A stretch of DNA of 64,000 bases from Terriglobia bacterium (GTDB taxonomy: Bacteria > Acidobacteriota > Terriglobia > JAJPHL01), in assembly GCA_021325275.1 (NCBI GenBank), contig JAJPHL010000034.1:62001-126000 (forward strand), written 5' to 3'. The notes under the pieces were generated by a model. That model was not told the DNA's origin, did no database searches, and saw only the letters and a list, made by a program, of their open reading frames with translations. The position numbers and the translations under genes were made by a program. How positions within the stretch are numbered: the stretch's first letter is position 1; each line of letters begins with the position of its first letter. Shown here piece after piece: positions 1-64,000 of the stretch.

Positions 1-791
1 AAGTAGGAGAACACGGGAGCGATTTGGCCGTAACGCAGTAGTTCATTCGCAAGCGCCATTTCCGGCCCAGTCGACGCCAAGGCAGACGATCCGTCAATTT
101 GGCCCGATTTCAACAAATAGCCGCCAGCCTTCTGGAAATCGCCTTGCTTCAGCGCCACCAAACCCAACACCGTGTCGGCCTCGTGGATGGCCCAGGCAGG
201 GTCGGGAGCTGCGGTCGATGCCAGCAGCTCCGCTGCATAGGCGTTGGCCTGATCGAATGCGCCGGCTTCCGCCGCGAGCCTGCCCAAGGCGGGCAATAGG
301 ATCACCCGGCGGTGCTCGTCGCCGCCTCGACTATCCTGTTCGAGATCGGCAAGCACCTGTTGCTGGCTACGAGGAAACCTCTTGCGAAGCTCGAGCGTTC
401 GCTTTTTTGCTTTGTCCAATTCCGATCGGTCTGCGCGGTATGGCTTGGTGTTGGCATCGCGAAAAGAGACCAACGCCGACGTATAGGCCGGAACAGGTTG
501 ATCGTGCCGCAACACTGGTTGATACCGGAATTGCATCGCGGCATCGATGGCCGCTTGACGCAAAGGACGCGGCCCGACCAGCACTTCGGCGGCGGCGACG
601 TTTCCTTCTGCGTCCACGGTCAAGAGAAGGCTCACGAGCCCGCCGACATGATTCTGCCGCGCCGGATCAGGATAAATCGGATCTACCCGCTTGAGCGGCA
701 AGAGCGGCACATACGCTTGCACGTTGAGTGAGGCGGGAGGTGTCGCCTGTGCGGCAGCCATCGCGCAGAAGAGCGTCGCGATAGGGAACAT
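1..791 (-). CDS. TonB-type energy transducer with TPR-like tail (C-terminus cut by window edge)
   Basis: The frame is open from an ATG at 791 down to the window edge, so the C-terminus lies outside; about 263 codons are present. A short hydrophobic leader (residues 1-15) is followed by a TonB C-terminal-like domain. It contains a stretch like the PIYP..A motif of TonB (DPIYPDPARQNHVGG, about 41-55), then LLTVDAEGNVAAAEVL and QAAIDAAMQFRYQP, typical of the family. The remaining part is helical and alanine-rich, with TPR-like alternation. TonB-CTD proteins couple inner-membrane energy to outer-membrane receptors; here no transmembrane anchor other than the signal-like leader is visible, so a periplasmic stand-alone domain is also possible. 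A TATACT box lies six bases before the ATG. The window shows no ExbB/ExbD partner. Confidence 0.72.
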   Translation of the reverse strand, partial: MFPIATLFCAMAAAQATPPASLNVQAYVPLLPLKRVDPIYPDPARQNHVGGLVSLLLTVDAEGNVAAAEVLVGPRPLRQAAIDAAMQFRYQPVLRHDQPVPAYTSALVSFRDANTKPYRADRSELDKAKKRTLELRKRFPRSQQQVLADLEQDSRGGDEHRRVILLPALGRLAAEAGAFDQANAYAAELLASTAAPDPAWAIHEADTVLGLVALKQGDFQKAGGYLLKSGQIDGSSALASTGPEMALANELLRYGQIAPVFSY

Positions 792-797
792 GACTCC

Positions 798-803
798 AGT
801 ATA
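798..803 (-). promoter_or_regulatory. -10 box of a probable leaderless transcript (TonB-like gene)
   Basis: TATACT on the minus strand ends exactly six bases before the ATG at 791. The six bases between are GGAGTC, which could double as a short Shine-Dalgarno if transcription began further upstream. No convincing -35 is visible. Confidence 0.45.
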
Positions 804-828
804 GCGCCGCGCCGTCGCCCGAAGCAAC

Positions 829-1620
829 TTACTCCGCCGCCTGATAGACGCGCACGTAATCGACAATCATCGTTTGCGGAAATGTCGTCGAGTCGTCCGG
901 ATTGCCGGGCCAATTTCCGCCCACGGCGAGGTTCAGGATCAGAAAAAACGGGTGATCGTAAACCCATTTCGCGCCTTGAGGCAACGACGCGGGCGTGACC
1001 TTTGAATAGGTCGCGCCGTCGATGGAAAACTCGATGGAATCTCGCGTCCACACGGCGGCGAATACGTGAAAATCGTCGGAAAGTTTTTGGCCCGCCGGCA
1101 ATGCTTGCTGGGCGGTGATTCCTTTGTCGCCGGAATATCCAGGACCATGAACGGTCCCGTGAACGATGGAAGGCTCGCGGCCGATGTTCTCCATGATGTC
1201 GATTTCGCCGCACGACGGCCACCGCGCGGTGTCGATATTGTCGCCCAGCATCCAAAACGCCGGCCAGATTCCTTGGCCGAATGGAATGCGGATGCGCGCT
1301 TCCACCTTGCCGTAGGTAAAAGTGAATTTCTGTTTGGTCTTGATGCGCGCCGATGTGATCTTGCCGGCGTCGCTCCGCTGCGTGCGGATTACCAAGTGGC
1401 CGTCGCCGTCGAGAAACGCGTTCTCCGTTGACTTGGTGTATTCCTCAAGCTCGCGGTTGCCCCAGCCAGTCGCGCCCACGTCGTACGTCCATTTCGCGGA
1501 GTCGGGCGCGGAGTTCGCAGGACCGGAAAACTCGTCGCTCCAGATGAGTTTCCAATTTGTCTGCGCGGTCGCGGAGCTGCCAAGCACGCAAACGGACATC
1601 AAGAACGCACGAAGCCTCAT
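829..1620 (-). CDS. Glycoside hydrolase family 16 (beta-glucanase / laminarinase-like), secreted
   Basis: The 263-residue protein has a signal peptide (MRLRAFLMSVCVLGSSATAQ) and a single GH16 jelly-roll domain. The catalytic signature GEIDIMEN carries the nucleophile Glu, the assisting Asp and the acid/base Glu in the ExDxxE arrangement. WSDEF near the mature N-terminus, WPAFWML before the active site and DYVRVYQ at the C-terminus are family landmarks. GH16 enzymes hydrolyse beta-1,3 or beta-1,3/1,4 glucans (laminarin, lichenan, sometimes agar or carrageenan); the exact substrate cannot be read here. A longer frame starts at 1689, but its first 23 residues (with FVFFVSLWF) are translation of the adjacent AAAGACACAAAG-type repeat, so the ATG at 1620 is chosen. 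A TTCAAT box sits six bases upstream, inside the repeat edge. Confidence 0.9.
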   Translation of the reverse strand: MRLRAFLMSVCVLGSSATAQTNWKLIWSDEFSGPANSAPDSAKWTYDVGATGWGNRELEEYTKSTENAFLDGDGHLVIRTQRSDAGKITSARIKTKQKFTFTYGKVEARIRIPFGQGIWPAFWMLGDNIDTARWPSCGEIDIMENIGREPSIVHGTVHGPGYSGDKGITAQQALPAGQKLSDDFHVFAAVWTRDSIEFSIDGATYSKVTPASLPQGAKWVYDHPFFLILNLAVGGNWPGNPDDSTTFPQTMIVDYVRVYQAAE

Positions 1621-1628
1621 GAGCGCAT

Positions 1629-1830
1629 TGAACCACAAAGACACAAAGAACACAAAGAAAAGGAAGCACGATGAACGACCCCGAACCACGGCCTTCGTTC
1701 TTCATCCTGTGAGTCCTGTCCATCCTGTTACGACTTCCCTTTCTTCTCTGAGTGCTCCGTGCTCTCGGTGTTCTCGGTGGCAATCTTTGTCCTTGGTTTT
1801 CTTTGTGTTCTTCGTGTCTTTGTGGTGAAA
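1629..1830. repeat. Inverted-repeat island, copy 1 (ACACAAAGA-period element)
   Basis: The left arm (1629-1661) reads TGAACCACAAAGACACAAAG and continues with ACACAAAGA units. The right arm (1797-1830) is its imperfect reverse complement (TTCTTTGTGTTCTTCGTGTC). The roughly 135-base interior contains other phrase-like segments, CATCCTGTGAGTCCTGTCC (about 1705-1729) and a CTCTGAGTGCTCCGTGCTC block (about 1746-1780). The island fills the divergent gap between the GH16 and kinase genes. Two more copies occur at 4438-4645 and 32881-33028. Confidence 0.85.
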
Positions 1831-1838
1831 TCGTGTCC

Positions 1839-4421
1839 GTGCCACTGAAACCCGGGATACAACTCGGACCCTATGAAATCCTCGCGCCGCTCGGCGCGGG
1901 AGGAATGGGCGAAGTGTATCGCGCGCGCGACACGCGATTGCAGCGCGAGGTGGCGGTAAAAGTTTTACCCGCGTCGTTCGCGGCCGATGCCGAGCGTCTG
2001 CGGCGATTCGAGTTGGAAGCGCGCACCACAGGGATGCTGAATCATCCCAACATTCTCGCGGTCCACGACGTGGGCACGCACGAGGGCGCGCCGTATCTGG
2101 TCACCGAACTGCTGGACGGCCGAACGTTGCGCGAGGAACTGCCGACTCCCCGTCGAAAAGCCCTCGACTACGCGCGGCAAGTCGCCGCCGGTCTCGCGGC
2201 CGCGCACGCCAAAGGCATCACACATCGCGACCTGAAACCGGAGAATCTTTTCGTCACGACCGACGGCCGCGTGAAGATTCTCGATTTCGGACTGGCGAAG
2301 GTCGCCGAAGACGAAGCCGCAGAGCTCACGCGGACCGCCGGGACCACGCCCGGCGTGGTGCTGGGGACCGTCGGGTACATGTCGCCCGAGCAAGCACTCG
2401 GTAAATCGGCCGATCATCGCTCCGACATTTTCAGTCTCGGCGCGATCCTTTACGAAATGCTCGGCGGGAAGCGCGCGTTTCAACGCGATTCCGCGCCGGA
2501 AACCTTGACTGCGGTGATCAAGGACGATCCGCCGCCGCTGGCCGATGCGGGACTCGAACGTATCGTGCGGCGATGCATTGAAAAATCGCCGGAGCAACGC
2601 TTTCAGTCCGCCAGCGATTTGGGTTTTGCGATGTCGAGTCAGAGTGACGCACTCAGCGGAAGCGTGACCAACGCCGGCGCCGCGCCCGCCACGACGACAG
2701 CGCAGCGATCACGTTGGCCGTGGCTCGCGGCCGTCGCCGCGGTGATCGCGTTCGCCGCGGGATTCTTTGTGCATTCGTTGCGCGTGACGCCCGCTGAGAA
2801 TTGGGTCGGCGTGCATCTGGGTGGTCCCAACGTTGCTTGGTGTCCCCGCGTTTCACCGGATGGAAAATTGCTGGCCTTCCAGGCTTTCGAGGGACGGCAA
2901 GCGCAGGTGGCGGTGATGAATCCAGAGACCGGCAATTGGACCTTCCTCACTCATGACCGCGGAAAAGGAGTTGTGTGGGGCTTGAGCTGGTCTCACGACA
3001 ACTCGCGAGTCTACTTTGATCGCTATTCCAGCGGTCCGCGCGGAATCTACAGCGTGGCAGCACTCGGCGGCGACCAACGAACCATCCTGGAAGATGCCGG
3101 CATCGGCGCAGCGATGCCGGACGGCAGTCTGATCACGTACCAGGTGAACGCCGATCGCAAGATGCAGCTTCATCGTTTCTGGCCCGAGACGAGCCGCCTG
3201 GATGCCTTGAACGCGGAGGCGGTCGGTGCTTTTACAAGGTTTGCGGTTTTCCCGGATGGAGAAGAAGGGGTTTACTTTGGCCGGCCCCTACAAACAACCG
3301 CACCCACTGCACCCACCGGCTATTACGTGCTGGACTTGATTTCGGGCGCCAGCCGTCCTCTCGCGTCCAACCTGAAATCGATTTGGTTTTTTTATCAACC
3401 GCCAGTGGCCATTCCGCCCGGCGGCAACTCCACGATCGCGGTCGAGCGGGTGGGCGATGAAGACCGCATCGTTGAAATCCCTCGACACGCCTCCAGCCCT
3501 GCCGCGGCTCGCACCCTGTTTTCGGTTCAGTCACCGATTTGGCAGCTTGACGCGGGGCCCGACGGAAACATCTATACCGATCAAATGTACCGACCTGGGG
3601 AAATCCTGCGTTTTCCGGTCTCGGGAGGAATTCCAGAATCACAACCGGGTGAGGGAGACCAGCAAGGTGGCATCGTTCAACTTTCCGATGGCCGCGCCTT
3701 GTTTTTTTCGGCGCTCTCCGGAAAGCGGCGTTTGATGGGGGCGTCGCCCGGCAAGGACCCCGCGCCGCTCGTGCAAACCGAAGAAGCCAACGGTGCGCCA
3801 TTCGCGCGCGTAGGGGAACGCGTGGTGGCGTTCGAACTAGGGCTGGCTCCGAATCAAACCATCGCGCTGGCTTCGGTACCCGATGGACGCATGGTTCGCC
3901 GGCTCGACGCCACCAAGGGCCTGAATGTGGAGAGTTTGGCGGCGTCTCCGGATGGAAATACTTTGTACTACGTGGTGTCTGGAACGATCTGGGCGATTCC
4001 TTCCGCCGGCGGGGCGCCGCGCAAGATCGCGCCGGGCGATGTTGTCGCCGCCGATTCCAACGGACACGATGTGATCGCACTGCGCAATGAGAAAGACGGC
4101 GTCCGGTTGGTTCGCGTGTCCCTTTCCGGCGGACCAGAGACGCCGATTCCCTTTCACGGCGGCGAATATCGCCTCTCTAACACGCTTTCTCCCGACGCCG
4201 TGAACGCCGACGGTCGCATTCTGGTCTACATCCAATCGCCCGATTCCTGGTGGGATGAGGTCGGAATTCTGGATCCGAAAACCGGCGACGTGACACGAGT
4301 GGACGTTGCCTATTCCGGCGACATCGACGATGCCGGATGGACTCGCGACGGCAAGATCATCGCACAAGGTTTCCCATTGCGTTCCAGCTTGTGGCGCTTT
4401 CGGCGCGAAGGCAAGCCGTAA
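1839..4421 (+). CDS. Membrane Ser/Thr protein kinase with C-terminal WD40/TolB-like propeller
   Basis: The 860-residue protein carries an N-terminal Hanks-type kinase: Gly-loop GAGGMG (about 19-24), VAVK lysine (41), HRDLKPEN catalytic loop (129-136), DFG (149-151) and GTVGYMSPEQ activation segment/P+1 loop (176-185), so it looks active. One transmembrane helix (WLAAVAAVIAFAAGFFVHS, about 286-304) follows a short Ser/Ala/Thr linker. The rest resembles PD40/WD40-like propeller repeats (blocks such as PRVSPDGKLLAFQ, LAASPDGNTLYY), which would lie outside the inner membrane. This is the usual acidobacterial PknB-like layout, probably a signal-sensing kinase of unknown ligand. The longest frame starts at 1752 in repeat DNA; GTG at 1839 gives the conserved N-terminus PLKPGIQLGPYEIL. 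GTG at 1833 is an alternative. Confidence 0.88.
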   Translation: MPLKPGIQLGPYEILAPLGAGGMGEVYRARDTRLQREVAVKVLPASFAADAERLRRFELEARTTGMLNHPNILAVHDVGTHEGAPYLVTELLDGRTLREELPTPRRKALDYARQVAAGLAAAHAKGITHRDLKPENLFVTTDGRVKILDFGLAKVAEDEAAELTRTAGTTPGVVLGTVGYMSPEQALGKSADHRSDIFSLGAILYEMLGGKRAFQRDSAPETLTAVIKDDPPPLADAGLERIVRRCIEKSPEQRFQSASDLGFAMSSQSDALSGSVTNAGAAPATTTAQRSRWPWLAAVAAVIAFAAGFFVHSLRVTPAENWVGVHLGGPNVAWCPRVSPDGKLLAFQAFEGRQAQVAVMNPETGNWTFLTHDRGKGVVWGLSWSHDNSRVYFDRYSSGPRGIYSVAALGGDQRTILEDAGIGAAMPDGSLITYQVNADRKMQLHRFWPETSRLDALNAEAVGAFTRFAVFPDGEEGVYFGRPLQTTAPTAPTGYYVLDLISGASRPLASNLKSIWFFYQPPVAIPPGGNSTIAVERVGDEDRIVEIPRHASSPAAARTLFSVQSPIWQLDAGPDGNIYTDQMYRPGEILRFPVSGGIPESQPGEGDQQGGIVQLSDGRALFFSALSGKRRLMGASPGKDPAPLVQTEEANGAPFARVGERVVAFELGLAPNQTIALASVPDGRMVRRLDATKGLNVESLAASPDGNTLYYVVSGTIWAIPSAGGAPRKIAPGDVVAADSNGHDVIALRNEKDGVRLVRVSLSGGPETPIPFHGGEYRLSNTLSPDAVNADGRILVYIQSPDSWWDEVGILDPKTGDVTRVDVAYSGDIDDAGWTRDGKIIAQGFPLRSSLWRFRREGKP

Positions 4422-4437
4422 ACACCAGCGATTCTTT

Positions 4438-4645
4438 TGAACCACAAAGACACAAAGAACACAAAGAAAACGCTCAACACAGAGCGCACAGAGATCGCAG
4501 AGAACACAAAGAAAATCAAGAACGGAGCGGATCCGTAGTCGGACGCTCCACCGATTGGAAACGGTTTTGCTTTCTTTGTGTTCTTTGTGTCTTTGTTGTG
4601 AGAGTCCGTCTTTCTCTGTGTTCTCTGCGTCCTCTGTGGTCTCCA
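4438..4645. repeat. Inverted-repeat island, copy 2 (ACACAAAGA-period element)
   Basis: The left arm starts at 4438 with TGAACCACAAAGACACAAAG, followed by a second block with CACAGAG and GAACACAAAGAAAA (to about 4517). The right side has CTTTCTTTGTGTTCTTTGTG (4569-4600) and then CTCTGTGTTCTCTGCGTCC (4609-4644). The arms are reverse complements with a unique centre of about 50 bases. This copy lies between the kinase stop and the BNR-protein promoter and has two nested arm types, AAAGACAC and CAGAG-rich. Confidence 0.85.
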
Positions 4646-4670
4646 TGTCAAACTGCCCGAAACCTCACGA

Positions 4671-4676
4671 TACAAT
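4671..4676 (+). promoter_or_regulatory. -10 box of a probable leaderless transcript (BNR protein)
   Basis: TACAAT is followed by six bases (GATCGA) and the ATG at 4683. The surrounding CGATACAATGATCGAATGA is almost identical to the start region of homoserine dehydrogenase (24381-24399). No Shine-Dalgarno is present. Confidence 0.5.
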
Positions 4677-4682
4677 GATCGA

Positions 4683-7600
4683 ATGAAGTGTGCGGTCCTA
4701 GTTCTGGCACTGTGTGGCACGACTCTCTCGTCCGCGCAAACGCCGCAAGAACGCGACCATCCTTTCGAGCGCTATCAATGGTTCGCCGAGCAGCGTTCCG
4801 ATTCCTCAGGCGCGCTCGCTGGACACTTGCGGCTGCGCGCGCTGCGCCAATTACCCACGCCGCAATCGGTCCGCGCGCGCACGGGCGCTGCTGTCGCGGG
4901 GCAGTGGACCAACATCGGACCGCAGCCGATCAACTCGAATCCCATTTCTTCGGGACGCATCGCCGCGCTCGCTGTCTCGCAGCAAAACTCGAACGTCGCG
5001 TACGCGGGCGCGGCCGATGGCGGTGTGTGGCAGACCACCAACGGCGGTGCCACCTGGACCGCGCTCACCGATCAGCAGCCCTCGCTCGCAATTGGCGCGA
5101 TTGCGCTTGATCCGCAAAATCCCAACACGATTTACGTCGGCACCGGCGAAGCCGACAACTGTTCGCCGTGCTATTACGGAGCGGGCATACTGAAATCCAC
5201 CGACGGTGGCGCGACTTGGTCGAACATTCAAGCACCTTTCGTCGACTCCACGGGCCGCGGCGTAAGAATTTCGTCGCTCGCGGTGAGTCCACAGAATGGC
5301 CAAATCATTTTGGCTGCCGTCGCGGGACTGATGCCCGCGTATCAAGGCGGACCGAGCACCATTCCCTCGGGGATTTATCGCTCGACCAACGCAGGCGCCA
5401 CGTGGACGCTGGTTGCGGGCGGCGGACCCGGCACGCGCGTGGTCTTCAATCCCGCGAACCCGGCGCAGGCGTTCGCGACGATTTCGGGCGTGGTGAGTTC
5501 CACGTATCCGCTCACCACGGGGCTCGGCGTATTCGTGTCGAACGACTCGGGCGCCACGTGGACCGCATCAAATGGCACGGGCGTGAACGCGCTCGCGCTG
5601 GCGAGTTCGGGACGCATCGAAATCGCGCTCGCGCCTTCGAACCCGCTGGTGTTGTATGTATCGGTCACGAACAACAATCCGTCGCCGGGAAATCTTCTCG
5701 GATTTTACACGTCGCCGGACGGCGGGCAAAATTGGTCGCGCCTCCCCAACACGCCCGACTATTGCCAGCCGCAATGCTGGTACGGCAACGCGCTGGCCGT
5801 CGACCCCACGAATCCGGCGATCGTTTACGCCGGCGGCATTGAATTATGGCGCACGATCAACGGCGGACAATCGTGGACCACTGTGGATCAAGGACAGTTG
5901 CACGTTGACCATCACGCACTCGCCTACACCGCGGGCGGCGCAACACTCTTCGATGCCAACGACGGCGGCGTATGGTCGACGGCCGCGCCGCGCGCCACGC
6001 AACTTTCGTGGACGAATCTCAACTCCACGCTTTCCATCACGCAGTTTTACCCTAGCTTGTCGATCCATCCCGGCGATCTCACGTTTTCGCTCGCGGGCGC
6101 GCAAGACAACGGCACGCAGCTTTACTCGGGATCGTCGTGGCAATCCGTGACCTGCGGCGACGGCGGATGGACGCTGATCGATCCCACGCAACCGAGCACC
6201 GCGTACGCAACGTGTCAATACGCGGACATCCAGAAATCGACGAACGGCGGAACGGCGTGGATCGAGTCCGACAACGGTATCAACCAAAACGATACGGTGA
6301 ATTTCATTCCGCCACTGGTAATGGATCCTTCCAACGCGCAGCGCCTCTACTTCGGCACGTATCGATTGTGGCAATCGAACGATGCCGCGGGAAACTGGTC
6401 GGCGGTGTCCGGTGATTTGACGCAGCCGGCCGCGACTCCCGGCGCGCAGTCGATCCGCGCGATCGCCGTGGCGCCGAGCGATTCGCAAACCGTGTACACG
6501 GGATCGTCGGGTGGACAAGTTTTCGTTACCACCGCCGTGGATTCCGGCGACGTGACTACGTGGGTAAACAGGTCAAAGAATCTTCCGCCGCGTTTCGTCA
6601 CGCAGATTCAGGTGGACCCGGCGGCCGCAACGACGGCGTACGTTTCTTTTTCCGGATTCACGGGACTCGTCAACGGCGACACGCTCGGTCACGTCTTCCG
6701 CACCCAGGACGGCGGCAATACGTGGCTCGATATCAGCGGAAACTTGCCGAACATTCCGGTGAACGACATGCAACTCGATCCCGATGTGCCGGGAACAATT
6801 TATTTGGCCACCGACATCGGCGTGTTCGTCACGTCGAACGCGGGCGTAAGTTGGCAACCGCTCGGCACGGGACTACCGCGCATCGTGGTGATGGGTTTGC
6901 GCCTGCATCGGGCGAGCCGTACGCTGCGCGCAGCCACGCATGGCCGCGGCGTGTGGGACATTTTGGTGCCTCTTGGCACAGGCTTGAACGTTGTGCCGGG
7001 CGTGCGATCGCTGTCGCCGTCGTCGACAGCGCCGGGAACGCCGGGCGTGACCATCACGGTGAAAGGCTCGGGAGTCACGGCGCAAAGTGTGGTCTTGTGG
7101 AACGGGCAACCGCGCGGGTCGACATCGTTTGTTAGCAGCACACAGATTCAAGTACTGATTCAGCCGGTGGATCTCACAACGGCGGAGCTGGCCCAGGTTT
7201 CAGTGATGAATCCGTCGCCGGGCGGCGGCGTTTCGAATGCGCTTACGTTTGAAGTCGGCGGAGGTCCGGTGGTGAACCCCACGGGAATCGTGAACGCCGC
7301 AAGTTTTACGGCGGGCAGCACCGGCGTCGCGCCGGGATCGCTCGCGTCGCTCTTCGGCACCAGTTTGGGCGGCGTGACGGCGGGCGCGGCGCAGCTCCCG
7401 CTGCCCACCGCGCTCGACAACGTCACTGTGCGCGTGAACAATTTGTCCGCGCCACTCGTTTTCGTATCGCCGAAGCAAATCAATCTGCAAATCCCCTGGG
7501 AGATCACGGCGCCATCGTCGGCGACCGTGGTGTTGAACGCCGGCGGAGTGAATAGCGCCCCGATCACCCTGGCGCTGAGCGCCGCGAATCCCGGAATTTT

Positions 7601-7988
7601 CTCGGTCGGACAAAGCGGCATAGGCCAAGGCGCGATCCTGATTGCCAACACCTCGACGCTCGCGGGTCCCGCGACGATTGCCGGCGCGCAACCCGCCGCG
7701 AAGGGCAGCGCGGTTTCGATTTTCTGCACGGGATTGGGTGCGGTGTCGGCGTCGCAATCAAACGGCGTCGCCGCACCGAACAGTTTGGTCACCACAGTCG
7801 CTACGCCGACGGTGTCAATTGGCGGCGTGAACGCTCCGGTGCTCTTCTCCGGTCTCGCCCCGGGATTTGTGGGCTTGTATCAGGTGAATGCCACGGTTCC
7901 CGCGACTGCGCCGAGTGGCGATACCGTTCAAGTCGTGCTGACGATCAGCAATGTCGCGTCGAATACGGTGACCATGGCAGTTCAGTAG
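4683..7988 (+). CDS. Large secreted BNR/sortilin-like repeat protein with TIGR03437 C-terminal domain
   Basis: The 1101-residue protein begins with a signal peptide (MKCAVLVLALCGTTLSSAQ). Residues roughly 75-760 contain many BNR/VPS10-type blades with Asp-box-like motifs: TTNGGATW, STDGGATW, STNAGATW, SNDSGATW, SPDGGQNW, TQDGGNTW. These form propellers like those of sialidases, xyloglucanases and sortilin. An IPT/TIG-like segment follows (about 770-860, GVTITVKGSGV). The C-terminus (from about 870, GIVNAASFTAGS...) is a TIGR03437 domain, a module largely confined to Acidobacteria. It is probably an extracellular or cell-surface protein. No catalytic glycosidase residues could be assigned, so a binding or structural role is as likely as hydrolysis. 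Confidence 0.88.
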   Translation: MKCAVLVLALCGTTLSSAQTPQERDHPFERYQWFAEQRSDSSGALAGHLRLRALRQLPTPQSVRARTGAAVAGQWTNIGPQPINSNPISSGRIAALAVSQQNSNVAYAGAADGGVWQTTNGGATWTALTDQQPSLAIGAIALDPQNPNTIYVGTGEADNCSPCYYGAGILKSTDGGATWSNIQAPFVDSTGRGVRISSLAVSPQNGQIILAAVAGLMPAYQGGPSTIPSGIYRSTNAGATWTLVAGGGPGTRVVFNPANPAQAFATISGVVSSTYPLTTGLGVFVSNDSGATWTASNGTGVNALALASSGRIEIALAPSNPLVLYVSVTNNNPSPGNLLGFYTSPDGGQNWSRLPNTPDYCQPQCWYGNALAVDPTNPAIVYAGGIELWRTINGGQSWTTVDQGQLHVDHHALAYTAGGATLFDANDGGVWSTAAPRATQLSWTNLNSTLSITQFYPSLSIHPGDLTFSLAGAQDNGTQLYSGSSWQSVTCGDGGWTLIDPTQPSTAYATCQYADIQKSTNGGTAWIESDNGINQNDTVNFIPPLVMDPSNAQRLYFGTYRLWQSNDAAGNWSAVSGDLTQPAATPGAQSIRAIAVAPSDSQTVYTGSSGGQVFVTTAVDSGDVTTWVNRSKNLPPRFVTQIQVDPAAATTAYVSFSGFTGLVNGDTLGHVFRTQDGGNTWLDISGNLPNIPVNDMQLDPDVPGTIYLATDIGVFVTSNAGVSWQPLGTGLPRIVVMGLRLHRASRTLRAATHGRGVWDILVPLGTGLNVVPGVRSLSPSSTAPGTPGVTITVKGSGVTAQSVVLWNGQPRGSTSFVSSTQIQVLIQPVDLTTAELAQVSVMNPSPGGGVSNALTFEVGGGPVVNPTGIVNAASFTAGSTGVAPGSLASLFGTSLGGVTAGAAQLPLPTALDNVTVRVNNLSAPLVFVSPKQINLQIPWEITAPSSATVVLNAGGVNSAPITLALSAANPGIFSVGQSGIGQGAILIANTSTLAGPATIAGAQPAAKGSAVSIFCTGLGAVSASQSNGVAAPNSLVTTVATPTVSIGGVNAPVLFSGLAPGFVGLYQVNATVPATAPSGDTVQVVLTISNVASNTVTMAVQ

Positions 7989-8007
7989 GGGAACGATCCG
8001 AGCAAAT

Positions 8008-9360
8008 TCACTGCTTAATGATGGTCCCGTCGCTGCGGCGGATTTCGCCCCAGCCTCCGTTCAACCGTTGACGCTCGCCGCGTTCGCCTGTTCCATAGGG
8101 ATATTTCGCCGCGGCTTTCTCGTCCACTTCAATGCCCCATCCGGGTTTCTCGTTGATATAGAGATAACCGTTTTTCATCACCGGGCAACCGTCGAAGACT
8201 TCGCGCGACGCGTCGTTGAACGGCGAGTATTCCTGGATTCCGAAGTTGTGGCACACCAAGTCGAGTGTGACATTCGCGGCATGTCCGATCGGCGACACGT
8301 CGCCGGGACCATGCCACGCCGTCTTCACGCCAAAGATTTCTCCCATGGCCGCCACTTTGCGCGCGGGCGTGAATCCACCCATTTGGGTCACGTGCATGCG
8401 CATGTAGTCGATCAAACGCTCCGAGATCAGCGGCGTCCACTCGTGGGGACTGTTGAATAGTTCGCCCATCGCCAGGGGCGTCGCGCACTGTTGGCGAATC
8501 CGCCGGAAATAGGCGATGTCTTCCGGCGACAACACGTCTTCGAGAAAGAACAGGCGGAATGGTTCCACCGCTTTCGCCAGTTGAACCGCTTGAATCGGCG
8601 AAACGCGCTCGTGGACATCGTGGAGCAATTCGACCTCGTCGCCAAGTTCCTTGCGGCAAGCTTCCAGCATTTTGATCGCCGCGCGCATGTAATACGCGGG
8701 TTCGAAAACCGGACTCGAATGTAGCACTTCGGGTTTGGCTTGAGCGTCGCCGCGCGCCGAGCCATATCCAGCCATGCCCGCCACGCCCACCTGCACGCGA
8801 ACGTGACGGAAACCTTGCGCCATGATCTTCCGGGCGCTGTCGAGGACCTGTGGTATGTCCTGGCCCGAGGCGTGGGAATAGCAATCCACAGCTTCGCGGT
8901 GTTTTCCTCCGGCCAGTTGGTAAACGGGCATTCCGGCTTGACGGCCCTTGATGTCCCACAAGGCCTGATCGACGCCGCTGATAGCGTTGTTCAACACAGG
9001 ACCGTTGCGCCAGTACGAACTGTTGTACATGGCCTGCCAAAGATCGTCGATGCGATCGGTCGTCTTGCCGATTAAAAACGGGCGGAGGTATTTTTCGACG
9101 GCGGCATTCACGAGTTCGGCGCGCTGCGTGAACGTGCCGCACCCGTAGCCGTAAAGCCCGTCCTGATCCGTAACGATCTTGACGACGGTCAAGCGCACTC
9201 CCGCCGGCGCGGTCGCAATCACGCGAACGTCTTTGATTTTGGGCGTCGGCAAAGTGCGACTGGCGCGCTCTGCTTTTTCCTGAGCGCGAAGCAACGGGGA
9301 AGGCAAAGCCGCTCCGGCCGCGGCGACCACCCAACTCTTCAGGAGTGACCTACGATTCAT
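8008..9360 (-). CDS. Tat-exported enolase-superfamily enzyme, mannonate dehydratase (ManD/RspA)-like
   Basis: The 450-residue protein has a twin-arginine leader (NRRSLLK followed by a hydrophobic stretch and a cut near LLRAQ). The body is a mandelate racemase/muconate lactonizing fold closest in pattern to the ManD/RspA group: LWDIKGRQAGMPVYQLAGG, LLHDVHERVSP (metal Asp and the ManD-type His two residues on), FFLEDVLSPED and MGELFNSPHEW supply the metal-binding Glu residues. Cytosolic ManD converts D-mannonate to 2-keto-3-deoxygluconate. Export of such an enzyme is unusual but recurs in Acidobacteria, so the true substrate may be another acid sugar. The gene converges on the BNR gene with a 19-base gap, and the ATG at 9360 starts the Tat signal. 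Confidence 0.85.
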   Translation of the reverse strand: MNRRSLLKSWVVAAAGAALPSPLLRAQEKAERASRTLPTPKIKDVRVIATAPAGVRLTVVKIVTDQDGLYGYGCGTFTQRAELVNAAVEKYLRPFLIGKTTDRIDDLWQAMYNSSYWRNGPVLNNAISGVDQALWDIKGRQAGMPVYQLAGGKHREAVDCYSHASGQDIPQVLDSARKIMAQGFRHVRVQVGVAGMAGYGSARGDAQAKPEVLHSSPVFEPAYYMRAAIKMLEACRKELGDEVELLHDVHERVSPIQAVQLAKAVEPFRLFFLEDVLSPEDIAYFRRIRQQCATPLAMGELFNSPHEWTPLISERLIDYMRMHVTQMGGFTPARKVAAMGEIFGVKTAWHGPGDVSPIGHAANVTLDLVCHNFGIQEYSPFNDASREVFDGCPVMKNGYLYINEKPGWGIEVDEKAAAKYPYGTGERGERQRLNGGWGEIRRSDGTIIKQ

Positions 9361-9418
9361 GACGCCTTGGGAAAGGCTATCACGAAAGGCAATCGGCTGT
9401 CGTGGCGCGACCGGAACG

Positions 9419-12046
9419 TCACTCGTACCTTAACGCAACCAGCGGATCCACCTTCGTTGCGCGTCGCGCCGGAATATAACAAGCCAACAATGCCGACCCG
9501 ACCAGAAGCAAGGTCACACCGGCGAAGGTCAGCGGATCCGTGCCAGTCACGCCGAACAGCAGCGAGGCAATCGTGCGCGTCAAGGCCAATGAACCGGCGA
9601 TCCCGATCGTCACGCCGATGAAGATCGTGCGCAGTCCTTGGCCCAGAATCAGTTTCAGAACGTCGCCCGTGGCCGCCCCCAGAGCCACGCGCACTCCAAT
9701 TTCTCGCGTGCGCCGGCTGACCGAATAGGCCATCACGCCAAAGACGCCGATCGTTGCCAGTACGAGCGCAGTGATTCCGAATGATCCAATGAGAATCGCG
9801 TTGAATCTCCGCGATCCCAGCGAGGCGGAATACAATTCCGCAAAGGTGCGGAAGTTCGAAGGAATCTCCGGATCGAGATCCCGCAGGATTCCTCGCGCTG
9901 CCGCGGTTACCGACGCGGTGTCGGTGTCGCTGAGCATTGCTACGCTGATGTGCGGCAAGGGACGCTGAAACAAGTTCACGTAGACCGTGGGAGTCGGCGC
10001 CAAGTCCAGGCCGTACTCCCGCGTGTCGCCGACGATCCCGACAATGGTCAGCAGGCGAATGTCGCCATCCATATTTCCAAACTCGATGGTGCGGCCGAGC
10101 GGATCTTGATTGGGCCAGCGTTCGCGCGCCAGCGACTCGGTGATCACAGCGACGTGCGGAGAATTCGCGCCGTCGTGCTCGTTGAAGAAACGGCCGCGGA
10201 TCAGCCGCATTCCAAGAACCCGGAAGTAATCTGGAGTGGCCGCGCAAAAGTCTGCGATGCCGAGGCGCTCTTTCTGCTGCCCCAACTTTCGTAAATCGTC
10301 CATCGACTTCGGCACTTCATTGGGCGCCATCATTATGAACGACCCATCGGGATGCCCACCATCGAGCGGCAATCCACTGGTCGCGCCCACGCTGCGCACG
10401 CCGGGAATTTGTTTCAACCGTTCGATCAGGTTGGAAAAGAAAACGGCCTGGCCCGCTCTGGCGGCCGGATCTCTGGTCCAGGGAAGCGCGATGTCCATGG
10501 CTACAATTTTGTCGACGCGAAATCCGGGATCGACTTCCAGCACTTTCATCAGACTGCGCCCGAACAATCCCGCGCCGACCACCAACACTAAGGTAATCGC
10601 GATCTGGGCTGTCACGATGATTCGGCCCACACGCTGACTTCCCAGCGAACCGGCTTGTCCACGCCCGCCCTCTCCCAAACCCTCGCGCAAGTCTCCAGAG
10701 GTCGCGCGGATCGCCGTGAACGCTCCCAAGCCGGCGGCCACCGCAGTGGAAAGAAGCAACGCGAACGCCAACACCGGAAGGTTCACCGAAACGCTCTCCA
10801 TTCGCGGAAGATTGCCCGGCGCCATTGCGACGATTCCGCGCACGCCCCAGAACGCGCCGATCACGCCCAGCCCGCCTCCCAATAACGAAAGGAGAAACGC
10901 CTCGGTCAGGAATTGACGGATCAATCGCCCGCGTGCGGCGCCCAGCGCGCTACGAACGGCGAGTTCGCGTCCGCGCACCGAGGCTTGCGCTAAGAGCAAG
11001 TTCGCCACGTTCGCGCACGCCACCATCAGCAGAAATCCCACCGCACCCAGCAAAATCAGCAGCGGCGTGCGAACCTTACCGGTAAGCGAATCTTGCAGCG
11101 GAATTACCGTTCCGTCTTTGAGCAAATAATCGCCCTGCTCGTTCGAGGCATCGTGAATGCGCCGCGCGATCACACTGATGTCGCGATTCGCCTGCTCCAC
11201 TGTCACGCCGTCGCGCAATCGTCCGGCAGCGCTGTAGTTATGCGATGTGCGGTGTAGGTTTTCGCCCGTCAGATCGGCCGGCAACCACAAGTCGACGTTC
11301 GCGGGAAAATGAAAAGCGGGTGGAAGTACGCCAATGACGGAGTAGACCGTTTGATCGATCCGCAAGTGCGATTGTGAGAGATCGCGCGGCGATCCCAGAT
11401 ACTCGGTCCAATATCCGTAGCTCACTAGAGCCGTGGGCCCGGCGCCTTTCTTCGCGTCGGCGGCGGTGAAGTCGCGTCCGATGGCCGGCTCGACGCCGAA
11501 GACCTTCAGGAAGTCGGGCGAAACGCTTGCCACGACCGAGCGGGTGGGCTGCGACGCACCGGAAACCGAGACGGTGTACGCGGAATACTTGGCGATACTC
11601 TCGAAGCTGCGGTTCTGGTCGCGAAAATCGTCGAAGTTTGGATCCGCCAGACGCGTCGTCCGCCCCTTCGAGGACACTTCGAAGATGGCCATGATCCGAT
11701 TGGAATCGCGATAAGCCAGCGGCCGCAACAACACGCCGTACACGACGCTGAAAATCGCGGTGGTCACACCGATGCCCAAGGCCAACGTGAGGACGGCGAT
11801 GGTGGAGAAACCGAAATTCTTCTGCAGTTGCCGAAGCGCGTAGCGGCCGTCGGATACAACCGAGGAAAGCCAATTCCAACTCCACATATCCCGTGTGACC
11901 TCCTGAATCAATCCCTCATTTCCCATTTCCCGCCGTGCGTTGGCCTCGGCCTCGGCGCGAGATTCGCCGCGTTCCAGGCGATCGCGAATGGCCATTTGCA
12001 AGTGGCTCTCGATTTCGGCTTTCAGTCGCTCGTTACGATTGGCCAT
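9419..12046 (-). CDS. MacB/FtsX-type ABC permease of the acidobacterial duplicated class (ADOP-like)
   Basis: The 875-residue protein begins with a charged prefix domain (KAEIESHLQMAIRDRLERGE, about 9-28), which marks the PadR-linked orphan permeases of Acidobacteria. Two MacB_PCD/FtsX modules follow. The first hydrophobic helix is IAVLTLALGIGVTTAIFSVV (about 84-103). A three-helix FtsX group lies near residues 330-440, and the final one near 780-865 ends in PARRATKVDPLVALRYE. No ATPase is encoded next to it, so these proteins either borrow an ATPase or act without one; their substrate is unknown. The start codon overlaps the 3' end of padR by 14 bases, so both are translated from one transcript and PadR likely controls it. 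Confidence 0.9.
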   Translation of the reverse strand: MANRNERLKAEIESHLQMAIRDRLERGESRAEAEANARREMGNEGLIQEVTRDMWSWNWLSSVVSDGRYALRQLQKNFGFSTIAVLTLALGIGVTTAIFSVVYGVLLRPLAYRDSNRIMAIFEVSSKGRTTRLADPNFDDFRDQNRSFESIAKYSAYTVSVSGASQPTRSVVASVSPDFLKVFGVEPAIGRDFTAADAKKGAGPTALVSYGYWTEYLGSPRDLSQSHLRIDQTVYSVIGVLPPAFHFPANVDLWLPADLTGENLHRTSHNYSAAGRLRDGVTVEQANRDISVIARRIHDASNEQGDYLLKDGTVIPLQDSLTGKVRTPLLILLGAVGFLLMVACANVANLLLAQASVRGRELAVRSALGAARGRLIRQFLTEAFLLSLLGGGLGVIGAFWGVRGIVAMAPGNLPRMESVSVNLPVLAFALLLSTAVAAGLGAFTAIRATSGDLREGLGEGGRGQAGSLGSQRVGRIIVTAQIAITLVLVVGAGLFGRSLMKVLEVDPGFRVDKIVAMDIALPWTRDPAARAGQAVFFSNLIERLKQIPGVRSVGATSGLPLDGGHPDGSFIMMAPNEVPKSMDDLRKLGQQKERLGIADFCAATPDYFRVLGMRLIRGRFFNEHDGANSPHVAVITESLARERWPNQDPLGRTIEFGNMDGDIRLLTIVGIVGDTREYGLDLAPTPTVYVNLFQRPLPHISVAMLSDTDTASVTAAARGILRDLDPEIPSNFRTFAELYSASLGSRRFNAILIGSFGITALVLATIGVFGVMAYSVSRRTREIGVRVALGAATGDVLKLILGQGLRTIFIGVTIGIAGSLALTRTIASLLFGVTGTDPLTFAGVTLLLVGSALLACYIPARRATKVDPLVALRYE

Positions 12047-12386
12047 GGCTCAAGATTCCTCCGATTGCCGCGACAATCTGCTCCCAACGTGACCGCTCCG
12101 AAAGGAGTTGCTTCTTGCCTGCGGCGGTCAGCCGATAAACTTTCACGCGCTGCTGATTCTCCGACGTCTTCCACTCCGCGGCGATCCACCGGGAGCGTTC
12201 CAGACGATGCAGCGCCGGGTAAAGCGAACCGGTGTCCGCGTGCAGGACGTCGCTCGATCCGGCGCGGATCGCCTGGCTAATCCCGTAACCATGGCGCGGC
12301 CCCCATTGCAACGTCTGCAGGATGATCAGATCGAGCGTGCCCTGCAACAGTTCGATGCGGTTCCGGTATCTCGGTTTTGTCGGCAT
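12033..12386 (-). CDS. PadR-family transcriptional repressor
   Basis: The 117-residue protein is a short PadR regulator. A winged-helix domain runs over residues 10-85 (LLQGTLDLIILQTLQWGPRH, HGYGISQAI, TGSLYPALHRLER, VYRLTAAGKKQL) with a short C-terminal helix. Proteins of this type repress the downstream permease and usually autoregulate. The ATG at 12386 is preceded by two copies of an inverted GTAGAC/GTCTAC-like motif. The 3' end overlaps the permease start by 14 bases. Confidence 0.92.
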   Translation of the reverse strand: MPTKPRYRNRIELLQGTLDLIILQTLQWGPRHGYGISQAIRAGSSDVLHADTGSLYPALHRLERSRWIAAEWKTSENQQRVKVYRLTAAGKKQLLSERSRWEQIVAAIGGILSHGQS

Positions 12387-12422
12387 GTAGACGTTCTACT
12401 CCCATGGATGTAGACGGTCTAC
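12387..12422 (-). promoter_or_regulatory. Twin PadR operator candidates overlapping the padR promoter
   Basis: Two 13-base near-palindromes lie at 12387-12399 (GTAGACGTTCTAC) and 12410-12422 (GTAGACGGTCTAC), with centres 23 bases apart, about two helical turns. On the minus strand the first supplies TAGAAC, placed as a -10 box six bases before the padR ATG, and the second covers the -35 region. Binding there would block transcription of padR and the permease. Assignment to PadR is inference from position and symmetry. Confidence 0.65.
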
Positions 12423-12502
12423 TTCCTAGGTGGTTAGCAGGAAATTGGACCGTATAGGGAAAGATCGCTGGATGCGGCTCTCACGAGACCGAAGTCCACC
12501 GT

Positions 12503-12988
12503 CTACTCGTCGGGACGCTGCGCTTCCCAAAGGGCTTCTAGTTCGAGCAAGGCCTCACGATCTTTCACACGATCGGCGGCGCGCTTCGCGGCGATCAACT
12601 TGGGGAGCGAAAGGACCGCACAGGGAAAACCGAAGACCTCCGTCACGAGAGCGCCCGCCCGTGCTTCGTCGTAGCCGCCGACCCCCGCCACTTCTCCCAG
12701 GAGATCAAGCGGCCCAATGTCGGTATTGAGGATAAAGTTCAGACCCCGACGCAACGTTTCTGCGTCCCACAGGAAAGGGATACCCTCCGGCGCACCACGA
12801 AGTTTCGGATGTAAGGGAGCAAGCGTACGACTGAGGCGTTTCAAATTCTCCGCGTCGCGCGCGTAGCAAATGTCCAGGTCGAAGGTTGGCCGAGCCGCTC
12901 CATGTGCCGTGGCCGCGCCGCCTCCAACAATTACAAATTGAACGCCACCGTCGGTAAGAACGCGAAGAAGCTGGCCAAGGATTCTCAT
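12503..12988 (-). CDS. Nucleotidyltransferase-like protein (AbiEii / DUF6036-type)
   Basis: The 161-residue protein starts MRILGQLLRVL. It shows a nucleotidyltransferase pattern: VIVGGGAATAHGAARPTFDLD (here the fold's GG/S loop and the DLD metal-binding pair at about 21-41) and later PLDLLGEVAG, which could supply the third Asp. The C-terminal LPKLIAAKRAADRVKDREAL is the helix common to AbiEii/MNT-like and DUF6036 proteins. Such proteins act as toxins or nucleotide-modifying enzymes in some two-gene modules, or are domesticated. The ATG overlaps the stop of the upstream small gene in an ATGA junction, so the pair is translationally coupled. The longer frame from 13126 overlaps that gene completely and was rejected. 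Confidence 0.78.
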   Translation of the reverse strand: MRILGQLLRVLTDGGVQFVIVGGGAATAHGAARPTFDLDICYARDAENLKRLSRTLAPLHPKLRGAPEGIPFLWDAETLRRGLNFILNTDIGPLDLLGEVAGVGGYDEARAGALVTEVFGFPCAVLSLPKLIAAKRAADRVKDREALLELEALWEAQRPDE

Positions 12989-13185
12989 TTCATAGGCCGC
13001 GCAGAGCCCCGGAGCTCGGCGAAATCTTCCATCACGGAATCCAAGTACTGCAGCCGCTCGGCAGGTGTCCGCTGCAACTGGCTGATCAGCAGCGTGAGAT
13101 CCACGCCGTACTCGCGCGCTTCCCAAATCTTGCCGCCCGGTTTGGGATTCCTTAGGCGTTCGATGGCGACCTCAGTCGATACCAT
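12985..13185 (-). CDS. Small helical protein coupled to the nucleotidyltransferase
   Basis: The 66-residue protein starts MVSTEVAIERLRNPKPGGKI and continues with GVDLTLLISQLQRTPAERL. Small proteins with this EVAIERLRxPKPG...DLTLL...TPxER pattern precede nucleotidyltransferase genes in many soil bacteria (recalled, not checked). The arrangement resembles a cognate-partner or antitoxin layout, but no function is established here. The ATG at 13185 has a TACACT box ending six bases upstream, and the stop overlaps the next start (ATGA). A longer frame to 13377 runs through the duplicated groEL terminator and is unlikely to be translated. Confidence 0.7.
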   Translation of the reverse strand: MVSTEVAIERLRNPKPGGKIWEAREYGVDLTLLISQLQRTPAERLQYLDSVMEDFAELRGSARPMK

Positions 13186-13191
13186 GCCTTG

Positions 13192-13197
13192 AGTGTA
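13192..13197 (-). promoter_or_regulatory. -10 box of a probable leaderless transcript (small protein / nucleotidyltransferase pair)
   Basis: TACACT on the minus strand ends six bases (CAAGGC) before the ATG at 13185. The -35 region is occupied by the terminator-like hairpin of the duplicated groEL 3' segment. Confidence 0.45.
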
Positions 13198-13200
13198 ACG

Positions 13201-13258
13201 CAAAAAGGCCGCCCGATCTTCGAGCGGCATTTTTCGTGAATCGCGAGCAACCAAATTA
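13201..13258. repeat. 58-base direct repeat, copy A: groEL-type stop and terminator segment
   Basis: The segment matches 14244-14301, the stop codon and terminator of groEL, with the outer 18 and 28 bases nearly identical (one mismatch in the right 28) and a diverged loop. The hairpin is kept by different bases: GCCGC / GCGGC plus inner CGA / TCG. On the minus strand it ends with a T run and reads out of the small membrane-gene region toward the nucleotidyltransferase pair. Confidence 0.85.
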
Positions 13259-13375
13259 GCGCTTGGAGGTCGCTGACTGGCGCGGCGGCCTGATTCGGCT
13301 GAAAATGATTTGGATCGCCGTGCCGCCTCAGGGTGTCTAATAAGTGTGAATAGGTATTGGACAGGAGGCAACGTC

Positions 13376-13600
13376 ATGAAGGACGATCAAAAGCTTCCAC
13401 AAATCAACATGTCGAAGTTACCGGTTGCGGGCGGCGTGGCCGGCGCGATCTTCGCCCTGGCCACCATGTCGATCTTTTTCACCGGCGTTCCGCTGGTGCG
13501 CGTCTTTTTTCCAGTGGCCATCGCTGTCGGCGCAGGACTGGCGCTCGCGTTTCATTTCTTCCACCACGAGAAGGCGAGCACGTCCCGCATTCTGTCCTAA
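13376..13600 (+). CDS. Small two-helix membrane protein, unknown function
   Basis: The 74-residue protein starts MKDDQKLPQINMSKLPVAGG. Two predicted membrane helices (about 17-35 GVAGAIFALATMSIFFTG and 39-60 LVRVFFPVAIAVGAGLALAF) end in a His-rich tail (HFFHHEK). A strong Shine-Dalgarno (AGGAGG at 13363-13368) precedes the ATG at proper distance, which fixes the start. The family was not recognised. It lies with the next gene between the two copies of the groEL terminator repeat. Confidence 0.65.
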   Translation: MKDDQKLPQINMSKLPVAGGVAGAIFALATMSIFFTGVPLVRVFFPVAIAVGAGLALAFHFFHHEKASTSRILS

Positions 13601-13675
13601 GGGCGCGCGATCCTGGCCGCGCCAGACGCTCAGTCGGATTGTGATAGAGTGGTTTCAATAGAAACGAGGTCATCG

Positions 13676-14068
13676 ATGAGAACCCATCTGTTACTTGCTG
13701 CGATTGCTGCCGCGATTCTGGCCTTGAGCGGAAGCACGGCTTTAGCACAAGATCGAGACCGGCAGGGTCATACCCAGTTTGACGACCATGACCAAAAGGC
13801 TGCGCACGACTGGTACGACAAGAATAAACAGCATCCTCCGGCAGGATTTAGAGACCAAGACCGCCTGTCTCCCGAGGAGGAATCACGTCTTCACGAAGGC
13901 ACGGTGCTGGACAAGGACATGCGAAGGAAGGTCCACTCTGCACCTCGCGATCTGGCGCGCCAGTTGCCTCCCCCGCCCAGCAACCACCGCTACGTTGCGA
14001 TCGGCGGCCATGTCGGCCTGATTGATAACAAATTCCAAGTCAAGGCTGTCATCCACCTGCACGAGTAA
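13676..14068 (+). CDS. Secreted RcnB/CigR-like periplasmic protein
   Basis: The 130-residue protein has a signal peptide (residues 1-24, ending STALAQ). The mature part is highly charged and His-rich (DRDRQGHTQFDDHDQKAAHD), with a C-terminal segment LARQLPPPPSNHRYVAIGGH followed by a short hydrophobic strand. That resembles the end of RcnB/CigR-family periplasmic proteins, where a Pro-rich stretch precedes a YVRVG.DV-type strand. RcnB modulates nickel/cobalt efflux in enterics. Here no Rcn transporter is adjacent and the match is partial, so the role is open. The start follows the weak Shine-Dalgarno ACGAGG. Confidence 0.6.
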   Translation: MRTHLLLAAIAAAILALSGSTALAQDRDRQGHTQFDDHDQKAAHDWYDKNKQHPPAGFRDQDRLSPEEESRLHEGTVLDKDMRRKVHSAPRDLARQLPPPPSNHRYVAIGGHVGLIDNKFQVKAVIHLHE

Positions 14069-14243
14069 GGCCTGGAGAGCAAAGCGCCTTCAAGTAGCCG
14101 CTGGCGCAGCCCGCGACCGAAATATCTGCCGTTCCAGAGGCGTTCGGAGTTGCCCGCTTCGCCCAGCGTCAACCTCAAAACCTGTGATCCACTTGGCCGC
14201 GCGGCCGCGCCGTGGCCTCGCGGAATCCTAAAGAACCGCAAAA

Positions 14244-14298
14244 CAAAAAGGCCGCCCGATCTCTTGGGCGGCCTTTTCGTGAATCGCGAACAACCAAA

Positions 14299-14301
<3 letters not shown>
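14244..14301 (-). terminator. groEL stop codon and rho-independent terminator (direct repeat copy B)
   Basis: Downstream of the groEL TAA (14299-14301) the minus strand forms GCCGCCC ... GGGCGGC (14251-14272, 7-bp stem, 8-base loop) followed by CTTTTTG. The whole 58-base block is repeated at 13201-13258. Transcription of the plus-strand RcnB-like gene would run into the same hairpin. Confidence 0.85.
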
Positions 14302-16008
<1,707 letters not shown>

Positions 16009-16329
16009 TTAGGCGGCTTTGCTGCTCTTCTTGCCGCTGGCTTCCTCGATGATGCCGAGGATTTCGTCCTCGCGCATGATCAGGAATTCCGCGCCGTCGA
16101 TCTTGACTTCGGAACCGGAATACTTCGCGAACAGGATGTGGTCGCCGGCTTTCACGTCCAGAGGCACGAGCTGACCGCTCTCCAGACGCTTGCCTTTGCC
16201 CGCCGCCACAACCACTCCGCTTTGCGGTTTTTCCTTGGCCGTGTCGGGGATGATGATTCCACCCTTCACTTGCTCCTTTTCCTCGGTCCTCTTGACCAGA
16301 ATGCGGTCATAAAGGGGTCGAAGTTCCAT
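16009..16329 (-). CDS. groES: Co-chaperonin GroES (Hsp10)
   Basis: The 106-residue protein starts [20 protein letters not shown] and has the GroES mobile loop [15 protein letters not shown], then the core [20 protein letters not shown] and MREDEILGI. It is slightly longer than the usual 95-100 residues because of a charged tail ([12 protein letters not shown]). It caps the GroEL ring. A strong Shine-Dalgarno (GGAGGG) precedes the ATG at 16329, and a CIRCE-like inverted repeat lies upstream. Confidence 0.97.
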
Positions 16330-16360
16330 TTGATAACCCTCCGTATGCTGAAATATGCTA

Positions 16361-16384
16361 ATTGAGCACTCAACCTTGCTCAGT
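16361..16384 (-). promoter_or_regulatory. CIRCE-like inverted repeat upstream of groES
   Basis: Arms TGAGCA (16363-16368) and TGCTCA (16377-16382) are perfect inverted repeats 8 bases apart, and the outer A/T pair also matches. On the minus strand the downstream half reads GAGTGCTCAA, which is the CIRCE half-site GAGTGCTAA with one extra C. The other half departs from consensus. HrcA control of groESL is plausible but not proven from this site. Confidence 0.45.
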
Positions 16385-16450
16385 TACCTATTATCATGTC
16401 ACCGTTCGCACAATGTCAAGCGGAAATTTTGCGAAAATGCCCAAGCCTGT

Positions 16451-16479
16451 TTGCGTTTTGTCGATCGCCGCTGTTATCA
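16451..16479 (+). promoter_or_regulatory. Candidate sigma-70-like promoter for the FkbM methyltransferase
   Basis: TTGCGT and TTATCA are separated by 17 bases, about 48 bases before the ATG at 16527. Neither hexamer is a strong match, and no other candidate was seen in the gap. Confidence 0.35.
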
Positions 16480-16526
16480 TACGGAACGCAAACCGCCGCC
16501 ACCCGGCTCAAAACGTCGACCTATCT

Positions 16527-17303
16527 ATGAGCTTCGCCCTCAACCAAATCAGAAAATACCAGCCGCACTTAGGACTCTACGAATCGTGCCGATGGACGGC
16601 GTCACGGATTTGGAATCTGCGTTTCGGGCAGGACGGAGCCAGCAGCCGCGTGCGACCACCGGCAGCGCCGCATCGCGTGGAGTGCCGTCGTGACAGCACC
16701 GACGAGGTCTGTTTCCACCACCTTTTCATTCGCCGGGAACTTGAAGGTGCGCGAGCGTTCGCCCCTCCGGATTTGATCATGGACCTTGGGGCCAACGTTG
16801 GGTTTGCGTCCATCTATTTGATGAACCTGTTCCCTGCGGCGACATTGATCGCGATCGAGCCCGACCCAGCCAATTTTGAGGTGTGTCGGCGCAATCTGGC
16901 GCCATACGGAAGCCGCGTTCGGTTGGTGAAGGGCGGCATTTGGCACAGCCGAGTACCTCTAGTCCTTTCGCGCGGCACTTATCGGGATGGCGGCGACTGG
17001 AGCGTGGAAGTGCGGGAAGCGCAGCCCGGCGAGACGGGCGACGTAGAGGGCTGGGATATTCCGAGCCTCTTGGCGCTTACCGGCCACACGCGAATCGGCC
17101 TGCTCAAGGTTGATATCGAAGGTAGCGAGCGGGCGCTGTTTTCCACGAACTCAAAAGCGTGGCTGGCGCGCGTCGACAACATCGTGGTGGAGATCCACGA
17201 CGAGCACTGCCATTCGGCCGTCTTCGACGCGATGCAGCCGTACAACTACGATCTCAGCGTCTCCGGCGAATATCAGGTTTTTCGCGGGATCACTCCGAAG
17301 TAG
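16527..17303 (+). CDS. FkbM-family SAM-dependent methyltransferase
   Basis: The 258-residue protein contains the FkbM Rossmann signatures: DLGANVGFASIYL (motif I, SAM binding), IAIEPDPANFEVCRRNL (post-I), GLLKVDIEGSERALF (motif with the conserved Asp and Glu) and IVVEIHDEH. FkbM proteins O-methylate sugars or polyketides and are often involved in surface polysaccharide modification. No glycan genes are adjacent, so the substrate is unknown. The longer frame from 16362 reads through the groES control region; the ATG at 16527 is preferred, though it lacks a clear Shine-Dalgarno. The first ~65 residues before the fold are not recognised. Confidence 0.82.
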   Translation: MSFALNQIRKYQPHLGLYESCRWTASRIWNLRFGQDGASSRVRPPAAPHRVECRRDSTDEVCFHHLFIRRELEGARAFAPPDLIMDLGANVGFASIYLMNLFPAATLIAIEPDPANFEVCRRNLAPYGSRVRLVKGGIWHSRVPLVLSRGTYRDGGDWSVEVREAQPGETGDVEGWDIPSLLALTGHTRIGLLKVDIEGSERALFSTNSKAWLARVDNIVVEIHDEHCHSAVFDAMQPYNYDLSVSGEYQVFRGITPK

Positions 17304-17420
17304 GGCGAATCCACTTATCCTTTTCTGATTCAGCCGTTTATGTCGAGCCAGGGGACCGAAGGCCCCGCCGACAAGATGGCAGCTCACCGGTTCAAGTAAC
17401 GTAGGAAAGCTAACACAGAG

Positions 17421-17450
17421 TTAGGAGTACCGTTTCGGTAGTGCTATAAT
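17421..17450 (+). promoter_or_regulatory. Promoter with embedded inverted repeat upstream of the KAP-like gene
   Basis: A perfect TATAAT lies at 17445-17450, 22 bases before the ATG at 17473, with a weak TTAGGA 18 bases upstream. Between them is a perfect inverted repeat TACCG-TTT-CGGTA (17428-17440), well placed for a repressor or activator. Confidence 0.5.
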
Positions 17451-17472
17451 CGGTCGGCTTATTTTTGGCATC

Positions 17473-20034
17473 ATGCCTGTGTCGTCCGCACCTTCGCCGC
17501 ACGTTATTCCTGTTGAGCAAGTCGCCAAACTCTCTCGTTGGGGACGAGTCGCATTGGTCGCGCGCGCTTCGATGCGCACCGTGCCATGGTTTGTTCCCGG
17601 ACCGATGCGGGCGCGCCAGCTCGCACTCGCCGATCTTTTGGCGATTGACGTTTGCAGCACATTAGGAATGCTGGCGGCCACCGGTGGGCGTCAACTCGCG
17701 ACGGCCGTGGCGGAAGCCGCCGCGAATGCCGCGATGGCCGCGCTGGCAGCGCCCGGTCGCGTGCCGTTGCTCCCCACCGATCAAGCGGCGATGCTCGCGG
17801 GACTCACCGTGGAATGGGCCGGCGCGTCGGTGCCTCCCGACGCCCTCGACACGGGATCGGTGGACAACGCCCGCGGCGCGTTCCACGATTTGCAAGCGCT
17901 TCTCGCGATGGGCATGCAGGAGCGGGGCTACGAGTACGCCGTGCCGGCCAATTTCTTTTCGCTCCCTCTGTGGCCGGCGCCTTTGCCCGATCTCCGGGCC
18001 CAGATCGCGCAGTGGGAACAAGTTCTCGCGCCGTTTAGTTTGCTGGAATCCTCGCAGCGCTTCCAGGCGTGCTGCGCCGGACACGGCGTCGATTGGACCG
18101 AAGCGCAGCGCCGCGCCGAAGCCTGGATGCGCATGACAGTGCCAACCGATGCCCTGCCGGTGGCGCCGCCTGGACCGCATCAAGCAACTCCGCGTCCCGC
18201 CGTTTCGGCCCAGCTTCCCGCGCCGCATCCTACATTCGCGAGTGGAATACAGGCGCCGGCTCCTGCTCCCGCGCCCGCGACATCCGCTCCGGCGTCGTCC
18301 GCACCGTCCTGGCAATCGCCGATACCTGGAACGTTGGCGCGCCCTTCGGATACCGAACTCGAAGGACCCCCGACGCCGCTTCTGCGCGTGCCTCCGCCGG
18401 CGCGCAACGCCATCGGCTACGACGACCTGGAACCCTACGCCGACGCCCTGGCATCGTTCATCGACTCGATGGAACCGCGCGCGCCATTCACGCTGACGAT
18501 CCAAGGCGCGGCGGGATCGGGCCGCTCGGTGATCGGCGGAATGTTGCGGAGGCGTTTGGAAGGCAAGCCGGCGTGCCGTTCCACCGAGCCGCACATCACG
18601 TTGTGGTTCGACGCAAGCTTGCCGCGTTCATCGCCCACGCTCACAACGTCGTTGATGCGGGCGCTGGCGTTGGCGCTCGATCGCGAACGCCCTTCGGTAC
18701 AGCGTCATCTTCATCGTCTGCCGCTGGGTTTGCAAACGCCGGTCGCGTATTGGAAGAGCATGGTGAAGATCACGCTGTCGTTGCTGACGATTCTGCTGGT
18801 CGCGGGTGGATTCGCGTTGATGACCCCGGGCCTGCCGCCCGATCTGGTCTCGATGCGCAAGGACATGTTGCAGATTCTCGACCAGTCCATGTTGGGCAAC
18901 GGCTTGGTGTGGGTGGGCGCGTTCGGCGTGGCGGCGGCGTTGGCGACGGCTCTGGAACTGTTTGGATTCCTGTTTCCGCACGGGCGAAAACTGGCGCGTT
19001 ATGTGCGCGACAAACACTCGGCGGAGGAACCCAAAGCGCGCGCGGAATTGGGCGCGCTATTGCGCGCCGGCGTTCCGGCCGGATGCCGCATGGTGGTTTT
19101 CATCGAGAATCTGGAAAAGGCCGGCGTGCTTCGCTCGGCGGAGCTCTTGGATTCGCTGAAGACCACGTTGAAGTTTCCGGAAGTGGTTTTCGTGTTGCTG
19201 ACCGATGCGCAGGCGCTGCGCAAACAATCCGAGGAAGATTCCCAGGCCGTGCGCGGCGGACGCTCCGCGCGACTGGCCGGCGTCGCGAATCTGCAAGTGG
19301 ATTTGCCCGGGCGGGCGGTGGCGCGTCCCGACACCGCATCCTCGCGCTCGAAAGGCAGCAAGGTGGGACACGCCCGCGGCTTCGCGGCGTTTTGGGGACC
19401 GTGGTCGCGTGACTGGCGCGGCGATCGCCGCATCGAAGAAGTGATGCAGCGAACGATGTTCGTGGATCCGCCCTATCTCGCGCCACTGGTGATGCTCGGT
19501 TGGCTCTTGTTCTGCCTGCCGATTACCGCGTTCATCGCCGTGCAAGAGTGGATCTATCCGGCGCGCAACGTGCGCATCTTCAGCCGGTCGCGAGCGGGAT
19601 TATTGGGCCTTGTTCTCACCTTGGCGGTTCTCGGTCACGGCGTGCTGGCGTTCCAAACGATCGACGGCCTCTTGACCAATCTGCACTACGTGATTCTGTG
19701 GCCCGACACGCACCCGTTTTCACTGTGGGTCTTTCTGCCGTTGGAAATTGTGACCATCGGCGTGATCCTATTGTGCGGCGCGCTGTTGGCGCGTGCGAGC
19801 GCCCATCGTGAAACGTCGCTCGTGAAACAAGCGCGCGAAGCGCTGCGAACCAGGCTCAAGGAGATTCGCGCGACGACCAACGATCCGGTGCAAGCGGCGG
19901 CGGCACTGAAGGGATCGACGCGGCTCGGCGATCACGAAGACGTCTTGGTGCGCGAGACGGTGGTGCAGGAGTATCTCACCGCCGAGCCCGATCCGCTGGC
20001 GCGCCTCACCGCGATGACGCGGCTTACGCTTTAG
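17473..20034 (+). CDS. KAP-like membrane P-loop NTPase with an unrecognised N-terminal domain
   Basis: The 853-residue protein has three parts. Residues 1-230 form an alanine-rich helical domain that was not recognised. Residues 231-310 are a Pro/Ala linker (APAPAPAPATSAPASSAP). From about 311 the layout follows KAP NTPases: a P-loop GAAGSGRS (345-352, Arg instead of the usual Lys), two membrane helices inserted between Walker A and B (about 433-450 and 479-501), then a Walker B-like strand RMVVFIENLEKAG (539-551, Glu-Asn where KAP has Asp-Asp). Three more helices follow (about 667-690, 709-727, 752-773). KAP proteins are membrane-associated NTPases, some in phage defence. The changed Walker residues leave ATP hydrolysis in doubt. 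Its stop overlaps the convergent permease gene by 11 bases. Confidence 0.7.
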   Translation: MPVSSAPSPHVIPVEQVAKLSRWGRVALVARASMRTVPWFVPGPMRARQLALADLLAIDVCSTLGMLAATGGRQLATAVAEAAANAAMAALAAPGRVPLLPTDQAAMLAGLTVEWAGASVPPDALDTGSVDNARGAFHDLQALLAMGMQERGYEYAVPANFFSLPLWPAPLPDLRAQIAQWEQVLAPFSLLESSQRFQACCAGHGVDWTEAQRRAEAWMRMTVPTDALPVAPPGPHQATPRPAVSAQLPAPHPTFASGIQAPAPAPAPATSAPASSAPSWQSPIPGTLARPSDTELEGPPTPLLRVPPPARNAIGYDDLEPYADALASFIDSMEPRAPFTLTIQGAAGSGRSVIGGMLRRRLEGKPACRSTEPHITLWFDASLPRSSPTLTTSLMRALALALDRERPSVQRHLHRLPLGLQTPVAYWKSMVKITLSLLTILLVAGGFALMTPGLPPDLVSMRKDMLQILDQSMLGNGLVWVGAFGVAAALATALELFGFLFPHGRKLARYVRDKHSAEEPKARAELGALLRAGVPAGCRMVVFIENLEKAGVLRSAELLDSLKTTLKFPEVVFVLLTDAQALRKQSEEDSQAVRGGRSARLAGVANLQVDLPGRAVARPDTASSRSKGSKVGHARGFAAFWGPWSRDWRGDRRIEEVMQRTMFVDPPYLAPLVMLGWLLFCLPITAFIAVQEWIYPARNVRIFSRSRAGLLGLVLTLAVLGHGVLAFQTIDGLLTNLHYVILWPDTHPFSLWVFLPLEIVTIGVILLCGALLARASAHRETSLVKQAREALRTRLKEIRATTNDPVQAAAALKGSTRLGDHEDVLVRETVVQEYLTAEPDPLARLTAMTRLTL

Positions 20035-21391
20035 CAAACGGCCAACCGTCGCGCGACCGTTGATGGATCAGAAACGCGGCAACGCCGGTCAACAAGAATC
20101 CTCCGCCCAGCAGAATGAATTGTCGCGCCGTGAAAAAGATAAACAGCCATCCGGCGAGCGCAATGATCCCGGGAATCGGATAAAGCCACATCCGAAACGG
20201 CATCGGTAAATCGGGGCGATTCCTTCGCAGCAAGTACAATCCAACGTTTTGCCCCATGAACTGCACGGTCGAGCGAATCACCACGAGCGAGGTGATCACT
20301 GTATCGAGCGAAAGCAGCGTGAACGCCGCCGCCACCGCGCCCAGCGCCAGCAACGACACATAGGGGAATTTGTCGGCCGGATGCACGCGCGCGAAGAATG
20401 AAAAATACTCGCCGTCGCGCGCCGCCGCATAGAGCACGCGCGAATTCGCCAGCATCAGCGCGAACAGCGACGCGATGGCCGCCCACAGGATCAGCATCAC
20501 CAGCACCGTGGCCGCCGTTTTTCCGAAGGCCCGCTCGGCAATGGTCGCGGCGAGGTAGCGCGTGTCGGCGCCCTGACCCGGAATGATCTGACGCCACGGC
20601 ATGCTGCCGAGAATCGCGGAATTCAAAGCGAGATAAAGCACCGTGACGATCCCCACCGCCGCGAGGATCGCGCGCGGGATCGTCTTGGTGGGATCTTTCA
20701 CTTCGTCGCCGATGAAGCAAACGTTGTAATAGCCAAGAAACGTATAAATGCCCCTACGAGTCGCGTCGCCGAGTCCCAACCAAAATTTCGTGGTCATGGA
20801 AAATGCGTCGGCCGGGAGATCGGTGAGCAGCGACCAGTGGAAATTCGCGAATCCCGCGGCAATGGTCATCAACAACGCGAGCACCGCGCCCGCCGCGAAG
20901 ACGGTGGCGAGTTTTCCGATCACCGTGATGCGGCGGTAAAGCAGAAAAACTACAAACACCGCGACCAGCATCGGCGCGATTTTTGCCCACACGCCGTGCA
21001 TCGGCACTAGATACGCCATGTAATTTGCGAATCCAATGCATCCGCCGGCGAAACTGAGTGGTCCTTGAAAGCTGACTTGCCAGATGAACAAAAACGACAT
21101 CAGCAATCCCCAGCGATCGCCGTAGCAGACGCGCAGAAAGCGATACGTGCCGCCGGATTCCGGCAATCGGCTGGCAAGTTCCGCCCACACCTGGCCGTCG
21201 CACACCGCGACGATCGCGCCGACGATGTAGCAAAGCATCGCCTGCGGTCCGCCCATCGACGCGACGATCAGCGGCAAGGTGATGAACGGCCCGATGCCGA
21301 TCATGTTGTTGACGTTGAGCGCGGTGGCTTGAAGAAGTCCAATGCCGCGAATCAGCGGCGTGCCTGCGGGGGAATTTGGGGAGGAGGCCAC
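20024..21391 (-). CDS. Amino acid permease, APC superfamily
   Basis: The 455-residue product has about 12 membrane helices. The first carries NNMIGIGPFITLPLIV, the unwound TM1 substrate and Na/H site of APC transporters, and the following loop has the conserved GGPQAMLCY and ESGGTYRFLR motifs. GDEVKDPTKTIPRAIL is the loop before TM7 typical of cationic and neutral amino-acid permeases. The substrate cannot be named. The longest frame begins at 21592 inside the upstream DUF3738 gene; GTG at 21391 (VASSPNSPAGTPLIRG) gives a normal N-terminus and a 26-base gap, so it may be the last gene of the blaI operon. Confidence 0.85.
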   Translation of the reverse strand: MASSPNSPAGTPLIRGIGLLQATALNVNNMIGIGPFITLPLIVASMGGPQAMLCYIVGAIVAVCDGQVWAELASRLPESGGTYRFLRVCYGDRWGLLMSFLFIWQVSFQGPLSFAGGCIGFANYMAYLVPMHGVWAKIAPMLVAVFVVFLLYRRITVIGKLATVFAAGAVLALLMTIAAGFANFHWSLLTDLPADAFSMTTKFWLGLGDATRRGIYTFLGYYNVCFIGDEVKDPTKTIPRAILAAVGIVTVLYLALNSAILGSMPWRQIIPGQGADTRYLAATIAERAFGKTAATVLVMLILWAAIASLFALMLANSRVLYAAARDGEYFSFFARVHPADKFPYVSLLALGAVAAAFTLLSLDTVITSLVVIRSTVQFMGQNVGLYLLRRNRPDLPMPFRMWLYPIPGIIALAGWLFIFFTARQFILLGGGFLLTGVAAFLIHQRSRDGWPFAKA

Positions 21392-21417
21392 GGCACATTT
21401 TAACCTGAGTGCTGCGG

Positions 21418-22344
21418 TTAATTCTCCGTCGGCCTCTCGATGTGATCGATGATCAGAATCTGGATCGGACCTTTCGTCGATTCCAGTTTCAATCCCAGTT
21501 GCTCGCGCAGAGCCTGTTGCAGCGTTGGTCCCTGCAAGTCGGGCGAGGCGTTTCCATCCACGAGGAGAGGCGCGTATTGCTCGGGGACCCACTCCAGTAT
21601 GAAATCAATCTTTTCGTTGATGCCGGTTTGATCGAGCACCGGTCGGCCCGCCCCGCCGGAAATGGACTCGGCAAACAGAGCCATGGTGGTATTTCTCGAG
21701 CCGTCTTTGAAGCCCACACCGTTGGGTCTCCTTTCTCGGGCGTAGACGTCGCACACCGCTGGGAACACATCGCTCACAACACGCGGGGAGCCGTCCGCGG
21801 GCGGCGGCTCCGGCGCGTGACCCTCGCACGGCGGTCCGTCGGAATGCAGATGAAGGTTCGGACCCAATCTGCCGGGCTTGATCAGAGTGAGAGCAAATAC
21901 AGGAACTTCCGGAGTCTCGAAATGCACCGCCAATTTGAAGCGATCAGCGAGGAGCGACTGCATCATCAGCCGCATCTGATCCTTCGTCGGATTTCCTTCC
22001 GCCTTTGCCTCGATAGTGAAGCGATCGTCGGACACCCACTTCGGCAAATGCGCCAGCATGGCGTGGGTCTGGTCCGGCGTGAAGCGGTGTTTGTACGCGA
22101 ATTGCAGGTAAACCCAAAGCGGAAAATTCGATTTGAAGCGACCTGCCGTGGGCCGGTACGAATCGCCGTTGTCGAGAGGGAAAAGCGAGTTCAATGGCGC
22201 GTCCGGCGGACTCAGTTTTACAGATGCGACATCGAAGGCCATCTTGCCGCCGGCCGCGATTTGCCAGGCGGGCGGGTCGGGCGATGGTTTCGCTTGGACG
22301 AAACCCAGCAGCGCCGCTAACGAAACCTTCAATGCGAGATTCAT
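21418..22344 (-). CDS. Secreted TIGR03435 / DUF3738 family protein
   Basis: The 308-residue protein has a signal peptide (residues 1-18) and the hallmarks of TIGR03435: FDVASVKLS near the mature N-terminus, MMQSLLADRFKL, VFALTLIKPGRLGPNL, VLDQTGINEKIDF, LQQALREQLGLKLESTKGP and the final IDHIERPTEN. The family is abundant in Acidobacteria, often next to or fused with M56 peptidases, and has no known function. The ATG at 22344 follows GGAG. It lies 21 bases after the M56/GWxTD gene. Confidence 0.93.
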   Translation of the reverse strand: MNLALKVSLAALLGFVQAKPSPDPPAWQIAAGGKMAFDVASVKLSPPDAPLNSLFPLDNGDSYRPTAGRFKSNFPLWVYLQFAYKHRFTPDQTHAMLAHLPKWVSDDRFTIEAKAEGNPTKDQMRLMMQSLLADRFKLAVHFETPEVPVFALTLIKPGRLGPNLHLHSDGPPCEGHAPEPPPADGSPRVVSDVFPAVCDVYARERRPNGVGFKDGSRNTTMALFAESISGGAGRPVLDQTGINEKIDFILEWVPEQYAPLLVDGNASPDLQGPTLQQALREQLGLKLESTKGPIQILIIDHIERPTEN

Positions 22345-22365
22345 TATCGGCGCTCCGGGGGGCGT

Positions 22366-23931
22366 TTACCGATTCGGATCCTTGATCAGCTTGTAGTCGC
22401 CGTTGCTTTCCGTATCGTCGAATTCCAGGATGACGTCAGTGCCGACACCTTCGATCCAGCGATAACGCCACATTTCGAACGGACACTTGAAGACAGTTCC
22501 GCCGCCTTCTTCCGCGGGCCGGTTGTAGTTTCCAGCAGTAGGATGCGAGTCAATCTCGTCGGGCGGACCATAAATGATGTAGATGCGGCCGCGATCCGTT
22601 TTCCATCCGGGGATGCCCGAGCCCGTGCTGAAGCGCGAGTCGACATAGGCAAGGCGGCGGTAGTGTTCCTGTTTATACTCATTTTCCGGCGTGCCGGGCG
22701 TGGGATCGCGCCTGAGCCAGAAGTCCTCGATGAAGCGATCGCGGTCTGCGTCGGTCGTCAAGGCGAGAAAGTCGGCGCGCTCCTGCTTGGAAATGATGTA
22801 CACGACTTCTTCGTTGAGCCACTTCTGGTAAACCTTCGGAAAGTTCGCGGTAGAATCCTGCGGCGTCCTCGCCGCGGGCGAGGCAGGAGATTTTGCCGGA
22901 GCAAGCGCGACAGCAGGAGCCGGCGCCGCGACCGCCGGCGCCGCATGCGCTGCCGACATCGCTTGGATCGAGCCGGCCACGGCGATCAGCAGCAATCCTA
23001 CGGCGATCGCCGGCGCTGCCGTGCGATTCGCGCGGGCGGGCGTGTCGAGAAGACGGTGAATGCGATTCATAAGACTTCCTCCAGTCGCAGCGAGGACAGC
23101 CTCGCCGCGGATCGGCCTGTTCTCTTCGAGCGTCGCTAACGCCGCCGCATAGGCGCGGGCGTCAGGACAGTGCGCAAGGACCATATCGTCGCAGCAATTC
23201 TCGCGCTCGGTGCGGACCACGCGCGAGACCCACCACACGGCCGGGTGGTAAAACAGCAATCCCTCCACAAATCCTTGCAGCAGATTCACGGCGTAATCGT
23301 AACGGCGAATGTGCGCCAGCTCGTGGACCAGAATCGCTTCCACCTGACCTTCCGAGAGTCCCGCCAGCAATCCGAGGGGGGCCAAAATGACCGGGCGAAA
23401 CCAGCCGATCACCACCGGGACATCGGCGAGGCACGATTCCAACAACACCACGGGCCGCGACAATTTCAAACGCGCCGCTAGTTCGTCCAGGCGGGTCTGC
23501 CACATTTCGGGCGCGGCGCAAACACCGCGGCGGCGTAAGCGTAACGCACCCGCCCAAGCGATGAGGATTCGCGCGTAGCAAACCATGACGCCGGCCATCC
23601 ACAAAGGAACGATCCATTCCACGCCGCTGGTCCGGCTGGGCAGGGAGGTCTCGCCTTCGAGCGCCGGACTCACGTGCACACGCGGCGGCGCAACAGCGCG
23701 CGCCACGGCGACACGGCCGGGCACGCACAACTCAAGCGTCACGCCAAAGGCCGCGACCATCGCCAGCAGCGCGGCCACGGCCAGCGCGTAGCGCACGCGC
23801 GAAGAGCGCACGCCGCCATAGAGGATCGCGGCGAGCAAGGCGGCAATCGCCGCGCCTTCCCAAACAAAGTGGGCCAGCGCCCGTGCCAACGCCGGCGCTA
23901 GGGGCGCCCAAGTATCGAGTACGGTGGTCAT
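22366..23931 (-). CDS. BlaR1-like M56 membrane metallopeptidase fused to a GWxTD domain
   Basis: The 521-residue protein starts MTTVLDTWAPL. It has BlaR1-type membrane helices (about 12-40, 45-66, 107-127, 313-331) and the zinc-protease motif HELAH in ILVHELAHIRRYDY. Downstream are HPAVWW and ERENCCDD of M56 peptidases. After a Pro/Ala linker (about 335-365), the C-terminal ~150 residues form a GWxTD domain (motif GWKTD, then RGRIYIIYGPPDEID), a module found almost only in Acidobacteria and Bacteroidota. The penicillin-sensor domain of true BlaR1 is missing. Start at 23931 overlaps the blaI stop by ATGA, so it probably cleaves or signals to BlaI on an unknown envelope cue. Confidence 0.88.
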   Translation of the reverse strand: MTTVLDTWAPLAPALARALAHFVWEGAAIAALLAAILYGGVRSSRVRYALAVAALLAMVAAFGVTLELCVPGRVAVARAVAPPRVHVSPALEGETSLPSRTSGVEWIVPLWMAGVMVCYARILIAWAGALRLRRRGVCAAPEMWQTRLDELAARLKLSRPVVLLESCLADVPVVIGWFRPVILAPLGLLAGLSEGQVEAILVHELAHIRRYDYAVNLLQGFVEGLLFYHPAVWWVSRVVRTERENCCDDMVLAHCPDARAYAAALATLEENRPIRGEAVLAATGGSLMNRIHRLLDTPARANRTAAPAIAVGLLLIAVAGSIQAMSAAHAAPAVAAPAPAVALAPAKSPASPAARTPQDSTANFPKVYQKWLNEEVVYIISKQERADFLALTTDADRDRFIEDFWLRRDPTPGTPENEYKQEHYRRLAYVDSRFSTGSGIPGWKTDRGRIYIIYGPPDEIDSHPTAGNYNRPAEEGGGTVFKCPFEMWRYRWIEGVGTDVILEFDDTESNGDYKLIKDPNR

Positions 23932-24317
23932 CGGATTCCCTTTTCGTAGTCGTCCAGAAACTTGCGCAGCTCCACCAGTTCCTTCGCGGACGCTTTGCGC
24001 GCGGAGAGCGCGCCGACCAGCAGACTCTTCGCGGACCCCGCGAAGCCGCGCTCCAGCAAATCGCCGGCCAGTTGCCGCTGTGTCCACTCGCGCGGGCGGC
24101 TGGCCTCATAGACGTGAGCGCGATTCTTCTCGTCGCGCCGAACCAGTCCCTTGTCGGCCATGATCTGCATGAACTTCAGAACCGTGGTGTATTGCGTTTC
24201 TTTTCGGCGCGAAACGATCTCGTGCACTTCCCGAACCGTGGACGGCCCGCGGCTCCACAGCACGGTGAGAATCTCCAGTTCGGCGTCGGTCGGACGAGGC
24301 GGCGTCTTAGCGGTCAT
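23928..24317 (-). CDS. blaI: BlaI/MecI/CopY-family repressor
   Basis: The 129-residue protein has a winged-helix DNA-binding domain (TDAELEILTVLWSRGPSTVREVHEI and YTTVLKFMQIMADKGLVRR) and a C-terminal dimerisation helix ending FLDDYEKGIR. Members are inactivated when a BlaR1-type protease receives its signal. The stop codon overlaps the start of the M56 gene (ATGA). The promoter has a consensus TTGACA and TATGAT with a 16-base spacer containing an operator-like repeat, so the gene is probably autorepressed. Confidence 0.92.
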   Translation of the reverse strand: MTAKTPPRPTDAELEILTVLWSRGPSTVREVHEIVSRRKETQYTTVLKFMQIMADKGLVRRDEKNRAHVYEASRPREWTQRQLAGDLLERGFAGSAKSLLVGALSARKASAKELVELRKFLDDYEKGIR

Positions 24318-24325
24318 CTACGAAG

Positions 24326-24353
24326 ATCATACTACGAACGTTTTCGTTGTCAA
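24326..24353 (-). promoter_or_regulatory. blaI promoter with BlaI operator in the spacer
   Basis: On the minus strand TTGACA (24348-24353) and TATGAT (24326-24331) are 16 bases apart. The near-palindrome ACTACGAACG-TTTTCGTTGT (24331-24350, one mismatched pair, arms ACTACGAA and TTCGTTGT) fills the spacer, and an extra CTACGAAG half-site lies at 24318-24325. The -10 ends eight bases before the blaI ATG, so the mRNA is likely leaderless. Confidence 0.7.
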
Positions 24354-24383
24354 GAAAAAAGGATGAACGGGCGAACGGCCCGA

Positions 24384-24389
24384 TACAAT
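24384..24389 (+). promoter_or_regulatory. -10 box of a probable leaderless transcript (hom)
   Basis: TACAAT is followed by six bases (GACCGA) and the ATG at 24396. The block CGATACAATGACCGAATGA is nearly the same as the one before the BNR gene at 4669-4687. No -35 or Shine-Dalgarno is visible. Confidence 0.5.
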
Positions 24390-24395
24390 GACCGA

Positions 24396-25694
24396 ATGAC
24401 GATTCGAGTTGCCATCATCGGCTACGGTACGGTGGGACAAGGCACGGCGCGCATTCTTACCGCGCATCGCCAGGAAATTCGGCGTAAAACGGGCGTCGAT
24501 ATCGAGATCGCGTCGGTGTGTGCGCGCACGGTTCACAGCAAAGACACTTCATTTCTTCCTCGCGAAGTCGCCCGGCTCACCGACTGGCAGGAAGCGCTCA
24601 CCGATCCCAGCGTGCAAGTCGTCGCCGAATTAATCGGGGGAACGTCGGTCGCTTACAACGTGGTGATGAAAGCACTGGCTTCCGGACGCGCGGTGGTAAC
24701 CGCGAACAAGAATCTGCTCGCGGAACGCGGCACGGAGTTGGAAGCATGCGCGGCGCGCCATAGTCCCGGCCTGCATTGCGAGGCGTCGGTGGCGGGCGGC
24801 ATCCCAGTGCTGGCGGCGATTCGTGAAGGACTGGCGGGCGACAACATCGAATCGCTTTACGGCATTTTGAACGGCACGTGTAATTTCATCCTCACGACGA
24901 TGGAGTCGACGGGGCGCGAAATGGCCGACGTGCTCGCCGAAGCGCAGCGTCTCGGTTACGCCGAAGCCGATCCCACCGCCGACGTGGAAGGCTATGACGC
25001 GCGATTCAAGCTGGCGATTCTGGCGCGCCTCGCCTTCGGTGGAGAGATTCCGCTGGCGACGATTCCCTGCCAAGGAATCACGCGCGTGTCACGCGTCGAT
25101 TTCGAGTATGCGCACGCGCTCCACTCGACGATTCGCCTGCTGGGCGCGGCGCGGCGCGATGCCGAAGGCGCGGTGTCGTTGTTCGTGCGGCCCATGCTGA
25201 TCTCGCGGTCGCACATGCTCGCGAAAGTGGAAGGATCGTACAACGCGGTTTGGGTGAAGGGTGAGCGCGGGGGCGACACGATGTATTACGGCCGGGGCGC
25301 CGGCGCCGATCCCACCGGCGTGTCGGTGGTGGCCGATATTATCCGCGCGGCGCGCGACGCGCGCACCGGCGCGAAGTCGCGTGTGCCGACGCTGGGTTTC
25401 GCCGACACAGCGGCAGCGTCACGCATTTCCCTTGAGGGTCCACCGGCCCGGCACTATTTGCGATTTGTGATCGACGATCGCCCGGGAATCATCGCCGCGC
25501 TGAGCGGTGTGCTGGCGCGCCACAACATCGGGATCGACGCGGTGATCCAAGTGCCGCATCCCGACAAACACAACATGCCGTTTGTGATCACGCTGGAACC
25601 CGCGCCCAGCGCGCTGGTGGCGCAAGCCGTCAAAGAAATGCAGACCTTTGATTTCCAGCGTGAGCCGCCGCTGCAACTGGCGATTGCGGACTGA
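24396..25694 (+). CDS. hom: Homoserine dehydrogenase
   Basis: The 432-residue enzyme reduces L-aspartate-4-semialdehyde to L-homoserine in threonine, methionine and isoleucine synthesis. The dinucleotide-binding motif is GYGTVGQGT (about 9-17). VVTANKNLLAERG and the substrate-binding GILNGTCNFILTTME and GYAEADPTADVEGYDA motifs are complete, with the catalytic Lys expected in the KLAILARLAFGG helix. The last ~80 residues form an ACT regulatory domain (LRFVIDDRPGIIAALSGVLA), which in this family gives threonine feedback control. The ATG at 24396 begins MTIRVAIIGYG; longer frames run through blaI. It is divergent from blaI with a 78-base gap. Confidence 0.96.
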   Translation: MTIRVAIIGYGTVGQGTARILTAHRQEIRRKTGVDIEIASVCARTVHSKDTSFLPREVARLTDWQEALTDPSVQVVAELIGGTSVAYNVVMKALASGRAVVTANKNLLAERGTELEACAARHSPGLHCEASVAGGIPVLAAIREGLAGDNIESLYGILNGTCNFILTTMESTGREMADVLAEAQRLGYAEADPTADVEGYDARFKLAILARLAFGGEIPLATIPCQGITRVSRVDFEYAHALHSTIRLLGAARRDAEGAVSLFVRPMLISRSHMLAKVEGSYNAVWVKGERGGDTMYYGRGAGADPTGVSVVADIIRAARDARTGAKSRVPTLGFADTAAASRISLEGPPARHYLRFVIDDRPGIIAALSGVLARHNIGIDAVIQVPHPDKHNMPFVITLEPAPSALVAQAVKEMQTFDFQREPPLQLAIAD

Positions 25695-25695
25695 A

Positions 25696-25730
25696 CCGCT
25701 CGGCTGATTGATTCGAGCTTACCCGAGCGG
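25696..25730. terminator. Hairpin between convergent hom and E2 genes
   Basis: Perfect 8-base arms CCGCTCGG (25696-25703) and CCGAGCGG (25723-25730) flank 19 bases. The right arm lies in the last codons of the E2 gene, so the structure could end transcripts from both sides, though no long T run follows. Confidence 0.5.
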
Positions 25731-27116
25731 CTCTTCCCAATTCTCCAAGCGATTCTTGACGAAGGCCATGAACTCGTCGGCCACCGCGCCGTCGATCAAG
25801 CGATGGTCGAAGCTCAGGGTCAGATAGACGATCGTACGGATCGCGATCGCGTCCGCTCCGTCTTGCGAAACCACGAGCGGCGCTTTGTGAATCTTGCCCA
25901 CGCCCATGATCGCCACTTGCGGCTGATTGATGATCGGTGTAGCGAATAAGCCGCCGATGTTGCCGGGATTCGTCACGGTAAACGTACCGTTCTGCAATTC
26001 GTCAGGCGAGAGCTTCTTATTGCGCGCGCGCTCGGCGAGATCCGTGATGGATCGCACGAGGCCCAGGAAGTTTTTCTCCTCGCAGTGCATCACCACCGGC
26101 ACGATCAATCCCCAATCGAGCGACACCGCGATCCCGATATTGAGGTCGCGCTTGTAAACGACGTTGGTTCCGTCGATCGACGCGTTGATCACCGGATACG
26201 CGCGCAGCGCTTCCACGGCGGCGCGGACCAGGAACGGCGTGTAAGTGAGTTTCAGTCCGTACTGGCGCTGGAATTCGTCCTTTTGCTTCTCACGAAGCCG
26301 CGCGACTCTGGTCATGTCCACTTGGAAGACGGTGGTCACGTGCGCGGACGTGTGTTTGCTCTCCACCATGCGCTTCGAGATGGTCGCGCGCATGCCCGTC
26401 ATCGGTTCGACGCGTGTGGCGCCCGAGAAAACCATCGGTGGTGCAGCAGGCGCCGGTGACGGCGCGGAAGCAGAAGCCGGTTTCGCAGCAGGAGCCGTCG
26501 CGGCAGGCGGCGCGGCGAAGGTCGGTTCCGCGGGAACCGGTTTCGGTGCGGGCGGCGCGGGCGCAGCGGGTGCTGCCGCACGAGCGGGCTTCGCGCCTTT
26601 TCCACCGCTGGCGATGAAATCGAGAAGATCTTGTTTGCTGATTCGACCACCGGCGCCGGTGCCCGGCACCAGCGCGAGATCGATATTTTTTTCCTTCGCC
26701 ATCTTGCGCACGAGCGGCGAGGAACGCAGTTCACCATCTCCTTCGGCGACCGCTTCAGGCTGCGGCTCGGGCTCGGCGGCAGCGGGCGCGGCTTTCGGAG
26801 TCTCCTTCGCGGCGGGAGCGGCCGGCGCTGCGGGAGCGGTCGCCGGGACCGCGGGAGCAGCCGCGGCGGGAACCGATCCATCGCCGTCGAGCACGGCGAC
26901 AACTGTGTTGATCTGTACGGTTTGGCCTTCGGTCACGAGCACGTTGGTGAGCTTACCGGCGGCCGGTGACGGAATTTCGGCATCTACTTTGTCTGTGGAA
27001 ATTTCAAAGAGCGGCTCGTCGCGCTGGACTTGGTCGCCCGGCTTCTTCAACCACTTGGTAACCGTTCCCTCAAAAATGCTCTCCCCCATCTGGGGCATGA
27101 TGACGTTAGTCGGCAT
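25719..27116 (-). CDS. 2-oxoacid dehydrogenase E2 (dihydrolipoamide acyltransferase)
   Basis: The 465-residue protein has an N-terminal lipoyl domain with the modified Lys in EISTDKVDAEI (about 38-48), a long Pro/Ala linker, a peripheral subunit-binding domain (SSPLVRKMAKEKNIDLALVP and GTGAGGRISKQDLLDFI), a second linker, and the acyltransferase domain ending in the catalytic FDHRLIDGAVADEF (His and Asp). It transfers acyl groups to CoA in a pyruvate, 2-oxoglutarate or branched-chain complex; which one is not decided here, as no E1 is present. lpd (E3) and lipB lie just upstream on the same strand. A GATAAT box ends six bases before the ATG, so it has its own promoter. Confidence 0.93.
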   Translation of the reverse strand: MPTNVIMPQMGESIFEGTVTKWLKKPGDQVQRDEPLFEISTDKVDAEIPSPAAGKLTNVLVTEGQTVQINTVVAVLDGDGSVPAAAAPAVPATAPAAPAAPAAKETPKAAPAAAEPEPQPEAVAEGDGELRSSPLVRKMAKEKNIDLALVPGTGAGGRISKQDLLDFIASGGKGAKPARAAAPAAPAPPAPKPVPAEPTFAAPPAATAPAAKPASASAPSPAPAAPPMVFSGATRVEPMTGMRATISKRMVESKHTSAHVTTVFQVDMTRVARLREKQKDEFQRQYGLKLTYTPFLVRAAVEALRAYPVINASIDGTNVVYKRDLNIGIAVSLDWGLIVPVVMHCEEKNFLGLVRSITDLAERARNKKLSPDELQNGTFTVTNPGNIGGLFATPIINQPQVAIMGVGKIHKAPLVVSQDGADAIAIRTIVYLTLSFDHRLIDGAVADEFMAFVKNRLENWEEPLG

Positions 27117-27122
27117 TTTCTT

Positions 27123-27128
27123 ATTATC
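27123..27128 (-). promoter_or_regulatory. -10 box of a probable leaderless transcript (E2 gene)
   Basis: GATAAT on the minus strand ends six bases (AAGAAA) before the ATG at 27116; no Shine-Dalgarno is present. Confidence 0.45.
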
Positions 27129-27211
27129 GCTTGGAACGCGGCGCGTTCACTCAGAAAGTTAGGCGTGTTACTGCGCTTTCGCGGCGATGCGGTACAACAC
27201 GCGCGCCTTCA

Positions 27212-27442
27212 TCAGTTCATCACGCGCTCTTCGCACTCCGGACAAAACAGCGTTTGGTCCGGACGGCGAATGCACAGCATGCGAATGCCGCTGTCGGCGG
27301 TTAACGGCTCGGAAAGCTCCTCATCGAGCCATCCCCATAAAAAACGCCGCTGGCAGTTCGGACACTCGGTGGGAAGTTTTTGAGCAATCCAACAACTCAA
27401 TGGACTTTCAGAATGAGGAACGTTTCGATCTTCACTGCGCAT
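27212..27442 (-). CDS. Small zinc-ribbon-like protein, unknown function
   Basis: The 76-residue protein (MRSEDRNVPHSESPLS...) has two CxxC pairs, CPNC (about residue 27) and CPEC (about residue 68), 37 residues apart, plus two extra Cys. That suggests a small zinc-ribbon or treble-clef fold. It lies 6 bases after the lipB stop and before the E2 gene, so it is probably cotranscribed with lipB. A TTG start at 27448 would add two residues. The family was not recognised. Confidence 0.55.
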   Translation of the reverse strand: MRSEDRNVPHSESPLSCWIAQKLPTECPNCQRRFLWGWLDEELSEPLTADSGIRMLCIRRPDQTLFCPECEERVMN

Positions 27443-27448
27443 TGCCAA

Positions 27449-28228
27449 TCACCCGCTTCGCCTCTCTTCAGCGTTCCGAGCCCCGGGAAGAGACCGTGCA
27501 ACGGTCTTATCTCCACTGTGAGAGAAACACGCGTGCGAGTCAAGTAGTTGCGCGGATTTTTCCTGGCTATACGTACTGGGTCTGAAGTTCTCCTGCAACG
27601 ATTTAATGACGGCGCGTTTCACATCCTGAAAAACGACGGCGCGCCCCAATTCCCTTTCCATCGACGTCACGCCGCGGTCGCGAATGCCGCATGGCACGAT
27701 GCAATCGAACCACGCCAGGTCCGGGGTCACGTTCAGTGCGAAGCCGTGACTCGTCACCCAACGGCTGAGATGCACGCCCATCGCGGCGATTTTGTTGTTG
27801 CCCACCCACACGCCTGTAAGGCAGCGGATGCGCTCACCGGCAATGCCGAACGGCGCGAGCGCCTCGATCAGCGATTGCTCGAGCGTGCGCATGTACCACG
27901 CGATGTCGCGGCATCCGCGCGCGGCGAGATCGAGGATCGGGTACCCAACGAGTTGTCCGGGACCGTGATACGTGACGTCGCCGCCGCGATTGCTGTGATA
28001 AATCTCGCAGCCCGCGGGAACCCGCAGGATGTTTTGTTCCGTCGCGTTGCGGCCGAGCGTGAAGACGTGGGGATGTTCGACAATCAGCAGAGTATCGGGA
28101 ATCGCGCCGGATTTTCGCTCGACGACAAGCTGTTCCTGCAACACGCTCGCTTCGGCGTAAGGGATCACGCCGAGGTCGCGCACCACCAGCGATTCGACGC
28201 CGGGCTCAGATGTTGAGCGTGAGTCCAT
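27449..28228 (-). CDS. lipB: Octanoyl-[acyl carrier protein]:protein octanoyltransferase
   Basis: The 259-residue protein transfers octanoate from ACP to lipoyl domains, the first step of lipoate synthesis. The family motifs are intact: RGGDVTYHGPGQLVGYPILD, the catalytic Lys in VGNNKIAAMGVHL and the acyl-thioester Cys in IVPCGIRDRGVTS. It exceeds the usual ~215-230 residues because of a 40-residue Ser/Arg-rich C-terminal tail after the conserved fold. The ATG lies inside the last 23 bases of lpd, which points to translational coupling. Lipoyl synthase (lipA) is not in the window. Confidence 0.94.
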   Translation of the reverse strand: MDSRSTSEPGVESLVVRDLGVIPYAEASVLQEQLVVERKSGAIPDTLLIVEHPHVFTLGRNATEQNILRVPAGCEIYHSNRGGDVTYHGPGQLVGYPILDLAARGCRDIAWYMRTLEQSLIEALAPFGIAGERIRCLTGVWVGNNKIAAMGVHLSRWVTSHGFALNVTPDLAWFDCIVPCGIRDRGVTSMERELGRAVVFQDVKRAVIKSLQENFRPSTYSQEKSAQLLDSHACFSHSGDKTVARSLPGARNAEERRSG

Positions 28229-29606
28229 AAACCGCGTTGGCGGCGTCGTAGGTTGCTTCGGCGAGCGTGGGATGCGCGTGGATCGCGTGCATGAATTCTT
28301 CGGCCGTCGCTTCCAGTTCCATGCCCATGACCGCTTCGGCGATCAACTCGGTGGCCATCGGACCGATGATGTGTACGCCGAGCACTTCACCGTACTTCCC
28401 GTCGGTCACCATTTTCACAAAACCTTCGTGCGCGCCCAGAATCGTGGCGCGGCTGTTGGCGGTGAATGGAAACTTCCCGACCTTCACGTCGTGGCCTTTC
28501 TCCTTGGCTTTGGCTTCGGTCAATCCCACGCTGCCGATTTCCGGATGCGTGTACGTGCATCCCGGCACGCGATCGTAGCGGATGGGCCGCGCGTTTTTCT
28601 GCGCGATGTGATGCACTGCCACGACGCCTTCCGCCGACGCCATGTGCGCGAGCTGCGGACTCCCGGCCACAACGTCGCCGATGGCGTACAATCCCGGCTC
28701 GGCGGTTTGCATGAACGCGTCGGTGTGGACGAATCCGCGCTCCACTTTCGCTTTGGTCTTGTCGAGGCCGACGTCTTCGGTGTTCGGTTTGCGTCCCACA
28801 CCCACGAGCATCGTTTCAGCTTCGATCTTTTGCGTTTTGCCGTCGACGGTGAACTCGACCGTCACGCCCTTATCGCCGACGGCCGTCTTCTCGACTTTCG
28901 CGCCGGTGTGCACGGTGATGCCTTGCTTGCGGAAATTGCGTGCGAGCTCCGCGGAAATCTCCTCGTCTTCGATGGGAACGATGCGCGGCAACATCTCGAT
29001 CACCGTGACGTCCGTGCCAAACGTCCGGAAAATGCACGCGAACTCCACGCCCACCGCGCCCGCGCCGATCACGATCAACGATTTCGGGATTTGCGGCAGC
29101 GACAGAATCTCGCGATTCGTGACCACGCGCTTGCCGTCGGGCTGCAAGCCCGGGAGCATGCGCGCTTCCGATCCAGTGGCCAGAATAATCGCGCGCGCGG
29201 TGATCTCGCGCGTGCCTTCTTTGGCGGTGACCACAACTTTTCCGCCGCCTGCGAGGCGTCCATAGCCGCGGATCGACTCGACCTTGTGTTTCTTCATCAG
29301 AAACTCGAGACCCTTGGCGTGCTTGGTGATGATCTTGTCCTTGCGCGATTGCGCCGCGGACCAATCGAGCTTCGGCTCGCCGCAGGTGATGCCGAATTCC
29401 TTCGAGTTCTGGATCAGCGACCAAACTTCGGCGTTCTGCAAGAGCGCCTTGGTCGGAATGCAGCCGACATGCAGACACGTGCCGCCGAGTTTTTCGTCTT
29501 TCTCGACGACGGCAACTTTGAGTCCCAATTCAGCGGCGCGAAACGCGGCGACATATCCGCCGGGGCCGCTGCCCACGATGATTACGTCAAAAGAAGTTGT
29601 TGGCAT
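28206..29606 (-). CDS. lpd: Dihydrolipoyl dehydrogenase (E3)
   Basis: The 466-residue flavoprotein reoxidises the dihydrolipoyl groups of E2 and reduces NAD+. The FAD motif VIIVGSGPGGYVAAFRAAELG is at the N-terminus. The redox disulfide is GGTCLHVGCIPTKALL, the NAD motif is VIGAGAVGVEFACIF, and the C-terminal active-site pair is HAHPTLAEATYDA (His-Pro and Glu). The start at 29606 matches the family; the longer frame reads back into the hydrolase-like gene. A TAAAAT box lies 10 bases before the ATG. It is followed by an overlapping lipB. Confidence 0.97.
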   Translation of the reverse strand: MPTTSFDVIIVGSGPGGYVAAFRAAELGLKVAVVEKDEKLGGTCLHVGCIPTKALLQNAEVWSLIQNSKEFGITCGEPKLDWSAAQSRKDKIITKHAKGLEFLMKKHKVESIRGYGRLAGGGKVVVTAKEGTREITARAIILATGSEARMLPGLQPDGKRVVTNREILSLPQIPKSLIVIGAGAVGVEFACIFRTFGTDVTVIEMLPRIVPIEDEEISAELARNFRKQGITVHTGAKVEKTAVGDKGVTVEFTVDGKTQKIEAETMLVGVGRKPNTEDVGLDKTKAKVERGFVHTDAFMQTAEPGLYAIGDVVAGSPQLAHMASAEGVVAVHHIAQKNARPIRYDRVPGCTYTHPEIGSVGLTEAKAKEKGHDVKVGKFPFTANSRATILGAHEGFVKMVTDGKYGEVLGVHIIGPMATELIAEAVMGMELEATAEEFMHAIHAHPTLAEATYDAANAVYGLTLNI

Positions 29607-29614
29607 GGAAGAGG

Positions 29615-30403
29615 TTATTTTACCACGCGAAGCTTGGCATCGAACGACCGCAAGGTCTCGCGGCATTCTTGCTCGTAGGCCAGGCGATCTAGCGGTTTCT
29701 GCCAGCGCACCACGACCTCGAGCGGCGAATCCTTTTCCGCACCCCACGCCGCTACGGCGTCCGCGCCCGCGCCGAATCCCAACGCGCCAATGCGCGACGC
29801 GTCGGCGTTGCCGAGCATCGCCGCGAAGCGATGCAGGAACAGCATGTCGCGAATGCGCGCCGTTCCGTCGCATGGAGCCACGGTCGCCAAATCTTCACAG
29901 TGATATGACGTGCTCAAGACAATGTATCCGTGCGACGCCAGATATTCGGCAGGCACAAAGTTCTCGGCGTATCCGCGACCGCCGTGACTGTAGATGATCA
30001 CCGGAAACGGTCCTTTGGCCGGCGGCGCGTCGAACTTGGCGTGCGTGCGCCAATCGAGTTCTTCCTTCCGCACAGCGCCTTGCATTTGCGCGTTCAGCTT
30101 CAGCGCCAATTCGTCGAATTGCGTTTGCTTGCTGCGCAGATCGAAGTAATCGGCCACTTGCATGAATTCTCCCGGCGACGGACGCGCCGGATACCACACG
30201 CCCACCGGAATCGGCCGCGGACGCTTCGTGCCATCGGGATTGGTGCCGTACGTGCGCGACGGATCGGTCTCCCAACGCAATCCAAAGCCAACCTTATAAG
30301 GACCTTCGTCGAGACCGCCCCACAGTTTGGCATTCGGCGGCTGCGGCGGAGGAGAACACGCGGCCAACACCATCAGCATCACGCCAAGAAGTCCCGTGCG
30401 CAT
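29615..30403 (-). CDS. Alpha/beta-hydrolase-like lipoprotein lacking the nucleophile serine
   Basis: The 262-residue protein has a lipoprotein signal (lipobox LAAC, Cys at about 16). The body resembles the PAF-acetylhydrolase/dienelactone hydrolase group: RPIPVGVWYPA, FPVIIYSHGGRGYAENF (oxyanion region) and LASHGYIVLSTSYH. At the nucleophile elbow, where GHSFGG is expected, the sequence is IGALGFGAGADAV, so the Ser is Gly. The C-terminus is short and no catalytic His/Asp pair was found. It may be a binding protein or a decaying pseudoenzyme. It lies 8 bases before lpd on the same strand; a TATGAT box ends eight bases before its ATG. Confidence 0.68.
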   Translation of the reverse strand: MRTGLLGVMLMVLAACSPPPQPPNAKLWGGLDEGPYKVGFGLRWETDPSRTYGTNPDGTKRPRPIPVGVWYPARPSPGEFMQVADYFDLRSKQTQFDELALKLNAQMQGAVRKEELDWRTHAKFDAPPAKGPFPVIIYSHGGRGYAENFVPAEYLASHGYIVLSTSYHCEDLATVAPCDGTARIRDMLFLHRFAAMLGNADASRIGALGFGAGADAVAAWGAEKDSPLEVVVRWQKPLDRLAYEQECRETLRSFDAKLRVVK

Positions 30404-30411
30404 TACAAAAC

Positions 30412-30417
30412 ATCATA
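30412..30417 (-). promoter_or_regulatory. -10 box of a probable leaderless transcript (hydrolase-like lipoprotein)
   Basis: TATGAT on the minus strand ends eight bases before the ATG at 30403, the same spacing as in blaI. Confidence 0.4.
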
Positions 30418-30515
30418 TCCCGTCGCCGCGAAAACGCGCCCTGTCGCGCGAAAACGCAGTATCATGGCTCCTTATCAGGTTCGGTCTATTTACATCTAGA
30501 AAAGGGGATTTCGTA

Positions 30516-32207
30516 ATGTTCACCAAACGCAATGTGCTGATCGGCGTGTCGCTCACCGTCGCGCTGGCCGTGGGAATCGCCGCGGCGCCGGCTGCCGACG
30601 ACAAACCCGACTACGCAGCGATCTACAAGATCAAGGAAGAAGGACTGAATCGCTCGCAGGTGATGGAGACGCTCAGCTACCTCACCGACGTGCACGGCCC
30701 GCGCCTCACCGGCTCGCCGCAACTGCGCGGCGCGCAGCAGTGGACCATGGATCAAATGAAAAAGTGGGGACTCGAAAACGTCGAGAAACATCCCTGGCAA
30801 TTTGGGCGCGGCTGGCAATTGAAACATTTCTCCGCGCACATGACCGCGCCGAGCTATGCGCCGCTGATCGCGTATCCGAAAGCGTGGACGCCCGGCTTTT
30901 CGAGCGCGGCTCCCGTGACCGGGCCTGCCATCCGCGTGGACATCACGAGTGAAGCCGATTTCGAAAAATATAAAGGCAAGCTGAAGGGCGCGTACGTTCT
31001 CACGGCGCCGGCGCGCGAGTTGTCCACGCATTTCACGGCGGACGGCAAGCGCTATACCGACGAGCAACTCGCCGAACTCGACACGCAGACGTTCCCGCGC
31101 GGCGGCGCGTTCCCGTTCCCGGGCGCTGCTCCAGCGGCCGGCGCACGCGGAGGCCGCGGCGGTCAAGCGGCTCAACCGGCGCGCGGTGGTTTCGGCAATC
31201 AAGGATTGCAGCGCGCCATCATGGCGTTCTACCTGCAAGAAGGAATCGCGGCGATGGTTGATCCCGGCAACCGCGGCGATATGGGCACGGTCTTCGTGCA
31301 ATCGGGCGGTCAACAAGCAAACGACGCGCCGCCGGTTCCCGCACAGATCGTCGTGGCGACCGAGCACTACAACCGCATGGTCCGCATTCTCGAGAAGGAC
31401 ATTCCTGTCTCGATGGAAGTTGATTATCAAGCGGAATTCTCGAATCCCGACGGCAACGACTTCGACATCACCGCCGAGATCCCGGGCGGCGACAAGAAGG
31501 ATGAAGTCGTGATGGTCGGCGGACACTTCGATTCTTGGCACACCGGCACCGGCGCCACCGACAACGGCGCGGGCAGCGCGGTGGCCATGGAAGTGATGCG
31601 CATTCTGAAGCAGAGCGGCCTGAAGATGCGCCGCACGGTGCGCATCGGCCTCTGGACGGGTGAAGAAGAAGGCCTGCTCGGATCGTGCCACTACGTGAAC
31701 GACGTGTTCGCCTCGCGCCCCGGCGCGTGCCAGCGCGGCGGCGGTGGTGGTGGTGGCGGCGGACGCGGCGGCGCCCAAGCGCCACCGACTCCACATCAAC
31801 CCGCCTACGACAAATTCGCGGGCTACTTTAACATCGACAACGGCACCGGCAAGATTCGCGGTGTCTACTTGCAGGGCAACGAAGAAGTGCGCCCGATCTT
31901 CCAAGCGTGGCTCGCGCCGTTCAAGGACATGGGCGCGACGCAGCTTTCGATCCGCAACACCGGCGGCACCGACCACTTGTCGTTCGACGGCGTCGGTCTG
32001 CCGGGATTCCAGTTCATCCAGGATGAAATGGATTACGATACGCGCACGCACCACTCCAACATGGATACGTGGGATCGCGTGTCGCGCAACGACATGATGC
32101 AGATTGCAGTGATCGAAGCATCATTCGTGTATCACACGGCGATGCGCGAGCAGAAACTGCCGCGCAAGCCGCTGCCCACTCCGCGTCCGGAGTCGGCGGG
32201 TAACTAA
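30516..32207 (+). CDS. M28-family zinc aminopeptidase, secreted
   Basis: The 563-residue protein has a signal peptide (residues 1-28) and a peptidase family M28 catalytic domain. The co-catalytic zinc ligands are seen in GGHFDSWHTGTGATDNGAGS (His, Asp), WTGEEEGLLGS (catalytic Glu and Glu ligand) and GGTDHLSFDGVGLPGF, with a final His in HHSNMDTWDRV. A PA-like insert lies before the catalytic core. Two low-complexity inserts are unusual: GAAPAAGARGGRGGQAAQ in the PA region, and a run of nine Gly plus RGG between the second and third zinc segments. It is likely periplasmic or extracellular, feeding amino acids. A clear Shine-Dalgarno (AAAGGGG) fixes the start. Confidence 0.9.
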   Translation: MFTKRNVLIGVSLTVALAVGIAAAPAADDKPDYAAIYKIKEEGLNRSQVMETLSYLTDVHGPRLTGSPQLRGAQQWTMDQMKKWGLENVEKHPWQFGRGWQLKHFSAHMTAPSYAPLIAYPKAWTPGFSSAAPVTGPAIRVDITSEADFEKYKGKLKGAYVLTAPARELSTHFTADGKRYTDEQLAELDTQTFPRGGAFPFPGAAPAAGARGGRGGQAAQPARGGFGNQGLQRAIMAFYLQEGIAAMVDPGNRGDMGTVFVQSGGQQANDAPPVPAQIVVATEHYNRMVRILEKDIPVSMEVDYQAEFSNPDGNDFDITAEIPGGDKKDEVVMVGGHFDSWHTGTGATDNGAGSAVAMEVMRILKQSGLKMRRTVRIGLWTGEEEGLLGSCHYVNDVFASRPGACQRGGGGGGGGGRGGAQAPPTPHQPAYDKFAGYFNIDNGTGKIRGVYLQGNEEVRPIFQAWLAPFKDMGATQLSIRNTGGTDHLSFDGVGLPGFQFIQDEMDYDTRTHHSNMDTWDRVSRNDMMQIAVIEASFVYHTAMREQKLPRKPLPTPRPESAGN

Positions 32208-32259
32208 AAGCACGTTCGTGGCGCGGGTTCGCTCCGGCGGACCCGCGCTTTTTCTTTCC

Positions 32260-32883
32260 ATGGACCGCATTCTCTATCTGCACGGCTTCGCGTCGTCGCC
32301 GCAATCGTCGAAGGCGCGCTTTTTCGGCGAGAAACTCGCGGCCAACGGCGTCACGCTCGAAAAACCCGATCTTACGGAAGGCGACTTCGAGCACTCGACG
32401 CTTTCACAACAACTCGCATATCTGGAACAAACCGTCGGCGACGCGCCATGCGTGTTGATGGGATCGAGCATGGGCGGATACCTTGCGGCCCTGTACGCGG
32501 CACGCCACGCGCGCAGCGTGCGCAAAGTGGTTTTGATGGCCCCGGCGTTTGGATTGTCGGTACGCTGGACGCGATCGCTGGGATTTGAAGCGATGGGCGA
32601 ATGGCAGCGACACGGCTATCGCGAGGTATTTCACTACGGCGAAAATCGCCCGGCACGGATTTCTTACAACTTGATCGAAGACGGATTGCAGTACGAGGAA
32701 TTCCCCGACGTGCGTTGTCCCGCATTGGTACTTCACGGGCGCCGCGACGAGTCTGTGGACTATCACTTGAGCGAGCGCTTTGCCGAAGGTCGCGCGAACG
32801 TCGAGTTGATCCTTTACGACTCCGACCACCAACTGCTGGATATGCTGGAACCAATGTGGTCGGCTGTCGAAAAGTTCATCTGA
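32260..32883 (+). CDS. YqiA-like alpha/beta-hydrolase (UPF0227-type esterase)
   Basis: The 207-residue protein starts MDRILYLHGFASSPQSSKA. The nucleophile elbow is MGSSMGGYLA, the Asp is in LVLHGRRDESVD and the His in YDSDHQLLD, so the triad Ser-Asp-His is complete. Small esterases of the YqiA/UPF0227 group hydrolyse short acyl esters. The longer frame from 32218 has no support. The stop codon TGA (32881-32883) is the first three bases of the inverted-repeat island that follows. Confidence 0.82.
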   Translation: MDRILYLHGFASSPQSSKARFFGEKLAANGVTLEKPDLTEGDFEHSTLSQQLAYLEQTVGDAPCVLMGSSMGGYLAALYAARHARSVRKVVLMAPAFGLSVRWTRSLGFEAMGEWQRHGYREVFHYGENRPARISYNLIEDGLQYEEFPDVRCPALVLHGRRDESVDYHLSERFAEGRANVELILYDSDHQLLDMLEPMWSAVEKFI

Positions 32884-33028
32884 ACCACAAAGACACAAAG
32901 GACACAAAGAAGAGAAAGACAAAGAAAACGTCCAACACGATGGCAGGATAACGAACATACCGACCACTGGGACCGGTCATACTGTATGTCCTGCTTTTCT
33001 TTGTGTTCTTTGTGTCTTTGTGGTTCAA
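32881..33028. repeat. Inverted-repeat island, copy 3 (ACACAAAGA-period element)
   Basis: The left arm (32881-32928) is TGAACCACAAAGACACAAAG plus GACACAAAGAAGAG and CAAAGAAAAC. The right arm (32994-33026) is CTTTTCTTTGTGTTCTTTGT continuing GTCTTTGTGGTTCA. Outer arms are exact reverse complements for about 20 bases. The centre (32929-32993) is unrelated to the other two copies. The element lies between two convergent genes and supplies the stop codon of the esterase gene. Confidence 0.88.
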
Positions 33029-33031
33029 AAC

Positions 33032-34102
33032 TCACGCCCAAATGTCACCGACCGTGAACCCGGACGGAAACGGATCCTCCGGATCGAGCACGTACTCCGC
33101 GAACCCCGTGATCCATCCTTGACCCGAGAGCTCCGGCACCACGGCCGGGTATTTTCCGACGCGCGTTTCTTCGATCAACCGTCCGGTGAACACCGTGCCC
33201 AAGATTCCTTCATGTACGAAATCCTGATGCAACGGCAAGCGCCCGCGCGCGTGCAGCGTGGCCATCTTCGCGCAAGTTCCCGTACCGCACGGCGAGCGGT
33301 CGAGCGCGCCGGTCCATGTCGCCGGGCGATCCCAATCGAACGCTCCGGTCGACACGACCACGGCATTTTTGCGATGAACGCCGGGGCGCGATGCCTCGCC
33401 TGAAATCTGCGCGATCGTCACACCTGAAATTCCCGGATTCTCGGGATGCTCGACGGCGATTTGCTCGCGCGTCGCCGCCTTAATCATCTCGGCGAGGCGC
33501 GCAATGTCGGCGGCTTCGTCGGGCGTTAAGCGAAGCCCCAGCGCCGCCGCGTCGGCGATCACGTAGAACATGCCGCCGTACGCCACGTCGACGGTGACGG
33601 CGCCAAGTGTCCGCACTTCTACACGCGCGTCCAAATGGGTCGCAAACGCGGGGACGTTGCGAAACGCCACGCGCGTCACTTTTCCGCCGCGAACGTGCGC
33701 CTCCACGGCAACGAGTCCCGCGGGCGTATCGAGTTTCAATCGCGTTACCGGCTCGACGGCCTTCACAATTCCGGTTTCTAGCAGCACCGTGACCACGCAG
33801 ATTGTGTTCGTGCCCGACATCGGCGGATATTCCACTTGCTCCATGATCACGAAACCGGCGTCGGCCTCGGGATGCGTGGGTGGCAGCAGCACGTTGCAAT
33901 TCGCCGCGGGATATCCGCGCGGTTCGCGCAACATGCGCAGGCGGATGTGGTCGAGATGGCGTTCGAGATAGTTTTTCTTCTCGAACATGGTGTTGCCCGG
34001 AACGTCGGGCACGCCCGAGACGATGACGCGTCCCGGTTCGCCGCACGCATGCGCGTCGACGGCCTGGAGGACGTTGCGGGAAAGTCTGGAAGGAATCGTC
34101 AC
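33032..34102 (-). CDS. Proline-racemase-superfamily enzyme (hydroxyproline epimerase / dehydratase-like)
   Basis: The 356-residue protein starts (GTG at 34102) VTIPSRLSRNVLQAVDAHAC. The family landmarks are DAHACGEPGRVI, GNTMFEKKNYLERHLD and DRSPCGTGTCAKMATLHARG, where the Cys of SPCGTGT is the second active-site thiol. At the first site PMCG is replaced by PPMSGTNTIC, so the thiol is Ser. Members with Cys/Cys are racemases or 4-hydroxyproline epimerases; those with other pairs include dehydratases of 3-hydroxyproline. The reaction here is therefore not fixed. The preceding gene (34107-35570) ends 4 bases upstream. Confidence 0.82.
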   Translation of the reverse strand: MTIPSRLSRNVLQAVDAHACGEPGRVIVSGVPDVPGNTMFEKKNYLERHLDHIRLRMLREPRGYPAANCNVLLPPTHPEADAGFVIMEQVEYPPMSGTNTICVVTVLLETGIVKAVEPVTRLKLDTPAGLVAVEAHVRGGKVTRVAFRNVPAFATHLDARVEVRTLGAVTVDVAYGGMFYVIADAAALGLRLTPDEAADIARLAEMIKAATREQIAVEHPENPGISGVTIAQISGEASRPGVHRKNAVVVSTGAFDWDRPATWTGALDRSPCGTGTCAKMATLHARGRLPLHQDFVHEGILGTVFTGRLIEETRVGKYPAVVPELSGQGWITGFAEYVLDPEDPFPSGFTVGDIWA

Positions 34103-34106
34103 GCAG

Positions 34107-35570
34107 TTAGCGCTGCCACTGCCCCATGCGGAATGCCACGCCGAAGCTGAAGCGCACGTCTTGATTGTATTCCATCGACTCGAGCGGCGGAGTCCAGGAA
34201 TGTTGGAATCCAAAATTGCCCACGCGGAACTGCACGCCGGAATCGGTTTGATAGGAAAGTCCTGCGTTCGCCAGTACCGTGACTCCGTTGGCGTTCACCG
34301 TAGTCGTATACTCGCCCGGCTCGGGACGCGGCTGATGCGCGGCGATGGCCGCTTGCATCAACTGCGATTGCGCCTGCGCGTTGATGTGCTCGTGCGTGAT
34401 CTTGGTTCCGCCGACCAAGACTTCGGCGTACGGAATCCAGCCGCGATTCTTTGACGCGAACCAGCGCGGACCAACCGTGTAATTCAGCACGTCACCGCTT
34501 GAGAATTGCGGGAACGGCATCAGCGTGCAACCGTCGAGCTCAATGACGATCGCCGTCGTATTGCTCATGCGAAACGACGCTTCTCCGCCGCCGCCCATGC
34601 AAGTTTGTCCGTAGCGTCCCGTGAAATGTTCGGCGATGGGCTTCACGAGCAACTCGAACGGCTGGCTCGGCCAGGACTTTGCGTTGAATTTCGGTCCCTT
34701 GATATCGTCTTGAATGCGGAAATCGCCATTGGGGTGATACGCCAACACGCCGGGGCGCGTATCGCGATCCCAAGGGACGTGAAAACGCATCAGGTTCGCA
34801 TAGCTGCGCATGGGATTCAGCATGCTGCGCGCGAAAATCCGGATCCAAGCATTCTCGTAGCGGTCTTCGACTTTCTTGATGAAGTAGCGATCCACCGCGT
34901 CTTCGCTGACCATCCAGCCGAAGCCCATCGCTTCGCTTCCAATGGGATCAACGAGGCCCGGCGAGGAATGCAGGTCGACGTTGCCGAGCCCCGCTTCGCC
35001 GTACGGACTCAGCGACCACATCGCGTTGTAACCGGTGGAAAATGCCAGCGACCGAAACGCACTTTGCCAATAACGCTGCGATGATCCGAATTCCACGGTG
35101 CGATATTGCGGATCGTTTTGGCGGAAGACAAATCCCGCGAACGCGCCTTCCATGGGATGCGCAATGTAGCTGGTGACGAATCCATCGTGATCGTCCCAGC
35201 CGTGGAGATTCTTGATGTCGCAAAGATAGTTATTCCAGAAAGGGCCTGAAATGGCGTCGCGCGAGCCTTGCTCGTTCGTGAATCGCTCCGCGTTCGCGAT
35301 GGTGAACGCGAGAAAACTCTGCGACACCGCGGAACGCCATTGAACGGTCGCCTCGCTTGACGGCGCGGCGTTCACCGGATTGGTGGGATGCGCGGCGGGC
35401 GGAGACGTGCCCCCGGCCGGAACGCCGACGGGCACATCCGGCAGATCGGCACTTGGAGAAGGCATTGAAGCAGGCGTGGGAGGGGGAAGTTCACTCTGCT
35501 GTGCCGCCGCGAACGAAACACAAATCCAAACAACTGCTATCCCTAACAAACGTTGTGACATTCGGGTCAC
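34107..35570 (-). CDS. Secreted outer-membrane-like protein of unknown function
   Basis: The 487-residue protein has a signal peptide (about residues 1-23) and a Pro/Ser-rich stretch (PPPTPASMPSPSADLPDVPV and on to residue 70). The body is mixed helical with long amphipathic strands at the C-terminus (GLSYQTDSGVQFRVGNFGF, DVRFSFGVAFRMGQW), ending in an aromatic/hydrophobic strand as outer-membrane barrels do. The family was not recognised. It lies 4 bases upstream of the proline-racemase-family gene and could be cotranscribed with it. Confidence 0.7.
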   Translation of the reverse strand: MTRMSQRLLGIAVVWICVSFAAAQQSELPPPTPASMPSPSADLPDVPVGVPAGGTSPPAAHPTNPVNAAPSSEATVQWRSAVSQSFLAFTIANAERFTNEQGSRDAISGPFWNNYLCDIKNLHGWDDHDGFVTSYIAHPMEGAFAGFVFRQNDPQYRTVEFGSSQRYWQSAFRSLAFSTGYNAMWSLSPYGEAGLGNVDLHSSPGLVDPIGSEAMGFGWMVSEDAVDRYFIKKVEDRYENAWIRIFARSMLNPMRSYANLMRFHVPWDRDTRPGVLAYHPNGDFRIQDDIKGPKFNAKSWPSQPFELLVKPIAEHFTGRYGQTCMGGGGEASFRMSNTTAIVIELDGCTLMPFPQFSSGDVLNYTVGPRWFASKNRGWIPYAEVLVGGTKITHEHINAQAQSQLMQAAIAAHQPRPEPGEYTTTVNANGVTVLANAGLSYQTDSGVQFRVGNFGFQHSWTPPLESMEYNQDVRFSFGVAFRMGQWQR

Positions 35571-35671
35571 CTTAACGTTGGTTTAATTCGTAACTCTCGC
35601 GTAAGACGCAGTGAGTAGCATTTCAGTTGCAGGTTTTCCGCAGATTTTTCCGCGGTCTTCCGGAGGTGGTT

Positions 35672-38600
35672 TTACACTTCGTCGCCGGCCTCGGGCTTCG
35701 GCAGGATGTCGTGATCGCCGGCGACCCAAACGTAGAGGGTCGGCAGCAAGAAGATGCTCATCACGAGCGCGGCCATCAGTCCGCCGACAATCACGATCGC
35801 GAAGGGACGCTGCGAATCGGAACCGATGCCGTGCGACATGGCGGCGGGAAGCAGGCCGAGCGTCGCTACGAGCATCGTCATCATGATGGGACGCAAGCGC
35901 AGCACCGCGCCTTCGATCGCGGAATCTTCCACCGAATCGCCGCGCGCGCGAAGCTGATTGATGTACTCGAGCAGAATCACGCCCACCTGCACCGACACTC
36001 CGAACAACGCGAGGAAACCGACGCCCGACGACACACTGAAGTTGGTGCCCGTCAAGAACAGCGCCACCACGCCGCCCACCGGCGCGATCAAAATGTTCAC
36101 GAGAATCAATCCCGCCCACTTGAACGACTTGAACATCGTGTAGAGAATGATGGCGATGAGCAGAACCGTCAGCGGAACGATCATGAACAAACGAGCTTGC
36201 GCGCGTTGCTGGCTGGCGTACTCGCCTTCCCAAGCGATGTGGTAGCCTTCCGGCAACTGCACGCCTTTCGCGACTTTGGCGATCGCTTCTTCCACCGCGC
36301 CGCCCAAGTCGCGGCCGCGCACGCTGAACTTCACGGCGACATAGCGGGAATTTCCCTCACGATAAATCTCCGACGCGCCATCTTGCGCTTGCACTTTACA
36401 CAATTGCGCGAGCGACACGCGTTCACCCGAGGGCGCCAGCAGGCGGATGTTCTCCAGCGCTTCGCGCCGATCGCGAAAATCGGGAAGATAGCGCATCACC
36501 AAGTCGTAGCGTGCTTCGCCTTGCAACACTTGCGTCAACGCGTTGCCGCCAACGGCTTGAATCGCGTCCTGCACGTCGGCGGCGTTGATCTGGTAGCGTG
36601 CCGCGGCTTGACGATCGACTTGAAAATTCAGATTCGGTTGGCCGAGCACGCGAAAAACGCCGAGATCTTCGATGCCCGAGATCTTGCGCATCACGCCGGT
36701 GACGGCGTCGGCTTTGTCTTCAAGCACGCGCAACTCCGTGCCATAAATTTTCACCGCCAACTCACCCTTCACGCCGCTGACCGCTTCTTCCATGTTGTCG
36801 GCGATTGGTTGCGAGAATCCCCACACCACGCCGGGCAGTTTCGACACTTCGCGGGACATCGCTTGGATCAGTTCTTCCTTATCTTGATGGAAAATCGGCC
36901 GCCATTGCTCTTTCGGTTTGAGGTCGACGAAATGCTCGGTGTTGAAGAAACCAGTGGTGTCGGTGCCGTCGTCGGGCCGGCCGACTTGGCTGGTGGTTTG
37001 CGTGACCTCGGGAAACGAAGCGAGAATAATGCGCGCTTGATTCGCCAGGCGCGTGCCCTCCGTCGGTCCGGTACTAGGTGCAAGCGTCCCGCGCACCCAC
37101 AACGCGCCTTCGTCGAGATGCGGCAGAAACTCCGAGCCGATCACGAAGAGCGTCAGATACATCGCCACGCCCACCCCGCAGGCGCTGAAGAAAATCGGCG
37201 CCCAGCGATGCTCGATCGCCCATTTCACCGCATGGCGATACTGCGCCGTGAGCCATTCCATCACCGGGTTGTGCCATTCCTTGGTGCCGCGCGGGAAAAA
37301 CAAACTCGCCAGCACCGGCGCGATCAGCATCGAGAATACCAGCGCGCCGAGCAGCGCGAACGCCACGGTCCAAGCCATTGGCTTGAATAAACGTCCTTCC
37401 ACGCGTTCCAGCGTAAAGATCGGCAGATACGCGGTGATGATGATGCCGATGGCGTAAAACACGGGACGCTGCACTTCGTGCGCGGCTTGGAAGATGCGCG
37501 TCATCACGGGACGACGGTCGTCGCCACGCGCGTTTTGATGGCGGATGATGTTTTCCACCATCACCACCGCGCCGTCCACGACCATGCCGAAATCGAGCGC
37601 GCCCAGCGACAGCAAGTTCGCCGGAATTCCCTTGAGCTTCAAACAAGTCGCCGCGAAGAGCAGCGAAAACGGAATGGTCAGCGACACGATGATCGCGCCG
37701 CGGACGTTTCCGAGGAAAAGCAACAGGATCACAACGACCAGCGCCATTCCTACGCCGAGATTCTCGAGGACCGTGTGCGTGGTGAGATGCACGAGATCCG
37801 AGCGATCGAGGAACGGCACAACTTTCACGCCCGGCGGCAGAATGCCGGGATGCGTCGCGTCGCCGTTCAGTTCCTCCACTTTCGCGTGCACGCCTTGCAG
37901 CGCTTCGTCCGGATCCGCGCCCTTGCGCAGCAGCACAATTCCGCTCACCACATCGGGATTGTCGATGATGCGGCCGTCGGACTTGTGCGTCGCGCGTCCG
38001 AATTGTCCCAAGCGAACCTTTGGCCCCTGCTCGACAACTGCGATGTCGCGCATACGCAAGGGTGTCCCGTTTTTCGTGGTGATCACGGTGTCGGCGATGT
38101 CGCGCACGCGATCCACGAGTCCCACTTCGCGAACGTTCACCTGCTGCAAGCCCGTTTCGATGAAGCTGCCGCCGGCGTTGGCGTTGTTGTTGGTCAACTG
38201 CTGCTCGACCTGCGCGATCGAGAGACCGTGCGCGACGAGCGCGTTGGGATCGAGGCGCACTTGATACTCGCGCGTGGGTCCGCCGAAGCTCGCCACGTCC
38301 ACGATGTCGGGCACTTGCTTGAAACTTTTCTCGACGGTCCAATCTTCCAGCGACTTCAACTCCATCACGTCGTACTTGGGATTCGTCGATTTCAAGGTGA
38401 AGAAATACACCTGCCCGACAGGACTCCAGTCGGTGCCGATTTGCGGCGTCAGTCCCTGCGGCAGCGTCACTTGCTGCAAACGCTCCAAGACTTTTTCGCG
38501 ATTCCAGTCGTTTTCCGACTCGTCGTCGAAGACCATCATCAAGCTCGACAGTCCCGCCAGCGACACCGAGCGCAGATGCACCATGTGCGGAATGCCGTTC

Positions 38601-38818
38601 ATGCCGATTTCCAGCGGAATCGTGACCTGCTGTTCGACTTCCTCGGCGGCGCGCCCCGGCCACTGCGTGATCACCTGGACGTAGTTGTTGGCGACGTCCG
38701 GATACGCTTCGACCGGAAGCTGATGGAAGGACAATCCGCCCCAGGCGAACAAGAGGATCGCGCCCGAGAGAATCAGGAAGCGATTGTTGAGCGCGTAATC
38801 GACGAGCCGGTTAATCAT
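35672..38818 (-). CDS. RND efflux pump inner-membrane subunit 1 (CusA/CzcA family)
   Basis: The 1048-residue protein has the twelve-helix RND layout with two large periplasmic loops. It carries the heavy-metal-efflux family hallmark DFGMVVDGAVVMVENIIRH in TM4 (proton-relay Asp residues), GALDFG and the N-terminal LPVEAYPDVANNYVQV with PGRAAEEVEQQV. The pore region reads GSEFLPHLDEGALWVRGTLA, without the YMP motif next to the metal-site of CusA/CzcA. Proton flow through the helices drives export. Its adaptor gene ends 7 bases upstream, so the two are an operon. The paralogue at 41469-44615 has equal length. Confidence 0.93.
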   Translation of the reverse strand: MINRLVDYALNNRFLILSGAILLFAWGGLSFHQLPVEAYPDVANNYVQVITQWPGRAAEEVEQQVTIPLEIGMNGIPHMVHLRSVSLAGLSSLMMVFDDESENDWNREKVLERLQQVTLPQGLTPQIGTDWSPVGQVYFFTLKSTNPKYDVMELKSLEDWTVEKSFKQVPDIVDVASFGGPTREYQVRLDPNALVAHGLSIAQVEQQLTNNNANAGGSFIETGLQQVNVREVGLVDRVRDIADTVITTKNGTPLRMRDIAVVEQGPKVRLGQFGRATHKSDGRIIDNPDVVSGIVLLRKGADPDEALQGVHAKVEELNGDATHPGILPPGVKVVPFLDRSDLVHLTTHTVLENLGVGMALVVVILLLFLGNVRGAIIVSLTIPFSLLFAATCLKLKGIPANLLSLGALDFGMVVDGAVVMVENIIRHQNARGDDRRPVMTRIFQAAHEVQRPVFYAIGIIITAYLPIFTLERVEGRLFKPMAWTVAFALLGALVFSMLIAPVLASLFFPRGTKEWHNPVMEWLTAQYRHAVKWAIEHRWAPIFFSACGVGVAMYLTLFVIGSEFLPHLDEGALWVRGTLAPSTGPTEGTRLANQARIILASFPEVTQTTSQVGRPDDGTDTTGFFNTEHFVDLKPKEQWRPIFHQDKEELIQAMSREVSKLPGVVWGFSQPIADNMEEAVSGVKGELAVKIYGTELRVLEDKADAVTGVMRKISGIEDLGVFRVLGQPNLNFQVDRQAAARYQINAADVQDAIQAVGGNALTQVLQGEARYDLVMRYLPDFRDRREALENIRLLAPSGERVSLAQLCKVQAQDGASEIYREGNSRYVAVKFSVRGRDLGGAVEEAIAKVAKGVQLPEGYHIAWEGEYASQQRAQARLFMIVPLTVLLIAIILYTMFKSFKWAGLILVNILIAPVGGVVALFLTGTNFSVSSGVGFLALFGVSVQVGVILLEYINQLRARGDSVEDSAIEGAVLRLRPIMMTMLVATLGLLPAAMSHGIGSDSQRPFAIVIVGGLMAALVMSIFLLPTLYVWVAGDHDILPKPEAGDEV

Positions 38819-38825
38819 TGTGGAA

Positions 38826-39977
38826 TTACTGCTCGACGGTGTTCTGCAACACGAGCGCGTTCGCCACCACTTGCATGCCCGGCTTCAGATCGCCCTTCAG
38901 GACTTCCTGCATGCCTTCGGGCAGCGTATTGCCCGATACCACTTCCAAACGGCGGAAGCGACCCTCGCCGATCGGCGTGTAGACCCAATCGCGATCGTGC
39001 AGATGCAGGATGGCGGTCGCCGGCACTACCGCGCGTTTTTCTTTCGAGGCTCCGTGAAACGTCGCGGTCACGAACATGCCAAGCTTCATCAGCAATCCGG
39101 GATTCTCCACTTCCAGGCGGACTTTTCCGGTGCGCAGGTTGGGATCGAGAATCGGCCCGATGTTGGCGATGCGCGCCTTCCAAACTTTTCCGGGATACGC
39201 ATTCAACTTCACGTCGGCGAATTCGCCCACCACAACTTGCGACAAATTATTTTCGTAAACGTCGCAGAGAATCCACACGTGCGAGAGATCGGAGATGGTC
39301 AGCGGGTTGACGGGATTCGCGAGTCCCTGCACGCCGGAGGAATTGGTGATTTGCTGATCGGTGATCACTCCGGAAACCGGCGCGACCACGCTGACGATGC
39401 CGGTGGGATGATTGACGTCGGAGTCCAACAACTTGAGATGCTCGGTGGCGGTGTCCAAATCGACCTTCGCGTTTTGCTCGGCGTTCTGCGCCACTTCCAA
39501 CTGACTCTTGGCGATCGCGCCGTGATCGTAGAGCGTTTGCGCGCGGTCGAGTTGCACCTTCGCGAGTTGTTCGTTGACCACGGCCTTGCGGTAGTCGGAG
39601 AATGCGGAGGCAATATCGCTGGAACGCACTTTGAAGAGAAGCTGGCCCTTCTTCACTTCGTCGCCGAGACGCGCGTCGATTTCCACGACGCGTCCCGAGG
39701 CCAGCGACACCACGGGAACCTGACGCGAAACGTCGGGACTCACCGTGCCCGTGACGTTCAAATCCGGCGACGCTTCGCGTTCGGTGGCGGTCGCCAGCGG
39801 AAAGCGTTCCGCGTGGTCTACTTTGAAGTTGCTGGCGTCGTCGTCTTGCTGAACTTCGGCCTTGGGAGGGGCTTCGTCGCCGGCGGCTTGCGCTTGCGAG
39901 CCTTTCCCGCAGCTTGAGCACAAAACGGTCGCGAGTACAAGGCACACTGCGCCCCAGAACAACGCTGGGTTTTTCAT
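38826..39977 (-). CDS. RND pump periplasmic adaptor 1 (CusB/CzcB-type)
   Basis: The 383-residue protein has a lipoprotein-like signal (LCSSCGKG, with a weak lipobox) and an HlyD/RND-adaptor layout: the first barrel half GRVVEIDARLGDEVKKGQL (lipoyl domain), a coiled hairpin (about 130-195), the second lipoyl half IVSVVAPVSGVITDQ, then a beta-barrel (HVWILCDVYENNLSQV). It bridges the inner-membrane pump and a TolC-type channel. It is the first gene of a minus-strand unit, with the pump starting 7 bases after its stop. It lies divergent from adaptor 2 across 238 bases. A CTTGA-N6-TCAAG inverted repeat (39979-39994) sits just upstream. Confidence 0.92.
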   Translation of the reverse strand: MKNPALFWGAVCLVLATVLCSSCGKGSQAQAAGDEAPPKAEVQQDDDASNFKVDHAERFPLATATEREASPDLNVTGTVSPDVSRQVPVVSLASGRVVEIDARLGDEVKKGQLLFKVRSSDIASAFSDYRKAVVNEQLAKVQLDRAQTLYDHGAIAKSQLEVAQNAEQNAKVDLDTATEHLKLLDSDVNHPTGIVSVVAPVSGVITDQQITNSSGVQGLANPVNPLTISDLSHVWILCDVYENNLSQVVVGEFADVKLNAYPGKVWKARIANIGPILDPNLRTGKVRLEVENPGLLMKLGMFVTATFHGASKEKRAVVPATAILHLHDRDWVYTPIGEGRFRRLEVVSGNTLPEGMQEVLKGDLKPGMQVVANALVLQNTVEQ

Positions 39978-39978
39978 A

Positions 39979-39994
39979 CTTGAATGTAATCAAG
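39979..39994. promoter_or_regulatory. Inverted repeat in the RND divergent promoter, adaptor 1 side
   Basis: CTTGA-ATGTAA-TCAAG lies 2-17 bases before the adaptor 1 ATG (minus strand). A weak -10-like TTACAT ends six bases before that ATG inside the same repeat. The rest of the gap to 40215 shows no other gene. Confidence 0.4.
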
Positions 39995-40196
39995 TCTAGA
40001 ATCAGCACCCGAATCAAGGCTACTGATCTTGTTACTGTCGGCGGTTGCAATGGTTGATCGTTCGATTAGCCGCCGGATGCGCCTCGCGCGCGGAATCGCC
40101 GCAGCGTTAGCAAAACCACAGAATCTAAAGCGAAAAACTGGTTGAACAAAAGTATGTTAAGAAGTGTTCGAGACGGTTCGTAATGAATCCGCGCTG

Positions 40197-40206
40197 AGTG
40201 TACACT
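40197..40206. promoter_or_regulatory. Perfect 10-base palindrome before adaptor 2
   Basis: AGTGTACACT is fully palindromic and ends nine bases before the adaptor 2 ATG, where a Shine-Dalgarno would lie. It is a possible operator of the second RND unit. Confidence 0.35.
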
Positions 40207-40215
40207 TGATACGCC

Positions 40216-41400
40216 ATGAATCAATTGGCTAATCGATGGATAGCATGGATATCGATCGGTCAAGTGCGCGGCTGTCGCGCATTCGCATTCCTGTTTTTGG
40301 CGCTGAGCTTGCTCCTGTTGGCGGCGTGCAATGGCGCGCCACAAAGCGAAGCCGCTCCCGCCGCGACCGTCAAGGAAGAGCCGCCCGCCGATCCTGACGT
40401 TTTCACAATCGAGAAGCCTGAGCAATTCCCCACCGTCGAAGCCGATGAGCAGAAATTTCACGAAGACGTCACGGCGAACGGCGTCGTCGCGGCCGACGTG
40501 TCGCGTACGGTGCCCGTTCTGGCGCTTTCCGGCGGCCGTGCCGTGGAAATCGGAGCGCGACTAGGCGACGAAGTCAAGAAAGGCCAGCTTCTCCTCAAGA
40601 TTCACTCGACCGACTTGGCCACGGCATTTTCCGATTACCAGAAAGCCGTGGCCGACGAGGCGCTGGCGCGGCGGGCGCGCGATCGCGCTAAGGAATTGCT
40701 CGATCACGGCGCGCTGCCGGCCAAGGATCTGGAGACCGCCGAGGATGCCGAGCAAAAGGCGCAGGTGGATTTGCGAACCACCGCCGAGCGCATCCGCATT
40801 TTGGGCGGCGAGCCGGACAATCCGTCATCGATTTTCGAAGTGCGCGCCCCGGCTTCGGGCGTGATCGTGGAGCAGAACATTCAAACGGCGGGCGGCGTGC
40901 GGTCGCTGGACAACTCACCAAACCTTTTCACCATCGCCGATCTCTCCTCGGTGTGGATTCTCTGCGATGTCTACGAGAATCTGCTGGGCGGGGTGCGCCT
41001 GGGAGATACCGCGGAAGTCACATTGAATGCATTTCCCGACAAAGTGCTCAAGGCGCGCATCAGCAACATATCGAGCGTGCTCGATCCCGCCACGCGCACC
41101 GCGAAAGTCCGCTTGGAACTGGCGAATCCCGAGAAAATCCTGCGGCCCGGAATGTTCGCGGTGGCGCATTTTACGTCGCAAACGTCGCGGATGCGGGTGG
41201 TGATTCCGGCCACGGCGGTCTTGCGGCTGCACGACAAAGATTGGGTCTTCATGCCGCTCGACGGCAAGCGATTCCGCCGCACCGAAATTCGCGGCGGCGA
41301 AACCAGGCAAGACGGCATGGAGTTTGTGTTTTCCGGTTTGAAAAAGGGCGATCACGTGGTCAAGAACGCCCTGCAGTTTGCAACCGCAATCGAGAAGTAG
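40216..41400 (+). CDS. RND pump periplasmic adaptor 2 (CusB/CzcB-type)
   Basis: The 394-residue lipoprotein has a clear lipobox (LLLAACNGA). The motifs mirror adaptor 1: DVSRTVPVLALSGGRAVEIG, GDEVKKGQLLLKIHSTDLAT, a coiled hairpin (about 145-195), IFEVRAPASGVIVEQ and SVWILCDVYENLLGGV. The two adaptors are clear paralogues. The pump gene begins 68 bases downstream on the same strand. Confidence 0.92.
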   Translation: MNQLANRWIAWISIGQVRGCRAFAFLFLALSLLLLAACNGAPQSEAAPAATVKEEPPADPDVFTIEKPEQFPTVEADEQKFHEDVTANGVVAADVSRTVPVLALSGGRAVEIGARLGDEVKKGQLLLKIHSTDLATAFSDYQKAVADEALARRARDRAKELLDHGALPAKDLETAEDAEQKAQVDLRTTAERIRILGGEPDNPSSIFEVRAPASGVIVEQNIQTAGGVRSLDNSPNLFTIADLSSVWILCDVYENLLGGVRLGDTAEVTLNAFPDKVLKARISNISSVLDPATRTAKVRLELANPEKILRPGMFAVAHFTSQTSRMRVVIPATAVLRLHDKDWVFMPLDGKRFRRTEIRGGETRQDGMEFVFSGLKKGDHVVKNALQFATAIEK

Positions 41401-41468
41401 GCTCGGCAAGACCCAGCAGTCTCAGCTAGCTCAAGTACGTTCCGTAAGTTCAGTCCGGACCGATTCGC

Positions 41469-44400
41469 ATGATTCGCTGGATACTTGATTTTTCCCTGCG
41501 CGAACGTCTGCTTGTGATCGCCCTCGGCGCGGTGATCCTGGTGTGGGGAATCATTTCGTTCATCAAGCTTCCGGTGGAAGCGTACCCCGACGTCGCCAAC
41601 AACTGGGTGCAGGTGATCACGCAATGGCCCGGCCGCGCCGCCGAAGAAGTCGAGCAGCAAATCACCGTTCCGATCGAATCGCAGATGAGCGGCCTGCGCG
41701 ACATGACGCACTTGCGCAGCGTCTCGACGTTCGGGCTCTCGATCGTCACTGTGATCTTCGACGATTCCGCCGACGGCCAGCACAGCCGGCAGGAAGCGCT
41801 CGAAAAACTCGGACTCGTCACGCTGCCCTCCGGCGTGAGTCCGCAACTTGGACCGGACTACAGTCCCGTGGGGCAAATCTATTGGTACACGCTTCAGAGC
41901 AGCAATCCTCGCTACGACTTGATGGAATTGAAGAGCCTGGAGGATTGGTACGTCGAGAAGCAGCTCAAGAGCGTTCCCAACGTAGTCGACGTTTCCAGTT
42001 TCGGCGGGACCACGCGCGAGTATCAAGTGCAAGTCGATCCGAACAAGCTGGTGTCGTATGGAATCGGCATCGGTCAAGTGGAACAAGCACTGGCCGCGAA
42101 CAACATCAACGCCGGCGGAAGTTTTCTCGAGCACGGCCAGCAGCAATTCAATATTCGCGCCGTGGGATTGATGCAGGACACCGAAGATATCGGCGCGACC
42201 TTCGTGAAATCGCAGAACGGAACGCCGGTGCGCGTGCGCGACGTGGCCACGGTGGTCCAAGGACCGAAGATTCGTCTCGGACAAATCGGCCGCGCCATCC
42301 ACACGCGCGACGGACACGTCATGGATGAGCCGGACGCCGTCGAGGGAATCGTGCTGATGCGCAAGGGCGCGGAGTTTGATTCCACGCTCGAGGCGATTCA
42401 CTTGAAGGTCGACGAACTAAACGGCGACGAACATCATCACGGGACGCTACCGCCGGGAGTCAAGATCGTTCCCTTCCTCGATCGCTCCGACCTGGTGCAT
42501 CTCACCACGCAAACCGTGATGCACAACCTGATCGAAGGCATGCTGCTGGTGGTCACGATTCTGTTTCTGTTCCTCGGCAACTTGCGCAGCGCGCTCATCG
42601 TGGCGCTGACGATTCCGTTTTCTCTGCTCTTCGCGGCCATTTGCCTTGATCTGCGCGGCATTCCGGCGAATCTGCTTTCCCTGGGCGCGCTCGACTTCGG
42701 CATGGTGGTCGACGGCTCCGTGGTGATGATCGAAAACATCCTGCGCCACTTGAACTCGAAGGGCGAGCGCCGTTACGACGTCCGCGAAGTGATCGCGCAC
42801 GCCGCGCACGAAGTGCAGCGTCCCGTTTTCTACGCGCGCGGCATTATCATCATCGCCTACGTTCCGATCTTCACGCTGCAACGCGTGGAAGGAAAACTCT
42901 TCCGCCCGATGGCCTGGACCGTGGCGTTCGCGCTTTTCGGCGCGTTGATTTTTTCCATCACGTTGGCGCCGGTGCTGGCCAGCTACATTTTCCGGCAAGG
43001 CGCGAAGGAATGGCACAATCCCGTGCTGGTGTGGGTCACCAAGCAATACCAGCACTTGTTGCATCGCTGTGTGCGACAGCGCTATCTCGTCACCGGCGTG
43101 GCCGCCGCGCTGCTGATCGCCACGATCATGCTGGCCGCGAGCGGCGCGGTGGGATCGGAGTTTCTTCCGCACCTCGACGAAGGCGCGATTTGGGTGCGCG
43201 GCACGCTCGCCGCGAGCACGGGACCCACCGAGGGCGAACGCGTGATGCGCGAAGCGCGCGCGATTCTGGTGCGTTATCCGGAAGTAAAGCAAGTGGTGTC
43301 GCAAGTCGGGCGCCCCGATGACGGCACCGATTATCCGGGGTTCTTTAACAACGAACATTTCGTCGATTTGCGCCCGCACAACGAATGGCGCGCACAATTC
43401 CATCGCAGCAAAGACGAGTTGATCGCCTCCATGACGACCGATCTCGAAAAAATCCCCGGCGTCAATTGGGGATTCTCGCAACCGATTGCCGACAACATGG
43501 AAGAAGCCGTCAGCGGCGTGCGCGGGCAGTTGGCGATCAAGCTGTACGGCACGGATTTAAAGACACTTGAGGAAATCGGCGATCACATCGTCACGATCAT
43601 GGGGAAAATCCCGGGCGTGGAAGATCTCGGAATCTTTCACGTGATCGGACAACCGAACGTCAACATCACGATCGATCGCGCGCGCGCCGACCGCTTCGGA
43701 ATCAACGTGGCCGACGTACAAGACGCCGTGGAAACCGCCGTGGGCGGTAAGGCCGTCAGCCAAATCCTGAAGGAAGACCGCCGCTACGATCTCGTGGTGC
43801 GCTATCTGCCGCAATATCGATGGAGCATCGAGGCGATTGGCGCGATCCGCATTCTGTCGCCTTCCGGCGAGAGAGTCGCCCTGAGTCAACTCTGCAACAT
43901 CACCGTGGACGACGGCGCATCGGTGATTTATCGCGAGACGAATTCGCGCTATGTCGCCATCAAGTACAGCGTGCGCGGCCGCGACCTCGGCAGCACGGTG
44001 CAAGCCGCGATGGCGTCGGTGGACAAAGAGATCAAGCTGCCGCCGGGATATCACCTCGACTGGGCCGGCGAGTACGAGAGCCAAAAGCGCGCCCAGCGGC
44101 GCCTGTCGATCATCGTGCCGCTGACCATTCTGGTGATTTTTTTCGTGCTGTACTCGGATTTTGATTCCTTCAAGTGGTCGTGGCTGGTGATGCTAAGCGT
44201 GGCGATGGCGCCGGTCGGCGGCATCGCAGCTTTGTGGCTCACCAAGACGGCGCTCAGTGTGTCCTCGGGCGTCGGATTCCTGGCCCTGTTCGGCGTGTCG
44301 GTGGAAATTGGACTCATCATGGTGGAATACATTAATCAGTTGCGCGCGTCCGGCTACAGCATCGAAGAAGCGGCTGTGCTCGGCGCGGTGCGGCGCTTGC

Positions 44401-44615
44401 GTCCGATCATGATGACGATGCTTGTGGCGACACTGGGCCTTGTACCCGCGGAGTTGTCGCACGACATCGGCTCGGACTCGCAGCGTCCGTTCGCGATCGT
44501 GATTGTCGGGGGACTGGTCGGCGTCTTCGTGATCTGCGCGGTACTGCTGCCGACGCTGTACGTGTGGTTCGCGCGCGACACCGACAAGTTGGGCGAGCCG
44601 GCCGTGGAGGATTAG
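41469..44615 (+). CDS. RND efflux pump inner-membrane subunit 2 (CusA/CzcA family)
   Basis: The 1048-residue paralogue of pump 1 shares LPVEAYPDVANNWVQV, GALDFGMVVDGSVVMIENIL and the pore stretch GSEFLPHLDEGAIWVRGTLA, again lacking the YMP motif near the metal site of CusA/CzcA. Equal length and matching motifs suggest duplication followed by divergence. It forms an operon with adaptor 2. The TolC-like gene converges from the other side, with only 24 bases between stops. Confidence 0.93.
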   Translation: MIRWILDFSLRERLLVIALGAVILVWGIISFIKLPVEAYPDVANNWVQVITQWPGRAAEEVEQQITVPIESQMSGLRDMTHLRSVSTFGLSIVTVIFDDSADGQHSRQEALEKLGLVTLPSGVSPQLGPDYSPVGQIYWYTLQSSNPRYDLMELKSLEDWYVEKQLKSVPNVVDVSSFGGTTREYQVQVDPNKLVSYGIGIGQVEQALAANNINAGGSFLEHGQQQFNIRAVGLMQDTEDIGATFVKSQNGTPVRVRDVATVVQGPKIRLGQIGRAIHTRDGHVMDEPDAVEGIVLMRKGAEFDSTLEAIHLKVDELNGDEHHHGTLPPGVKIVPFLDRSDLVHLTTQTVMHNLIEGMLLVVTILFLFLGNLRSALIVALTIPFSLLFAAICLDLRGIPANLLSLGALDFGMVVDGSVVMIENILRHLNSKGERRYDVREVIAHAAHEVQRPVFYARGIIIIAYVPIFTLQRVEGKLFRPMAWTVAFALFGALIFSITLAPVLASYIFRQGAKEWHNPVLVWVTKQYQHLLHRCVRQRYLVTGVAAALLIATIMLAASGAVGSEFLPHLDEGAIWVRGTLAASTGPTEGERVMREARAILVRYPEVKQVVSQVGRPDDGTDYPGFFNNEHFVDLRPHNEWRAQFHRSKDELIASMTTDLEKIPGVNWGFSQPIADNMEEAVSGVRGQLAIKLYGTDLKTLEEIGDHIVTIMGKIPGVEDLGIFHVIGQPNVNITIDRARADRFGINVADVQDAVETAVGGKAVSQILKEDRRYDLVVRYLPQYRWSIEAIGAIRILSPSGERVALSQLCNITVDDGASVIYRETNSRYVAIKYSVRGRDLGSTVQAAMASVDKEIKLPPGYHLDWAGEYESQKRAQRRLSIIVPLTILVIFFVLYSDFDSFKWSWLVMLSVAMAPVGGIAALWLTKTALSVSSGVGFLALFGVSVEIGLIMVEYINQLRASGYSIEEAAVLGAVRRLRPIMMTMLVATLGLVPAELSHDIGSDSQRPFAIVIVGGLVGVFVICAVLLPTLYVWFARDTDKLGEPAVED

Positions 44616-44626
44616 CTTCAACGTGC

Positions 44627-44640
44627 GGCGGCTTGCCGCC
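44627..44640. terminator. Short GC hairpin between convergent pump 2 and TolC genes
   Basis: GGCGG-CTTG-CCGCC (44627-44640) directly adjoins the stop codon of the TolC-like gene. It may act as a bidirectional terminator, although it lacks a long T run. Confidence 0.5.
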
Positions 44641-45911
44641 TACTGTAAAATCTCGCGGCCCACGGCCATGTTCATCTGCGCCGCGGCGGTCAAATACGTT
44701 CCAATCAAATTGATGTACGCCAGGCGCACGTCGCGATAATCCTTTTCGGCATCGAGGTAATCGAGCAGCGATGCGCCGCCGTGCTGATAGGAAAACTCCA
44801 GGCGATCGCGCACGTCGCGCGCCAGATCCAGGTATTTCGTCTTGTAGGCGTGCAGTAAATTCACGTTTTGCAGCAGGACCACGTACGAGGAATCCACGTC
44901 GCTGTAGACTTGTGCTTCGGTGGCGTCCCTCAAACGTTGGTGAAGCTCGATGTCGATGCGCGTGCGTTCCTTCTCGCCTTGGTTTTTGTCGAAAATGCGC
45001 AGCGGGATCGACACGTTGACACCGAAGTACGCCGGGATCGGCGGATTGCGCGCGACGTCCACGCCGAACGTGGGATCGGTGGATCCGTTGGCGATCGCCA
45101 GTTTGTGGTTGACGTCGGCCAACTCGACATTTTGCACGGCTTCCTTCAAATCGGGGCGCGACTCCAACGCCGCTTGGCGAAAACTGTCCTGCGGGTCAAG
45201 GTGCTCGGTGAATTCGTAGGGGCCGGCGATGTCGAAGCGATCCAGCGGCGTGCGATCGTTCAGCAATTGCAAGAGTTGAATCTTGTTGGTGCGCAGGTCG
45301 ACCACCGCGGTTTCGTAGTCGGACTCGAATTGCACGCGCTGCAACTCCAGGCGATTCAAATCCACTTGCGCCATGTCGCCCGCCTGCAAACGCAAGCGGT
45401 TGACGGCCAGTTCCTTGTCCCAGTATTCGAGATTCTCTTTGGCATTCTGGAGCACCGCCTTCGCTTGTAAGGTCTGCACGAAAGCGTTGCGCAGCGTGAA
45501 CAGCAAGCTGCGCGCTTGATCCGTGTACATCGACTCCGCAATCTCAGTGGATTTTTTCGCACTTTCCAGGCGCAACTCGCGCTTGTGGCGGCGTTCGTGC
45601 AAATAACTGAACGAAGCGGACGGAAACGCCGACGCGAACGGCCGATACGGATTAGTGGAGAATGGATCGATCTGATCGATGCTGAAAATGGCGTTCGGAT
45701 TCGGCCGCAAGTACGCGGTAATCTCGTTGGCCTTGGCTTCGTCCACGTTGGAGCGCGCCGCCTTCAGCGTGGGATTGGCGCCGGAAAACTTGTCCTTAAT
45801 CTGCTGCCAAGTGAACGCCGTCGGGGACGGGGCGGGAGTTTGCGCGCCGGCGGAAACCGCGACGAAAACAACAGCCCAGACGGAGCGCTCAAGAAGAGTT
45901 GCGGGTCTCAT
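44640..45911 (-). CDS. TolC-family outer-membrane efflux protein (CzcC-like)
   Basis: The 423-residue protein has a signal peptide (residues 1-24, ending SAGAQ) and the OEP repeat structure: long amphipathic helices (LRSLLFTLRNAFVQTLQAKAV replaced here by SLLFTLRNAFVQTLQAKAVL, about 128-147, and EAQVYSDVDSSYVVLLQNVN, about 315-334) and strand segments such as VNVSIPLRIF. As the only outer-membrane factor near two RND/adaptor sets, it is likely shared by both. The ATG at 45911 begins the signal peptide. Only 24 bases separate its stop from pump 2. Confidence 0.9.
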   Translation of the reverse strand: MRPATLLERSVWAVVFVAVSAGAQTPAPSPTAFTWQQIKDKFSGANPTLKAARSNVDEAKANEITAYLRPNPNAIFSIDQIDPFSTNPYRPFASAFPSASFSYLHERRHKRELRLESAKKSTEIAESMYTDQARSLLFTLRNAFVQTLQAKAVLQNAKENLEYWDKELAVNRLRLQAGDMAQVDLNRLELQRVQFESDYETAVVDLRTNKIQLLQLLNDRTPLDRFDIAGPYEFTEHLDPQDSFRQAALESRPDLKEAVQNVELADVNHKLAIANGSTDPTFGVDVARNPPIPAYFGVNVSIPLRIFDKNQGEKERTRIDIELHQRLRDATEAQVYSDVDSSYVVLLQNVNLLHAYKTKYLDLARDVRDRLEFSYQHGGASLLDYLDAEKDYRDVRLAYINLIGTYLTAAAQMNMAVGREILQ

Positions 45912-46048
45912 AGGCGTCGCATAGTGCGTTCTGGTTCAGAATCGCACCTGAAGGACAATCGCGAAGAGATCTTTTGTTGCCAGCGCGACCACTAAAGAAC
46001 AATCGTATAACCAATCTAGCGATTCACCAAGCCCGCAAGAGGCGGTGT

Positions 46049-46969
46049 TTACAAAAGGTCACGGAACTGTTCCAGCGCCACGCGGACCAGTTGGCTGCGG
46101 CTGCGCACGCCGGTCTTAGCGAACAATTGTTGAAGCACGTTCTTCACGGCGCTCTCGGAAATCTCCATACGCGCGGCGATTTCCTTGTTCGCCAAGCCTT
46201 GCACTACGAAGCGCAGTACTTCCACCTCGCGCGAGCCGAGCGACACGCGGCCACTGCCGTTCGAGTCCTCCGGCACGCCTGGCACGGGCGTTGTCGATGC
46301 CGGCTCGTCTGTGACTTCGCCGATGATCGCCGCCAGTTTCGGGGTGGCCGCTTCCTTGAAAGTGGAAAACCACACGTCGGCCATGAACGACTCTCCGCTG
46401 GCTCGATGGCCACGGCAACGCATCGAGGTACGGAATTGCGGACCTTCCTCGTGCCGCAAGGCGTGATGCAGTTCCGGCAGGAACGCCGCCACAGGATGAC
46501 CCACCAGCGTGCCTTCGCGCGGCCCGAAAAGCTCGGTCGCCGCGGCATTGGCGAGTTCGATGAACCCGCGATCGTCGATCGTGAGGATCGCGGCGGGGCT
46601 CGTCTCCACGAGAATCCGCAAACGCTCTTGCGCTTCCATGGTGAGCCGGCGATTCCGCACAATCTCGGAGACGAAGAGACCGCACCCGCCCAGCGCCAGC
46701 GTTTCGAAGGTCAGGCGAAACGATTCGCCTGTGGGATCAAGATAACTGAACCGATCGCTCAGCACCGCGCACGCAATGCCCACCAAGACCACTGCCCATC
46801 GCGGCAAAAACGCCGCCGCCAGCATGATGGGAAACAGATACAGAAAGCCAAGGGAAATGTACGCTTTGGTCGCGTAGTCGACGATCGCGATGATCAAAAT
46901 CGCGACGGCGCTCAACGACAGCAGCGCTGTACGGTTGCGTTTATCCCAAATCTGTTCGAATCGCCACAT
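46049..46969 (-). CDS. Membrane-anchored PAS - LuxR-type transcription regulator
   Basis: The 306-residue protein has three to four N-terminal membrane helices (about 15-33, 37-57, 60-72, 86-103), a PAS domain (LVETSPAAILTIDDRGFIEL and following, about 120-230) and a C-terminal LuxR/GerE helix-turn-helix (LGSREVEVLRFVVQGLANKE, EISESAVKNVLQQLFAKTGV, about 243-295). This is a one-component sensor that binds DNA while in the membrane or after release. There is no receiver domain. It lies 20 bases after rbsD on the same strand, so the two are probably cotranscribed. It could also govern the nearby RND genes, but nothing in the sequence proves this. Confidence 0.85.
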   Translation of the reverse strand: MWRFEQIWDKRNRTALLSLSAVAILIIAIVDYATKAYISLGFLYLFPIMLAAAFLPRWAVVLVGIACAVLSDRFSYLDPTGESFRLTFETLALGGCGLFVSEIVRNRRLTMEAQERLRILVETSPAAILTIDDRGFIELANAAATELFGPREGTLVGHPVAAFLPELHHALRHEEGPQFRTSMRCRGHRASGESFMADVWFSTFKEAATPKLAAIIGEVTDEPASTTPVPGVPEDSNGSGRVSLGSREVEVLRFVVQGLANKEIAARMEISESAVKNVLQQLFAKTGVRSRSQLVRVALEQFRDLL

Positions 46970-46989
46970 GAAGATTCAGTTCGAAGAGG

Positions 46990-47379
46990 TCAGGCTGATT
47001 CCAGAATCAAATTCCCGTACTGTATTGTATCGCCGGTACGGATCAATCCGACGGCCGAGGGTACGCGGCGCTTAAGCTCCACGTGCGGCTCTTCGATCAC
47101 TTCAATGCCTTTGAACGCTCGCGCGCGCTCCTGGCGAACCAGCTCGTTGTTGACTTGCGCGAACTCGCGCGCCTGATAGATCCGCCCGACGATGAAGTTG
47201 GCGCGAATCGCGGCGAGCACTTGGAGCACCGTGGGTATATCGTCAACCAGCGAGATGTCCACGGTTTCGATTTGCGGCCAAAAGGGAAATCCGCGATCGG
47301 CGATCACCAGCGTGTTCGTGTGACGAATCCGGCACAGCAACGATTGAACAGCGGGATTCAATATTCCGGTCTTCAACAT
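46990..47379 (-). CDS. D-ribose pyranase-like protein (RbsD/FucU family)
   Basis: The 129-residue protein starts MLKTGILNPAVQSLLCRIRH, with the catalytic-site RHTNTLVIADRGFPFWP and the C-terminal GDTIQYGNLILESA of the RbsD/FucU family. These proteins interconvert the pyranose and furanose (or anomeric) forms of ribose or fucose before catabolism. No ribose transporter or kinase is adjacent, so the sugar is not defined. The start at 47379 is chosen over 47424, since the latter would overlap the divergent dehydrogenase start. Confidence 0.85.
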   Translation of the reverse strand: MLKTGILNPAVQSLLCRIRHTNTLVIADRGFPFWPQIETVDISLVDDIPTVLQVLAAIRANFIVGRIYQAREFAQVNNELVRQERARAFKGIEVIEEPHVELKRRVPSAVGLIRTGDTIQYGNLILESA

Positions 47380-47422
47380 GGATTGTTCCAACCGTAAATC
47401 GTGATGGTAACATGCAATCATC

Positions 47423-48433
47423 ATGAAAGCGTTCGTAATTCGTTCACCGGGCGTTCATGCGATGGAAGACATCGCGGAGCCTAACCCGGGACCGGGCGAA
47501 GTGCTGCTCCGCGTGCGCATGATCGGTTTCTGCGGCACCGATTTGAGCAGTTTCAAGGGATCGAACGCCATGGTTTCCTATCCGCGCGTGCCGGGACACG
47601 AGATCGCGGCGACCGTGGAAGATCCGCGGGGCGTGCCGGAGTTTTTCGCAGGACAAGACGTGACGTTGATGCCATACGCGAACTGCGGGGAGTGTGCCGC
47701 GTGTGCCGCCGGACGCCCCAACGCGTGCCGCGACAATCGCACGATGGGCGTGCAGCGCGAAGGCGCCCTGACCGAGCGGATCGCCGTACCCGCCGCCAAG
47801 ATTTTCGCGTCGCCCGCGCTTTCGATTCGCGAGCTTTGCCTCGTGGAACCGTTCAGTATCGGCGCACATGCGTGTTCGCGCGGCGCCGTGACATCCGCCG
47901 ATGCGGTGGCGGTCTTCGGATGCGGCGGCGTGGGCTTGGGTGTGGTGGCGATGGCGGCATTTCGCGGGGCAGAAGTGATCGCGGTGGATGTGGATGACGA
48001 AAAGTTAGCGCTGGCGCGCCGCTGCGGCGCGTCGCATGCGGTGAATTCCGCTAAGGAATCGCTGCACGAGCGCTTACGAGAAATTACGGGCGGACACGGA
48101 CCCAACGTGATCGTGGAAGCGATCGGATTGCCGGAGACGTTTCGCGCGGCCGTCGAGGAAGCGGCGCCGGCGGGCCGCGTAGTGTATCTGGGATTCGCGC
48201 GCGATCCGGTGACGTATGACACGCGCCAATTTGTGCTGAAGGAGCTCGATGTGCGAGGATCGCGCAACGCCCTGCCGGCGGATTTCGCGGAGACGATCCG
48301 GATGCTCGAGTCGCGGAAATATCCACTGGAGTCGGCGGTGGGATTGACGGTGCCGATCGAGGAGGCGGGCGAAGCGCTCGCGGCATGGAGCGCGAATCCC
48401 TCGAGGTTTCGCAAGATTCACGTGCAGGTTTAG
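47423..48433 (+). CDS. Zinc-dependent alcohol/polyol dehydrogenase (MDR family)
   Basis: The 336-residue enzyme has the catalytic zinc ligands in GFCGTDLSSF and PGHEIAATVE, a structural zinc cluster NCGECAACAAGRPNAC, and the NAD(P) motif VAVFGCGGVGLGVVAM. The GAREV-like AEVIAVDVDDEKLALAR (Asp at the strand end) favours NAD over NADP. Sorbitol, idonate and threonine dehydrogenases share this layout; the substrate is not fixed. It starts 43 bases from the divergent rbsD start, suggesting a shared sugar pathway. Confidence 0.87.
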   Translation: MKAFVIRSPGVHAMEDIAEPNPGPGEVLLRVRMIGFCGTDLSSFKGSNAMVSYPRVPGHEIAATVEDPRGVPEFFAGQDVTLMPYANCGECAACAAGRPNACRDNRTMGVQREGALTERIAVPAAKIFASPALSIRELCLVEPFSIGAHACSRGAVTSADAVAVFGCGGVGLGVVAMAAFRGAEVIAVDVDDEKLALARRCGASHAVNSAKESLHERLREITGGHGPNVIVEAIGLPETFRAAVEEAAPAGRVVYLGFARDPVTYDTRQFVLKELDVRGSRNALPADFAETIRMLESRKYPLESAVGLTVPIEEAGEALAAWSANPSRFRKIHVQV

Positions 48434-48434
48434 A

Positions 48435-48461
48435 GCCCGTCCGAGTTGAAGGTGGGCGGGC
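48435..48461 (+). terminator. Hairpin after the zinc dehydrogenase
   Basis: GCCCGTCC (48435-48442) pairs with GGGCGGGC (48454-48461) with one G-T pair and an 11-base loop. It lacks a T run, so termination strength is uncertain. Confidence 0.4.
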
Positions 48462-48498
48462 ATTGCACTTATGTCTGAAAGCTTGGTGAAAAAATCGC

Positions 48499-48523
48499 GG
48501 GACAGGCAAGGATGCCTGTCCTA
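48499..48523. repeat. Short hairpin phrase, copy 1 (GACAGGCAAGGATGCCTGTC)
   Basis: GGACAGGC and GCCTGTCC form an 8-base stem around AAGGAT. The first ATG of the EamA transporter frame lies in its right half. A related hairpin with compensating arm changes (GGACGG / CCGTCC around the same AAGGAT) follows the gene at 49403. Confidence 0.6.
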
Positions 48524-49399
48524 TTGATGGGACTTCTTTTCGCTCTCGCAGCGTCACTCGCCGCCGCGTTCACCGACGTGCTGCGCAAACGCGCGTTCAC
48601 CGGCCGCGAGTTGGCCGCCGCCGCGTTTTGGACTCGCGCGGCGGCGGCGCTGACGCTGGCGGCGATGCTGATTTATCGCTTTTCCACGGGACGCATCACC
48701 CATCTCCGCGCGGGCGGCGCGTTATTCAGTCCGTCGCCGTTTCATCTCGATCCGCTGGGAACGTTCGCGTTCTACTGGGCGATCAACGCCGCGATTCTTA
48801 CATGCGGGCTGTTCCTCTACTTCCGCGCGCTGCGTGATGAGCCGCTTTCTGAATGCGTCCCTATGCTCGCGTTCACGCTGGTCTTTGCGATTCTCGTCGC
48901 CGGATTCTTCGCACGCCTGGGAATCGGGCGCTGGAACTGGCTGGGAGCCGGGGCGATCGTGGTGGGCGCGTTTCTGCTGCCGCGAAGGAGTTGGAAAATG
49001 CTGGCGGCGGCGCTGCTGCTGGGCGTCAGCAATCTGCTTGATCGCCAGTTGATCTCAATGTCGGACGGTTACGTCACAGGCTTCGCGATGGCGGTCGCAA
49101 CATGTTGGAGTTTTTTCCTGGCCGCGATCGTGCGCCGCGAAAATCTGGAGACCGCGCTCAAAGACAACAAGGAGTCTCTAGCTCTGGCGGGCGCGGGCGA
49201 AGGGTTAGCGTTGATTCTGTTGTTGAGCTCTTACGCGATGATCGCACCGCGGCTCGCCGGGGGAATTGAACGCGCGGGAATCGGACTGGCTCCGATGCTC
49301 GGCTGGGTGTTTTTCCAAGAGCCGGGCGCGAAGGCGAAATCGATCGGCGCGGGAATAATGGCTGTGGGACTGTTGATCCTGTCGCTGCCGCTGCGATAG
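48512..49399 (+). CDS. EamA/DMT-family membrane transporter
   Basis: The 295-residue protein has about ten membrane helices in the EamA ten-helix layout with two halves. Examples are LLFALAASLAAAFTDVLRKR (TM1 with a charged end) and LAPMLGWVFFQEPGAKAKSI near the C-terminus, the usual EamA-type end loop. DMT exporters move amino acids or metabolites. The start is uncertain: ATG at 48512 lies inside a short hairpin repeat, and ATG at 48527 (MGLLFALAASLA) fits the family equally well. No Shine-Dalgarno is clear at either. Confidence 0.8.
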   Translation: MPVLLMGLLFALAASLAAAFTDVLRKRAFTGRELAAAAFWTRAAAALTLAAMLIYRFSTGRITHLRAGGALFSPSPFHLDPLGTFAFYWAINAAILTCGLFLYFRALRDEPLSECVPMLAFTLVFAILVAGFFARLGIGRWNWLGAGAIVVGAFLLPRRSWKMLAAALLLGVSNLLDRQLISMSDGYVTGFAMAVATCWSFFLAAIVRRENLETALKDNKESLALAGAGEGLALILLLSSYAMIAPRLAGGIERAGIGLAPMLGWVFFQEPGAKAKSIGAGIMAVGLLILSLPLR

Positions 49400-49402
49400 A
49401 AA

Positions 49403-49427
49403 GGGACGGGCAAGGATACCGTCCTAC
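49403..49427. terminator. Hairpin phrase copy 2 between convergent EamA and cytochrome genes
   Basis: GGACGG and CCGTCC pair around GCAAGGATA. The CTA at 49424-49426 is the stop codon (TAG, minus strand) of the cytochrome gene, so the repeat contains that stop. It is probably a shared terminator. Confidence 0.5.
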
Positions 49428-51361
49428 TTCTGAAGGGCGATTTGGATGCGGATGTTTTCGAGCAAGCGTTGCGCGCGAGCGTACTGCGCGTCACGCGGTG
49501 AAATGCTCGCCAGAACCTTCCGCGCGTCTTCGAGTCTTCCCTGGGCAACATAGGCTTGCGCCAGCGAGTACTCGACGTGCGCTTCGGGATCGAGTTTCAG
49601 CGCCGCAAGAAACGCCGTGATCGCCTCGGGCCCATTTCCGCTCAACAAATAGAACTCACCGGCGGCCGCTTGATTCGCGGCGTCGTCGCTGTTCAACGCA
49701 GCGCGGGCGCGATAAATCTGCTGCGCGCGTTCAAAACTCGCTTCGTCTTCTCCATTGAGCCGCTTCACGCCGAGATTCACCAACGCTACGGCGCTGGTGA
49801 CGCGCACAATGTTCACCGGATCGTTCAGCATCGGCGTGAGCTTCGACACCAGCATCGATCGATACGACGGGAGACTCGGCACGGAGAGTGCGGCCATCGC
49901 GCGTACCAACGGATCGTCATCCTCAAGCGCCTTGTACAGCGCGTCAAACGCGACCGCGTGGCCGGGAAACCGCCCGAGATACGCGGCGGCATTCGCGCGC
50001 GGCAGTGGGCCTTCGGAGGGATCGAGAAGAATCGCGGCGAGGTCTCCGATGGCCGCGGTGTCTTTACGATTTCCGCCGGCGAACGCGTCGGCGCGGCGAA
50101 TCAGTTTGGCGCGACTTCTGGACGACGGACCATACCACGCGGTGATCTTGGCGGCGGCCCATTCCGGCGTGCGGTCCTTGTGGCACATGTTGCAGGCGTT
50201 GGGAATTTGATGATGGATCGTGTTCTCGGGCACCGGCACGGTCATCGAATGATCGCGAATCTCCGCCTTGATACTCAAGACGGTGCGCGGCATGTGGCAA
50301 TCGACACAGGAACTGCCCGCGCTTTTCAAGGCATGATGCGTGTGCTTCTCGATCGCTTCACCGATGGCCGCGTGGCACTGCGTGCAGATGGCACTGGAAT
50401 CGGCGGCCAGTTGCGGGTTCTTGTCGATGTTGGTGTTGTGCGGGATCGCGTGGCAGGAGATGCAGGTCGCCTGGCCCTTCATGTAGCACTGGCTTTGCCA
50501 CAATCCGAAAGCATCGTTCGAGAAACGGCGCGTGCGGCCGTCATCCCAATACGCGGGATCTTCCTGAGACCCGAGTCCCGGCTGCAACACCGGGAGAAAA
50601 TGATCGTAGTAGTTGTCGCCGGCCTGGAAACCATCCACGTAGATGTCGCGAAACGAGTGACACTGCGCGCAGATCATCGTGTTGCGCTCAGGCGTAAGGC
50701 GCGATTGCATCACGATGTCGTCGGGCGCTTTCCGATCGGGTGCGCCGGTTGAGTATTTCGCGATGTGCTTCGCGCCCGGCCCATGGCAGCGCTCACAATT
50801 GATGCCGAAGTCGATCCACTTGGTGTTGTAGCGATCGGCGGCCGGAACGAAATTCTTCTGTTCCTGACTGACGTGGCAGGAATAGCAGCTCTTGTTCCAC
50901 AATTGCAACTGCACACCGGGCACTTCCTCGGGATCGTCGATGTCGGAGTTGTGAAACCACTGCTTGCGGCGAATGTCCCAGCTCGGCGGCAGCACGATAA
51001 TGCGGCCATCGGAAAGCCTGGTGAGGTAGTGCTGAATCCTCCGGTTGCCCAGCGTGTAATCGACGTGATGGGCGGTGAGCTTTCCCGAAAGAACCGTCTC
51101 GCTGATGTAGAAACCGCCGGCACGGTGCTCCAACACGTACGGCTTGCCTTGCAGCACGATCCGGCCGCGCGCGAAATCGCCTTGCACCGCTTGCACCGTC
51201 GCCGGCTGGACCATCTTGCTGTGCCGCGACTCGGTCCACTGATGATGAACCGCGGCGTGGCACTTCTGGCACGCGGATGCGCCGGCGTGCTCAGCGTCGA
51301 AGGCAGCGAGCGGCATCGTTGCCAAGAACAGCGCTGCAATGAGCCGGAGATTCATGCGCAT
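49424..51361 (-). CDS. Octaheme cytochrome c with HEAT-like and TPR tail
   Basis: The 645-residue protein has a signal peptide (to about residue 22, PLAAFDAEHAG) and eight CxxCH heme sites: CQKCH, CYSCH, CERCH, CAQCH, CISCH, CTQCH, CVDCH and CNMCH. The last 220 residues lack Cys. Residues about 430-540 look HEAT-like (LAAILLDPSEGPLPRANAAA, LYKALEDDDPLVRAMAALSV), and the end is TPR-like (FYLLSGNGPEAITAFLAALK, YSLAQAYVAQGRLEDARKVL). The fold is similar to NrfB/DmsE-type or octaheme reductase-related multihemes. It is probably periplasmic, moving electrons; the partner is unknown. TTGGAG supports the ATG at 51361. Confidence 0.85.
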   Translation of the reverse strand: MRMNLRLIAALFLATMPLAAFDAEHAGASACQKCHAAVHHQWTESRHSKMVQPATVQAVQGDFARGRIVLQGKPYVLEHRAGGFYISETVLSGKLTAHHVDYTLGNRRIQHYLTRLSDGRIIVLPPSWDIRRKQWFHNSDIDDPEEVPGVQLQLWNKSCYSCHVSQEQKNFVPAADRYNTKWIDFGINCERCHGPGAKHIAKYSTGAPDRKAPDDIVMQSRLTPERNTMICAQCHSFRDIYVDGFQAGDNYYDHFLPVLQPGLGSQEDPAYWDDGRTRRFSNDAFGLWQSQCYMKGQATCISCHAIPHNTNIDKNPQLAADSSAICTQCHAAIGEAIEKHTHHALKSAGSSCVDCHMPRTVLSIKAEIRDHSMTVPVPENTIHHQIPNACNMCHKDRTPEWAAAKITAWYGPSSRSRAKLIRRADAFAGGNRKDTAAIGDLAAILLDPSEGPLPRANAAAYLGRFPGHAVAFDALYKALEDDDPLVRAMAALSVPSLPSYRSMLVSKLTPMLNDPVNIVRVTSAVALVNLGVKRLNGEDEASFERAQQIYRARAALNSDDAANQAAAGEFYLLSGNGPEAITAFLAALKLDPEAHVEYSLAQAYVAQGRLEDARKVLASISPRDAQYARAQRLLENIRIQIALQK

Positions 51362-51397
51362 GAAGTGCTCCAAGAGAGCATAGCCCAAAAATGAAAA

Positions 51398-51433
51398 TCC
51401 CTCCGCGAACCGGGCTGCCGGCTCGCGGAGGGA
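51398..51433 (-). terminator. Rho-independent terminator of TonB receptor 1
   Basis: Perfect 11-base arms TCCCTCCGCGA (51398-51408) and TCGCGGAGGGA (51423-51433) enclose a smaller CCGG/CCGG stem, and the minus strand then reads ATTTTCATTTTT. It lies 22 bases after the receptor stop. Confidence 0.9.
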
Positions 51434-51455
51434 AATGGTACCGAACCGCCTACGC

Positions 51456-54400
51456 TTAGAAGTGCAGGCGCAGAGCGAACTCCATATTGCGCGGAGTGTT
51501 CGCCTGGGTGGTGATGCGACCGAAGGTCGTGGGGCCCGTGAGACCCGCGGACGGACCGCTCGGCTGCATGTGGTTCAACACGTTGGTAACCTGCAAGATG
51601 AACGTGGCGCCCAAGCGATTCTCCTTCAGGATCGCGAAATCCTTCGAGAGCGTTGCGTCCACGTTCCAGATCGGCTCGGTGCGGATGCTGCCGACGTAAC
51701 CGCCGCAGTTGGTATCCACGCCCAACACGCAGGGACGGAACTGGCTATAGATCTGGCCAGGATTCGTCCACATACCCGTACCGGCCGGGTTGTTGCTGCC
51801 GATGGTGGTGTTCGACGCCGTGGTGCCGGAGAGGCACGTGGTGCAGGTGGAGGTCAGCGTAACGTTCGACTGACGGGAGTTGCCGCCCGTGTAGGGTTGC
51901 AACGATACCGCGTTGCCGTCCGCCGTCGACGAGATGGAGGACGTCGGTCCCGCCGTCTCGCCGAACGTGTTGCTGAAGTTGCCGTTGCCGGTGGAGCTGC
52001 CCACCGAGCTGGGATTGCCCGACTGCGCCTGGAACAACGGGGAGAAGGTCCATCCGCTCATCAGGTAGCCGAGAGCGTCATGACGGCCCTTGAACAACGA
52101 GGGCTGATAGTAACCGATCAAGTTGAAGATGATCGGAATATCGTACGCCTGCGGTCCGTAGTTGGCACCCAGGTTCCACGGATTGAGCGCCGTGTTGGAA
52201 CTGGTGGCCTGATAGGATTGCGCCGTACCGAGCGCGCGGCTCCAGGTCAGGTTGCCCTGGAGCGTGATGCCCTTCCAATCCGCCATGCGCGTGGAAACGT
52301 ACAGTGCGTTGTAATTGGAATAACCGAGCGCCGTGGTCAAGTTCGCGGAATTGGCCCAGTTCTGTTCATCAATCGTCGTCTGTTTCACGCCGAAGATATT
52401 CGAAGATGCATTATTCAACGCCTGCCACAAACCGGCCACGTTGTTGTTCTTCATGAACGTCTGGTTGGCACTGGCCCCCACGATCGCCGTGGTGCAGTTG
52501 GCGAAGCCCTTGCAGAAGGACGAATTCGCTCCGCCGAGCAGGTTCTCGAAGAACGGCTGCGCGGTCAGCGTACCACCGAAGTTGGCGGCGCAAATCGGCG
52601 ACGACAACGTGCAAGTCTGCGTGTAGAGACCCGCGTAGGCCTGAGCGAAGGTCTGTCCGCCCAGCGTCATCATCGTGGGAATTGCGTCGATGTTGATTTC
52701 CTGGAAGTCGTGCTTGTCGATGCGGCCGATGTAGCCGACATCCACCGTGAGCTTCCGGGTGATCGCGCGCTGAATCGAGAACTGGAACGAATCAACACGG
52801 TTCGGCTTGAAGTTCGGATCGATCGTGTTGGGATCGCCCGCGTTCGGATAACCGTTGCTGCCCGGGAAATAAGGCTGCGGCAACGTCGCGGAAGGAGCAA
52901 TGATCGGAGCCACGATTCCGTCGGCGTTGGAGCCGAAGCGGAACACGTTGGAGGCGTTCGGGCTGCCCGAACCGCACGTGCCGTTCGAGAGCACCGCGGT
53001 GCAAGCCGAACCCTGGAGGAAGCCCGGTCCCAACAGCGGAACCAGCACTTGATCCACGCCGTTGACGCGACCGTAGAGACGAGTGTAGCCGCCACGGATC
53101 ACGGTCTTGCCCTGTCCGAACAGCTTACCCATCAGACCATCGGAGAAGCTCGGATTCCACGCGAAAGCCGCGCGCGGGCTGAACTCCCCGTAGTAGGGAT
53201 TGTACGGATACTTCAATCCCGATCCCACGTTGCCCACGAGCGCGTAACCGATCTGAGGATTGTAATTCTGTCCCTGCAGCGCAGCGCTTTGCTTGGCGGC
53301 CAAGTAGTTCGACGCGGTAACCAAGTTGCCGGAGGCATCCACCAAGGCGATTTGCTTGCCGTTGACTTCGTACGGCGGCATTTCGATGGAATACGCCATG
53401 CCGTAGACAACCGTCAAGGTCGGCTTGACGTGCCACGTGTCGCCCCAGTACACGTTGTAGTAGGGGATGATGCTTTGATCGAACGCTTGCGAACCGATCG
53501 GCTGCAGGTTCAAAGCCGATCCGGCGCGCGAATAGAGCACCTGCGATTGCGCCACCATGCCGAGAACCTCAGCATAGTAGAGGCTGTAGGTGCCTTGGTT
53601 CGACGCAGGAATCGCAGCAGGAATCACGCTCTGGCCGGCCGCGTTGGTCATCGTGATGCCGGTCGAGGTGATCAGGTACGTGGGGTTCACGTCAATGGTG
53701 CTGCCGTTGTCATTGCGGCTGTGATAGTCCCAGTTGCGTTGATACGAACCACCGAACTGGAACAAGTGGTTGCCCTTGATCAACGATAGATCGTCGCGCA
53801 ACTGGTAGTCATGACCATCCCAGAAACGCGTACGGGTGCTCTGCGTGTTGATGTTGTACGGCAACAACGGAGTGGCCGTCTCGCCCGAGATTTCCGGTCC
53901 GCCGCCTTCGCCCGGGATCAGCGGGTTGGCCAACGGCGATGCGTCGAACCACTGCCAGTAATTGCGCGTGTAACCAACGCGCAAATCGTTGGTGAGCGAC
54001 GGGGTCAGGTTGCTGGTCAAACCGGCGATGAAGTAACCCGGCTTCTGCGGACGGGGAGCCGTGGCCACGGGTTGGCCCAGCGTATCGCCCGGCAGACCGC
54101 CGCCGATGTCGTACTGGTTGCTGGTCAGATACTGGAACTTATAGTAGCGATAGCTGACGAAGAAACGGTTCTTGTCGCCGAAATCATGATCGACGCGGCC
54201 GACGTAGTTGTTCGTCGTCTGACGCTGCTTGATGGAGGAGAGGAAACCGGCGGTGTTGAACAAGTCGCCCGACGCGCCCGAGAAATCGTTGGGCAGCGGC
54301 ATGTACTTGTTCCAGATCAAATTCGTCGCCGAGCTCATACCAATGTTGCGGGGATCACAGGACACCGCTCCGCACAGTGCCGGCTGATACGTCACGCCGC

Positions 54401-55529
54401 CGACCGTGACCGGAGTGGGATTCAGGTTGTACGGCTGATACACACCGGCCGAATTGGCCACTTGCACGACGCCGGCGCGCAACTGCGCGGTGGGCACGGC
54501 GCGCTCGAACGAACCGTAGTTCGGGAAGCGCAGATACTCAAAGTTCATGAAGAAATACGTCTTGCCGCCGAGGACGCTCTTGTTGCTCACCGGGCCGCCG
54601 ACGGAGAATCCGTAACGGTTGCGGTGATTGGAAACGATCGGCGTGTAAGGTGTGCCGAAAAGCGCGCTCGGTGTGTGGTTGTTCTGCCACGAGTTGGCGC
54701 CGCCGAAAACGGAATCGAAATAATACTCGTACACCGAACCGTGGAAGCTGTTCGTTCCGCGCTTGGTCACCATCTGCACATCGGATCCAGCGGAACTGTT
54801 GAAGTCGATACCTTGACCGGCTACGGAAACCTTGACTTCTTCAATGCTCTCGATGGGAGTCGGAACCACGCCGGACACGGCGCCGTTCTCCTGCGTTCCG
54901 CCTTGGCCCACCATGTTCTGGTTGTAGGTGATCGTGTCACCGCCCATATCGTCGCTGACGTTGCCGCCATCAAGACGATAGCTGTTCTGATCGCGCTCCG
55001 CGCCCGCCGTGTACCCCGAAGGAGTGACGCCCGGCTGCAAAACAGCCAGCGCTTGCACGTCGCGGCCCATGTTCGGCAAACTCGCCATCGTTTTCGAATC
55101 GATGGTGTTGCCGACGGTGGCGTTGGTGGTGGCCAACTCGGTGAGGGTCTGCGCTTCCACCGTCACTGTTTCCTTGGTGGAACCGACCTTCAACTGAGCG
55201 TTGACCGTAACCGACGCGCCGATCGTCACCGCCACGTTGGAAAGCGACTGAGTAGTGAATCCTTCATGACTCACTTTCATCGTGTACGTTCCCGACGGCA
55301 CACTGACGATAATAAAGCGGCCCGCGGCGTTCGACGTGGTACGCAATTGTGCTTGCGTAGACGCGTCGATCAGCACCACCTCCGCTCCCGGAATCACGCC
55401 GCCGGACTGGTCAGTCACCTGTCCGGAAACGGATCCGCTCTGTGTTGCTTGCGACCATGTAAACATCGTGCCTAACAGCAAGATGCTCATGAAAAACACG
55501 GCAAGCCGTGAAATTGCTCTTGCAGACAT
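51456..55529 (-). CDS. Oar-like TonB-dependent receptor 1 with carboxypeptidase-regulatory domain
   Basis: The 1357-residue protein has a signal peptide (about 1-29) and an N-terminal CarboxypepD_reg-like domain (GSVSGQVTDQSGGVIPGAEV and TTSNAAGRFIIVSVPSGTYT). The plug has TVEAQTLTELATTNATVGNT, with the plug body to about residue 250, then a large 22-strand-type barrel ending in NTPRNMEFALRLHF (C-terminal Phe). Oar-type receptors import large substrates or peptides across the outer membrane with TonB. A longer frame starts with TTG at 55583, but the ATG at 55529 follows AGGAGG at the right spacing. It is the paralogue of the next gene (55804-59886), with matching ends. Confidence 0.95.
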   Translation of the reverse strand: MSARAISRLAVFFMSILLLGTMFTWSQATQSGSVSGQVTDQSGGVIPGAEVVLIDASTQAQLRTTSNAAGRFIIVSVPSGTYTMKVSHEGFTTQSLSNVAVTIGASVTVNAQLKVGSTKETVTVEAQTLTELATTNATVGNTIDSKTMASLPNMGRDVQALAVLQPGVTPSGYTAGAERDQNSYRLDGGNVSDDMGGDTITYNQNMVGQGGTQENGAVSGVVPTPIESIEEVKVSVAGQGIDFNSSAGSDVQMVTKRGTNSFHGSVYEYYFDSVFGGANSWQNNHTPSALFGTPYTPIVSNHRNRYGFSVGGPVSNKSVLGGKTYFFMNFEYLRFPNYGSFERAVPTAQLRAGVVQVANSAGVYQPYNLNPTPVTVGGVTYQPALCGAVSCDPRNIGMSSATNLIWNKYMPLPNDFSGASGDLFNTAGFLSSIKQRQTTNNYVGRVDHDFGDKNRFFVSYRYYKFQYLTSNQYDIGGGLPGDTLGQPVATAPRPQKPGYFIAGLTSNLTPSLTNDLRVGYTRNYWQWFDASPLANPLIPGEGGGPEISGETATPLLPYNINTQSTRTRFWDGHDYQLRDDLSLIKGNHLFQFGGSYQRNWDYHSRNDNGSTIDVNPTYLITSTGITMTNAAGQSVIPAAIPASNQGTYSLYYAEVLGMVAQSQVLYSRAGSALNLQPIGSQAFDQSIIPYYNVYWGDTWHVKPTLTVVYGMAYSIEMPPYEVNGKQIALVDASGNLVTASNYLAAKQSAALQGQNYNPQIGYALVGNVGSGLKYPYNPYYGEFSPRAAFAWNPSFSDGLMGKLFGQGKTVIRGGYTRLYGRVNGVDQVLVPLLGPGFLQGSACTAVLSNGTCGSGSPNASNVFRFGSNADGIVAPIIAPSATLPQPYFPGSNGYPNAGDPNTIDPNFKPNRVDSFQFSIQRAITRKLTVDVGYIGRIDKHDFQEINIDAIPTMMTLGGQTFAQAYAGLYTQTCTLSSPICAANFGGTLTAQPFFENLLGGANSSFCKGFANCTTAIVGASANQTFMKNNNVAGLWQALNNASSNIFGVKQTTIDEQNWANSANLTTALGYSNYNALYVSTRMADWKGITLQGNLTWSRALGTAQSYQATSSNTALNPWNLGANYGPQAYDIPIIFNLIGYYQPSLFKGRHDALGYLMSGWTFSPLFQAQSGNPSSVGSSTGNGNFSNTFGETAGPTSSISSTADGNAVSLQPYTGGNSRQSNVTLTSTCTTCLSGTTASNTTIGSNNPAGTGMWTNPGQIYSQFRPCVLGVDTNCGGYVGSIRTEPIWNVDATLSKDFAILKENRLGATFILQVTNVLNHMQPSGPSAGLTGPTTFGRITTQANTPRNMEFALRLHF

Positions 55530-55604
55530 ACCCACCTCCTGAGATTTACGGCTGGAGGAACTTAGACATACACCCGAACCCAACCCACCAAACCGTCAGG
55601 CAGC

Positions 55605-55633
55605 ATTACACTCCAAATGTAAAGGTTGGTCAA
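55605..55633 (-). promoter_or_regulatory. Sigma-70-type promoter of TonB receptor 1
   Basis: On the minus strand TTGACC (55628-55633) and TGTAAT (55605-55610) lie 17 bases apart, 76 bases before the ATG. The spacer AACCTTTACATTT is shared with the promoter of receptor 2. Confidence 0.8.
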
Positions 55634-55742
55634 GGTTTTTTTCGATTTCGAACAGTAGCTGCCATTCCGAAACGTTGTTATCTAGGAAAGCTGTCTTACA
55701 CAAATGTGTTTCTTATCCTCTTGTAGTAGCCATAAAGACAAA

Positions 55743-55779
55743 GCCCCCCGCAGGCCGGATGAGCCGGCCAGCGGAGGGC
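55743..55779 (-). terminator. Rho-independent terminator of TonB receptor 2
   Basis: GCCCCCCGC (55743-55751) and GCGGAGGGC (55771-55779) pair with one mismatch around a GGCCGG/CCGGCC inner stem. The minus strand continues TTTGTCTTT. It resembles the receptor 1 terminator in design. Confidence 0.8.
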
Positions 55780-55803
55780 GCGTTGTGCGGAACTGCGATC
55801 CCG

Positions 55804-58800
55804 TTAGAAGTGGATGCGCAGACCAAACTCCATATTGCGCGGAGTATTTCCCTGACCCGTGATGCGACCGAACTGCGTGGGACTGGTGATGCTGAGCGAC
55901 GGTCCGCCCGGCTGCATATGGTTCAGGATGTTTGTAATCTGGAAAATCAACGTCGCACCCAGGCGATCTTCCTTCAGGATGCTGAAGTTTTTCGCGATGG
56001 TTGCATCCACGTTCCAGACAGGTTCGGACCGGACGCTGCCGATGTACCCGCCGCAGTTTGTTTCCACGCCCAGCACGCACGGCCGGAATTCACCGTAGAC
56101 CGCGCCCGGGTTGGCATACATTCCCTGCGTCGTTGGGTTGGTACCACCGATGGTCGGGTTGGTCGCCGTCAGCGGACCGCCGACGACTGTGGTTCCCGCG
56201 CATGTCGTGCACGTGGTGTTGAGCGGCACGCCGATGATGCGAGAGTTGTTGGAAGTGTACGGAGTGATCCCCGCCGCGTTACCGTCCGCCGTGGCGCCGA
56301 AGGACGAACTAGGAGACGCTACTTCCCCGAAATTGCCTGGCGAGCCGACCGAAGTGGGATTGCCGGTTTGCGCCGTGAACAATGGAGCAATCGTCCAGCC
56401 GCCCAAGATCCATCCGAGCGGTCCGTGGTTGCTCTTGAAGAACGGCGGTTGGTAATACGCGATGAAGTTGTAGTTCCACAGCACGTCGTACGACTGCGGT
56501 CCGTAGTTGCCTTGCAGATCCCAGGGATTCAGCGCGGTGTTGCCGCTGTTCAACTGCGCCAAAGCCGCCGTACCAAGCGAGCGGCCCCAGGTCAAGTTGG
56601 ACTGGAACGTGATGCCGTGATAATCGGCCATGCGAACCGAAACATACAGCGCGTTGTAGTTGGAAAAACCCGTCGCCGTGGAGAGCGCGATCGAGTTGCC
56701 CTGGCCGACTTCGTCCACGGTAGTCTTGCCGGGCGCCCACGAGGACGCGTTGTTCAGCGCCTGCCAGAGTTGGTTGACCGAATTGCCCTTCAAGTACGTC
56801 AGGTTGGAACCCTGCGATAGAATGGCCGCCGTGCAACTGGCGTATCCCTTGCAGTAGGTCGATGTCGGTCCGCCCAACGCCGCTTCGAAGAACGGCTGCG
56901 CTGTGACGTTGCCGTTGGTGCCTGCGGTGAACGTCGACGGCGTGTACGCGCAAGTGGGTGTTTGCAGGGAGCAAACTTGACCGTACAGCGCGGCGTACGC
57001 CTGCGCGAAGGTTTGTCCGCCCAAAGTGTACATGGTCGGAACGGCGTTCAGGTTCAACTCCTGGAAGTCGTGTTGCGAACGCCGGCCGATGTAGCCGACC
57101 TCCGCCGTGATCTTCCGGTTGATCTGGCGCTGCACCGAGAACGTCACGGTGTCCACGTAATTCGGACGGAAGTTCGGATCGAGCGTGTTCACGTCGCCCG
57201 CGTTGGGGAAGCCGTTGGTGCCCGGATAATACGGCTGCGGCAGCGTGGCGGTCGCGGAAGGAAGCGGAGCCACGAGTCCGTCGCCGTTCGAGCCGAAGCG
57301 GAACGCGTTAGCGGGCGTCGACACGGTGCCGCACGTGCCGTTGTTCAACGGAGTAGTGCAGGCGACACCTTGCAGGAAGCCCGGACCGAGCAGCGGAACC
57401 AGCACTTGGTCCACACCGTTCAGACGGCCATACACGCGGCCGTAACCGCCGCGGATGACGGTCTTGCCCTGGCCGAGGATTTTCCCGAGAATCCCGTCGC
57501 TGTAATTGGGATTCCAAGCGACCGCGACGCGCGGACTGAATCCGCCGTAGAACGGATTGTAGGGATACTTTAGTCCCGAGCCGATGTTGCCGACGAGAGC
57601 GTAGCCGATCGTGGGATTATAGTTGAGGCCCTGCAATGCGGCGTTCTTCTTGTTTGCCAGGTACGTCGCGGCGCTCAGTTGATTGCCGGAGGAATCGACG
57701 AGATCGATCTGGCGGCCCAACAACTCATACGGCGGCATTTCCAACCCGTAGGCCAAGCCGTAAACAACCGTCAACGTCGGCTTGACGTGCCAGGTGTCGC
57801 CCCAGTAGAAGTTGTAGAACGGGATGATGCTGCGATCGACCGCCGGAGTCCCGAGCGGGTTGAGATTCAACGCCGCGCCTTGACGCGAGTAGGTCACCTG
57901 CGACTGCGAAACTAAACCTAGAACCTCGGAGTAATAGGTCTCGTAGGTGCCGTAGTTCGAGCTGGGCACGAGCGACGTCGCAGGAATCACGGTGGATGGG
58001 AACGAGATGCCGCTCGACGAAATCAGGTACGTGGGATTCACGTCGATCGTCAGACCGTTGTCATTCCGGCTGTGATAATCGTTGTCGCGCTGATAGGCGA
58101 AACCAAACTGGAACAAATGGTTTCCCCTAATCATCGTGACGCTGTCCGACAACTGCTTGTCCTGGCCGTCCCAGAACCGCGTACGCGTGCTCTGCGTGTT
58201 GATGTTGTAGGGAATCAGGGCGGTCGAAGACTCGCCGCCGATTTCCGGACCTCCGCCTTCGCCTGCCAGCAGCGGATTGGTCAACGGCGACGCGTCGAAC
58301 CACTGCCAATACGTACGTGTGTAGCCAACGCGCAGGTCGTTGGTGATGGTCGATGTGAGATTCGACGTCAAGCCGAAGATCAGGTACGACGGTTTCTGCG
58401 GACGCGGAGCCGTCGCCGCGGGAATGCCCAGCGTGTCTCCGGGCAAACCGCCGCCGATGTCGTTTTGGTTGCTGGTGTTGTATTTGAAACTGAAATACCG
58501 GTAGCTCACCATGAAGCGGTTCTTGTCGCCGAAGTCATGATCGATGCGGCCGGTCCAGTAATACGACGTTTGCGTCTGGCGAATCTGCGAGAGATACCCG
58601 GCGGTGTTGTAGGTGTCGCCGGATGCGCCCGTGTAGTCGTTGGGCAGCGGCATGAATTTGTTCCAAATCAAATTCGTGGCCGCGCTCATGCCAATGTTGC
58701 GCGGATCGCACGAAACGGCTCCGCACAGCGCCGGCTGATAGGTCACGCCGCCCACGGTGACGGGCGTCGGATTCAAATTGTACGGAAGCCACGTGCCGGC

Positions 58801-59886
58801 CGGATTGGCCACTTGGATCACGCCCGCGCGCAACAGCGGCGTCGGCACCGGACGCTCGAACGCGCTCAAGTTCGGGAAGCGCAAGTATTCGTTGTTCACG
58901 AAGAAATACGTGCTTCCGCCCAGGATTTTCTTCTTGATCATCGGACCGCCCACGGCATATCCAAAGCGATTGCGGTGATTGGACACGATCGGCGTGGCTT
59001 GGTTGGCAACGCCGGCCACCGTCGTCAGGGTGTGGTTGTTGGCCCAGCTATTGGCCGATCCCAATGCCGTATCGAAGTAGTATTCGTAGAGCGCGCCATG
59101 GAATGTGTTGGTGCCGCGCTTGGTGACCATCTGCACATCGGCGCCGGCCGAGTTGTTGAAGTCGATGCCCTGCCCGGCGACGGATACTTTCATTTCTTCG
59201 ATACTCTCGATGGGCGTGGGGATCACGCCCGAGGCGAATCCGTTTTCTTGCGTTCCGCCCGTGCCCGTCATGTTCTGCTGGTAGCTGATCGTTTGTCCGC
59301 CCATGTCGTCGGTGATGTTGCCGCCGTCCAGGCGATACGTGTTCTGATCGTAGTTGGCGCCCGCGGTGTACCCGGCGCCATTGACGGCCGGCTGCAGCGC
59401 CGCCAGCGTCGACACGTCGCGGCCCAGGTTGGGCAGCAATTGAATCGACTTGGAGTCGATCGTGTTGCCGACGGTGGCATTGGTTGTCGCCAATTCCGTG
59501 ATCGTCTGCGCTTCCACGGTCACAGTTTCTTTCGTGGAGCCGACCTTCAACTGCGCGTTCAACACAATCGACGCGCCGATGGTAACTTCAACGTTGGAAA
59601 TTGTGGCCGAACTGAAACCCTCGTGGCTCACCTTCAGAATGTAATGGCCCGATCCCACGTTGACGATCGTGTAGCGACCCGCCGCATTCGTCGTGGTGCG
59701 CAACTCGAGCGCCGTGGCGGTATCCACCAGCCGAACTTCCGCGCCGGGGATTACGCCTCCTGATTGATCGGTGACTTGACCGGAGATTGCGCCGGTCTGT
59801 GTGGCTTGCGCCGAAACGAGCATCGAGCCCAGTAGCACGATGCCCAGGAAAAGAACGGTAAGCCGTGACGTACGCCTTTCGGACAT
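55804..59886 (-). CDS. Oar-like TonB-dependent receptor 2 with carboxypeptidase-regulatory domain
   Basis: The 1360-residue paralogue of the receptor at 51456-55529 has the same order: signal peptide (about 1-30), regulatory domain (GAISGQVTDQSGGVIPGAEV), plug (TVEAQTITELATTNATVGNT) and barrel ending in NTPRNMEFGLRIHF. Long stretches are identical between the two, with variation in external loops. The ATG at 59886 follows AGGAGGTGGGT. Both genes keep their own promoter and terminator, so they can be regulated separately. Confidence 0.95.
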   Translation of the reverse strand: MSERRTSRLTVLFLGIVLLGSMLVSAQATQTGAISGQVTDQSGGVIPGAEVRLVDTATALELRTTTNAAGRYTIVNVGSGHYILKVSHEGFSSATISNVEVTIGASIVLNAQLKVGSTKETVTVEAQTITELATTNATVGNTIDSKSIQLLPNLGRDVSTLAALQPAVNGAGYTAGANYDQNTYRLDGGNITDDMGGQTISYQQNMTGTGGTQENGFASGVIPTPIESIEEMKVSVAGQGIDFNNSAGADVQMVTKRGTNTFHGALYEYYFDTALGSANSWANNHTLTTVAGVANQATPIVSNHRNRFGYAVGGPMIKKKILGGSTYFFVNNEYLRFPNLSAFERPVPTPLLRAGVIQVANPAGTWLPYNLNPTPVTVGGVTYQPALCGAVSCDPRNIGMSAATNLIWNKFMPLPNDYTGASGDTYNTAGYLSQIRQTQTSYYWTGRIDHDFGDKNRFMVSYRYFSFKYNTSNQNDIGGGLPGDTLGIPAATAPRPQKPSYLIFGLTSNLTSTITNDLRVGYTRTYWQWFDASPLTNPLLAGEGGGPEIGGESSTALIPYNINTQSTRTRFWDGQDKQLSDSVTMIRGNHLFQFGFAYQRDNDYHSRNDNGLTIDVNPTYLISSSGISFPSTVIPATSLVPSSNYGTYETYYSEVLGLVSQSQVTYSRQGAALNLNPLGTPAVDRSIIPFYNFYWGDTWHVKPTLTVVYGLAYGLEMPPYELLGRQIDLVDSSGNQLSAATYLANKKNAALQGLNYNPTIGYALVGNIGSGLKYPYNPFYGGFSPRVAVAWNPNYSDGILGKILGQGKTVIRGGYGRVYGRLNGVDQVLVPLLGPGFLQGVACTTPLNNGTCGTVSTPANAFRFGSNGDGLVAPLPSATATLPQPYYPGTNGFPNAGDVNTLDPNFRPNYVDTVTFSVQRQINRKITAEVGYIGRRSQHDFQELNLNAVPTMYTLGGQTFAQAYAALYGQVCSLQTPTCAYTPSTFTAGTNGNVTAQPFFEAALGGPTSTYCKGYASCTAAILSQGSNLTYLKGNSVNQLWQALNNASSWAPGKTTVDEVGQGNSIALSTATGFSNYNALYVSVRMADYHGITFQSNLTWGRSLGTAALAQLNSGNTALNPWDLQGNYGPQSYDVLWNYNFIAYYQPPFFKSNHGPLGWILGGWTIAPLFTAQTGNPTSVGSPGNFGEVASPSSSFGATADGNAAGITPYTSNNSRIIGVPLNTTCTTCAGTTVVGGPLTATNPTIGGTNPTTQGMYANPGAVYGEFRPCVLGVETNCGGYIGSVRSEPVWNVDATIAKNFSILKEDRLGATLIFQITNILNHMQPGGPSLSITSPTQFGRITGQGNTPRNMEFGLRIHF

Positions 59887-59955
59887 ACCCACCTCCTGAG
59901 AAATTTTCACGCTGGCAAGCTAACTACACCCGAAACCCAAACCCAACTGGCGAGC

Positions 59956-59984
59956 ATTAGAGCCTAAATGTAAAGGTTCGTCAA
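59956..59984 (-). promoter_or_regulatory. Sigma-70-type promoter of TonB receptor 2
   Basis: On the minus strand TTGACG (59979-59984) and TCTAAT (59956-59961) lie 17 bases apart, about 70 bases before the ATG. The spacer AACCTTTACATTT is the same as in the receptor 1 promoter. The remaining gap (59985-60181) holds only a small GGCAC-AGC-GTGCC hairpin near 60035 and a TATACT box at 60159-60164 for the next gene. Confidence 0.8.
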
Positions 59985-60181
59985 ATTTGTTTTAGTTATA
60001 TGTGTATTCAGGATTTGTTATCGCGTCCCCCTGGGCACAGCGTGCCGGAGACTACAGACTGTCGCGGGATGGCAGGTCCTGAGGATCCTTCAACAGTAAG
60101 CTACGTTACTTTACAGTGGGAGGCGCGTGACGCAGTGGCTGTGAATTCGCTTGGCGGTTATACTCTTGACTGCACAGAAAA

Positions 60182-62038
60182 ATGGGCAAGGCCAAACGCC
60201 GGCAGCATCGAACCCCCGTCCAGACTCCAGCGCCGCGACGACCGGATTCCGGCTTCCCGCGGACGGGCTTCCCTTGGACGATCAGTGCCGTGCTTTTTCT
60301 GACGACCCTGCTGATCTATGCGCCGGTCTCCCGTTTTGACTTCGTGAATTTCGACGATCCCGACTACGTGACGCGCAACGCGCACGTGCTGCGCGGCCTC
60401 ACGACCGACGGCGTTTCTTGGGCGTTCACTTCCGGCGAGGCGGCCAACTGGTTTCCGCTGACGCGGCTGTCGCACTTACTGGATGTCCAACTGTTCGGTC
60501 TCGACGCTGGGTTTCATCATCTGGTGAGCGTGTTCATTCACGCGCTCGCCACGATGTTCTTGTTTGCGTTTCTCTATCGAGCCACCGCGGCCCGCTGGCC
60601 GAGTGCGTTCGTGGCGCTCCTTTTCGCACTGCACCCGTTGCACGTGGAATCGGTGGCGTGGATCTCCGAGCGAAAAGACGTTCTCTGCGCGTTTTTCTGG
60701 TTCTTGTCGCTGTGGGGCTACGTGAGGTACACGGAGAAAAAATCCACCGGCCGATTTCTCTTTGCGCTTTTGGCGTTCGTTCTTGGATTGCTCTCCAAGC
60801 CGATGATCGTAACGCTGCCCTTCGTGCTTCTGCTGCTGGATATCTGGCCGCTGCGAAGGGCGCTCGACCGAAGTGTCCTTCTGGAAAAAATGCCGTTCTT
60901 CGCGCTGACGAGCATCGCCGCCGCCGTCACGTATCGGGTTCAGCAGGGCAGCGGAGCGGTTCAGACGGCTGAGATATTTCCCTTCGCGTTGCGGATCGAG
61001 AACGCGGTTCTTTCCTACGTCACCTACGTTGGCGAGATGGTCTGGCCGGCCGGACTGGCCGTTTACTATCCGTATCCCTCAAGCATCGCGGCGTGGAAGT
61101 TCGGTGCCGCCGGCGCGCTGCTGGTGGGTGTTTCGATTGCCGTGGTGCGCTACTTTCGCGAGTGTCCGTACCTGGCGGTGGGCTGGTTCTGGTATCTGGG
61201 AACGCTCGTGCCCGTGATCGGCCTCGTGCAAGTAGGCGCGCAGGCCCACGCGGACCGCTACACGTACGTGCCGTCGATCGGTTTGTGCATCATGGTCGCC
61301 TGGGGCGCGGCGGATCTGCTGAAACGGCGGCCATCGGCGAAAGTCGCGCTGGCCGGAGCGGCGGCCGTGGTGTGCCTGTCGTCGGCGGTGCTGTGCGAAG
61401 CCCAAATTCAATATTGGAAGAGTAGCGAGATGCTTTTCCGGCATGCCGTCGACGTCACCGATCGAAACTTTCTGGCGCACTATGACCTGGGCATCGCGGT
61501 GTCGACCATTCCGGGACGTCTTCCCGAAGCAATTTCCGAGTACCAAGCCGCGCTGCGGATCGAACCAAACTCCGATCGCGTTCACACCGACCTCGGAAAC
61601 GCCTTGGCGCAAACGGGCCGGCTCGCTGAGGCGATCGCGGAGTATCGCGAGGCCGTGCGCATCTCACCGAATTCGCCGATTCCTCACGTTGATCTGGCAA
61701 ACGCGCTGGCGAGCGACCCGGCACACTTAGCGGAAACGATCGCCGAATACGAAACCGCCCTGCGCCTAAAGCCGGACTATGTGCAAGGTCACATTAACCT
61801 GGGTGCCCTGTTGGCGAGTACCGGGCAAATGGATGAAGCGATCCCGCATTTTCAAGCTGCGCTCAAGATCGATCCGAATTCGGCTGAAGCGCACGCCAAT
61901 CTCGGGATGGCACTCGCGGGATTACCGGGGCGAACGGCAGAGGCGATCGCTCAACTTCAAGAGGCTCTGCGAATCCAACCCGATCCGCGAATCCAGCAAA
62001 TGCTCGACCGCTTGCGCGCGGCAATTGCCGATCACTGA
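60182..62038 (+). CDS. TMTC-like membrane protein with TPR tail
   Basis: The 618-residue protein has about nine membrane helices in its first 400 residues and a C-terminal run of TPR repeats (about 435-610, e.g. AISEYQAALRIEPNSDRVHT, AEYREAVRISPNSPIPHVDL, AIPHFQAALKIDPNSAEAHA). Conserved segments FVNFDDPDYV and HPLHVESVAWISERKDVLCA match TMTC/DUF1736-type GT-C fold proteins, some of which transfer mannose to proteins. The D-D pair in NFDDPDY would be the catalytic acid region. Donor and target are unknown. Start at ATG 60182; a TATACT box lies 17 bases upstream. Confidence 0.85.
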   Translation: MGKAKRRQHRTPVQTPAPRRPDSGFPRTGFPWTISAVLFLTTLLIYAPVSRFDFVNFDDPDYVTRNAHVLRGLTTDGVSWAFTSGEAANWFPLTRLSHLLDVQLFGLDAGFHHLVSVFIHALATMFLFAFLYRATAARWPSAFVALLFALHPLHVESVAWISERKDVLCAFFWFLSLWGYVRYTEKKSTGRFLFALLAFVLGLLSKPMIVTLPFVLLLLDIWPLRRALDRSVLLEKMPFFALTSIAAAVTYRVQQGSGAVQTAEIFPFALRIENAVLSYVTYVGEMVWPAGLAVYYPYPSSIAAWKFGAAGALLVGVSIAVVRYFRECPYLAVGWFWYLGTLVPVIGLVQVGAQAHADRYTYVPSIGLCIMVAWGAADLLKRRPSAKVALAGAAAVVCLSSAVLCEAQIQYWKSSEMLFRHAVDVTDRNFLAHYDLGIAVSTIPGRLPEAISEYQAALRIEPNSDRVHTDLGNALAQTGRLAEAIAEYREAVRISPNSPIPHVDLANALASDPAHLAETIAEYETALRLKPDYVQGHINLGALLASTGQMDEAIPHFQAALKIDPNSAEAHANLGMALAGLPGRTAEAIAQLQEALRIQPDPRIQQMLDRLRAAIADH

Positions 62039-62823
62039 GTCTTCGCGGCCTTGTGACGCGGGAAGTCGAAGCGGCGGCCGATGATCATCTTCAAAATCAG
62101 GTGATCCGTGGACCGTGTGACGCCGACGCCCATGCCGAAGTTGAACTCCCAGTCCTCGCTCAAGTTCAAATCGACGCAAGGGAAAAACTGCTGTTCTTGG
62201 TCCTTCAGCGCGAAAAATCCGGTGACCGGCCCTTGCGATCCGTAATACTCGAAGCCGGCGTTGACCTTCTTCGTGAAATCCCATCCGATTTTTGCGGCGG
62301 GCGCAAACGCCACGCCTTGATTCACGCTGTCTCCGTGCCAGGAGCGCTCCAGTGCCGGATTGAAAGCCCAATACAAGCGGCCTTGCTGCTTGTCTATGAT
62401 CGGGCGAATCTCCCACGTCCAGGTATCGGTGGAGTAGGCGCGCCGCGTGTAGCCGACCTCCTGCGAGAGGCTGACGCCAACGGGCCAATGCCAGCTTTCC
62501 GGCACGCGAACGCGCGGACGTATGTGATCGCCGACCCACTGCGGTCCGAAGTGTGTGCTCTCCGCGGTGAAAATGTAAAAGCCGGTTTCGAACCAGTCGT
62601 TGAAGCCGTGTGTAATCTCGATGGTCTCGTGAAAGGAATGCTCGGTGGGCATCACGCCGTCGACGACGGTTTTGGTTCCAGCGAGCGTGAAATTGCTGTG
62701 CAGCTCGACCATGGTGTGGCCCGGCTTGACGGTCTCCGCGCCGTACACTTGGATCTCGTAATTCGTTTGCGCGCGCAGAAGCGCGGCGCCGGCGAGCAAC
62801 AACCAACCGAAACGTGAAATCAC
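62032..62823 (-). CDS. Outer-membrane beta-barrel-like protein of unknown function
   Basis: The 263-residue protein starts (GTG 62823) VISRFGWLLLAGAALLRAQ, a signal peptide. The mature part has alternating aromatic strands (TMVELHSNFTLAG, DWFETGFYIFTAE, VGVSLSQEVGYTRRAYS, LYWAFNPALERSW, EFNFGMGVGVT), which suggests a small outer-membrane barrel. A TACAAT box ends seven bases before the GTG and supports this start; the frame from 62991 has no support. It overlaps the TMTC gene at the 3' end by 7 bases. No family recognised. Confidence 0.68.
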   Translation of the reverse strand: MISRFGWLLLAGAALLRAQTNYEIQVYGAETVKPGHTMVELHSNFTLAGTKTVVDGVMPTEHSFHETIEITHGFNDWFETGFYIFTAESTHFGPQWVGDHIRPRVRVPESWHWPVGVSLSQEVGYTRRAYSTDTWTWEIRPIIDKQQGRLYWAFNPALERSWHGDSVNQGVAFAPAAKIGWDFTKKVNAGFEYYGSQGPVTGFFALKDQEQQFFPCVDLNLSEDWEFNFGMGVGVTRSTDHLILKMIIGRRFDFPRHKAAKTQ

Positions 62824-62830
62824 GCCGGCT

Positions 62831-62836
62831 ATTGTA
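62831..62836 (-). promoter_or_regulatory. -10 box of a probable leaderless transcript (outer-membrane protein)
   Basis: TACAAT on the minus strand ends seven bases before the GTG at 62823, in the context GATACAAT, as before hom and the BNR gene. Confidence 0.45.
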
Positions 62837-62840
62837 TCAA

Positions 62841-63383
62841 CTATTCTTCGTAGTGAAATAGGTCCGCAGGACGGAAAGAGAAGCCAGGTAGCACGTCGCC
62901 ACCGTCGACCACGCTGTCGGCGGAATAGGACTGCGAAGATCCACCAGGAAGATGCACCGTCACGGTTTCCGTCTTGGGATCGACGATCCAAACTTGCCGT
63001 GTGCCGGCCTTCAGGTATTGGTGAGTTTTTTCCTGGACCTCGCTGGCGAGATCGCGGGGAGACAAGACTTCCACCGCGAGATCGGGCGCGCCTTCGAAAT
63101 ACTTAGGCGAGGACGGATCTGTCATGCGCGACTTGGCGATGAACGCGATGTCGGGACCGAGCACGGTGTCTGGATCGCGCGACAGGACCACGCCCAGTTC
63201 GGGACCGGCGAATCCAAGTCTGCTTTTCTCAAGGAAGTTTCCAAGCCACAAGAGCAAGCGAGTCACCAGAAAAACATGCACTTTCCCAACGGGCATGTAA
63301 TCCACCAATTCTCCACGCACTAACTCCCGCCGGTCTCCCGAAGCTAGGAGTTCCTCAGCCGTGATTAACGTGGTCGTCGCCAT
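62841..63383 (-). CDS. Uma2-family (DUF820) PD-(D/E)XK nuclease-like protein
   Basis: The 180-residue protein has the Uma2 motifs: RRELVRGELVDYMP near the N-terminus, LGPDIAFIAKSRM (catalytic Asp), PDLAVEVLSPRDLASEVQEK (Glu-x-x and Ser-Pro) and AGTRQVWIVDPKTETVTVH. Uma2 proteins are restriction-like and very numerous in some soil phyla; no function is settled. A TAGAAT box ends six bases before the ATG at 63383. Confidence 0.9.
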   Translation of the reverse strand: MATTTLITAEELLASGDRRELVRGELVDYMPVGKVHVFLVTRLLLWLGNFLEKSRLGFAGPELGVVLSRDPDTVLGPDIAFIAKSRMTDPSSPKYFEGAPDLAVEVLSPRDLASEVQEKTHQYLKAGTRQVWIVDPKTETVTVHLPGGSSQSYSADSVVDGGDVLPGFSFRPADLFHYEE

Positions 63384-63389
63384 AACCGG

Positions 63390-63395
63390 ATTCTA
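63390..63395 (-). promoter_or_regulatory. -10 box of a probable leaderless transcript (Uma2 gene)
   Basis: TAGAAT on the minus strand ends six bases (CCGGTT) before the ATG at 63383; there is no Shine-Dalgarno. Confidence 0.45.
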
Positions 63396-63482
63396 CCACT
63401 TTGCGGCCCTTTACTACTCGCCGCGGAACTTCCGGTGCGCGTTCTTTGTCCAGCAACCAGCACCAGCAACCGTCAACCGTCC

Positions 63483-64000
63483 TCACGCTTTATCCCGCAT
63501 CGCCGCGCGCAGAATTTTCTTCCGCAACCGCAGCGACTTCGGCGTGACCTCGACAAGTTCATCGTCGCGGATGAACTCGATGGCGCGCTCCAGATTCAGG
63601 ATGCGCGGCGGGACGAGGCGGATCGCTTCGTCCGCCGTCGACGCGCGCATGTTGGTAAGTTTCTTCTCGCGCACGATGTTGACGTCAAGGTCGCTATCGC
63701 GGGCGTTCTCGCCGATGATCATTCCCTGGTAGACTTCCTGGCCGGGTTCGACAAAAATCGCGCCGCGCTCCTGCAAATTCCAGATCGCGTACGCCGTCGC
63801 CGCGCCGGAACGATCCGCCACCAGCGACCCCGTCGGGCGCGTGGGAATATCGCCCTGCCACTCGATGTAGCCGTGAAAGAGCGAGTTCATGATCGCGGTG
63901 CCGCGCGTGTCGGTGAGAATGTCGGAGCGCAAGCCGATCAATCCGCGCGAGGGCACGAGAAACTCCACGCGCACACGACCGGAGCCGTGATTCACCATCT
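63483..64000 (-). CDS. typA: GTP-binding protein TypA/BipA, C-terminal part (cut by window edge)
   Basis: About 172 codons of the C-terminus are present and the frame continues past the right edge. The sequence [20 protein letters not shown] and [18 protein letters not shown], then [15 protein letters not shown] and [12 protein letters not shown], are the BipA C-terminal domain signatures. BipA is a ribosome-binding GTPase acting under stress and in ribosome assembly; the G domain is outside the window. The apparent Met at 63998 is internal. Confidence 0.95.

Follow-up and report, generated by a model that had tools for sequence, protein, structure and literature searches.

The stretch of Terriglobia DNA analysed here (64,000 nucleotides, hereafter the window) contains, at 17473..20034 on the + strand, a gene for an 853-residue KAP-family membrane protein in which nearly all residues expected of a working NTPase have been replaced. 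From its sequence, we regard it as probably a retained pseudo-NTPase, i.e. an intact membrane-anchored KAP protein in which NTP hydrolysis would have been lost. The reading frame is very probably a real gene, owing to its frame-specific codon use (log-odds of +0.225 per codon, whereas the five remaining frames score between -0.045 and -0.365), and coding statistics are good across the 853 open codons in each domain except a Pro/Ala-rich linker. Its place in the KAP family is indicated by a match of residues 320-591 to the KAP_NTPase profile PF07693 (41.2 bits with a curated cut-off of 20, E 1.6e-10), by helices located between the Walker motifs, and by its grouping with KAP proteins in phylogenetic trees.

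The N-terminal region of the protein (residues 1 to about 225) is Ala-rich and comprises a helical domain of residues ~14-225 (17512..18147, +), followed by the Pro/Ala-rich linker of residues ~230-311 (18160..18405, +), where the pLDDT of the structural model is about 30. The KAP core possesses a degenerate Walker A, GAAGSGRS (residues 345-352; 18505..18528, +), which differs from aligned KAP proteins by W347A and K351R, and a degenerate Walker B, VVFIENLEKA (residues ~540-550; 19090..19122, +), in which Asp-Asp is replaced by Glu-Asn at 545-546 and R549 by Lys. Between Walker residues 351 and 545 lies a first membrane insertion (18769..18945, +) with hydrophobic segments at 433-451 and 473-491, which are helices in the model; all eukaryotic and some bacterial KAP members have helices at this place. 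Hydropathy further indicates a second membrane region (19486..19785, +) with segments at 672-690, 709-727 and 753-771. A preliminary description of this DNA had already recognised the Arg of Walker A (GAAGSGRS) and the Glu-Asn of Walker B (VFIENLE), the inter-motif helices as the KAP hallmark, three further helices, and an Ala-rich N-terminal region of about 230 residues with its Pro/Ala linker; all of these are present, with the Walker B string VVFIENLE ending at residue 548.

The same description had proposed a weakened NTPase, and the loss turns out to be broader than claimed. When the window protein is aligned with 15 further KAP proteins from its phylum, these 15 show no variation at 11 columns, and the window protein is changed at eight of them (W347, K351, W382, D545, D546, R549, K603 and R667), although K603 and R667 sit in a less surely aligned region, where part of the apparent loss may be misalignment. 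Only G348, G350 and F379 are retained. In chemical terms, several replacements are mild, namely K to R, D to E, D to N and R to K. The residues that define catalytically active KAP NTPases are all missing in the alignment: the Walker A Lys is Arg, the Walker B Asp-Asp is Glu-Asn, and the lid Arg is absent. The Pfam match spans profile positions 2-204 of 293 and ends before the KAP lid. For comparison, Walker B reads Asp-Asp, or once Asp-Asn, in 17 KAP ORFs from a motif scan that demanded the Walker A Lys and in which about two pairs represent one gene in two loci. Productive nucleotide binding has probably been lost as well.

Among 61 genomes of the class, a full-length relative was found in one besides the window's own, namely in a MAG of Candidatus Sulfopaludibacter (CAMBFR010000083.1, locus L022:2292-5051). 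The two KAP proteins are sisters (FastTree 0.983; IQ-TREE aLRT 95.3, UFBoot 95), and the branch of the window protein is 2.3 times longer (1.51 vs 0.67, IQ-TREE). They share the N-terminal helical domain (Smith-Waterman score 124 vs 36.8 +/- 6.7 for shuffles, z 13), the KAP core (z 41; 27.6% identity over 239 columns), the membrane hairpin between the motifs and hydrophobic segments past Walker B. By contrast, both motifs are normal in the Sulfopaludibacter protein, Walker A being APWGAGKST and Walker B VDDIER; this protein has a normal C-terminal lid, PRNAKRIINRL, and lacks the long Pro/Ala-rich insert of the window protein, whose C-terminal 253 residues are without significant similarity to the C-terminal part of the sister (z 0.4). 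Since the sister has intact motifs, the Arg and Glu-Asn variants are most simply explained as a change within a single lineage of what is otherwise a normal KAP type, not as the mark of a separate KAP group. This runs counter to the earlier suggestion of a distinct clade with these variants, as a homologue with normal Lys and Asp-Asp stands in the same clade. Because the sole full-length relative found has normal motifs, the window protein is a diverged member of the KAP family and not a new kind of system.

The sister gene also contains a single in-frame TAG (L022:3696-3698), located directly after VDDIERC and flanked on both sides by conserved KAP motifs; it may be a true nonsense change, an error of the MAG or a site of readthrough. 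Directly upstream of the sister gene lies an ORF for a small membrane protein, with HipA/HipB-like genes farther out on that side.

The N-terminal domain, for which a Pfam search of the window protein revealed no family, had been described as new; it is not private to this protein, since the Sulfopaludibacter KAP protein carries it too. It is rare, being present in two of 399 genomes of the class, which belong to different families, with weak matches only in genomes G075 and G174; searches of plasmids gave nothing significant and searches of viral contigs gave no match. A relationship to an Ala-rich helical domain that is widespread and has an 'FGPLWP' motif was considered, but none of the searches supported it.

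Structure prediction with AlphaFold2 yielded a P-loop NTPase fold for residues 316-410 and 520-590 (pLDDT mostly 75-93, low elsewhere), in agreement with the KAP fold that had been proposed for the core. The model thus supports such a fold, but not independently of the family assignment, because the alignment supplied (16 sequences) consisted of KAP proteins; prediction from the single sequence reached a mean pLDDT of 42. The N-terminal domain was modelled as all-helical with low confidence (pLDDT mostly 30-67). In a VIA-align comparison of residues 311-613, the best structural match was RdrA of RADAR (PDB 8hr8; Z 16.3 over 203 residues, rmsd 3.6), followed by Orc/Cdc6-type ATPases at Z 15.2 and below, while a search with Foldseek alone returned nothing that reached E 0.001, its first entry being RdrA at 1.1e-3. 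RdrA and the window protein have the NTPase core alone in common, at 10% identity. RdrA is not known to have membrane helices. With the PF07693 family at large, which includes Kidins220/ARMS and PifA, the window protein shares a P-loop core above the gathering score and the helices between Walker A and B; it differs in the lost catalytic and lid residues and in a match that stops at profile position 204.

As an alternative, the gene may be decaying. The lineage might have acquired a KAP NTPase, lost its use and let the gene drift towards a pseudogene, a reading suggested by the patchy occurrence of KAP genes in the phylum and by two relatives in or near the clade with one in-frame TAG each (the Sulfopaludibacter gene after VDDIERC, and L039 in its membrane insertion); moreover, bacterial members reportedly often turn into pseudogenes, according to the 2004 description of the family. 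We nevertheless consider such decay unlikely, as all 853 codons are open and coding statistics are good in all domains but the linker. Neutral drift likewise does not yield the observed combination: in simulations that started from the present sequence of the gene (seven divergences, 3000 runs each), an open frame together with at least eight of the 11 residues changed arose in 0 of 3000 runs at each divergence, a result that assumes equal rates across the whole gene and is no substitute for a dN/dS test. Because this combination never appeared, the frame is probably kept by selection, and the use of the protein is probably independent of the catalytic residues. An active, atypical NTPase, with the phosphates bound by Arg and hydrolysis supported by Glu-Asn or some other residue, would accord with the retained P-loop glycines G348 and G350 and with the conservative nature of some changes, such as K to R or D to E. 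It appears very unlikely, however, as Asn stands in place of the otherwise invariant second acidic residue of Walker B, and the protein has also lost the lid Arg, both Trp and the conserved Lys 603. The TAG of L039, a KAP gene of the class (L039:4157-6616, genome G042), lies inside the membrane insertion, and the frame is open before and after it.

The genomic surroundings bear on a further proposal, that the protein acts on its own at the membrane as a sensor or effector of phage defence. KAP proteins do occur in anti-phage systems, such as Tmn, which has membrane helices (PMC11846954), and QatA (PMC13279940), and the Sulfopaludibacter sister matches the PADLOC models of PifA and QatA through the common KAP domain. 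The likeness of the window protein to Tmn and QatA consists of the KAP domain and, for Tmn, the membrane helices; it differs from both in that it lacks a defence-gene context and that PifA is the sole defence model it matches, at 16.1 bits and only over residues 321-408. The known anti-phage KAP systems (Tmn, QatA, PifA) would be recognised by a match to the model of the system and by partner genes; apart from this PifA match, neither was seen for the window protein. For the six neighbouring proteins scanned, PADLOC gave only a 17-bit mad2 match and one match to an amino-acid transporter model (C3a194, 36.6 bits), by an amino-acid permease that we take as an ordinary transporter, so that none of the seven proteins scanned received a convincing defence assignment. 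The gene context is one of housekeeping and transport genes, several of them named from a reading of their translations: GroES-GroEL lies upstream on the other strand, the amino-acid permease gene, also on the other strand, overlaps the 3' end of the KAP gene by 11 bp, and elsewhere the window encodes transporters, homoserine dehydrogenase and TonB-type receptors. No defence island was seen around the gene, and no relative of the protein was matched in phages or plasmids. Defence is therefore scarcely likely at all, and the sensor role once envisaged finds no support in neighbourhood or PADLOC results. The statement that no same-strand partner gene is adjacent was incorrect as worded, since an FkbM methyltransferase ORF (16362-17303, +; PF05050 E 7.8e-11) ends 170 bp upstream.

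Other KAP proteins came to light in these comparisons. A KAP protein of the same phylum (L043:793-2664, G133) matches PADLOC QatA along almost all of its length (484 bits), a 1559-residue protein (L034:1635-6311) combines YCF48-type (PSII_BNR) repeats with a KAP NTPase in which a second membrane insertion precedes the lid, and a Streptomyces plasmid carries an unannotated ORF of 1002 residues from stop to stop (L060:3339-6344) with two P-loops, one Clp-like (GEPGVGKTAVVD) and one KAP.

Upstream of the KAP gene, an extended -10-like element, TGCTATAAT, can be read 22 bp before the ATG (17442..17450, +), next to the inverted repeat TACCG-TTT-CGGTA (17428-17440). The gene had been proposed to have its own promoter with an operator. 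A promoter scan found no -35/-10 pair upstream of the gene, and the operator reading was rejected, as inverted repeats with arms of at least 5 occur in the gap at chance level (2 seen vs 1.2 expected, P = 0.33). In the genome, the repeat is present as one exact copy. No RNA families were detected near the gene and no tRNAs in the window.

For the retained pseudo-NTPase that we favour, the ancestor would have been a KAP NTPase of the usual kind, equipped with an N-terminal helical domain for sensing or partner recruitment, anchored by its hairpins at the membrane's inner face and switched as an assembly by its P-loop. Loss of the switch in the window lineage may have left a constitutive membrane docking or scaffold protein, whose binding surfaces would be the helical domain and the NTPase-fold core; taken alone, the scaffold role has a nearly even chance of being correct. 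It is possible, albeit somewhat doubtful, that a KAP membrane pseudo-NTPase with a rare N-terminal helical domain has been selected here, which would show that nucleotide cycling is dispensable for KAP proteins to act. The case is built on two sequences and its weight is accordingly modest. Pseudo-enzymes among NTPase switches reveal which components of a machine are important independently of its chemistry, and the apparently dead member and its sister with intact motifs form a natural pair for asking what the N-terminal domain binds.
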